The notes under the pieces were generated by a model, which searched no databases, was not told the origin of the DNA, and saw only the letters and a program-made list of their open reading frames with translations. This document shows positions 1-32,762 of a stretch of DNA of 32,762 nucleotides, one piece after another (the stretch's first letter is position 1; each line of letters starts with the position of its first letter). The stretch covers positions 1 through 32,762 of the forward strand of contig CASDVX010000122.1 in NCBI GenBank assembly GCA_949284545.1. The letters run 5' to 3'. Position numbers and translations under genes: made by a program. Source of the DNA: an uncultured Eubacteriales bacterium. GTDB lineage: Bacteria > Bacillota > Clostridia > Oscillospirales > CAJFTT01.

Positions 1-1
1 A

Positions 2-247
2 GCTGCAAATGCGGACAGGCTTCTTGTTATGAACGGCGGAAAAGTCGAATATTTTGACGTGCCGGCAGCAGTATTTTCCCACGCAGACAGACTCGGCGAG
101 ATAGGTCTCGGCTTACCTCAGACGAGCCGCGTAATAATGAGGCTGAGGGAGCTTGGTTATGCTCTTCCGGCTGATGTGTTCACGGTTTCCGAAGCCAAGA
201 GACTGCTCATCCCGTTTTTGAGAAGGGCGGGTGACAAAGATGCTTGA
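2..247 (+). CDS. ecfA2: ECF transporter ATPase (EcfA), C-terminal part only
   Basis: The gene runs in from the left edge, so only the last 81 codons are seen. The first residues, AANADRLLVMNGGK, match the stretch just after the H-loop histidine of energy-coupling factor ATPases, followed by the usual C-terminal region of these proteins (LPQTSRVIMRLRELG). EcfA subunits hydrolyse ATP to drive uptake of vitamins or metal ions by ECF transporters, together with EcfT and a substrate-binding S component. The stop overlaps the start of ecfT, which is the usual order ecfA1-ecfA2-ecfT; that position, rather than sequence, is why I prefer EcfA2 to EcfA1. The Walker motifs lie outside the window. Confidence 0.85.
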   Translation, partial: AANADRLLVMNGGKVEYFDVPAAVFSHADRLGEIGLGLPQTSRVIMRLRELGYALPADVFTVSEAKRLLIPFLRRAGDKDA

Positions 248-1049
248 CGGAATCTCGTTTGGCCAGTATTTCCCGGCGCCGTCCGTACTTCACAGGCTGG
301 ACGCCAGGATCAAAATACTTCTCACCATCCTCATGGTGGTAATACTCTTTATTCCCAGCGGATTTGCGGGTATGGGGGCGGTTGCACTTTTTATAGTCAT
401 CATATACGCGTTGAGCAGGATACCATTCAGGCTTGCTCTGAGAAGCGTACGTGCGATCCTTCCCGTGATTATCATAATGACCGCGCTCAACGTGCTGTAT
501 CTCAGAGGAGATACCGTACTGTGGGAATGGTGGACCTTCACTGTGTCCGTAGAGGGCATAATAAAGGCGGCGTTTATGGCGCTGAGGATAATCCTTCTCA
601 TCGTTGTGACATCTCTGCTGACGTACACCACCACGCCCATAGACCTTACTGATGGGCTTGAAAGGCTACTGCGCCCGTTGAATAAGATAAGGGTGCCGGT
701 GCATGACCTTGCCATGATAATGACTATCGCCCTGAGGTTTATCCCTACTCTTATGGAAGAAGCCGAAAAAATAATGTCAGCCCAGAAAGCCAGAGGAGCG
801 GACATAGACACGGGCGGATTCCTCAAACGCATCAAGGCTCTGATACCCATATTGGTACCCCTTCTGGTTTCGGCTGTGAGACGGGCCGTGGACCTTGCCA
901 CAGCGATGGATTGCCGCTGCTACAGAGGCGGCGAGGGACGCACCCAGATGCGGCAGATGAAGTTTGCCCCGCGCGACGGTATCGCCGTTGCCGTGTGCCT
1001 TCTGCTGCTTGCTGCGGTGATCGCCGCAAATATGTTTGTGCCGGTGTAA
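240..1049 (+). CDS. ecfT: ECF transporter transmembrane subunit EcfT
   Basis: This is an integral membrane protein with several long hydrophobic segments (for example ILLTILMVVILFI near the N-terminus and VAVCLLLLAAVIAANMF at the end). It carries the cytoplasmic coupling motif AQKARG near residue 182 and a second Arg/Gly element (CRCYRGG) that in this family contacts the two ATPases. EcfT is the shared scaffold joining the ATPases to exchangeable vitamin-binding S components. I chose ATG 240 because AGGGCGG ends nine bases upstream and the protein then begins like known EcfT proteins; GTG 231 is an alternative three codons longer with no spacing for a ribosome binding site. The start overlaps the ecfA stop by eight bases, which implies translational coupling. 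The substrate cannot be told from the window. Confidence 0.92.
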   Translation: MLDGISFGQYFPAPSVLHRLDARIKILLTILMVVILFIPSGFAGMGAVALFIVIIYALSRIPFRLALRSVRAILPVIIIMTALNVLYLRGDTVLWEWWTFTVSVEGIIKAAFMALRIILLIVVTSLLTYTTTPIDLTDGLERLLRPLNKIRVPVHDLAMIMTIALRFIPTLMEEAEKIMSAQKARGADIDTGGFLKRIKALIPILVPLLVSAVRRAVDLATAMDCRCYRGGEGRTQMRQMKFAPRDGIAVAVCLLLLAAVIAANMFVPV

Positions 1050-1053
1050 CGCC

Positions 1054-1824
1054 ATGATAAAAATGATTGATTCGGCCGGCAGCGACATACCCGCCTTTCT
1101 CAAAAAATACGGGGCGGAGTCGGTATGCACGTCTGCGCTCCTGAAAACATACGGGAATAACAGTAAAGTCATCACTCTTTACAGGCAAACCGTTTCCGGT
1201 GAAACGACGGGGATTATAGTAATATACGGAGACTGCGCGTATATAACGGCGTGCGAAAGGGCGGATTTCAGTGAACTGGAAGAATTCGCTTGCCTGTCGG
1301 GCGCAGGCTCTGTCCGTATCGGGCCAGAATGTTCCGAGCTGTTTAGAGTTCCCCGCGATTTTACCGAAAGCGGCGCGGTATTTATGGAGATGGGAGATCC
1401 GAACCTGAAGCCGCCGTGCCCGGGAATAAACGAGCACCCCGAACTTGACGAGGTACACCGGATTCTGTCAGGATACTTCCCGGTGGCAGGGAGAGAAATG
1501 TTCAAGGCGGATATGCAGGCGAGAATAAATCATGCGGCAGCCTCGGCGATAACTGTAAAGGTAAATGGACTTACAGCAGCCGTCGCGTGCATACTTTTTG
1601 AAAGCGACGGGTACGGTATGCTTGGAGGCGTGGCGACGCTTGAGAATTTCAGATGCAGGGGATACGCGTCCGCACTGGTGTCGCATCTTTGCGGGGACCT
1701 TCTTCGGCGGGGAAAGGTTCCTGTAATAACCAGTGTGAACCCGGCGGCTGTCAGCGTATACAAAGCGCTGGGATTCAGAGAGACAGGAAGGCTCGGAATC
1801 TATGTCAGGGAGGATAAAAAATGA
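1054..1824 (+). CDS. GNAT-family N-acetyltransferase
   Basis: The C-terminal third has the acetyl-CoA-binding GNAT core: a beta strand (GMLGGVATLENF), then the pyrophosphate loop RCRGYASALVSHL, and the final VNPAAVSVYKALGF motif typical of the FR47-like subgroup. The N-terminal 150 residues show no motif I recognise. The family moves an acetyl group from acetyl-CoA to an amine; the substrate here is unknown. ATG 1054 follows the ecfT stop by four bases; a TTG 18 bases upstream is possible, and neither has a strong ribosome binding site, so coupling to ecfT is likely. The 3' end overlaps the next gene by an ATGA junction. Confidence 0.8.
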   Translation: MIKMIDSAGSDIPAFLKKYGAESVCTSALLKTYGNNSKVITLYRQTVSGETTGIIVIYGDCAYITACERADFSELEEFACLSGAGSVRIGPECSELFRVPRDFTESGAVFMEMGDPNLKPPCPGINEHPELDEVHRILSGYFPVAGREMFKADMQARINHAAASAITVKVNGLTAAVACILFESDGYGMLGGVATLENFRCRGYASALVSHLCGDLLRRGKVPVITSVNPAAVSVYKALGFRETGRLGIYVREDKK

Positions 1825-3089
1825 AGGATTTTTCAGAGCTGCCCGACGCGGTCGTTAAAGCCGCGGAAGAAGCGGAGGCGAAGTGCCGGGACGCATTTAA
1901 GAAAATAGACGCTGTATGCGAATGCAATACACTGCGCATGCTCAAGGCGTTTACGGACAACAGGGTAAGCGCAGCGCACATGTCCGGGTCTACGGGATAC
2001 GGGTACGACGACGCCGGGAGGGACACCCTTGACCGGGTTGCGGCTCAGGTATTCGGCTGCGAGGACGCGCTTGTAAGGCATAATTTCGTTTCTGGGACCC
2101 ACGCTCTGTCGGTTGCGCTTTTCGGCGTGCTGCGTCCCGGTGACGAGGTGATTTCAGTGACGGGAAAGCCGTACGACACCCTTGACGAGGTGATAGGAGT
2201 AAACGGTGCCACCGGAGACGGAAGCCTGAGGGATTTCGGCGTTAAATTCAAATTTATCGAATTGACCGATGACGGACATATCGACGTGGACGCGGCGGTT
2301 GAAGCGATAAACGAAAATACAAAAATGATATATATTCAGAGATCCGGCGGATACAGCGTTCGAGCCGCGCTCTTGTGCAGGGACATCCAAGAGATATCCG
2401 CGGCGGCAAAGGCCAGGAAAAACGACGTTATCGTGATGGTGGATAACTGCTACGGGGAATTTACGCAGACAGCGGAACCCGTGGCGGTCGGAGCCGACCT
2501 GATGGCCGGTTCGCTCATCAAAAACGCCGGCGGCGGACTGTGCGAAACCGGAGGATACATAGCAGGTAAAGCAGAATTGGTTCGTCTGTGCGCCTACAGG
2601 CTCACCGTCGTGGGTCAGGGGAAGGAGATCGGGTGCACGCTGGGACAGCTCAGATACATGTACCAGGGCTTTTTTACCGCGCCGGAGGTCACGGCAGCGG
2701 CGATGAAGACAGGGTGTTTCGCATCCGCGTTTCTCGAGCTGCTGGGTCTCGGTACGTTCCCGAAACCCGACGAGGAACGGGGCGATATAATTACCGTGAT
2801 AGAAACCGGGACAAGGGAACGGCTTATTGAGTTTGTAAAGGGAATACAGGAGGCGAGTCCCGTTGATTCCTTTGTCACCCCAGAGCCGTGGGCGATGCCG
2901 GGGTATTCTGACGAAGTGATAATGGCAGCCGGCGCGTTTACTCAGGGCGCGTCCATAGAGATAAGCTGCGATGCGCCGATACGTCCGCCCTATGCCTGCT
3001 ACCTTCAGGGGGGTATCACATATTTCTCCGGCAAGGCCGCAGTGATGCAGGCTGCCGCAAAAATGTACGAATCGGAGAAGAAGCTCTGA
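1821..3089 (+). CDS. PLP-dependent methionine gamma-lyase family protein (aluminium resistance type)
   Basis: The 422-residue protein matches the family named methionine gamma-lyase or aluminium resistance protein in Firmicutes, which has the fold type I PLP enzyme layout. The N-terminal motifs SGSTGYGYDDAGRDTLD and VRHNFVSGTHAL are characteristic. The PLP-binding lysine is probably Lys234 in GSLIKNAGGG, preceded by the conserved Asp in VMVDNCYGEF. The family is related to Cys/Met metabolism enzymes that break C-S bonds, but the substrate of this branch is not firmly established. In many Firmicutes it sits next to other housekeeping genes; here it overlaps the GNAT gene by ATGA, so the two are translated together. 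About 56 bases separate it from the following lipoprotein gene. Confidence 0.85.
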   Translation: MKDFSELPDAVVKAAEEAEAKCRDAFKKIDAVCECNTLRMLKAFTDNRVSAAHMSGSTGYGYDDAGRDTLDRVAAQVFGCEDALVRHNFVSGTHALSVALFGVLRPGDEVISVTGKPYDTLDEVIGVNGATGDGSLRDFGVKFKFIELTDDGHIDVDAAVEAINENTKMIYIQRSGGYSVRAALLCRDIQEISAAAKARKNDVIVMVDNCYGEFTQTAEPVAVGADLMAGSLIKNAGGGLCETGGYIAGKAELVRLCAYRLTVVGQGKEIGCTLGQLRYMYQGFFTAPEVTAAAMKTGCFASAFLELLGLGTFPKPDEERGDIITVIETGTRERLIEFVKGIQEASPVDSFVTPEPWAMPGYSDEVIMAAGAFTQGASIEISCDAPIRPPYACYLQGGITYFSGKAAVMQAAAKMYESEKKL

Positions 3090-3145
3090 AAAGAAACGAA
3101 TGCGCGTCGCCGGACGGCCGCGCTGAATTTTACGGGGGCGATATA

Positions 3146-4078
3146 TTGAACAGGACGGCCAAGTTGGTTTTGTCGACTTTGGCGGCATTTGCGCTCATGA
3201 GTTCATGCGGCAGCAATGTGATTGCCAGGATCGAATTTTCCGGAGACGGAAAAACCGCTGAGATGAGGAACATATCCTATGACCTGTCAGAGATAGAGAG
3301 TATGGCGGACGAGCTTGACGATGCGCTCGGCGCGCCGCCGATACTGAAAAACGTCAAATGGAATATAGATTACGATACGCTGCTCGGTGTTTTCGAAATG
3401 AGTGACAGCGAATGCGAAAAACAAAGCGATCCGGAAGCGAGAACGTACACGTCGGGGAGTAAATCCATTGTCATATACGGGTCGGGAGTGATGAGCTACA
3501 AGGATTCGTCACTTTACGACCTGCCGTGCGAACTCACGGAGGAAGAGGCCGAAAGTCTGGCACGGGAAAAGATGACGGCGGCGGGGTTTGATATATCGGA
3601 TATGACGGTATCCAATGCGTCGACAGAAGAGGACGGAACGATGATCCTGGTATTCGGCCGGCAGATAAACGGCTTGAAGGTTGTCGGCAATACCGGAGCT
3701 ACGGTTGCTTTTAACGGCAACGGGATATCGTCGCTCAGCTTCATGTCAACCGCGTATTCCGAAGAAATACGGTTTGAACCCATAGGGGTCAAGGCGGCGG
3801 CAGCGGAACTCCTCACGGAAAAAAGCTCGCAGACATTCGGACGTCAGGCCGGCCAAAACATGTTGCCCATAAGGACGGTAAGGGTGACCGGCGTTGAATT
3901 TGTTTACTGGGACAGCGTTTACACACAGACCAAAATGAACCAGACCCATATACAGCCCGTTTATTGTTTTACCGGGATATGCACGGACGCGGACGGCAAC
4001 GAGACACAGTTCACGGGATACGTGAGAGCCGTTTCCGACAGCAGAACGACGAATTTCCGCGTTGACGAAATCGAATGA
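3146..4078 (+). CDS. Predicted lipoprotein, possibly YycI/YycH-like
   Basis: The start is TTG 3146, preceded at five bases by GGGGGCG. The N-terminus is a lipoprotein signal peptide: two basic residues, a hydrophobic core (LVLSTLAAFALM) and the lipobox SSC with Cys21 as the likely lipidated residue. The remaining 290 residues are soluble and acidic. A middle segment (EEEAESLAREKMTAAGFDI, then INGLKVVGNTGATVAFNGNGI) followed by an ending rich in strands (IQPVYCFTG, FTGYVRAVSD) resembles the PepSY-like repeats of YycI/YycH, proteins that restrain the WalK kinase. This is only a resemblance of pattern; no walRK genes are in the window. It is the last gene before a strong terminator. Confidence 0.6.
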   Translation: MNRTAKLVLSTLAAFALMSSCGSNVIARIEFSGDGKTAEMRNISYDLSEIESMADELDDALGAPPILKNVKWNIDYDTLLGVFEMSDSECEKQSDPEARTYTSGSKSIVIYGSGVMSYKDSSLYDLPCELTEEEAESLAREKMTAAGFDISDMTVSNASTEEDGTMILVFGRQINGLKVVGNTGATVAFNGNGISSLSFMSTAYSEEIRFEPIGVKAAAAELLTEKSSQTFGRQAGQNMLPIRTVRVTGVEFVYWDSVYTQTKMNQTHIQPVYCFTGICTDADGNETQFTGYVRAVSDSRTTNFRVDEIE

Positions 4079-4117
4079 AACCGTGTGCTGTGGGACATAT
4101 GACCGAATAAAAGCAAA

Positions 4118-4155
4118 CGACCGGAAAGCCTTTGGCCTTCCGGTCGATCGTTTTT
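4118..4155. terminator. Bidirectional intrinsic terminator
   Basis: Thirteen-base arms (4118-4130 and 4134-4146) pair with a single mismatch around a TTT loop. A T5 tract follows on the plus strand after ATCG, and the minus strand has TTTGCTTTT after the stem. It lies between the convergent lipoprotein gene and rpsR and can serve both. Confidence 0.85.
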
Positions 4156-4186
4156 AACATGCGCAATGCGGTTCCCGACGCTCCGA

Positions 4187-4456
4187 TCAGTCGGTGGTGT
4201 AGGGAAGAAGAGCTATCTGGCGCGCGCGCTTGATGGCGATAGTCACATGGCGCTGATGATACGCGCAGTTGCCCGTAACGCGGCGGGGAAGAAGCTTGCC
4301 GCGCTCAGAGATGTACTTGCGCAGCTTTGCAACATCCTTGTAATCAATGGGATTTTCGCTCCTGTCGACGCAGAAGGCGCAAACCTTCCTGCGGCCTTTT
4401 CTCATGCCGCCGCGACGCTCCTGAAAATCCGACCTTTCAGCCTTAACTTCAGACAT
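4187..4456 (-). CDS. rpsR: 30S ribosomal protein bS18
   Basis: The 89-residue product has the S18 core ([22 protein letters not shown], then [18 protein letters not shown]). It is the zinc-binding form: Cys26 and Cys29 (VCAFC) pair with Cys64 and His67 (NCAYH). S18 binds the central platform of the 30S subunit as a heterodimer with S6. It is the last gene of the rpsF-ssb-rpsR operon, 30 bases after ssb, with GGAGGC upstream of the start. Retaining the zinc ligands implies a zinc-dependent isoform; no second copy is seen. Confidence 0.97.
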
Positions 4457-4486
4457 CGATATGCCTCCTTTTTTGAATGAATGTGA

Positions 4487-4933
4487 TCAGAACGGCATGT
4501 CGTCGTTGCCGAGAAGCTCGAAATCATCGTTGCCGGATGAAAACGCGGCAGCGGACTCGGATTTGTTTTCGGGCGAATACCCGCCGTTGGAGGAAGAGGA
4601 GTCCCTCTTAGAACCCGTAAACGAAACATTGTCGGCGACGACTTCAAAAGCGGTACGACGGTTGCCCTGATTATCCTCGTAGTTTCTGGTCTGTATGCGG
4701 CCGTTAAGGGCTATCATATCACCCTTTTTGAAGTACCTGCTGACAAATTCCGCCGTCTGGCGCCAGCACACGATCGTGATGAAATCAGCCTGACGCTCCT
4801 CGCCCTGACGGACAAAGGCGCGGTCAACGGCTATTCTGAAGGTTGCGACGGAAACATCCGAAGGAGTTTTTCTCAACTCAGGGTCGGCAGTAAGGCGGCC
4901 CATCAGTGCAACAACATTAAGCATTAAACTCAC
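4487..4933 (-). CDS. ssb: Single-stranded DNA-binding protein
   Basis: The 148-residue protein starts with the SSB OB-fold (MLNVVALMGRLTADPELRKTPS, FRIAVDR, DFITIVCWRQTAEFVSRYFKKGD). A Ser/Asn-rich, low-complexity linker follows from about residue 110. It ends in the acidic tip DDMPF, the docking site for replication and repair partners in all bacterial SSBs. It sits between rpsF and rpsR, the standard Firmicutes arrangement, 18 bases after rpsF. The start used here gives MSLMLNVV; a second Met three codons on is also possible. Confidence 0.96.
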   Translation of the reverse strand: MSLMLNVVALMGRLTADPELRKTPSDVSVATFRIAVDRAFVRQGEERQADFITIVCWRQTAEFVSRYFKKGDMIALNGRIQTRNYEDNQGNRRTAFEVVADNVSFTGSKRDSSSSNGGYSPENKSESAAAFSSGNDDFELLGNDDMPF

Positions 4934-4951
4934 CGCTTTCGAAATTCAGAA

Positions 4952-5239
4952 TTATTTTGCTACTATGATGGAACGAACTATTCCCTCGGTGATCTTGAAC
5001 ACACGATCAAGCTCAGCGGGGAATTCGGCGCCGCAGGTGAAGTTCATGAGAACGTAATAACCCTCGTTCATGTGGTTGATTTCGTAGGCAAATCTTCTCT
5101 TTCCCCACTGATCAACGCTTTCAAGGGTACCGTTGTTCTCAACAAGAGTCTTGAACTTCTCTACCATCGCGGCGATGCCTTCGTCTCCGAGGGCGGGATC
5201 AACAATGTACACGGCCTCGTAACGTTTTGCATCCGCCAT
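4952..5239 (-). CDS. rpsF: 30S ribosomal protein bS6
   Basis: The 95-residue S6 product has the ferredoxin-like core seen in the family (RYEAVYIVDPAL near the start, WGKRRFAYEINHMNEGYYVLMNF in the middle, then ITEGIVRSIIV). The reading frame is open for 65 more codons upstream, but ATG 5239 is the start because AAAAGGAGG ends eight bases before it and the protein then has the family length. It is the first gene of rpsF-ssb-rpsR and has its own promoter at 5336-5364. Confidence 0.97.
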   Translation of the reverse strand: MADAKRYEAVYIVDPALGDEGIAAMVEKFKTLVENNGTLESVDQWGKRRFAYEINHMNEGYYVLMNFTCGAEFPAELDRVFKITEGIVRSIIVAK

Positions 5240-5265
5240 TCCTAACACCTCCTTTTGGACGTATG

Positions 5266-5290
5266 TCCTTCGGACTTCAAACCCGAAGGA
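5266..5290 (-). promoter_or_regulatory. rpsF leader hairpin, candidate S6:S18 autoregulatory element
   Basis: In the 90-nucleotide rpsF leader, arms of eight bases (5266-5273 and 5283-5290) pair perfectly around a nine-base loop, just upstream of the ribosome binding site. In the mRNA the 3' arm reads CCGAAGGA. Bacterial rpsF leaders are known to bind the S6:S18 complex through a CCG-containing hairpin; matching this one to that class is inference and needs a covariance model. Confidence 0.4.
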
Positions 5291-5335
5291 AAGCAGGCGA
5301 TCACGCGCACACCGGCTGTGTACGCTATCCACTGC

Positions 5336-5364
5336 ATTATACATACGCAAAACGGGGTTGTCAA
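5336..5364 (-). promoter_or_regulatory. Sigma-A promoter of rpsF-ssb-rpsR
   Basis: On the minus strand, a perfect TTGACA (5364-5359) and a perfect TATAAT (5341-5336) are 17 bases apart. Transcription should begin near 5329, giving a leader of about 90 nucleotides. The interval 5365-5583 between this and the divergent amidase promoter holds no gene or repeat that I can support. Confidence 0.9.
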
Positions 5365-5583
5365 GACAAACGGCACAAATTTTTACCCGTATTATTCCAA
5401 AACAGACTTTAATGAAAGAAACCGGGAGGTGCAAAATTTCTCAACCGGATATCGGCTTGAGGTAGGCGCATACGGTATCATTGCGCCCGGTCAGCGACCC
5501 GCAGTGTTTTTAAATGTTTACGCCGCCTGTCATAATTTCAGATTACGCCGCCATACATGTATGTATGAGGATATTTTCCCGTC

Positions 5584-5612
5584 TTGAAAAAAACACGAAA
5601 ATAATGTATACT
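5584..5612 (+). promoter_or_regulatory. Sigma-A promoter of the amidase gene
   Basis: TTGAAA (5584-5589) and TATACT (5607-5612) are separated by 17 bases. The start would be near 5619, giving a leader of about 110 nucleotides before the amidase ATG at 5731. That leader is GC-rich and I see no recognised riboswitch in it. Confidence 0.75.
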
Positions 5613-5730
5613 CTGCAACAGTAAGTATAAGGGCAGAGCCGCCGATTTTACGGACAGCTTGACGCGGACGGCGGCGGAGGTTAAAGCGACGGCGGCAGAA
5701 TGGCGGCCATGGGAAAGGACAGCGGATAAT

Positions 5731-8436
5731 ATGTCAAGTGGCGGCAAAAGCGCATATACGAGGATGACTGCGCTGCTGGTGGCGATATTCATAGTAGTGG
5801 CGGCTGCGGCCGCGGTGATAGGATTGTGCTTCGGCGGCGACTCCGGGGGGAACGAAAGCGAATTTGTAAGTTCAATGGTGCCGGGAGGAGAATCTCTTCC
5901 GCCCGTGGTGTCTGTGGAACAGCCTCAGCCGGGCGAGCTCATACCGGAGGATTACAGAGCCATTTGGCTTTCCGAGGCGGATATAGCTTCATACACTTCC
6001 TCGGACGAGGTGGTGTCTCCGGCAAAGGATACCGGATTTACCGCTGTGATTGCGGATGTGTTCCCGGGGGTTAATACAGACACGCTGTCTGAGCTTTCGG
6101 AGTTTACTCTGGGTAAGGATATGGCGTTCCAGCTAAATTTCACGTATGTGCCTGCGGATACTTCGGACGTCATTGAAATTTTGGAATCCGTATCGACGGT
6201 GGCAGCGGTATTTTTCCCGGGGGACGCGGACAAGGATATCATGGAGGAGCTAAAGGAGCTCATATCCGAAACAGACGGACGAACGGCGTTCGGCATAGTC
6301 TCAGGTACAGAGCCGGAGGAATCTGTTTCACATATCGCCGACTGTGTATGTGTATGTCCGGAGAATGACAGCGCGCCGGCCGTAATGGAGGCGTGGGGGA
6401 GTGCGCTGGCGGGGAGCAATATACCGCTTATTCTGGGTGTGTCTGTGGATCCCGAGAAAGCTGAGAGCGACCCGAGGTATATGGTGGAGCTGCAGAATAT
6501 CGCGAACGCCACGGCCAATTACCGCGGAACAGCGGTGCGCAACGCTGAAAATATGTATACTGACACCACCGGCGCTGTTACTGCGCTTATTTCTCTTCTT
6601 AACGGTGAGAACAAAGATTACGTGGGCGGCGAACTGTCGATAGTAGAACCGGTGGAAACAACCTATGTTACATACGGAAGGGTGTTTACCCTCCGAGGGA
6701 GCGGAAACCCGATATATGAGCTGAAGGTCAATTCCGAGCCTGTGCCGATAACCGACAGCGGAATATTCACATGGTCCTGTGAGCTTGAAGCCGGGGAAAA
6801 CATTATAACCGTAAGCCACATGGGCAAGACCGTCGTGTTTACCGTGGAAAGGCGGATAGACGTGCTCAACAGGGTCAGTCCGCAGGATAAAACGTACGCC
6901 GACGGAGGAGTGGCGATATCTCTCACGGCACGCGCTCTGAGCGGTGCGGAGGTTACGGCGAGCTTTAACGGGGAAAAGATTGTGCTGTCCGAACAGGAAG
7001 ATCCTGAAAACGAAAACGCCAGCGGAGAATATGTGCTTTTTTCGGCGCTTTACACCCTCCCGGAAGGCACGGAAGAGGAACAGGACCTGGGTCGGATAAC
7101 GTTTCGCGGGACAATAGACGGATATACCGAAACAGTCATAGGCGGAAGAGTGTACGTGAATCCCCTTCCAGAACCGGAGCCGGACAGGGACATAGTGGAG
7201 ATCGCCACGATCAAGGTGAACCATTCCGACGGCGAGGACTTCACTAAAACGTATCCGACTATGTATCTTGACGACAATTCGGCGCCTATACAGTACTTTT
7301 TGGCCACCGGCATGAAAGATACCGTTGTCAGGGAAGCGAGCTTTACGGGAGAGGACGGATTGATTGAATACTACGTGCTGTCAGGAGGCGTGATGGTGCA
7401 TAAGTCGGACTGCACGGTGGAGACAACTGAGGAAATAATAAATAACATTTCCTCCGCAGCACTGTCTGAAGAGGGTGGTTATACCGTCCTGCGTTTCAGC
7501 GGAACGGATCCGGTGGCCGTGATACCGTCTCTCCTTCCCGTGGATTTTACAGGCAAGCACCCGTTGGGATATTCGGTGGATTCCTTCGAAGTGCGTACGG
7601 TGGAGCTCCTTTTCACAAATACCGTGGCGGTAAGCGACATAATGGGGTTTGCGAATAACAAGCTGTTTTCCGGGTACGAGTGGGAACGGGTTTCCGACGG
7701 ACAGTATAAGCTTGTGCTCACCCTCAAAAAAACCGGCGGGTTTTACGGAATAAAAACAGAAGTCGACAGCAAGGGCAGAGTGGTAATATCTTTCAAAAAT
7801 CCGGTTTCGCTGGAAAAAGCTGATAACGAATACGGGTATTCTCTGGAAGGCATCACCGTGGTGCTTGATGCGGGACATAACGGCAACTATCCCTACAACC
7901 CCGGAGCAGCGGGATTTTACGAGGGTCTTCACGAAGCCAATCTCAACCTGATCCTGGCTGAGAAAACCAAGGAGAAGCTTGAAGCCCTCGGCGCCGAAGT
8001 GGTGATGACCAGGACGAATAACGCGTCTGACATGACAAGAAGCGAGCGCGTGGCCAAAATACTCGAAAGCGGCGCGGATGTGTGCATAGCCATACATCAT
8101 AACGGGGCCACGAGCTCCAGCGCCTACGGGACCAGCGCGTATTATTTCTATCCGTTTGCCAAGGATTTTTCAGAGTGCGTTTACGACCGAATGGTGGAAA
8201 TGTACCAAGAAAACATATACACGTCGGGAAGCAAAAAAGACGGCTGCGCAAAAGGATGCAGATACTATCCGTACTATATGACAAGGATACAGGAGTTTCC
8301 GTGTATACTTGTGGAGACCGGCTACATAACAAATTTGGAGGAATACGAATACCTGATACGGGACGACATACAGGAGCTTGTGGCAGAGGCGTTCACTCAG
8401 GGAATAGTGGACTATCTGGCTTCTCAGAGTAACTGA
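5731..8436 (+). CDS. Membrane-anchored N-acetylmuramoyl-L-alanine amidase, large multidomain
   Basis: The 901-residue protein starts at ATG 5731 (AAAGGA eleven bases upstream); the frame is open 24 codons further but without a better start. Residues 13-36 form one membrane anchor. Residues 69-300 begin with DYRAIWLSEADI and look like a glycosidase-like barrel of the GHL10 sort. Residues 306-375 are a beta-rich, Ig-like module, followed by further beta segments and an AMIN-like region. The C-terminal 200 residues are an Amidase_3 zinc hydrolase that cuts the peptide stem from peptidoglycan: ligands His716 (LDAGHNG), Glu735 (LHEAN) and His789 (IAIHH), with catalytic Glu862 (LVETGY). All are intact. 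The length is several times that of a minimal amidase. It is monocistronic between a promoter and a terminator. In spore formers such enzymes act in division, engulfment or cortex work, but which is not shown here. Confidence 0.88.
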   Translation: MSSGGKSAYTRMTALLVAIFIVVAAAAAVIGLCFGGDSGGNESEFVSSMVPGGESLPPVVSVEQPQPGELIPEDYRAIWLSEADIASYTSSDEVVSPAKDTGFTAVIADVFPGVNTDTLSELSEFTLGKDMAFQLNFTYVPADTSDVIEILESVSTVAAVFFPGDADKDIMEELKELISETDGRTAFGIVSGTEPEESVSHIADCVCVCPENDSAPAVMEAWGSALAGSNIPLILGVSVDPEKAESDPRYMVELQNIANATANYRGTAVRNAENMYTDTTGAVTALISLLNGENKDYVGGELSIVEPVETTYVTYGRVFTLRGSGNPIYELKVNSEPVPITDSGIFTWSCELEAGENIITVSHMGKTVVFTVERRIDVLNRVSPQDKTYADGGVAISLTARALSGAEVTASFNGEKIVLSEQEDPENENASGEYVLFSALYTLPEGTEEEQDLGRITFRGTIDGYTETVIGGRVYVNPLPEPEPDRDIVEIATIKVNHSDGEDFTKTYPTMYLDDNSAPIQYFLATGMKDTVVREASFTGEDGLIEYYVLSGGVMVHKSDCTVETTEEIINNISSAALSEEGGYTVLRFSGTDPVAVIPSLLPVDFTGKHPLGYSVDSFEVRTVELLFTNTVAVSDIMGFANNKLFSGYEWERVSDGQYKLVLTLKKTGGFYGIKTEVDSKGRVVISFKNPVSLEKADNEYGYSLEGITVVLDAGHNGNYPYNPGAAGFYEGLHEANLNLILAEKTKEKLEALGAEVVMTRTNNASDMTRSERVAKILESGADVCIAIHHNGATSSSAYGTSAYYFYPFAKDFSECVYDRMVEMYQENIYTSGSKKDGCAKGCRYYPYYMTRIQEFPCILVETGYITNLEEYEYLIRDDIQELVAEAFTQGIVDYLASQSN

Positions 8437-8465
8437 GAAGCCGCCGCGGGGGCAAGGAATAAAAG

Positions 8466-8505
8466 AAAAAGAACTGCACCGTTGCCGGACGGAGCAGTTC
8501 TTTTT
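8466..8505. terminator. Bidirectional terminator between amidase and small minus-strand gene
   Basis: Twelve-base arms (8466-8477 and 8494-8505) pair perfectly, with a further inner CCGT/ACGG pairing. The arm ends give T5 on the plus strand and T5 on the minus strand, so it can end both the amidase transcript and the convergent small gene at 8523-8612. Confidence 0.88.
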
Positions 8506-8522
8506 CTCAGTTTATGAGGTTG

Positions 8523-8612
8523 TTAATCGGAGAAAGTTGTGAGGAGCAGTATGATAACGATGATAAGGCTCATCGTGCACTTGCTGCATCCGCTGAAGAG
8601 ACTGCATGCCAT
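8523..8612 (-). CDS. Small Cys-containing membrane peptide, 29 residues
   Basis: The minus-strand ORF encodes 29 residues: a polar head with three cysteines (ACSLFSGCSKC) and one hydrophobic helix (MSLIIVIILLLTTF). AAAGGAGG lies eight bases before the ATG, as good as any ribosome binding site in the window. The gene ends just before a bidirectional terminator and has a possible sigma-K promoter upstream, so it is a complete transcription unit. Small Cys-rich or single-helix peptides of this size are common and poorly studied in Clostridia, several of them linked to sporulation; I do not recognise a named family. The plus-strand reading of the same DNA has no comparable start signals. Function is unknown. 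Confidence 0.62.
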   Translation of the reverse strand: MACSLFSGCSKCTMSLIIVIILLLTTFSD

Positions 8613-8645
8613 GCTCACGCCCTCCTTTCTGAAGCCGCGTCTGTA

Positions 8646-8672
8646 TATACTATGCTGAATTTTGAATATGGT
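8646..8672 (-). promoter_or_regulatory. Possible sigma-K-type promoter of the small membrane peptide
   Basis: On the minus strand AC (8672-8671) is followed after 16 bases by CATAGTATA (8654-8646), which fits the sporulation sigma-K pattern AC, spacer, CATANNNTA. A start near 8637 would leave a leader of about 25 bases. I find no good sigma-A promoter for this gene. Short motifs such as this occur by chance, so the call is tentative. Confidence 0.3.
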
Positions 8673-8732
8673 GAATTTCTTGCGGCGCTTAAAATATCCC
8701 GCCTTTGTCAAACATAAGATATAAAAGACCTT

Positions 8733-8751
8733 CACATTGCCGGACAATGTG
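8733..8751 (+). promoter_or_regulatory. Inverted repeat in the clpC leader
   Basis: CACATTG and CAATGTG (8733-8739 and 8745-8751) flank CCGGA, ending four bases before the AAGGAAGG ribosome binding site of the ClpC-type gene. It could be a repressor operator or an RNA hairpin. It does not match the CtsR box (direct repeats of GGTCAAA) or CIRCE. No convincing sigma-A promoter is visible for this gene. Confidence 0.45.
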
Positions 8752-8765
8752 CGAAAGGAAGGATT

Positions 8766-11198
8766 ATGGTGAACACGGGATTTACGTTAAGAGCGCAGTC
8801 CGCGTTGAATCTTGCGATGAAATGCGCAAGGGAGATGGGGCACACATACGTCGGCAGCGAACACCTGCTCATGGGGCTTGTTTTGGAAAAGAACTCCGTG
8901 GCGTATCAGATGTTAGCGGCGTCGGACGTTGATGCGGCGGAGCTGCGCGAACGGATAAAGGAGTACACCGGAGTGGGTGAAAAGACCAGAGTGTGTGCGG
9001 CAGAGCTCACGCCTCGGGCAAAAAAAATCATTGAAAACGCATGTTCCGCAGCCCATATTGCCGGCAGTCAGCTGGTGGGTACGGAGCACCTTCTCACCGC
9101 GCTGCTCAAGGAGGAAGAGTGCACCGCCGTGAGGATACTGGCGGAAACCGGACACAGCCCAAGGGAGATGTGTCAGTCGTTCCAGCTGCTGCTCTCTGAA
9201 GAGCCCGAGGCTCCGAGACGCATGGGACGCGCCCAGCAGCGCAGTCAGGGAGTAAAATCCGCGGAAGGAAAACAGCTCAGCCTGTACGGCAGGGACATAA
9301 CGGCTGATGCCAGAGCGGGCAAACTCGATCCGGTGATCGGCAGGGACAGAGAAATAGAGAGGATGATATGCATCCTCACAAGGCGCGGGAAAAACAACCC
9401 GTGCCTTATAGGCGAGCCGGGCGTGGGCAAAACCGCGGTCGTGGAAGGCCTTGCCCAGCGCATAGCCGGAGGAGACGTTGATGAAAGCCTGCTTAATAAA
9501 AAATTGATTTCGGTGGACCTGACCGGGATAGTGGCAGGAACTAAATACCGCGGCGATTTTGAGGAACGCATCAAAGCTATACTGGAAGAAGCCAAGAACG
9601 ACCCGACGGTGATATTATTCATAGACGAGCTGCACACGGTGATAGGGGCCGGAGCGGCTGAGGGTGCGGTGGACGCGGCGGGGATAATAAAGCCTCCGCT
9701 TGCCAGGGGAGAAATACGCCTTATCGGAGCCACCACACTTTCCGAATACCGTAAGCATATAGAGAAAGATGCGGCTTTAGAGAGAAGATTTCAGCCCATC
9801 ATGGTGGAGGAGCCATCTCCCGAGGAGACTGTAACAATACTCCGGGGACTCAGAAGCAGGTACGAGGAGCACCACGGCGTGACGATACCGGATGAAACAC
9901 TCACGGCCGCGGTGGAAATGTCAGTGAGATATATAGGGGACAGATTTCTCCCGGATAAGGCCATAGATCTTATGGATGAGGCAGCAGCAAAGGTGCGAAG
10001 ACGGTTTGCCGCATGCCGGACGGCATGCAGAGAGGACGCCAAGACAATAAGTCGTATCTCAAACCTCAAAACCGAGGCAGTATTGGCGGGAAGATTTGAT
10101 GAAGCGGCGATGCTGCTGAGCAGAGAACGGGATCTTTTGGGAGTGGGAGAAGGTTTTTTTGATTTTTCAGCAGAGGAGAGAACACTTGTTCCGGAGGTAA
10201 CCCCGGCGGATATCGCCGATGTGCTTTCCATGTCCACCGGCATACCTCTGTCGAGACTCGAAACTGGAGACGCGTCTAAACTGCTGAACCTGGAAAGCCA
10301 ACTTCACGAAAAGGTTGTGGGGCAGAACGAGGCCGTGCGCGCCGTGGCGGAGGCGGTAAGACGGAGCAGAATGGGCCTTTCGGATCCGGAGCGTCCAAGC
10401 GGCTCGTTTCTTTTCTGCGGGCCGTCGGGAGTGGGAAAAACGGAATTGGCTAATGCTCTTGCACAGGCGCTGTTCGGGAGTGAATCCTCCATGATAAGGG
10501 TGGATATGAGCGAATATATGGAAAAGCACTCGGTATCAAAGCTGATAGGCGCTCCTCCGGGATACGTGGGCTTTGACGAGGGAGGACAGCTCACAGAACG
10601 TGTAAGACAGAGACCGTACAGCGTTGTGCTGTTTGACGAAATTGAGAAAGCGCACGCCGACGTGCTGAATATACTTCTGCAGGTCCTTGAGGACGGCAAG
10701 CTCACCGACTCTCAGGGCCGAACCGTGAATTTCAGAAACTGCATAATAATAATGACCACCAACGTGGGTGCGGACCGGGTAAAGGACAGGAATATAGGCT
10801 TTACGTCGGGGGAAACCGAACCGGGCGGGAAAATGAAAAAAATCATGCTTGAGGAGATGAAGAAGACCTTCAGACCGGAGTTCCTGAACAGAATTGACGA
10901 TATTGTAATATTCATGCCGCTGTCTTCCTGCGAACTGAAAACTATTGCTTGCGGAATACTGTCGGAGTTTTCGATACGTGCCCATAAGAGCGGAATAGAG
11001 GTCGAATTCGAAGAATCCGCCGCGGAAACGGTGGCGGCAAGCTGCGACGGGAAAGACGGCGCGCGTCCTCTCAGAAGGTTTGTTATCAGAGAGATAGAGC
11101 ATCCTCTTGCAGAAGCCTTGCTTTCCGGCAGGATAGTTCGTGAAAAGCCCGTAAAGGCTGTGGGAGAGAACGGGAAAATAATATTTTTGCAGGAATAA
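8766..11198 (+). CDS. clpC: ClpC-type AAA+ unfoldase, ATP-dependent Clp protease subunit
   Basis: The 810-residue protein has the class I Clp layout: two N-terminal Clp repeats ([32 protein letters not shown]) in residues 1-150, a first AAA+ domain with Walker A GEPGVGKT at 216-223 and Walker B ILFIDELH, a middle domain with a UVR-like stretch ([20 protein letters not shown]), and a second AAA+ domain with GPSGVGKT at 552-559 and [11 protein letters not shown]. An IGF loop before the [10 protein letters not shown] motif is the usual ClpP contact, so it should feed ClpP. ClpC unfolds misfolded or tagged proteins, often with McsB or MecA adaptors. The common neighbours ctsR, mcsA and mcsB are absent, so this could be a second, specialised ClpC paralogue. 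The start ATG follows AAAGGAAGG closely. Confidence 0.93.
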
Positions 11199-11286
11199 TT
11201 TTAGTAATGAGTTGAAAAAAGCGGCGATTAATGTTACCATAGCAGCGGCACAGATACACATACGGACAAACGGGGGGATGCTTTGC

Positions 11287-12159
11287 ATGGTAAGAAAAAC
11301 GATTTGTATATTTGCCGCAGCGTCAGTTCTCGCTTGTACTGCGTCAATTAACGCGTTTGCCTACAATGCGGCATGGGACGCGCGCGCTTTCGAGGACGAC
11401 AACTATGAAAATTACAGCGGAATGCCAGCCGATTGCGCGATTGACGGCTGGATAGAGAGCGCGTGGCAGAAGGAAGCCGAAATAATGGACGAAGAGGGAC
11501 GGCTGGACAGGGAATGTTTCCTCGCTTTCGAATGGGACGTTCCGATGGAGTTTGAGACAATGGAAATCTGGTGGAGGTCCTCTACCAGAGCGGAGGCGAG
11601 CACAAACGGATATGTTGTTCAGACGGGCAGGGCTTCCGGCGGTTCTGTAATATGGGAAGACATTAATGTGGTTTACAGCTACGATTCGGATATCATGGAC
11701 GGCGGGAGATTTGTGTGCGACACCGTGAGCTTTCCGGGCGGGACATCCGCGAAATATCTTAGGATACTTGTAAAGCGCGGCGTGGATTATGAGCGAGGGT
11801 ACAGCCCTAAAATAAACGAGGTGGAAATAACGGCGGAGGAATCGGAAGGAGCCGGAGACGGGGACGAAGAATCGTCTGAAACGGTCACCGGCTCGGAAGT
11901 GTCATCAGAGAGCGGTTTAGGGCAGGAAAGCGGGACCGTATCCGAGGAAACATCGCAGATAACGGTGCCTCAGATGCCGGCGGGCGGCACTGCGGACTCC
12001 GCGGGGCAGACCAGGGGCTGGATGGATTTTATCCCTTGGATAACCGTCGCATGCATATCTCTCGCGGTCACGGCGGCATCCGTTGCCGTGATAATCGTAG
12101 AGCGCAGAAAGGACCCTCGGGGCGGAGAAACGGAAATCGAGGATGAAAAAACCAAATAA
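11287..12159 (+). CDS. Secreted, membrane-anchored protein with F5/8C (discoidin)-like domain
   Basis: The preferred start is ATG 11287, nine bases after GGGGGG; the frame is open 25 codons further upstream and ATG 11278 is also possible. Residues 1-25 form a signal peptide ending INAFA. The next 170 residues look like a discoidin or F5/8C carbohydrate-binding domain: NYSGMPADCAIDGWIESAW near the start, FLAFEWDVPMEFETMEIWW in the core, and the ending KYLRILVKRGVDYERGYSPKINEVEI. A Ser/Glu/Gly-rich linker follows, then one membrane helix (WITVACISLAVTAASVAVIIV) and a basic-acidic tail. The design is a surface-displayed binding module; the ligand is unknown. It follows clpC after about 90 bases and may share its transcript. 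Confidence 0.72.
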   Translation: MVRKTICIFAAASVLACTASINAFAYNAAWDARAFEDDNYENYSGMPADCAIDGWIESAWQKEAEIMDEEGRLDRECFLAFEWDVPMEFETMEIWWRSSTRAEASTNGYVVQTGRASGGSVIWEDINVVYSYDSDIMDGGRFVCDTVSFPGGTSAKYLRILVKRGVDYERGYSPKINEVEITAEESEGAGDGDEESSETVTGSEVSSESGLGQESGTVSEETSQITVPQMPAGGTADSAGQTRGWMDFIPWITVACISLAVTAASVAVIIVERRKDPRGGETEIEDEKTK

Positions 12160-12183
12160 CCCGCGAAAAATGAAAATTGGGTA

Positions 12184-12212
12184 TTGCATTTGAGGACAAA
12201 CCGTGATAATAT
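12184..12212 (+). promoter_or_regulatory. Promoter of rpmE, extended -10
   Basis: TTGCAT (12184-12189) and TAATAT (12207-12212) are 17 bases apart, and TGA directly before the -10 box makes it an extended -10 promoter. The leader would be about 28 bases. Confidence 0.7.
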
Positions 12213-12246
12213 ACTATGGCTATGTGTAACGAAAGAGGTGAATGTC

Positions 12247-12450
12247 ATGAAGCAGGGTATCCATCCGACTTACGAGAAAACGACCATTGTTTGCGCTTGC
12301 GGAAATGTCATTGAGACTTCCTCGACCAAAAAGAATCTTCGCGTTGATGTTTGTTCCAAGTGCCATCCGTTCTTCACCGGCAAGCAGAAGCTTGTCGATA
12401 CAGGCGGCCGTGTTGACAGGTTCAACAAGAGGTTTGGTCTTGGCAAATGA
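12247..12450 (+). CDS. rpmE: 50S ribosomal protein bL31, zinc-binding form
   Basis: The 67-residue product begins [20 protein letters not shown] and contains [20 protein letters not shown], diagnostic of bL31. Cys16, Cys18, Cys36 and Cys39 make up the zinc site, so this is the zinc-dependent (C+) isoform. bL31 bridges the two subunits at the central protuberance. ATG 12247 follows AGAGGTG at seven bases; the frame is open further upstream but the homology begins here. The gene stands alone between its own promoter and terminator. Confidence 0.97.
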
Positions 12451-12469
12451 TTCGCTCAGGACAAACGGG

Positions 12470-12506
12470 AGTACGCGGGGCTGTAAGAGCTCCGCGTACT
12501 GTTTTT
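12470..12506 (+). terminator. Terminator of rpmE
   Basis: Thirteen-base arms (12470-12482 and 12488-12500), with one G-T pair, enclose a GTAAG loop and are followed by GTTTTT. The next gene starts only 14 bases later, so yigZ needs read-through or a promoter I could not find. Confidence 0.88.
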
Positions 12507-12519
12507 ACGGAGGGGTACG

Positions 12520-13143
12520 GTGGCGGATATAATTACCCTGTTCGGCGACGCCTCAGGTGAATATGAGGAGAAGCGTTCAAGGTTCATCTGCTCGTTGCAC
12601 AGAGCGGAAACCGCGCGAGAAGCGGCCGAATTTATAGAAAAGATAAAGAAAGGACATTACGGTGCCAGACACAACTGCTGGGCGTATGTCCTCGCAGACG
12701 GGACCAAACGCTTTTCGGACGACGGAGAGCCGCAGGGAACGGCGGGCATACCGATGCTGGAAGTTTTGGAAAAGGCCGGAGTCTGCAACGCGGCGGCTGT
12801 GGTCACACGCTATTTCGGCGGAGTGCTTTTGGGAGCCGGAGGACTGGTCAGAGCCTACTCCAAGGCGGTATCCCGTGCGCTGGAAAATTCGGTTCTGTGC
12901 AGAGAGGAAACCCTCGTGGTTCTGAAGACGGTGTGTTCGTATTCCGAAACCGGAACGCTCATGAGGATCGCGGAGCGTTTCGGGTGCGGCAAAATAAGAG
13001 CTGAATATTCGGATACGGTCAACGCCGAGATACCCGTGCCGGAAGACGCGGAGGAAAGGTTCAGAAATGAGATTACAGAAGCTTTCGCAGGCAGAATGAA
13101 GCTTACGGAGACCGGCAGAGAAAAACATTACGTGCCTTTATAG
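12520..13143 (+). CDS. yigZ: YigZ/IMPACT family protein (UPF0029)
   Basis: The 207-residue protein carries the family signature from about residue 70 to 115 (DDGEPQGTAGIPML, VVTRYFGGVLLGAGGLVRAYS). A ferredoxin-like C-terminal domain of the DUF1949 type follows. IMPACT proteins affect translational stress signalling in eukaryotes; the bacterial role is unsettled. GTG 12520 follows GGAGGGG by four bases. The gene lies between the rpmE terminator and the sigG hairpin, and its transcript may run on into sigG. Confidence 0.88.
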   Translation: MADIITLFGDASGEYEEKRSRFICSLHRAETAREAAEFIEKIKKGHYGARHNCWAYVLADGTKRFSDDGEPQGTAGIPMLEVLEKAGVCNAAAVVTRYFGGVLLGAGGLVRAYSKAVSRALENSVLCREETLVVLKTVCSYSETGTLMRIAERFGCGKIRAEYSDTVNAEIPVPEDAEERFRNEITEAFAGRMKLTETGREKHYVPL

Positions 13144-13158
13144 AACTGCGGAATAAAC

Positions 13159-13212
13159 ACGCGGCCCCCTGACAATAATCAATTTGAATTGATTGTTTTC
13201 GGGGGGCTGTGT
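13159..13212 (+). promoter_or_regulatory. Long hairpin that buries the sigG ribosome binding site
   Basis: Bases 13159-13184 pair with 13187-13212 with only one mismatch (13173 with 13198) and four G-T pairs, leaving a minimal loop. The 3' arm holds G6 at 13201-13206, the only ribosome binding site for the sigG TTG at 13214, and it is paired with C5 at 13165-13169. A short T4 follows, so it might also end yigZ transcripts. It is probably a translational brake on sigG. Confidence 0.7.
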
Positions 13213-13213
13213 T

Positions 13214-13987
13214 TTGCATCAGAACAAGGTTGAGATATGCGGAGTCGATACTTCAAAGCTGAAAGTACTCAAGGAGAAGGAAAAGCAGGAGCTTCTCATA
13301 AAGACCAAGAATGGAGACAGGGACGCCCGCGAGAAGCTGATAAACGGGAATCTGCGCCTTGTGCTCGCCGCAGTTCAGCGTTTTTCGAACCGCGGTGAAA
13401 ATATGGACGATATTTTTCAGGTGGGCTGTATAGGACTCATGAAAGCCATAGATAACTTTGACGTAAATCAGAACGTGAGACTGTCCACATACGCTTTCCC
13501 GATGATAGTGGGGGAAATACGCCGGTTTTTGAGGGACAACAACGCGGTCAGAGTGAGTCGGTCCATGAAGGACGCCGCATACCGGGCCATGCAGATGCGC
13601 GAACAAATGATTGCGGAAACGCAGAGAGAACCTACCGTAGAACAGCTTGCCGAGCGTCTTGGGCTCCCGAGAGAGGAGGTAGTTCTTGCGCTTGAATCGG
13701 TGGTTGACCCGGTATCACTGTACGAGCCGGTATACAGTGATGGCGGGGACACCATATTTGTTATGGATCAGGTCAGGGACAAAACAGACACCGACGAAAA
13801 CTGGCTTGACGAGATCCTGCTCAGAGACGCTATGGCGAAACTGTCGGACAGAGAAAAGCGTATACTGTCCATGCGCTTTTTCGAGGGAAAGACGCAGGTG
13901 GAGGTTTCTGCGGAAATAGGTATATCTCAGGCGCAGGTGTCCAGGCTTGAAAAGGGGGCAATAAGCAAGGTCAAAAAATATCTTTGA
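13214..13987 (+). CDS. sigG: Sporulation sigma factor SigG
   Basis: The 257-residue product begins MHQNKVEICGVDTSKL, almost the same as the N-terminus of the Bacillus forespore factor SigG. Region 2 includes ENMDDIFQVGCIGLMKAIDNFD and VRLSTYAFPMIVGEIRRFLRDN; region 4 holds DREKRILSMRFFEGKTQVEVSAEIGISQAQVSRLEK. SigG directs late forespore genes after engulfment. TTG 13214 is preferred because the homology starts there and G6 lies seven bases upstream; a longer TTG start at 13193 would put coding sequence inside the hairpin. In most spore formers sigG follows spoIIGA-sigE; here yigZ precedes it. The weak start codon and buried ribosome binding site suggest low, conditional translation. Confidence 0.95.
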   Translation: MHQNKVEICGVDTSKLKVLKEKEKQELLIKTKNGDRDAREKLINGNLRLVLAAVQRFSNRGENMDDIFQVGCIGLMKAIDNFDVNQNVRLSTYAFPMIVGEIRRFLRDNNAVRVSRSMKDAAYRAMQMREQMIAETQREPTVEQLAERLGLPREEVVLALESVVDPVSLYEPVYSDGGDTIFVMDQVRDKTDTDENWLDEILLRDAMAKLSDREKRILSMRFFEGKTQVEVSAEIGISQAQVSRLEKGAISKVKKYL

Positions 13988-14053
13988 GAATATTTCGCGT
14001 CGGTTTCGTCATATCCTTATCTAAAAGGGAGAACGGTGAGAGGAGAAAGGGAT

Positions 14054-14320
14054 ATGGCGAGGATACAGGATCTGCTGAGGAAAGAAGTGATAAATCTGTT
14101 CACGGGCGAAAAGCTGGGATTTGCCAGCGATGTGGAGCTCGACGTGGACTCGGGGCGTATTGCGGCGATAATACTGCCTGAGAAAGGGAAAGGGCTGTCC
14201 CTTTTCGGCAGGAGCAGCGAGCTTGTCGTCCCGTGGGCGGACATACAAAGGATAAGCGACGATCTCATCATGATAAACACGGACACAAGCGTTTTGTGCA
14301 GACGGGAATCAAAAACATGA
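14054..14320 (+). CDS. ylmC: YlmC/YmxH-family sporulation protein (PRC-barrel)
   Basis: The 88-residue protein has the PRC-barrel fold pattern (ARIQDLLRKEVINLFTGEKLGFASDVELDVDSGRI, then VVPWADIQRISDDLIMINTD), with the features of the YlmC/YmxH family. The family is widespread in spore formers, frequently next to sigG, and its molecular role is not known. The start is ATG 14054, seven bases after AGGAGA, rather than the GTG six codons upstream. It follows sigG by 66 bases with no terminator between, so the two are probably cotranscribed. Confidence 0.88.
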   Translation: MARIQDLLRKEVINLFTGEKLGFASDVELDVDSGRIAAIILPEKGKGLSLFGRSSELVVPWADIQRISDDLIMINTDTSVLCRRESKT

Positions 14321-14337
14321 ACAAAAGGTAAAAAACT

Positions 14338-14376
14338 GCCGCCGTATCAAAAAAATGTTGCAATACGGCGGCTTTT
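14338..14376 (+). terminator. Terminator of sigG-ylmC
   Basis: Ten-base perfect arms (14338-14347 and 14363-14372) enclose a 15-base A-rich loop and are followed by T4. The -35 box of the next promoter lies in its loop and 3' arm. Confidence 0.8.
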
Positions 14377-14386
14377 ATGATATCAT
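14358..14386 (+). promoter_or_regulatory. Promoter of rpsB-tsf, extended -10
   Basis: TTGCAA (14358-14363) and TATCAT (14381-14386) are 17 bases apart, with TGA directly before the -10 box. It overlaps the preceding terminator. The predicted start, near 14393, coincides with the first base of a perfect palindrome. Confidence 0.7.
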
Positions 14387-14392
14387 TTCAAG

Positions 14393-14464
14393 GCACGGCG
14401 ATCGCCGTGCTAGTTCGTACGCGGTTACAATTGGCGGCTGTGTGCCTGTACGGTGGGCTGCCAA
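14393..14464 (+). promoter_or_regulatory. rpsB leader with two hairpins
   Basis: A perfect 18-base palindrome (14393-14410) forms a seven-base stem with a GATC loop at the predicted mRNA 5' end. A second stem pairs TTGGCGGC (14431-14438) with GCTGCCAA (14457-14464), with one G-T pair. Leaders controlling rpsB by feedback from ribosomal protein S2 are known in several bacterial groups; assignment to such a class is inference. Confidence 0.5.
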
Positions 14465-14506
14465 AGTGCGTTCCCGCGGAGAAAACAACACAAGGAGGAA
14501 AAACAA

Positions 14507-15283
14507 ATGGCAGTAGTATCTATGAAGCAGCTTCTGGAGGCCGGTGTTCATTTCGGACATCAGACCAGGCGCTGGAACCCGAAAATGGCTCAGTATATAT
14601 ACACTGAGCGCAACGGCATCTACATCATCGACCTTGCGAAGACGGTGAAGAAGCTTGAGGAAGCGTATCTTTACGTGCGCGATATCTCCGCTAACGGCGG
14701 GGTAGTGCTCTTTGTCGGCACGAAAAAGCAGGCTCAGGAATCCGTGAAGGAGGAGGCCATCAGGGCCGGAGCCCACTATGTTAACGCAAGATGGCTCGGT
14801 GGAATGATGACCAATTTCCGCACCATACGCCGCAGGATAGACAGGCTCGCGCAGCTTAACAAGATGAGGGATGACGGCACGTTCGACGTTCTTCCCAAGA
14901 AGGAAGCCGCGAAGCTTACGCTTGAGATTGAAAAGCTTGAGAAGTATCTCGGCGGTATCACCGAGATGCACAAGATACCCGACGCACTTTTCATCGTTGA
15001 CCCGAGGAAAGAGAGAAACGCGGTAGCCGAGGCCAAGAAGCTGGGGATTCCGATCATAGCTATCGTTGACACCAACTGCGACCCGGATGAGATTGATTAC
15101 GTTATACCCGGAAATGATGACGCTATCAGGGCGGTAAAACTGATTTCCGCCACCATGGCCGACGCGATCATAGAGGGAAGACAGGGCGAGTCCTTCTCCG
15201 AGGAAGCGAGCGAGGGCGCACAGCCCGAAGCTGCGGATTCTGCGGAGGTTACCGAGGCCGCAGCCGGCGAAGCTGCGGAATAA
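14507..15283 (+). CDS. rpsB: 30S ribosomal protein uS2
   Basis: The 258-residue protein has the S2 signatures: [24 protein letters not shown] at the start, [14 protein letters not shown] in the middle and [28 protein letters not shown] later. It ends in an Ala/Glu-rich acidic tail of about 30 residues, longer than the core fold needs. S2 docks with S1 and S5 on the 30S back. ATG 14507 is preceded by AAGGAGG at ideal distance. It is cotranscribed with tsf, 19 bases downstream. Confidence 0.97.
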
Positions 15284-15302
15284 TTGACGGGAGGAAAATA
15301 GA

Positions 15303-16211
15303 ATGGCTTTTACGGCAAAGGATGTTGCCACGCTCCGTGAGAAGACGGGCTGCGGCATGATGGATTGTAAGAAGGCGCTTACCGAATCCGACGGGGATAT
15401 GGAGAAGGCCGTTGAGCTTCTCCGCGAAAAGGGACTTGCCGCCGCCCAGAAAAAGGCGGGACGTATCGCGGCAGAGGGAATCGTCGTTGCCAAGGCGAAC
15501 GCGGACAAGACGTCCGAGGTTTTGCTTGAAGTGAACGCGGAGACCGACTTTGTGGCCAAGAACAAAGAGTTCACCGATTTTGTCGACGTTGTGGCGGATA
15601 CCGTTCTCAAGAACTCTCCCGCGGATGTTGACGCGCTTGCCGAGTGCAGGGCGGAAGGCACGGATCTTACGGTGGCGGAGCTTCTGCGTGAGAAGGTTCT
15701 TGTCATCGGCGAAAACATAAAGATCCGCCGCTTTGTGAAGTATGACGGTGCGGTGTTCGGATACACTCACACCGGCAACCGCATCGCAGTTATAGTCAAG
15801 CTTACGACCGACGTTGAGGATAAGGATGCTCTTGCCGCAATAGGCAAGAACATTTGCATGCACATAACCATGTACAGCCCTCAGTATATCAGCAAGGCTG
15901 ACGTTCCAGCGGAAACCGTTGAAAAAGAACGTGAGATACTCAAGGTCCAGGCGGTCAACGAAGGCAAACCGGAGGCTATAGCCGAAAAGATGGTGGCCGG
16001 CAGGATCAACAAGTTTTACAAGGAAGTATGCCTCAACGAGCAGAACTTCATACTTGACGAGGATATGACGGTGGGCGCATATCTGAAGGCCGAGGGTCAG
16101 AAGCTGGGCGGCACCATCGCCGTTGAAGCGTTCACCCGCTACGAGCGCGGCGAGGGCATTGAGAAGAGAGAGGACAATTTCGCCGAGGAAGTCGCGAAAA
16201 TGGTGAAATAA
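15303..16211 (+). CDS. tsf: Elongation factor Ts
   Basis: The 302-residue protein opens with the UBA-like helices and the family motif LREKTGCGMMDCKKALTESDGDMEKAVELLREKG. The EF-Tu-contacting TDFVAKN motif is present as ETDFVAKNKEF, followed by two core subdomains. EF-Ts exchanges GDP for GTP on EF-Tu. GGGAGG lies upstream of ATG 15303. The pairing with rpsB is nearly universal in bacteria, and the operon ends at the terminator at 16253-16290. Confidence 0.97.
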   Translation: MAFTAKDVATLREKTGCGMMDCKKALTESDGDMEKAVELLREKGLAAAQKKAGRIAAEGIVVAKANADKTSEVLLEVNAETDFVAKNKEFTDFVDVVADTVLKNSPADVDALAECRAEGTDLTVAELLREKVLVIGENIKIRRFVKYDGAVFGYTHTGNRIAVIVKLTTDVEDKDALAAIGKNICMHITMYSPQYISKADVPAETVEKEREILKVQAVNEGKPEAIAEKMVAGRINKFYKEVCLNEQNFILDEDMTVGAYLKAEGQKLGGTIAVEAFTRYERGEGIEKREDNFAEEVAKMVK

Positions 16212-16212
16212 T

Positions 16213-16233
16213 CCGGGCGTTTACCGGGCGTTT
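16213..16233. repeat. Short tandem repeat after tsf
   Basis: CCGGGCGTTT occurs twice in tandem (16213-16222 and 16224-16233), an 11-base period starting just after the tsf stop. No function is apparent. Confidence 0.6.
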
Positions 16234-16252
16234 CTAAAACTTACAGCATGAG

Positions 16253-16290
16253 AAAACGAACCGTGAAGTGAAAAGCACGGTTCGTTTTTT
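16253..16290 (+). terminator. Terminator of rpsB-tsf
   Basis: Thirteen-base perfect arms (16253-16265 and 16276-16288) enclose a ten-base loop; the T6 tract ends at 16290. The following 90 bases up to the pyrH promoter hold nothing I can identify. Confidence 0.92.
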
Positions 16291-16384
16291 ATACCCGCGA
16301 ATAGGAGCCGTCCGGCACTGCGGCAGGCAGCTGTTTCGGGCGAAAAAATATCCGGCGCGGAGCGGCAGATAACGGCAATTTTAT

Positions 16385-16413
16385 TTGACAAAAGAGGTGC
16401 GGTGAGGTACAAT
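16385..16413 (+). promoter_or_regulatory. Sigma-A promoter of the pyrH-polC gene string
   Basis: A perfect TTGACA (16385-16390) and TACAAT (16408-16413) are 17 bases apart, 31 bases before the pyrH ATG. I see no strong terminator until after polC, so it may drive much of the ten-kilobase string. Confidence 0.88.
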
Positions 16414-16444
16414 AGCCGGTAGAATATTGCAGGGGGCGGTGGCG

Positions 16445-17155
16445 ATGGAACCCAAGTATAAACGGATACTTATAAAGCTGTCAGGTGAAGCGCTCGCCGG
16501 GGAAAAAGGCACCGGGATCGACAACGACTGCGTGCTTAAATATTGCCGGGTGATTAAAAAATGCGTTGAAGCCGGGGTGCAGGTGGCCATAGTGGTAGGC
16601 GGCGGAAATTTCTGGCGCGGCCGCAGCAGCGGTGCGATGGACAGAGTCCACGCAGACCATATAGGCATGCTTGCCACCGTGATGAACGCTGTGGCTCTCG
16701 GAGACGGGTTTGAACAGCTGGGCGTGCCGGTCAGGGTGATGACTTCCATAGACGTGACCTCGGTAGCGGAGCAGTATACCCGCCTCAGGGCGATTAAGCA
16801 TCTCGAAAGCGGGAAAGTGGTCGTTTTCGGCGGAGGAACGGGCTGCCCGTTCTTTTCCACGGATACCGCTTCTTCCCTAAGGGCTGCGGAGATAGATGCA
16901 GACATCATTTTCAAGGCTACCAAGGTTGACGGCATATACGACAGCGACCCGGTGAAGAATCCCGGTGCCGTGAAATTTGAGGAAATAACCTATTCCGAGG
17001 TTCTTATGCGCAATTTACAGGTGATGGATTCCACAGCTATAGCCATGACAAAGGAAAACCATATGCCGGTGTGCGTGTTCAGCATAGACGACGTGGACAA
17101 TATTTACAGAGCGGCCATGGGCGAAAGGGTCGGCTCTATAGTCAAGGAGGATTGA
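16445..17155 (+). CDS. pyrH: UMP kinase
   Basis: The 236-residue protein has the amino acid kinase fold of bacterial UMP kinases: KRILIKLSGEALAG at the start, VVGGGNFWRG near residue 57, GTGCPFFSTDTAS in the middle, and the ATP-site region FKATKVDGIYDSDP. It makes UDP from UMP and is a hexamer regulated by GTP and UTP in other bacteria. ATG 16445 is chosen because AGGGGG lies eight bases upstream; an in-frame TTG six codons earlier is less likely. It is followed after four bases by frr, an order common in bacteria. Confidence 0.96.
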   Translation: MEPKYKRILIKLSGEALAGEKGTGIDNDCVLKYCRVIKKCVEAGVQVAIVVGGGNFWRGRSSGAMDRVHADHIGMLATVMNAVALGDGFEQLGVPVRVMTSIDVTSVAEQYTRLRAIKHLESGKVVVFGGGTGCPFFSTDTASSLRAAEIDADIIFKATKVDGIYDSDPVKNPGAVKFEEITYSEVLMRNLQVMDSTAIAMTKENHMPVCVFSIDDVDNIYRAAMGERVGSIVKED

Positions 17156-17159
17156 AATT

Positions 17160-17711
17160 ATGGCGGATATAAACTTTTACAAAACAAAGATGACAAAGAG
17201 TCTTGAGGCGCTTGACAGGGAGCTCGCATCGATAAGGGCGGGGAGAGCCAATCCGGCGGTTCTGGATAAAGTATCCGTGGATTATTACGGCGTGGCGACC
17301 CCCGTAAACCAGCTCGCGGCGGTTTCCGTTCCCGAACCCAGGATACTCAGCATACAGCCGTGGGACCCGCAGACGCTGAAACTCATAGAAAAGGCCATAA
17401 ATATGTCCGACATCGGCATAAATCCGCAGAACGACGGAAGAGTGATCCGTCTCTCGTTTCCTCCTCTGACGGAAGAACGCAGAAGGGATATAGTAAAGAC
17501 GGCGAAGAAATACGGCGAGGATGCCAAGGTTGCCCTGAGAAATATCAGACGGGACGCCATGGATGATTTCAAGGCCGCGAAGAAAAACGGCGAGATGACA
17601 GAGGACGATGTTAAGAGCGCGGAGAAGTCCATACAGGATATCACCGAAAAATACTGCAAGGCCGTGGACGCGGCCGTAGCCGCCAAAGAAAAGGACATAA
17701 TGGCGATCTGA
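17160..17711 (+). CDS. frr: Ribosome recycling factor
   Basis: The 183-residue protein is of family length, with the long three-helix bundle and the conserved elements LASIRAGRANPAVLDKVSVDYYG, GVATPVNQLA, and RLSFPPLTEERRRDIVKTAKKYGEDAKVALRNIRRDA. RRF splits post-termination ribosomes with EF-G. AAGGAGG inside the pyrH end serves as its ribosome binding site, so the two are tightly coupled. Confidence 0.97.
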   Translation: MADINFYKTKMTKSLEALDRELASIRAGRANPAVLDKVSVDYYGVATPVNQLAAVSVPEPRILSIQPWDPQTLKLIEKAINMSDIGINPQNDGRVIRLSFPPLTEERRRDIVKTAKKYGEDAKVALRNIRRDAMDDFKAAKKNGEMTEDDVKSAEKSIQDITEKYCKAVDAAVAAKEKDIMAI

Positions 17712-17712
17712 T

Positions 17713-17744
17713 CCGGCAAGACGGCGCGCGTATGCGGTTGCCGG
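17713..17744 (+). other. Hairpin between frr and uppS
   Basis: CCGGCAA (17713-17719) pairs perfectly with TTGCCGG (17738-17744) right after the frr stop. No T tract follows, so it is more likely an mRNA stabilising or processing element than a terminator. Confidence 0.4.
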
Positions 17745-17777
17745 TCCGGACTAAAACTGTGCGCGGGGGTTTTCTGA

Positions 17778-18521
17778 ATGGCGAATAAATCCCGGGAAAG
17801 CGAGACGTATCTTGTGGCAAAGGAGCATCTTCCAAGGCACGTCGGCATAATAATGGACGGGAACGGAAGGTGGGCGAAAAAGCGCGGACTGCCGCGAACA
17901 GCCGGTCACGCCAGAGGTGCAAAGGTGTTTAAGGAAATAGCTTTGTACTGCGCGGACAGAGGAGTTAAGGCAGTTACGTTTTACGCGTTTTCCACTGAGA
18001 ACTGGAAACGCCCGCCGGACGAGGTCTCAACGCTCATGTCTTTGCTCAGGGACTGTCTGGAGGACGGACTTGAGCACTATCGCAGGAAAAATGTGCGCGC
18101 CCATATAATCGGGGATGCGGAGCAGCTCCCGGCGTCTCTCAGGGAAATGATAGACGAAGTGGAAAAAAGCTACACGCAGAACACGGGGATGATTCTGAAC
18201 GTTGCCCTCAATTACGGCGGGAGGGCGGAGATTGTGCGTGCCGTGCAGAACATCGCCGCCGAGGCGGCGGCGGGAAGACTGTCACCGGAGAGCGTTACCG
18301 AGGAAACCGTGGAGCAAAATCTGTACACAGCCGGACAGCCACCGCTGGATCTGGTGATAAGGCCCAGCGGGGAGGAGCGTTTATCCAATTTCATGCTGTG
18401 GCAGTCGGCGTATTCTGAATTCTGGTTTTCTGATGTACTGTGGCCGGACTTTACCAAAGACGATCTGGAGCGGGCTTTCAGAGATTTTGAGAACAGAAAC
18501 AGGAGGTTTGGCGGAATTTGA
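17778..18521 (+). CDS. uppS: Isoprenyl transferase (undecaprenyl diphosphate synthase)
   Basis: The 247-residue protein has the cis-prenyltransferase motifs: HVGIIMDGNGRWAKKRGLPRTAGHARGAK with the catalytic Asp near residue 27, TFYAFSTENWKRP, and the C-terminal DLVIRPSGEERLSNFMLWQSAYSEFWF. It extends farnesyl diphosphate to the C55 lipid that carries cell-wall precursors. It begins ATG 17778 after GCGGGGG, and its stop overlaps the cdsA start by four bases. Confidence 0.96.
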   Translation: MANKSRESETYLVAKEHLPRHVGIIMDGNGRWAKKRGLPRTAGHARGAKVFKEIALYCADRGVKAVTFYAFSTENWKRPPDEVSTLMSLLRDCLEDGLEHYRRKNVRAHIIGDAEQLPASLREMIDEVEKSYTQNTGMILNVALNYGGRAEIVRAVQNIAAEAAAGRLSPESVTEETVEQNLYTAGQPPLDLVIRPSGEERLSNFMLWQSAYSEFWFSDVLWPDFTKDDLERAFRDFENRNRRFGGI

Positions 18522-19402
18522 AACAACGTGTTTTATCAGCGTTGGCGCTTGCCGGAATAGCCGCGGCAGCAGTTGTTCTGAACATTTTTTTTGGATATAT
18601 TCTGTCGGCCGTGGCGGCGGCGATAGCGCTGATGTGCGTGTATGAGCTGTACAGGTGCGTTGAGGTGCCGGTCGGCGGGATTTTTTTTATTTATTCGGCG
18701 GTTTTTACCGTAGCGATGATACTGTGTATAACCCCGGAATACGGCAGCAGCTTGTTTACGGTCAAGCTGCAGCTTGCTTTTATTTGCGCATTGATAATAG
18801 TTACAGTGGCAAACGGTTTGGCATCGCGGGACGGTATGCTGAAAACCGTGCGGCTGTCTCTGATTACGATCATGATAGTGCTGTGTTTCGGCGTGATAGC
18901 TTACTGGGGAACAAGGTCGGTTTACGACGGAACCGGGAAATACGACGTCATAGGTCTCAACATGATTTTTATTACGGTTCTTGCTCCGTGTGCGTCCGAC
19001 ACAATGGGCCTTATAGTAGGCAGCGCTTTTGGGAAACACAAAATGGCCCCGTACATCAGTCCGAAGAAGACATGGGAGGGCTTTTTGGGGTCTTTGATAT
19101 GCGCTCCGCTTATTGTATTGCTTTTCGGTGGTATATCCGACGCAATCTGCTGCGTATTCGACCTGCCTTACAGGGCAAACTATTTATCGTTGCTGATAAC
19201 GGGACTCATCGGTGCGGTTTTCGGCACGCTCGGAGACCTTTTCTTTTCACTGATAAAGAGGAAAGTCAAAATCAAAGATTACGGGCATATAATACCGGGG
19301 CATGGCGGAATGCTGGACAGATTTGATTCATTTACGTTTACGTCGGTGCTTATCTTCTGGCTTTACACAGTGTATCCGCAGTTTAATTATGTTGCCGCGT
19401 GA
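18518..19402 (+). CDS. cdsA: Phosphatidate cytidylyltransferase
   Basis: The 294-residue membrane protein has about eight hydrophobic segments and the CDP-diglyceride synthase signature near the C-terminus (SLIKRKVKIKDYGHIIPGHGGMLDRFDS). It turns phosphatidic acid and CTP into CDP-diacylglycerol, the precursor of phosphatidylglycerol and cardiolipin. The start is TTG 18518, overlapping the uppS stop (TTGA), with AGGAGG eleven bases upstream. uppS-cdsA-dxr is the standard order in Firmicutes. Confidence 0.95.
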   Translation: MKQRVLSALALAGIAAAAVVLNIFFGYILSAVAAAIALMCVYELYRCVEVPVGGIFFIYSAVFTVAMILCITPEYGSSLFTVKLQLAFICALIIVTVANGLASRDGMLKTVRLSLITIMIVLCFGVIAYWGTRSVYDGTGKYDVIGLNMIFITVLAPCASDTMGLIVGSAFGKHKMAPYISPKKTWEGFLGSLICAPLIVLLFGGISDAICCVFDLPYRANYLSLLITGLIGAVFGTLGDLFFSLIKRKVKIKDYGHIIPGHGGMLDRFDSFTFTSVLIFWLYTVYPQFNYVAA

Positions 19403-19435
19403 GAGCGGCTGACGGGAAAGCGAGGGTGAGAACAT

Positions 19436-20578
19436 ATGAATATCTCTTTACTCGGTTCCACAGGTTCTATAGGGAGACAAACGGCTGATGTGGCGAGAAT
19501 GCAAGGATACAATATAGTGGCCGTGGCGGCGGATAAGAACTACATGGAAGTGGAAAACCAAATAAGAGAATTTCATCCCGCGTTTGCAGCTATGAGAGAT
19601 GAGAGAGCTGCGAGAGAACTTCGAGCGCGTGTTGCCGATACGCCGACGGCGGTTTACGGAGGGGAGAGCGCGGTGTGCGAAGCCGCCGCTCACACAGATG
19701 CCGACGTTACGGTAAACGCAGTAGTGGGCATCGCAGGCCTTGCCCCCACAATGGCGGCAGTCAACAACGGGAAAAAAATTGCCCTGGCAAACAAGGAAAC
19801 GCTCGTTGCCGGCGGAGAAATGGTTATGTCCACAGCGGCGGAGAAAGGTGTCCAAATAATACCGGTGGACAGCGAACACAGCGCGATTTTTCAGTGCCTG
19901 GCCGGGAACCGCAGAACTGATTTAAAAAAAATAATACTTACAGCTTCCGGCGGGCCGTTTTTCGGCAAAACCGCCGCTGAGCTTGAGGGCGTCACCCCGG
20001 AGATGGCGCTGCACCACCCCAACTGGAACATGGGGCCTAAGGTAACCGTAGATTCATCCACATTGATGAACAAGGGGCTGGAAGTTATTGAGGCAATGTG
20101 GCTGTTCGGTGTTTCTGCCGACAGGATACAGGTGGTAATCCACAGGCAGAGCATAGTTCACTCAATGGTTGAGTTTTCCGATAATTCGGTGATAGCGCAG
20201 CTGGGTATGCCGGATATGCGGCTGCCTATACAGTATGCGCTGAGTTACCCTGCAAGGCTGCCTTCTCCTGTAAAGGAAATGTCACTTACAGATTATCAGA
20301 TGCTCACGTTTTTTCCGCCGGATACAAAGACCTTCAGGTGCTTGCAGATATGTATTGAAGCGGCCCGGGCGGGAGGGCTGAAGCCGTGCGCTGCAAATTC
20401 CGCCAACGAAGAAGCCGTAGGACTTTTTCTGAGCGGTGCGATAAAGTATACCGACATTCCGGACCTCGTTGAGATGGCCGTGAACAGGCAACCTGCGGGG
20501 GAAAGGGTGACTTCGGAAAGCATCGGGTGCGCCGACAGAGAGGCTCGGCGCTGTGTCATTGAAGCTGTTAAGGGGTGA
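19436..20578 (+). CDS. dxr: 1-deoxy-D-xylulose 5-phosphate reductoisomerase
   Basis: The 380-residue enzyme opens with the NADPH-binding motif LGSTGSIGRQT and has the conserved LANKETLVAGG, PVDSEHSAIFQCL, LTASGGPFFG and HHPNWNMGPKVTVDSSTLMNKGLEVIEA segments, which include the metal and substrate ligands. It catalyses the committed step of the MEP isoprenoid pathway, giving methylerythritol 4-phosphate. With ispG two genes downstream it shows the cell makes isoprenoids through MEP. rseP begins right after its stop. Confidence 0.97.
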   Translation: MNISLLGSTGSIGRQTADVARMQGYNIVAVAADKNYMEVENQIREFHPAFAAMRDERAARELRARVADTPTAVYGGESAVCEAAAHTDADVTVNAVVGIAGLAPTMAAVNNGKKIALANKETLVAGGEMVMSTAAEKGVQIIPVDSEHSAIFQCLAGNRRTDLKKIILTASGGPFFGKTAAELEGVTPEMALHHPNWNMGPKVTVDSSTLMNKGLEVIEAMWLFGVSADRIQVVIHRQSIVHSMVEFSDNSVIAQLGMPDMRLPIQYALSYPARLPSPVKEMSLTDYQMLTFFPPDTKTFRCLQICIEAARAGGLKPCAANSANEEAVGLFLSGAIKYTDIPDLVEMAVNRQPAGERVTSESIGCADREARRCVIEAVKG

Positions 20579-20587
20579 TTGAGGATA

Positions 20588-21697
20588 ATGCAGACTGTAC
20601 TGTCCATACTGCTTGCGCTGATTGTGTTCGGCGTGATTATTTTTGTACACGAGTTCGGGCATTTTTTTACTGCCAAACTGTTCGGTATACAGGTAAACGA
20701 ATTTTCCATCGGTATGGGCCCGAAGGTTTTCAGCTGGGGTAAAGGCGAAACAGCTTACAGCCTGAGGGTGTTCCCTGTAGGAGGGTTCTGCGCCATGGAG
20801 GGCGAGGACGGAGGGGAGCTGGAAAACCCGCGGGCGTTCAACAGAAAACCAAAGTGGCAGCGGTGTATAGTGCTGGTGGCAGGCGGGTTTATGAACGTCG
20901 TTCTGGGTCTTGTAATAATGTTCGGGCTGACCGTATCTTCCGACCTGTTTTCAACGACGATAATATCGGGGTTTCGTGAAAATTCGGTGAGTAATACGTC
21001 TGTCTCCGGTGGGGACTGCCTTCGCGAGGGCGACGAAATACTGAAGGTTAACAACACCGCGGCTCACGTGGCCATGGATCTTTCCTTCGCCCTTTCCTCC
21101 GATCAGGACGGGATAGTGGATATTCTGGTTTTGAGAGACGGAGAGGAGATCCTTCTGGAGGGGGTGACCTTCAACGTGGCCGGCGAAGACGGCGTGACCT
21201 ACACGATGATCGACTTTACCGTTTACGGGATAGACAACACATTGTCGCATCTTTTCGACACGCGCGGCGTCTCTATAGGAACGCATCTTCTGAACTGTGT
21301 TAAATCCGTAGGCCGAGCCTTTGCAGAAACGTGGTATTCCACCTGCTCTGTTGTCAGGACTATTTGGGTATCTCTTATAGATATGTTTACCGGCAAATAC
21401 GGGCTTACGGACTTGTCCGGGCCGGTAGGAACCACCGGCGCCATAAGCCAAGCCGCCGGAATGGGATTGGAGTCTCTGCTGCTCATGGCGATGTTCATTT
21501 CGGTAAACCTCGGGATATTTAATCTTCTGCCGTTCCCGGCGTTGGACGGAGGCAGGGTGGTGCTTCTGGGAGTGGAGGCCGTAAGGCGAAAACCGCTTGA
21601 CCCCAGAATAGAAGCCGGAATAAATATAGCCGGACTTGTTATTTTGTTCGGACTGATTGTAGTCGTAACATTCAGCGATATAATGAAGTTGTTCTGA
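20588..21697 (+). CDS. rseP: RIP metalloprotease RseP (site-2 protease)
   Basis: The 369-residue membrane protease has the zinc motif HEFGH (His21, Glu22, His25) in its first membrane segment, the GMGPK motif, one PDZ domain (about residues 120-200) and the second catalytic motif NLLPFPALDGGR with the Asp zinc ligand. Such enzymes cut transmembrane anti-sigma factors or leftover signal peptides. ATG 20588 is chosen on homology; TTG 20579, directly after the dxr stop and five bases from AGGGG, is a real alternative giving three more residues. It lies between dxr and ispG as in other Firmicutes. Confidence 0.94.
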   Translation: MQTVLSILLALIVFGVIIFVHEFGHFFTAKLFGIQVNEFSIGMGPKVFSWGKGETAYSLRVFPVGGFCAMEGEDGGELENPRAFNRKPKWQRCIVLVAGGFMNVVLGLVIMFGLTVSSDLFSTTIISGFRENSVSNTSVSGGDCLREGDEILKVNNTAAHVAMDLSFALSSDQDGIVDILVLRDGEEILLEGVTFNVAGEDGVTYTMIDFTVYGIDNTLSHLFDTRGVSIGTHLLNCVKSVGRAFAETWYSTCSVVRTIWVSLIDMFTGKYGLTDLSGPVGTTGAISQAAGMGLESLLLMAMFISVNLGIFNLLPFPALDGGRVVLLGVEAVRRKPLDPRIEAGINIAGLVILFGLIVVVTFSDIMKLF

Positions 21698-21721
21698 GCG
21701 GAGGTCTGTTAAGGAAACGGG

Positions 21722-22789
21722 GTGTCGGGTTTGGAACGCAGAAAGTGCAGACAGGTAAGATGCGGAGACGTGCTTATCGGAGGGGACGCTCCGATAAGTG
21801 TACAGTCCATGCTGAATATACCGCCTCAGGACGTGGAAGCAAACGTAGCTGCGGCAAAGCGTCTGAAGGCAGCCGGGTGCGACATTATAAGAATAGCGGT
21901 GCCGGACGGCGACGGAGTGAAGCTTGTGAGCGCGCTGAAAGAGCAGGCAGACATACCGGTAGTCGCAGACATACACTTTGACTACCGTCTGGCGTTGGAG
22001 GCTGTGGCTGCGGGCGCAGATAAGGTGAGGATAAATCCCGGTAATATAGGCAATGAGTGCGGAGTGCGCGCAGTAGCGCAGGCCTGTTCGCTGAAGAATG
22101 TACCCATACGTATCGGCGTAAACGGGGGTTCGGTTTCCGGGGAAATACTCGCAAAATACGGCGGGCCGACGGCGCAGGCTCTGGTAGACAGCGCAATGCA
22201 GCATGCGGCGATGCTGGAAAAATACGATTTCCGAGATATTGTTCTGTCCTTGAAATCGTCAAGCGTTCCCGTTACAATAGAAGCGTACCGGATTGCGGCG
22301 GAAGCGTGCAGTTATCCTCTTCACCTCGGAGTCACAGAGACGGGAACGGCAGCAAAGGGAGTGATAAAAAGCTCAGTTGGCATAGGTGCGCTGCTTTCCG
22401 AGGGGATAGGAGACACGGTGAGGGTGTCGCTCACGGCGGACCCGGAAGAGGAGGTCAAAGCTGCCGCGGGAATATTGGCGGCTTTGGGCCTGAGAGAAAC
22501 AGGCATGGATATAATCTCGTGTCCTACTTGCGGCAGGACAAAGAACGATCTGGTAGGTCTTGTACATAAGATTGAATCTGCCGTTGCGGCCGAAGGACTT
22601 GACAGGAAACCTGTCAAGGTGGCTGTGATGGGCTGCGCGGTAAATGGCCCCGGTGAAGCCAGAGAAGCCGACGTCGGGATAGCTTGCGGTGCGAAAAACG
22701 CGGTTATTTTCCGTTTGGGCAAGAAGCTGCGCAGCGTGCGAATTGAGGACGCGGCCGACGAACTGTTGGCGGAGATAAGAAAATTATAA
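21722..22789 (+). CDS. ispG: 4-hydroxy-3-methylbut-2-en-1-yl diphosphate synthase, flavodoxin type
   Basis: The 355-residue protein has the IspG layout: a TIM barrel (RIAVPDGDGVKLV, PVVADIHFDYRLALEA, DKVRINPGNIG, VTETGT) then a [4Fe-4S] domain with Cys267, Cys270 (SCPTCGR), Cys305 and Glu312 (GCAVNGPGEA). It reductively opens MEcPP to HMBPP in the MEP pathway. GTG 21722 is preceded at six bases by AAGGA. One oddity is that the N-terminal QSMTNTDT stretch typical of the family reads QSMLNIPPQDVEAN. The iron-sulphur ligands are intact, so activity is expected. Confidence 0.95.
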   Translation: MSGLERRKCRQVRCGDVLIGGDAPISVQSMLNIPPQDVEANVAAAKRLKAAGCDIIRIAVPDGDGVKLVSALKEQADIPVVADIHFDYRLALEAVAAGADKVRINPGNIGNECGVRAVAQACSLKNVPIRIGVNGGSVSGEILAKYGGPTAQALVDSAMQHAAMLEKYDFRDIVLSLKSSSVPVTIEAYRIAAEACSYPLHLGVTETGTAAKGVIKSSVGIGALLSEGIGDTVRVSLTADPEEEVKAAAGILAALGLRETGMDIISCPTCGRTKNDLVGLVHKIESAVAAEGLDRKPVKVAVMGCAVNGPGEAREADVGIACGAKNAVIFRLGKKLRSVRIEDAADELLAEIRKL

Positions 22790-22840
22790 ACCTTGCGGCA
22801 GATACGTTGTGCGGGGAATTTTTCGGAAAAGAGTCAGGAA

Positions 22841-25800
22841 ATGAGAAAGATTGCCGATATATTTACAAATTTCAAAGCTTCCCAAGCGACAGCTCGTGCG
22901 GCTGAAACGGGAGAAATAGAGAGCGTTTCGGTTTTGAAGGGAAGTAAAAAGCTCTGTCTCAATATCCGGTATGAAGAGGAGATTAAGAGGGAGCTTATTT
23001 TTACGCTGGAGAAGGAAATTGAAGATGCGTGCGGATTTTCCGGACTCAGCATAAGTCCGAGATTTTCCTCCGAACTGTACGGGATAGAAGGGGTTTACGG
23101 CGTTATAGATCACATAAAACATGCTGATCCGGCGGTGAGCGGCTTTTTTGACGGTGCTGTATGCCATCTTCTCAGCGGCACCGCGGTTATAGAGATACAG
23201 CGTTCGGGCAGAGACTACCTGTGCGACAGGGACATACCGAGAGAAATATCCTCACTGATTTACGAGCAGTACGGCGTGAAGGTGAGGGTGGAGATAGCGG
23301 AAAACGCGCACGCCGCCGAAGCTTCAGCCGATATACTGAAAAAGGCGGAGGAGCAGACAAAAAAGGAGTTGGATGCCGGGGAGCAGGAGACAAAGGGTGA
23401 GAACGGCAAAAAAGCCTCTCACGGGGCAGAACGCATTCACGGCGCATTGGACCCGGTACTGGGAAGTATAATACGGTCAAAACCCGTTAAGCTCAGTGAG
23501 GTAGAGCTTGACAGCGGGAACGTGACGGTTTGGGGAAGGGTATTCGGCCTTAAGGTGCGGGAAACAAAGGACGGCACAAAGAACATAATCACATTCAATA
23601 TAACCGACAATACAGGTTCTAACACCGTCAAGGTTTTCAGGGAAAAAAGCGAGTGCGAAAGGCTGCTCTCCTCCGTCAGCGACGGCAGTTATGTGCTTGT
23701 CAGAGGATACACGACCTATGACAAGTACGACAGGGAGGTCAATATCACGGCGTCCCACATAAATTTAACCGAACCTGATTCCGGACGCGTGGATACAGCC
23801 CAGGAAAAACGCGTGGAACTTCACATGCATACGTCCATGTCGGCACTGGATGCGATGACTCCCGCGGGGAGACTCATAGAACGCGCGGCGGAATGGGGAC
23901 ACAGAGCCGTAGCCATAACGGATCACGGTGTCGTTCAGGCCTTTCCGGATGCGATGAACATGGCAAGGGACCTGAAGAAGAAAAAGAATATAGACATTAA
24001 AATCATTTACGGCGTAGAGGGGTACTTGGCGGACGATACGGTTTCTGCGTTTACCGGAGATTCGAATACAGCGCTTGACGGGGAAATAGTTTGCTTTGAC
24101 ACCGAAACCACCGGACTTTCGCCGGCGGTGTGCAGGCTTACGGAAATCGGAGCAGTTAAGATCAAAGACGGGGTAATAACAAAAGAATTCAACACGTTTG
24201 TGAATCCCGAGCAGCCGATACCGTATAAAATAACGCAGCTCACCGGAATAACAGATGAAATGGTGGCAAACGCACCGTTGGAGGGGGAGGCACTCAGAGC
24301 CTTTTTGGACTTTGCCGGAGACTGTCCGCTGGTAGCACACAACGCCGGATTTGACATGGGCTTTATCTGTGCTGCGGCGGAAAGAAACGGCCTTACGGCG
24401 GACAACCCGTACCTTGATACCGTGATCCTGTCGAGAGCGCTGTATCCTGATTTTAAAAAGTATACTTTGGACGCTGTCACAGCCGGTCTCAAGCTTAAGC
24501 CGTTTAATCACCACAGAGCCAGTGACGACGCGCGGGCGCTTGCGGAAATAGTTCTTGTGGAGTTTGCGCTTTTAAAAGAAAAGTTTGGAATAACGATGCT
24601 GAATCAGATCAACGCTACGATCGGGAACCCGGATGTGAGAAAGCAGAATACCAGCCACATAATCATGCTTGTAAAGAATGCGGCCGGCCTGAAAAATCTC
24701 TATAAGCTGGTGTCGTATGCGCACGTGGACTATTTTTTCAAGCATCCGCGCACTCCCAGAACGGTTTTGCAGTCGCACCGGGAAGGCCTTATCATAGGCA
24801 GCGCGTGCAGTGAGGGAGAGCTGTTCAGAGCGGTTGCGGAGGGAAAGAAGGACAGGGAACTTCTAAAAATAGCCTCGTTTTATGATTATCTTGAAATACA
24901 GCCGGACGGGAACAACGAGTACCTGATACGGGAGGGTACGGTAAAAGACGTAAACGAGCTGCACAGGATAAACAAAAAGATTGTAGAACTCGCCGACCGA
25001 CTGGGTAAACCGGTGGTTGCGACGGGAGATGTCCATTTTTTGGAACCTGAGGACGCAGTATTCCGGAGCGTGCTGTTCTGCGGACAGAAGTATTCCGACT
25101 ACGACAGGCAGCCTCCGCTTTATTTTAAAACGACCGACGAGATGCTTGAGGAGTTTGCATATCTCGGAGAAGAGACGGCCAAACGCGTTGTGGTGGACGG
25201 ACCGAACGAAATAGCGGATATGACGGAGGAGATACTCCCCATACCGGACGGCACATATCCGCCGCATGTGGACAACGCAGAGGAAGATCTTGAGAAGATA
25301 ACATACGAGCGCGCGAAGAAAATATACGGAGACCCGCTTCCGGAGATAGTGGAAAGCAGGCTGATGCGCGAGCTCACACCGATAAAAAAATACGGGTTTG
25401 CTCCTCTTTATATGATCAGTCAAAAGCTGGTGGAGCGTTCGAACAGGGACGGATACCAGGTGGGTTCCAGAGGCTCCGTGGGTTCGTCGTTCGTGGCCAC
25501 AATGTCAGGGATATCTGAGGTGAACCCTCTACCGCCGCACTATGTGTGCCCGTCCTGCAAGTATCTGGAGTTTCGCAGCGATGTCGGTTCCGGCTTTGAC
25601 CTGCCGGCGAAGGACTGCCCGAGATGCGGGCATAAGCTCAATCGGGACGGCCACGACATCCCCTTTGAGACATTTCTCGGCTTTAACGGGGACAAGGCGC
25701 CAGATATAGACCTTAATTTTTCCGGCGAATACCAACCCACGGCGCACAGATATACAATAGATCTCTTTGGCGAGAAAAACGTGTACAGAGCCGGCACGAT

Positions 25801-27136
25801 CGCCACCGTGGCGGAAAAGACCGCGTACGGCTTTGTGAAGAGATACGCCGAAGAAAGCGGCAAAGTCCTTCACAAAGCGGAGGAGGAGCGCCTGACGTTG
25901 GGAGTCACCGGAGTTAAGCGAACTACGGGGCAGCACCCTGCCGGAATGGTGATAATCCCTCAGGACAAGGAAGTATATGACTTTACGCCGGTACAGTACC
26001 CGGCGGGCGACGTGGGGGCGGATATGCAGACCACGCATTTTGACTTCCATTCCCTCCATGATACGATTTTAAAGCTGGACATACTCGGACACGATGTGCC
26101 TACGCTGTACAAGCACCTTGAAAGCAGCACCGGGGTCAAGATAGACGAGATAGATATGATCGATCCCAAGATCATGAGCATGTTCACATCCCCGGACGTG
26201 CTCGGCGTGACAAAAGAGGATATTGACTGCGAGACCGGTACGCTGGGGATACCTGAGATGGGCACGTCGTTTGTTCGGCAGATGCTGATCGAGTCACAGC
26301 CTAAAAATTTTTCCGACCTTTTACAGATATCGGGCCTTTCCCACGGCACCGACGTCTGGATAGGGAATGCTCAGGAGCTGATAAAGAACGGGACCTGCAC
26401 GATATCTCAGGTCATAGGCACAAGAGACAATATAATGGTGTACCTGATGAAGCAGGGGCTCGATCCAACTATGGCGTTTAAAATCATGGAAATAGTGCGA
26501 AAAGGCAAGGCGCCTGCTCAGCTGACTCAGGAGCATTTCAAAGAGATGAGAGAACACGGCGTTCCCGAGTGGTACATAGACTCATGCATGAAGATAAAAT
26601 ACATGTTCCCGAAGGCCCACGCGGCGGCGTACGTCATTTCCGCGCTGCGCCTCGGGTGGTACAAAATATACAGGCCGCATGAATTTTACGCAACCTTCTA
26701 TACGGTCCGGGGTGAAGATTTCGACATGGAGGTATGCTGCCGGGGAAGAGGGCGTGTAGAGGAAGAAATGCGTGCAATAAAGGCAAAAGGGAACGCGGCG
26801 ACGGCAAAGGACAAAAGTACCCAGTCGTTACTTGAAATAGTGCGGGAGCAGTACGCAAGAGGCATAACATTTCTCCCTCTTGACCTTTACAAGTCGCAGG
26901 CCACGAGCTTTGTGGTCGAAGACGGCAAAATACGGCCTCCGTTTACCGCAGTCAAGGGTCTTGGCGAAGCAGTGGCGCAGGGAATAGTCAAGGCGAGGGA
27001 AGAAGCGGAGTTTACGTCCGAGGAGGACTTTCGTTTCAGGTCCGGAGCGTCAAAAACTCACGTAGAGCAGTTTAGGGAACTTGGGGTATTGGAAATTATA
27101 CCTGAAGAGAGAGAGATCACCCTTTTCAGCTTATAA
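22841..27136 (+). CDS. polC: DNA polymerase III alpha subunit, PolC type
   Basis: The 1431-residue protein is close to the usual PolC length and domain order: an N-terminal domain, an OB-fold near residue 225 (GNVTVWGRVFGLKVRETKDG), a PHP domain from His328 and His330 (ELHMHTSMSALDAM), an inserted DEDDh proofreading exonuclease with Asp420 and Glu422 (CFDTETTGL), and the C-family polymerase core with catalytic Asp955 and Asp957 (APDIDLNFS). A zinc finger (CPSC, CPRC) precedes the core, as in Bacillus PolC. It is the replicative polymerase of low-GC Gram-positives. Start choice is uncertain: ATG 22841 begins the recognisable protein, while TTG 22793 lacks a ribosome binding site. It ends the pyrH-to-polC string. 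Confidence 0.97.
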   Translation: MRKIADIFTNFKASQATARAAETGEIESVSVLKGSKKLCLNIRYEEEIKRELIFTLEKEIEDACGFSGLSISPRFSSELYGIEGVYGVIDHIKHADPAVSGFFDGAVCHLLSGTAVIEIQRSGRDYLCDRDIPREISSLIYEQYGVKVRVEIAENAHAAEASADILKKAEEQTKKELDAGEQETKGENGKKASHGAERIHGALDPVLGSIIRSKPVKLSEVELDSGNVTVWGRVFGLKVRETKDGTKNIITFNITDNTGSNTVKVFREKSECERLLSSVSDGSYVLVRGYTTYDKYDREVNITASHINLTEPDSGRVDTAQEKRVELHMHTSMSALDAMTPAGRLIERAAEWGHRAVAITDHGVVQAFPDAMNMARDLKKKKNIDIKIIYGVEGYLADDTVSAFTGDSNTALDGEIVCFDTETTGLSPAVCRLTEIGAVKIKDGVITKEFNTFVNPEQPIPYKITQLTGITDEMVANAPLEGEALRAFLDFAGDCPLVAHNAGFDMGFICAAAERNGLTADNPYLDTVILSRALYPDFKKYTLDAVTAGLKLKPFNHHRASDDARALAEIVLVEFALLKEKFGITMLNQINATIGNPDVRKQNTSHIIMLVKNAAGLKNLYKLVSYAHVDYFFKHPRTPRTVLQSHREGLIIGSACSEGELFRAVAEGKKDRELLKIASFYDYLEIQPDGNNEYLIREGTVKDVNELHRINKKIVELADRLGKPVVATGDVHFLEPEDAVFRSVLFCGQKYSDYDRQPPLYFKTTDEMLEEFAYLGEETAKRVVVDGPNEIADMTEEILPIPDGTYPPHVDNAEEDLEKITYERAKKIYGDPLPEIVESRLMRELTPIKKYGFAPLYMISQKLVERSNRDGYQVGSRGSVGSSFVATMSGISEVNPLPPHYVCPSCKYLEFRSDVGSGFDLPAKDCPRCGHKLNRDGHDIPFETFLGFNGDKAPDIDLNFSGEYQPTAHRYTIDLFGEKNVYRAGTIATVAEKTAYGFVKRYAEESGKVLHKAEEERLTLGVTGVKRTTGQHPAGMVIIPQDKEVYDFTPVQYPAGDVGADMQTTHFDFHSLHDTILKLDILGHDVPTLYKHLESSTGVKIDEIDMIDPKIMSMFTSPDVLGVTKEDIDCETGTLGIPEMGTSFVRQMLIESQPKNFSDLLQISGLSHGTDVWIGNAQELIKNGTCTISQVIGTRDNIMVYLMKQGLDPTMAFKIMEIVRKGKAPAQLTQEHFKEMREHGVPEWYIDSCMKIKYMFPKAHAAAYVISALRLGWYKIYRPHEFYATFYTVRGEDFDMEVCCRGRGRVEEEMRAIKAKGNAATAKDKSTQSLLEIVREQYARGITFLPLDLYKSQATSFVVEDGKIRPPFTAVKGLGEAVAQGIVKAREEAEFTSEEDFRFRSGASKTHVEQFRELGVLEIIPEEREITLFSL

Positions 27137-27139
27137 ATG

Positions 27140-27168
27140 TTGTAAAACAAAAGCCTTATTGCTATAAT
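27140..27168 (+). promoter_or_regulatory. Promoter of the GMP synthase genes
   Basis: TTGTAA (27140-27145) and a perfect TATAAT (27163-27168) are 17 bases apart, with TGC before the -10 box making an extended -10. The start falls near 27175, leaving a leader of about 30 bases, too short for a purine riboswitch. Confidence 0.85.
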
Positions 27169-27205
27169 TACAGAACAGGTATTTGAATTGATTTGGAGGG
27201 TGGAT

Positions 27206-28741
27206 ATGCAGGAAAAGATACTCGTGCTGGATTTCGGAGGACAATATAACCAGCTCATTGCCCGCCGTGTGCGGGATAACAACGTTTACGCCGAGATTCT
27301 GCCGTATACGACGGACATTGCCGCAATTGCAGCGGGAAATTACAAGGGAATAATACTTACCGGAGGGCCGAACTCCGTTTTTGACCCTCTTTCCCCGCAC
27401 TACTCTGCGGACCTGCTGAAAATGGGCATACCCGTGCTGGGCATATGCTACGGCTGTCAGCTCATGGCGTGGATGACCGGCGGAACGGTTGAAACAGCGC
27501 GTCAGTCGGAATACGGCGGCATAAATATGCGTGTCCGCAAGACAAATTCCACGCTGTTTGAGGGTGTTCCGGAAGAAAGCGTGGTATGGATGAGCCATAC
27601 CGACTACATTTCGTCCCCGCCTGAAGGGTTTGAGGTCACGGCGAGCACCGATGCGTGCCCGACAGCGGCGATGGAGAACAGCCGGCTCAAGCTCTACGCG
27701 GTTCAGTTTCATCCGGAAGTGACCCACAGCGAGTACGGTGGGAAGGTGCTTAAAAACTTCCTTTACGGTATTTGCGGCTGCACCGGCGAATGGCGCATGG
27801 AAGATTTTATAGATAAGTCGGTCACACAGCTCAGGGAGAAGATAGGCAGCAGGAAAGTCATACTCGGGCTGTCGGGAGGGGTGGATTCCTCCGTGGCGGC
27901 AGCTCTCATCAGCCGGGCTGTAGGAAAGCAGCTCACGTGTATCTTTGTGGATCACGGACTTATGCGCAAGGGCGAGGCCGACAGCGTTGAGGAAACGTTT
28001 ACCACCGGCTTTGATTTGAATTTTGTCAGAGTCAACTGTAAAGATCAGTTCCTTCACAGCCTTGCGGGAGTTACCGACCCGGAAGAAAAACGAAAGATAA
28101 TCGGGAGGGAGTTTTACCGTATCTTCTGGGACCAGATACGCGGCGAAGGTGACAGCGGATTCTTTGCCCAAGGGACAATTTATCCTGATTGCATTGAGTC
28201 CGGCAAAGGCAGCGCAGACACCATCAAAACGCATCACAACAGGGTGAACATCCCGGACGACGTTGTATTTGAAGGGGTAATAGAGCCGCTGTCGGAACTT
28301 TTCAAGGACGAAGTGAGGAAAGTCGGAGAGATGCTGGGACTGCCCACAGAACTTATCTGGCGTCAGCCGTTCCCCGGGCCGGGGCTCGGCGTGCGGATAA
28401 TCGGAGAGGTGACCGAGGAAAAAATTAACGTCCTGCAGGACGCTGATTGGGTTCTGCGTGACGAGATGGGGAAAAACGGATACGAAAAGCAGCTGTCGCA
28501 GTTCTTCTGTGTACTTCCCGATGTAAGAACGGTGGGGGTAATGGGGGATCACCGGACGTATGAACATCTGATAGCCATACGTGCCGTGACTACCGACGAC
28601 TTTATGACTGCTCAGTGGGCGAAGATACCGTATGATATCCTTGCAAGAGTCAGCAGCCGTATTACCAACGAAGTAAAGCAGGTCAACCGGGTGGTGTATG
28701 ACATTACCACAAAACCGCCGGCAACGGTGGAATGGCTGTAA
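27206..28741 (+). CDS. guaA: GMP synthase, glutamine-hydrolysing, complete
   Basis: The 511-residue enzyme contains the full set: a class I glutaminase with catalytic Cys81 (GICYGC), His169 and Glu171 (FHPEVTH), an ATP-pyrophosphatase with the P-loop SGGVDSS at 223-229, and the C-terminal dimerisation domain (RQPFPGPGLGVRIIGE, ending PPATVEWL). It turns XMP into GMP with glutamine as ammonia donor. ATG 27206 follows GGAGGG at six bases. It is followed 24 bases later by a second GMP synthase gene that lacks the glutaminase, so the two are probably cotranscribed. Confidence 0.96.
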   Translation: MQEKILVLDFGGQYNQLIARRVRDNNVYAEILPYTTDIAAIAAGNYKGIILTGGPNSVFDPLSPHYSADLLKMGIPVLGICYGCQLMAWMTGGTVETARQSEYGGINMRVRKTNSTLFEGVPEESVVWMSHTDYISSPPEGFEVTASTDACPTAAMENSRLKLYAVQFHPEVTHSEYGGKVLKNFLYGICGCTGEWRMEDFIDKSVTQLREKIGSRKVILGLSGGVDSSVAAALISRAVGKQLTCIFVDHGLMRKGEADSVEETFTTGFDLNFVRVNCKDQFLHSLAGVTDPEEKRKIIGREFYRIFWDQIRGEGDSGFFAQGTIYPDCIESGKGSADTIKTHHNRVNIPDDVVFEGVIEPLSELFKDEVRKVGEMLGLPTELIWRQPFPGPGLGVRIIGEVTEEKINVLQDADWVLRDEMGKNGYEKQLSQFFCVLPDVRTVGVMGDHRTYEHLIAIRAVTTDDFMTAQWAKIPYDILARVSSRITNEVKQVNRVVYDITTKPPATVEWL

Positions 28742-28765
28742 ACTAATTTGAACAGGAGGAGTAAT

Positions 28766-29746
28766 ATGCAAACCGACAAACGACCCGAAACCATGCAGCG
28801 CATCAATACTGCAGAACTCGCCCAAGATTTCATTCAGACTCAGATACAGGAAATACGCGCCAGAGTACAGGACAAAAAGGTGCTGCTCGCTTTGTCGGGC
28901 GGGGTGGATTCTTCAGTGGTTGCCGCGCTTCTGATTAAGGCCATAGGAAAGCAGCTGGTGTGCGTTCACGTAAACCACGGCCTCATGCGCAAGGGCGAAA
29001 GCGAACAGGTGATCGATGTTTTCGGCAAAAGTCTTGACGCCAACCTCATTTACGTAGACGCGACCGACCGCTTTCTCAGTTTGCTTGCAGGAGTGAGTGA
29101 TCCGGAGAAAAAGCGCAAGATCATAGGCGGAGAATTTATAAAGGTTTTTGCCGAAGAAGCGGCTAAGCTGGAGGGGATATCGTTCCTTGCCCAGGGAACC
29201 ATTTATCCGGATATTCTCGAATCCGACGGCGTAAAGGCGCACCACAATGTCGGCGGTCTCCCGGAGGATTTGAATTTTGAGCTGGTGGAGCCGATAAAGT
29301 TGCTGTTCAAAGACGAGGTGCGCGTAGTCGGGGAAGCGCTGGGACTGCCGCACGGTATGGTATACCGTCAGCCGTTTCCGGGTCCGGGTCTGGGAGTACG
29401 CTGCCTTGGCGCCATAACCAGGGACAGACTTGAGGCACTGCGCGAGGCGGACGCCATCCTCCGGGAGGAATTTGACAAAAACGGGCTTGCAGGTAAGGTA
29501 TGGCAATACTTTATTGTCGTGCCCGACATGAAGAGTACGGGCGTGAAAGACGGCAAACGGTATGAAGGCTGGCCGGCCATAATTCGAGCGGTTAACACCA
29601 CCGATGCGATGACTGCTACCATTGAGGAGATCCCTTATTCTCTTTTGCACCGGATCACCGACAGGATCACAGGCGAGGTGCCCGGAATAAATCGAGTACT
29701 GTTGGATCTTACCCCAAAACCGGTCGGAACAATAGAGTGGGAGTGA
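28766..29746 (+). CDS. Second GMP synthase, ATP-pyrophosphatase and dimerisation domains only
   Basis: The 326-residue protein starts directly in the synthetase half: P-loop SGGVDSS at 44-50, then LMRKGESEQV, AQGTIYPDILESDGVKAHHN, RQPFPGPGLGVRCLGA and the canonical ending KPVGTIEWE. It has no glutaminase domain, like the archaeal GuaAb subunit. ATG 28766 follows AGGAGGAG at ideal distance, so this is a real gene with its own start, not a remnant. It is only moderately similar to the adjacent complete copy, so it is not a recent duplicate. It may use free ammonia, borrow a glutaminase, or act on another nucleotide. Its 3' end lies at the edge of the mobile element. Confidence 0.9.
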   Translation: MQTDKRPETMQRINTAELAQDFIQTQIQEIRARVQDKKVLLALSGGVDSSVVAALLIKAIGKQLVCVHVNHGLMRKGESEQVIDVFGKSLDANLIYVDATDRFLSLLAGVSDPEKKRKIIGGEFIKVFAEEAAKLEGISFLAQGTIYPDILESDGVKAHHNVGGLPEDLNFELVEPIKLLFKDEVRVVGEALGLPHGMVYRQPFPGPGLGVRCLGAITRDRLEALREADAILREEFDKNGLAGKVWQYFIVVPDMKSTGVKDGKRYEGWPAIIRAVNTTDAMTATIEEIPYSLLHRITDRITGEVPGINRVLLDLTPKPVGTIEWE

Positions 29747-29757
29747 TTTCACGCCCT

Positions 29758-29786
29758 CGAAAAAGCCCGTAAATAAAGGCTTTTCG
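29758..29786 (+). terminator. Weak terminator-like hairpin after the GMP synthase genes
   Basis: CGAAAAAGCC (29758-29767) pairs with GGCTTTTCG (29778-29786) with one bulged A, followed by CCGCTTTG rather than a T run. It could end the GMP synthase transcript or be part of the attachment core. Confidence 0.45.
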
Positions 29787-29804
29787 CCGCTTTGAAGCCC
29801 TTAG

Positions 29805-29823
29805 TGGCAACAGAATGGCAACA
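29805..29823. repeat. Paired direct repeat, candidate integrase arm-type sites
   Basis: TGGCAACA occurs at 29805-29812 and 29816-29823, an 11-base period (one helical turn), between the GMP synthase end and the element's first gene. The integrase has an N-terminal arm-binding domain, which recognises such short repeats in attachment sites. The assignment is inference. Confidence 0.5.
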
Positions 29824-29849
29824 TTATTTGAATTATCTCAAGAATAAGC

Positions 29850-29888
29850 AAAGAGCTATCTGATTTAGAAAGTCAGATAGCTCTTTTT
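29850..29888. terminator. Strong terminator at the element's left end
   Basis: Fourteen-base perfect arms (29850-29863 and 29873-29886) enclose a nine-base loop, with T5 reaching 29888 on the plus strand. It would stop host transcription entering the element, and it also lies just after the XRE gene on the minus strand, though the T run there is poorer. Confidence 0.85.
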
Positions 29889-29899
29889 GTTTTGCTCTT

Positions 29900-30373
29900 T
29901 TATGCATTATCCGTTTTTGTGTTTATCGCTTTTTCCTGCGGATATGTATAACGCCAATGGTCGTATTCCTCTTTAGTGATTTCTCCGTTTTTGAGTTTCT
30001 CGGCTTGCTCCTGCCAAGCGGAGAACATCTCAAACATAGATATGTAATTTGTTCCCATTCCCTTATCAAGGCGGATACAGAGTTCCCCGTCAAGTTTGTC
30101 AATGCGCAGACCGTACAAGTCCTCCATAGCAAACAGCGTGTGCATAAGCCCGTTGTAGCTGTCAATGTCGGGAATAGTCAATGCGCTTGCAGATACGCCG
30201 AACACTTCTGCAAGTTTATTTGTTAAATCGGCTTTCGGAGTTCTCGAGCCTGATTCATACTGAGCCATACGAATATCAGCAGTTTTTTCAGGAAAACCGA
30301 CCTGAATACCGAGATATTTTTGAGTCATTCCTCTTAAATTTCTGAAAAAACGAATTCTCTCGCCGATTGCCAT
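29900..30373 (-). CDS. XRE-family helix-turn-helix regulator of the element
   Basis: The 157-residue protein has an N-terminal helix-turn-helix of the Cro/CI type in residues 1-65 (GERIRFFRNLRGMTQKYLGIQVGF, then YESGSRTPKADLTNKLAEVFGVS). The C-terminal part has no known domain but contains a KNGEITKEEYDHWR motif often seen in regulators of these elements. ATG 30373 lies ten bases after AAAGGAG; a GTG three codons earlier is too close. Its promoter overlaps a paired operator, so it probably represses itself and the divergent excisionase-integrase promoter. It keeps the element quiet in the integrated state. Confidence 0.85.
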   Translation of the reverse strand: MAIGERIRFFRNLRGMTQKYLGIQVGFPEKTADIRMAQYESGSRTPKADLTNKLAEVFGVSASALTIPDIDSYNGLMHTLFAMEDLYGLRIDKLDGELCIRLDKGMGTNYISMFEMFSAWQEQAEKLKNGEITKEEYDHWRYTYPQEKAINTKTDNA

Positions 30374-30404
30374 AGAGATCACGCTCCTTTTTTGTACCGC
30401 ATTT

Positions 30405-30434
30405 AGTATAGCATATAAATTTAATATATGTCAA
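30405..30434 (-). promoter_or_regulatory. Promoter of the XRE regulator
   Basis: On the minus strand TTGACA (30434-30429) and TATACT (30410-30405) are 18 bases apart, giving a start near 30398. The spacer holds one copy of the AT-rich operator repeat, fitting autorepression. Confidence 0.85.
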
Positions 30435-30461
30435 TATAACCATAGCAAATAAATTTAATAT
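30415..30461. repeat. Two operator-like direct repeats between divergent promoters
   Basis: ATAAATTTAATAT is present at 30415-30427 and again at 30449-30461, 34 bases apart (about three helical turns). Each copy contains the palindrome TAAATTTA. One lies inside the XRE promoter and the other between the two promoters, which fits binding by a dimeric XRE repressor. Confidence 0.7.
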
Positions 30462-30476
30462 TTTCTTGAAAACCAC

Positions 30477-30505
30477 TTGACTTAACGGAAAACAGTTAGT
30501 ATAAT
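30477..30505 (+). promoter_or_regulatory. Promoter of excisionase and integrase genes
   Basis: TTGACT (30477-30482) and a perfect TATAAT (30500-30505) are 17 bases apart. Transcription should begin near 30512, leaving about 147 bases of leader. Confidence 0.88.
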
Positions 30506-30511
30506 ATAGAT

Positions 30512-30658
30512 GCAGGCTTAAACAAATAAGCTATTGTTTGAGTGCGGTGCCTGTCGCACATCACAGTAATGGGGTGTCCGCCCGGGAGAATCGGATGGCG
30601 GTCAGAAAGGATTCCGACACTAAAGAAATTTAATCTATCCAATTGAAAGGAGATTTAT
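30512..30658 (+). promoter_or_regulatory. Structured leader of the excisionase-integrase transcript
   Basis: The leader is GC-richer than its surroundings and full of complementary segments: GCTTA/TAAGC around 30516-30531 competing with AAACAA/TTGTTT, GTGCG (30542-30546) with CGCAC (30555-30559), GTGTC (30574-30578) with GACAC (30616-30620), CCGCC (30578-30582) with GGCGG (30597-30601), and GAATC (30588-30592) with GATTC (30610-30614). Some of these exclude each other. I match it to no known riboswitch; it may be an attenuator or a binding site for an RNA. Confidence 0.45.
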
Positions 30659-30880
30659 ATGGCAAGCACAACCTTTATGCGAGTGGAAGAAGTCGCAGAA
30701 GAATTAGGCGTATCGAAATCATATGCCTATAAAATTGTACAGAAGTTAAATGCCGAATTGAAATCGCAGGGATTTCTTACGATTTCAGGGCGAGTAAATA
30801 AGCAATATTTTTTAGAGCGAATCTGTTATGGCTCAAAAAAAGAAAGAGAGGGATTAAATAATGGCGGTTTACAAAGATGA
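30659..30880 (+). CDS. Excisionase-like helix-turn-helix protein
   Basis: The 73-residue protein opens with RVEEVAEELGVSKSYAYKIVQKLNAEL, a winged-helix DNA-binding pattern seen in excisionase-like proteins of Firmicutes integrative elements, and ends with a basic tail. It would direct the integrase toward excision. AAAGGAGA lies six bases before the ATG. It overlaps the integrase start by 20 bases, so the two are translated from one message. Confidence 0.8.
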   Translation: MASTTFMRVEEVAEELGVSKSYAYKIVQKLNAELKSQGFLTISGRVNKQYFLERICYGSKKEREGLNNGGLQR

Positions 30881-31934
30881 AAAGACAAACACTTGGCGTG
30901 TGCTTTACCGCTACACAGATTGGAACGGAGAGCGAAAACAAACGCAGAAGCGTGGATTTAAAACCAAGCGTGAAGCACAGGCTTGGGAGCGTGAGCAGCT
31001 TAACAAGTTGGGCGGTGACTTGGATATGAGTTTCAAGAGCTTTGTGGAACATTACACCGCAGATATGCAGAGCCGCATTAAGGAAAACACTTGGGCAACG
31101 AAGGAGCATATTATTCAGACAAAACTCATTCCCTATTTCGGGAAGCTGAAGATGTGCAACATCACCGCACAGCAAATTATCACTTGGCAAAACGAACTCA
31201 TCAATCATAAAGACGAGAACGGAAAGCAGTATTCGCCTGTATATCTGAAAACCATTCACAATCAGCTATCAGCGATATTCAATCACGCTGTCAGGTATTA
31301 CAACCTAAAAGAAAATCCCTGCAAGAAGTCAGGCAGTATGGGTAAAAAGAAAAACCGTGAAATGCTCTTTTGGACGAAAGAAGAATATCTGAAATTTGCA
31401 GATGTGATGATGGACAAACCCATTTCCTTTTACGCCTTTGAAATGCTCTACTGGTGCGGTATTCGTGAGGGCGAATTGTTGGCTCTTACGCCTGCGGATT
31501 TTGATTTTGAAAAGCGGACGGTGACAATCAACAAATCGTTTCAGCACCTAAATGGCAGGGATATTATCACCACGCCGAAAACAGAAAAGAGCAACCGCAC
31601 CATTCAGCTACCAAAATTCCTCTGCGATGAAATACAGGACTATTTGAAAATGCTTTATGATGTGGGGCTGGAGGACAGAATGTTTCCTGTTACCAAAAGC
31701 TATCTGCACCGAGAAATGGATAGAGGCTCAAAAGTTTCAGGTGTAAAACGAATTAGAATACACGACATTCGACACAGCCATGTGAGTCACTTAATTGATT
31801 TAGGCTTTTCGGCAACTGCTATTGCCGATCGTGTGGGACACGAGAGTATAGATATAACCTATAACTACGCTCATCTATTTCCGTCAAAGCAGGCTGAAAT
31901 GGCGGACAAGTTAGATATGGAAAGAGGAGAATAA
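30861..31934 (+). CDS. int: Tyrosine recombinase, site-specific integrase
   Basis: The 357-residue protein has an N-terminal arm-binding domain (WRVLYRYTDWNGERKQTQKRGF), a SAM-like core-binding domain (residues 60-160) and a catalytic domain with Arg202 (GIREGELLAL), His301 and Arg304 (HDIRH), His327 (VGHES) and the nucleophile Tyr336 (NYAHLF). All catalytic residues are present, so it should be active. It resembles integrases of Tn916/Tn1549-type and phage elements of Clostridia. It probably recombines at the 3' end of the GMP synthase gene on its left. Confidence 0.95.
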   Translation: MAVYKDEKTNTWRVLYRYTDWNGERKQTQKRGFKTKREAQAWEREQLNKLGGDLDMSFKSFVEHYTADMQSRIKENTWATKEHIIQTKLIPYFGKLKMCNITAQQIITWQNELINHKDENGKQYSPVYLKTIHNQLSAIFNHAVRYYNLKENPCKKSGSMGKKKNREMLFWTKEEYLKFADVMMDKPISFYAFEMLYWCGIREGELLALTPADFDFEKRTVTINKSFQHLNGRDIITTPKTEKSNRTIQLPKFLCDEIQDYLKMLYDVGLEDRMFPVTKSYLHREMDRGSKVSGVKRIRIHDIRHSHVSHLIDLGFSATAIADRVGHESIDITYNYAHLFPSKQAEMADKLDMERGE

Positions 31935-31935
31935 A

Positions 31936-32262
31936 ATGTCGGCAAAAAATGTGGACAGACACAACCGTTTTAGAAATATTACAGTCGGGTTTCGAGTATC
32001 ACTCGAAGAAAACGAACAAATCAATACAGCGGTCAGACTTTCAGGACTTCCAAAACAGGAATACTGTTACCGCCGCTGTCTTAACCGTGATGTAGTGGTG
32101 CAGGGCAATCCAAGAGTATATAAGGCGCTCCGCAATGAACTTACTGCTGTTTTGGACGAACTGAAACGTATTGAGGCGGGCAATGGTGTTGATGAGGAAT
32201 TGCTCGATAACATCGAACTTATCACAGAGATTTTATATGGATTAAAGGGGGAAAGTGAATGA
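31936..32262 (+). CDS. MobC-like relaxosome accessory protein
   Basis: The 108-residue protein has a ribbon-helix-helix start (NRFRNITVGFRVSLEENEQINTAVRLSGLPKQEYCYRRCLNRDV) followed by helices, like the MobC-type proteins carried by mobilisable elements. MobC opens DNA around oriT for the relaxase. It begins one base after the integrase stop with GGAGA nearby. No relaxase gene is inside the window; if one lies to the right, this is a mobilisable element. A role as a plain DNA-binding regulator is the alternative. Confidence 0.65.
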   Translation: MSAKNVDRHNRFRNITVGFRVSLEENEQINTAVRLSGLPKQEYCYRRCLNRDVVVQGNPRVYKALRNELTAVLDELKRIEAGNGVDEELLDNIELITEILYGLKGESE

Positions 32263-32405
32263 GCAAACAAAAAGAAATGACCGCCCTTTGCTCATCTGTT
32301 GGCGCAGATGAAAGGCAGTCACTCAATGTATCTGCTAATAGTATAACCGCATATCACTCAAAAATCAACACTTTTGTTTTGAAAGGCGGTGGTATGAATG
32401 GCTGA
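32259..32405 (+). CDS. Small ORF of the element, 48 residues
   Basis: The ORF begins at ATG 32259, overlapping the MobC-like stop as ATGA, with AAGGGGG nine bases upstream. Its stop overlaps the start of the AAA ATPase gene by eight bases. The 48 residues are polar, Ser/Asn-rich and without a recognised domain. The tight packing on both sides suggests it is translated, if only to couple its neighbours. Confidence 0.5.
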   Translation: MSKQKEMTALCSSVGADERQSLNVSANSITAYHSKINTFVLKGGGMNG

Positions 32406-32762
32406 ACTTAAAATTATCAGTATGGACGAAGTACAAAGCAAACAAGTTAACTGGCTTTGGTATCCGTATATTCCATACGGAAAAATCACAATTGTTCAGG
32501 GTGATCCCGGCGAGGGCAAAACGACTTTGGCTTTAAGACTGGCGGCGCTTCTCTCAAAAGGAGAGCCGCTGCCCTATGACGATACCGAGCGTGAGCCGGT
32601 CAGAGTGATTTACCAAACCGCCGAAGACGGACTGGAAGATACCATTAAGCCGAGGTTAGAGGCGGCAGAAGCGGATTGCTCGCAAATCAAAGTTATAGAC
32701 GAATCGGAAGCCGCACTCAGTATGCTGGACGAGCGCATTGAAAAAGCAATCATAGAAGTCGG
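32398..32762 (+). CDS. RepA-like AAA ATPase (RecA fold), N-terminal part
   Basis: Only the first 121 codons are seen. The Walker A motif GDPGEGKTT lies near residue 40, after a short lead (VNWLWYPYIPYGKITIVQ) that is typical of the AAA_25/RepA-like helicases used for replication of plasmids and integrative elements; VIYQTAEDG is the next conserved strand. It could help the excised element replicate. ATG 32398 follows AAAGGCGG at nine bases. The 3' end is beyond the window. Confidence 0.75.
   Translation, partial: MAELKIISMDEVQSKQVNWLWYPYIPYGKITIVQGDPGEGKTTLALRLAALLSKGEPLPYDDTEREPVRVIYQTAEDGLEDTIKPRLEAAEADCSQIKVIDESEAALSMLDERIEKAIIEV

Follow-up and report, generated by a model that had tools for sequence, protein, structure and literature searches.

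To our knowledge, it is poorly known how the outer forespore membrane and the coat are tied together in those Clostridia which lack most of the Bacillus coat proteins. In Bacillus spore assembly, SpoVM and CmpA are short mother-cell peptides acting at the forespore surface, SpoVM as a surface-lying amphipathic helix, and we do not know of either being described as Cys-rich. The peptide reported here, which is encoded in a stretch of 32,762 nt (the window, as we call this whole stretch of DNA), resembles them in being short and, as proposed below, mother-cell-made, but differs in having no family match. CYSTM, the eukaryotic cysteine-rich transmembrane module, combines a helix with Cys residues clustered at one of its ends, and this combination is shared with a wider set of tiny bacterial peptides (look-alikes) described below. 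CYSTM is, however, eukaryotic, none of the nine stray Pfam matches obtained with 38 look-alikes is to it, and in the window peptide the helix is not followed by any Cys. The name "chorion class high-cysteine" is in use for Clostridial peptides, and a literature search with this name returned a silkworm paper only.

YjcZ of Bacillus is small and membrane-associated (PMC11796252), and in B. subtilis yjcZ is placed in the sigma-K regulon (PMC517825). The tiny size, the membrane association and the sigma-K regulon are points of likeness to the predicted properties of the window peptide. The difference is that the window peptide has no match at all in Pfam or NCBIfam, libraries which contain YjcZ models and were searched without a positive control, and that no YjcZ model appears among the stray matches of the 38 look-alikes. 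Among known proteins, YjcZ comes closest as a working analogue, and no sequence relation to it can be detected.

Searches of Pfam, NCBIfam (up to E 10) and PHROGs gave no family for the window peptide and none for its homologue in G001, the sole other genome of the same family that was compared, which belongs to a different genus. When the 38 look-alike representatives were compared with Pfam and NCBIfam, nothing better than E 0.04 was obtained, and these were stray matches only. No title or abstract within the literature searched describes such peptides in Clostridia; this search lay outside most subscription journals, and absence is not proven by it.

Peptide gene and its signals in the window

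The features concerned are the following.

5659-8436, plus strand: convergent neighbour, a large protein with a C-terminal N-acetylmuramoyl-L-alanine amidase domain (CwlD-like, below cut-off)
8508-8463, both strands: hairpin with T-runs on both sides, likely a terminator common to the peptide gene and the convergent amidase-domain gene
8612-8526 plus stop codon 8525-8523, minus strand: peptide ORF of 29 codons, MACSLFSGCSKCTMSLIIVIILLLTTFSD
8628-8621, minus strand: Shine-Dalgarno (SD) sequence AAAGGAGG, exactly 8 nt before the ATG; SD and spacing identical in G001
8654-8646, minus strand: -10-like element CATAGTATA, of mother-cell sigma E/K type
8672-8671, minus strand: -35-like AC, 16 nt before the -10 element (whole motif match 8646-8672); AC-N16-CATA also in G001
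8766-11198, plus strand: divergent neighbour, a Clp ATPase (best NCBIfam models ClpB and ClpA, all below cut-off)

The preliminary description had pointed to a 29-residue Cys/membrane peptide with its own promoter motif, an SD at 8 nt and a terminator, and every element lies where it had been placed, the interval 8523-8672 running exactly from the stop codon to the AC. Three Cys are present in residues 1-12 of MACSLFSGCSKCTMSLIIVIILLLTTFSD, arranged as a Cys-x5-Cys-x2-Cys head, together with a single hydrophobic segment and one Lys. The hairpin folds with -27.4 kcal/mol (z -6.7) on the minus strand and -27.7 kcal/mol (z -5.5) on the plus strand, which, with T-runs on both sides, agrees with the shared bidirectional terminator that had been proposed; it is absent from the output of a simple terminator scan.

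The combination AAAGGAGG-N8-ATG is seen twice in the window as against 0.02 expected from shuffles. The promoter motif AC-N16-CATANNNTR has three matches as against 1.12 expected, and three were reached in 13 of 100 shuffles; alone, it is not rare in the window, and its placement is the unusual part. The window has 44 starts with a strong SD, and the motif, with AC at either N16 or N17, stands at promoter distance from just two of them, both in-frame starts of the peptide ORF. The peptide gene thus carries, as read from the sequence, signals for independent transcription and translation. Such an ORF is too short for ordinary annotation, the preliminary description having remarked that most annotation would miss the unit, and reading promoter, SD and terminator together can reveal genes of this kind.

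Length and a single hydrophobic segment would also fit a small hydrophobic toxin of a type I toxin-antitoxin pair, an assignment that we regard as very improbable in view of the sporulation-type promoter motif, the lack of a Pfam, NCBIfam or PHROGs match and a promoter scan (consensus only) of 8061-9030, in which no plus-strand sigma-70-like site for an antisense RNA was found.

Homologue in a second genus and selection on the ORF

The homologue in G001, MACGLFGGCDKCTMSLIIVIILLLVMD, shows 81-84% identity to the window peptide (two alignments). Its gene has an SD with the same 8-nt spacer, AC-N16-CATATGATG equally far from the start, and a strong hairpin of its own directly 3' of the stop codon. 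Over 24 core codons, the two genes differ by 7 synonymous and 4 non-synonymous changes (dS 0.67, dN 0.075, dN/dS about 0.11; Fisher p about 0.0015 with rounded site counts). Absence of the ORF or its SD from close relatives, or a synonymous/non-synonymous ratio near one, had been named in advance as observations that would count against the gene; both ORF and SD are kept in this one same-family relative, and dN/dS lies well below one. Upstream of the gene, identity is 16/22 in the first 22 bases, 9/22 in each of the next two segments and 6-8/22 farther out.

These data bear on the view that the ORF arose by chance inside a non-coding RNA or spacer, with which its very short length and the commonness of the promoter motif alone would be compatible. 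The low dN/dS, the conserved SD and spacing, and flanks which beyond the promoter are so little alike speak against this view, and we give it hardly any credence. Because the gene recurs in a second genus and dN/dS is so low, it is more than a chance ORF; on this comparative evidence the 29-codon ORF is a real gene that is shared by two genera and has been subject to purifying selection.

When 98 genomes were searched for similarity to the window peptide, G001 was the only convincing match, and a search of plasmids (tblastn) gave none. A two-row profile matched 70 of 394 genomes of the order at E 0.3, nearly all at noise level. One weak match, L003 in G002, was read by eye and rejected; on the other strand there is an apparent leucine-rich-repeat gene. 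SD-preceded small ORFs from the other weak-match loci were put into the decoy set used below, and only that of G077, a canonical look-alike, stood out.

Wider set of tiny Cys peptides and the position beside ctsR and clpC

A search of the 394 order genomes with the peptide of G009 gave matches at E 0.05 in 92, a few of which lie inside long frames and are doubtful. We inspected 70 match places, leaving out a second group of weaker places, some of them inside long frames. A script took a single peptide of 27-52 residues from each of 69 places, and at L145 in G051 the peptide runs off the contig and was excluded by the filter, its visible part being a look-alike. The common architecture consists of a Gly/Phe/Asn head, Cys, Trp, an Ile-rich helix and a Cys cluster, and the Trp is nearly invariant (at least 90%) in the look-alike alignment A2. 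Several matches occur in some genomes (three in G009, two in G022). G001 has, besides the homologue of the window peptide, a second and canonical peptide with Trp and Cys tail, MACLRNIFGDDCWIWILLIIIVLLGCGDDNCDCGCGCGCN (L255 1623, minus strand, contig 46), whose divergent neighbour is an mltG-like gene. In G051 the copy (L145) has the same arrangement with a gene that reads as mltG-like. When 398 genomes of the phylum were searched with a profile at E 0.01, 20 were matched, of which 5 belong to this order and 15 lie outside its class according to listed kinship; some of these matches sit inside long frames and are doubtful. Tandem similar tiny peptides were seen at two loci outside the order (L202 1501-1810; L198 1486 and 1803), some with upstream CATA-type motifs.

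The window peptide has in common with this set a length within 27-52 residues, a Gly/Phe-containing Cys head, one Ile/Leu helix, an SD and, in many members, AC-N16/17-CATANNNTR; Trp before the helix and Cys after it are found only in the look-alikes. With 29 residues, a single helix and a Cys-containing LFSGCSKC head before it, the window peptide follows the general plan, but at the helix start it reads CTMSLIIV with no Trp, and instead of a Cys cluster it ends in LLLTTFSD (LLLVMD in G001). A profile of 62 look-alikes searched against 736 small ORFs gave E 0.014 for the window peptide and E 0.011 for that of G001, as against E 0.68 for the next true decoy. Seven sequences, look-alikes or alternative starts, came immediately before these two, and all others of the 734 small ORFs ranked below them; the seven sequences and the alternative start of the window gene were set aside from the 734 decoys before the best true decoy was named. 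In a profile-profile comparison (hhalign) of the window peptide with the look-alikes, the probability was 23.5% and E 9e-4, and the look-alike alignment searched over the whole of the window's genome gave nothing, even at E 10. The head LF[SG]GC-x2-C[ST] is common to the window peptide and MCNNLFGGCGSCSWII of the G077 look-alike (peptide MCNNLFGGCGSCSWIIILILILFCCC), which is matched by the window peptide itself at E 0.5. Because Trp and the Cys tail, two defining features, are missing from it, we have not filed the window peptide as a member of the set.

Its genomic address was also compared, which the preliminary description, silent on both ctsR/clpC and the wider set, had not brought in. The peptide gene of G001 is divergent from ctsR-mcsA-mcsB-clpC (names by reading of the ORFs, CtsR also by Pfam), and that of the window is divergent from the Clp ATPase gene itself, with no ctsR match in the window's genome, G000. 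By analogy with the operon beside the G001 peptide, we call the Clp ATPase at 8766-11198 ClpC-type. CtsR is present in 64 of 117 order genomes, and the small ORFs around ctsR were inspected at all 64 loci, some of which are cut by contig ends. A peptide divergent from ctsR was found at four of these (G001, G009, G022 and G042, belonging to four different families) and no such peptide at the other 60. The further ctsR-side peptides are MSGFFGGFNNSCLWIILIIIVLCCCCGGERGFGGCGGCDD in G009, MCNNGFGGNCTWVLILILLLTCCCGNNDNGCGCGCN in G042 and MDNCCWIIILILLFCGCGNNGCMNSRSSGCC in G022, and all four copies have a sigma-K-type motif, a strong SD and an immediate hairpin. In the 13 genomes having both a ctsR match and a peptide match, G009 and G042 are the only ones in which the two adjoin. 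Five loci were examined for a strict CtsR heptad repeat and none has one, and we therefore make no claim of CtsR control.

Adjacency to ctsR or clpC in several families might suggest a vegetative heat-shock or proteolysis peptide controlled together with clpC/ctsR, for example a ClpCP adaptor or substrate. We consider this improbable, since the gene is divergent with a sigma-K-like promoter and a hairpin of its own, the great majority of the inspected ctsR loci showed no such peptide, ctsR and peptide matches so seldom adjoin where both occur, and the heptad repeat was not found at the five loci examined for it.

As to descent, the window peptide is probably a derived relative of the look-alikes that has kept the ctsR-side address, judging from head, address and promoter pattern. 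The second, canonical copy elsewhere in G001 means that the window gene could be a separate lineage. A late mother-cell membrane peptide unrelated by descent to the Trp/Cys-tail peptides, with head, address and promoter alike through convergence or co-location, would be consistent with that separate copy beside the mltG-like gene, with the weak profile scores and with the missing Trp and Cys tail; the same divergent ctsR-side position as in G009, G022 and G042, the same promoter pattern and the head shared with the G077 look-alike make it rather unlikely in our judgement.

Promoter type, host sporulation genes and a possible role

Among 68 distinct upstream regions, including those of the window and G001, CATANNNTR occurs at -28 to -60 in 41, as against 5/68 in the next zone of equal width, and the reversed motif occurs in 0/68 in that zone. 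Without the window and G001, it is present at -28 to -60 in 39 of 66 look-alike upstream regions; AC precedes CATA by 16 or 17 nt in 33 of those 39 (33/66 overall), as against 0-6/39 at control spacers, and the base counts of the look-alike -35 region spell G-T/G-A-A-C-C/A. Of the 27 of 66 regions lacking CATANNNTR, 22 have a looser form when the test is made very permissive. AC-N16/17-CATANNNTR just upstream of the SD is thus present in the window and G001 and common, not universal, in the look-alikes; the sigma-K-like AC-16 motif pointed out at the beginning was found, has the same placement in G001 and stands before half of the look-alike genes.

The sigma-K motif takes the form CATANNNTA. 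Upstream of spoIVA in the window's genome we read by eye TCATATT-N14-CATAAGAAT, which is of the ATA type, while the peptide gene has the AC type; the distinction between AC and ATA promoter types is that of PMC3789822. The peptide promoter is therefore sigma-K type by sequence, and we regard AC-N16-CATANNNTR before the gene as a candidate sigma-K-type promoter.

That the host is a spore former, as had been assumed, agrees with SigG and YlmC/YmxH in the window and SigE and SpoIVA elsewhere in its genome. Among the sigma-factor matches in G000, models identify SigE and SigG, and others were read as SigF- and RpoD-like. Sigma-K is above cut-off in G001, and no gene for it was found in the assembly of G000 (93.6% complete, 159 contigs); the explanation is either a gap in the assembly at this gene or use of sigma-E by the species at the peptide promoter. 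The unfound gene is the main point against the sigma-K reading. The guess of a spore-coat or mother-cell membrane peptide in the preliminary description is partly supported and has survived the sequence tests, with motif and sporulation genes in its favour and the unfound sigma-K gene against it. G000 gives neither ctsR nor sigma-K matches despite having the Clp ATPase, SigE, SigG and SpoIVA, which may reflect true absence of the two genes or gaps in the assembly.

The association of peptide matches with SpoIVA is weak (87 of 351 SpoIVA-positive genomes as against 5 of 43 negative ones; Fisher p 0.035), with 20 of the negatives listed directly and 23 inferred by absence from the results, and with two of the five matches in negative genomes (G052, G068) lying inside long frames. 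This co-occurrence is weak evidence because 351 of the 394 genomes have SpoIVA.

Taking these lines together, we think it probable that the real gene described here encodes a single-pass thiol peptide made late in the mother cell under sigma-K or sigma-E, and that it is a derived relative of the look-alikes. Transcription late in the mother cell would be by sigma-K, or by sigma-E if the species truly has no sigma-K, as motif and context suggest. A single short helix would anchor the peptide in a membrane derived from the mother cell, the outer forespore membrane being the most likely one. The Cys-x5-Cys-x2-Cys head would stay at the membrane face; its thiols may engage in disulfide formation, metal binding or docking to coat proteins, and in this way the peptide, present in many copies, could tie the membrane to the coat. 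The window lineage would have kept address, promoter and head and lost the Trp and the Cys tail.

A broader proposal, which we put forward tentatively as a possibility, is that the Cys single-helix peptides form a widespread, undescribed, sigma-K-type group of Clostridia, produced in large amounts at a late mother-cell stage and linking the outer forespore membrane to the coat by disulfides, with one ancestral copy divergent from ctsR-clpC and with the Cys tail dropped in the window lineage. A set matched in 92 of 394 order genomes, often with a sigma-K-type promoter, offers concrete candidates for a membrane-coat link.

VWA-domain-like proteins starting MGVTSSNK (L087 in G000) and MGITNSNK (L086 in G001) are both preceded by CATANNATG and an SD, and these genes are possibly further mother-cell genes, judging from that shared upstream pattern. 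In the window, two consecutive GMP-synthase-like ORFs, the second shorter, were read by eye at 27188-28741 and 28748-29746. Positions 29900-31934 contain, also by eye, an HTH-like ORF on the minus strand and excisionase-like and integrase-like ORFs, and this region near the window's end is a probable integrative element.
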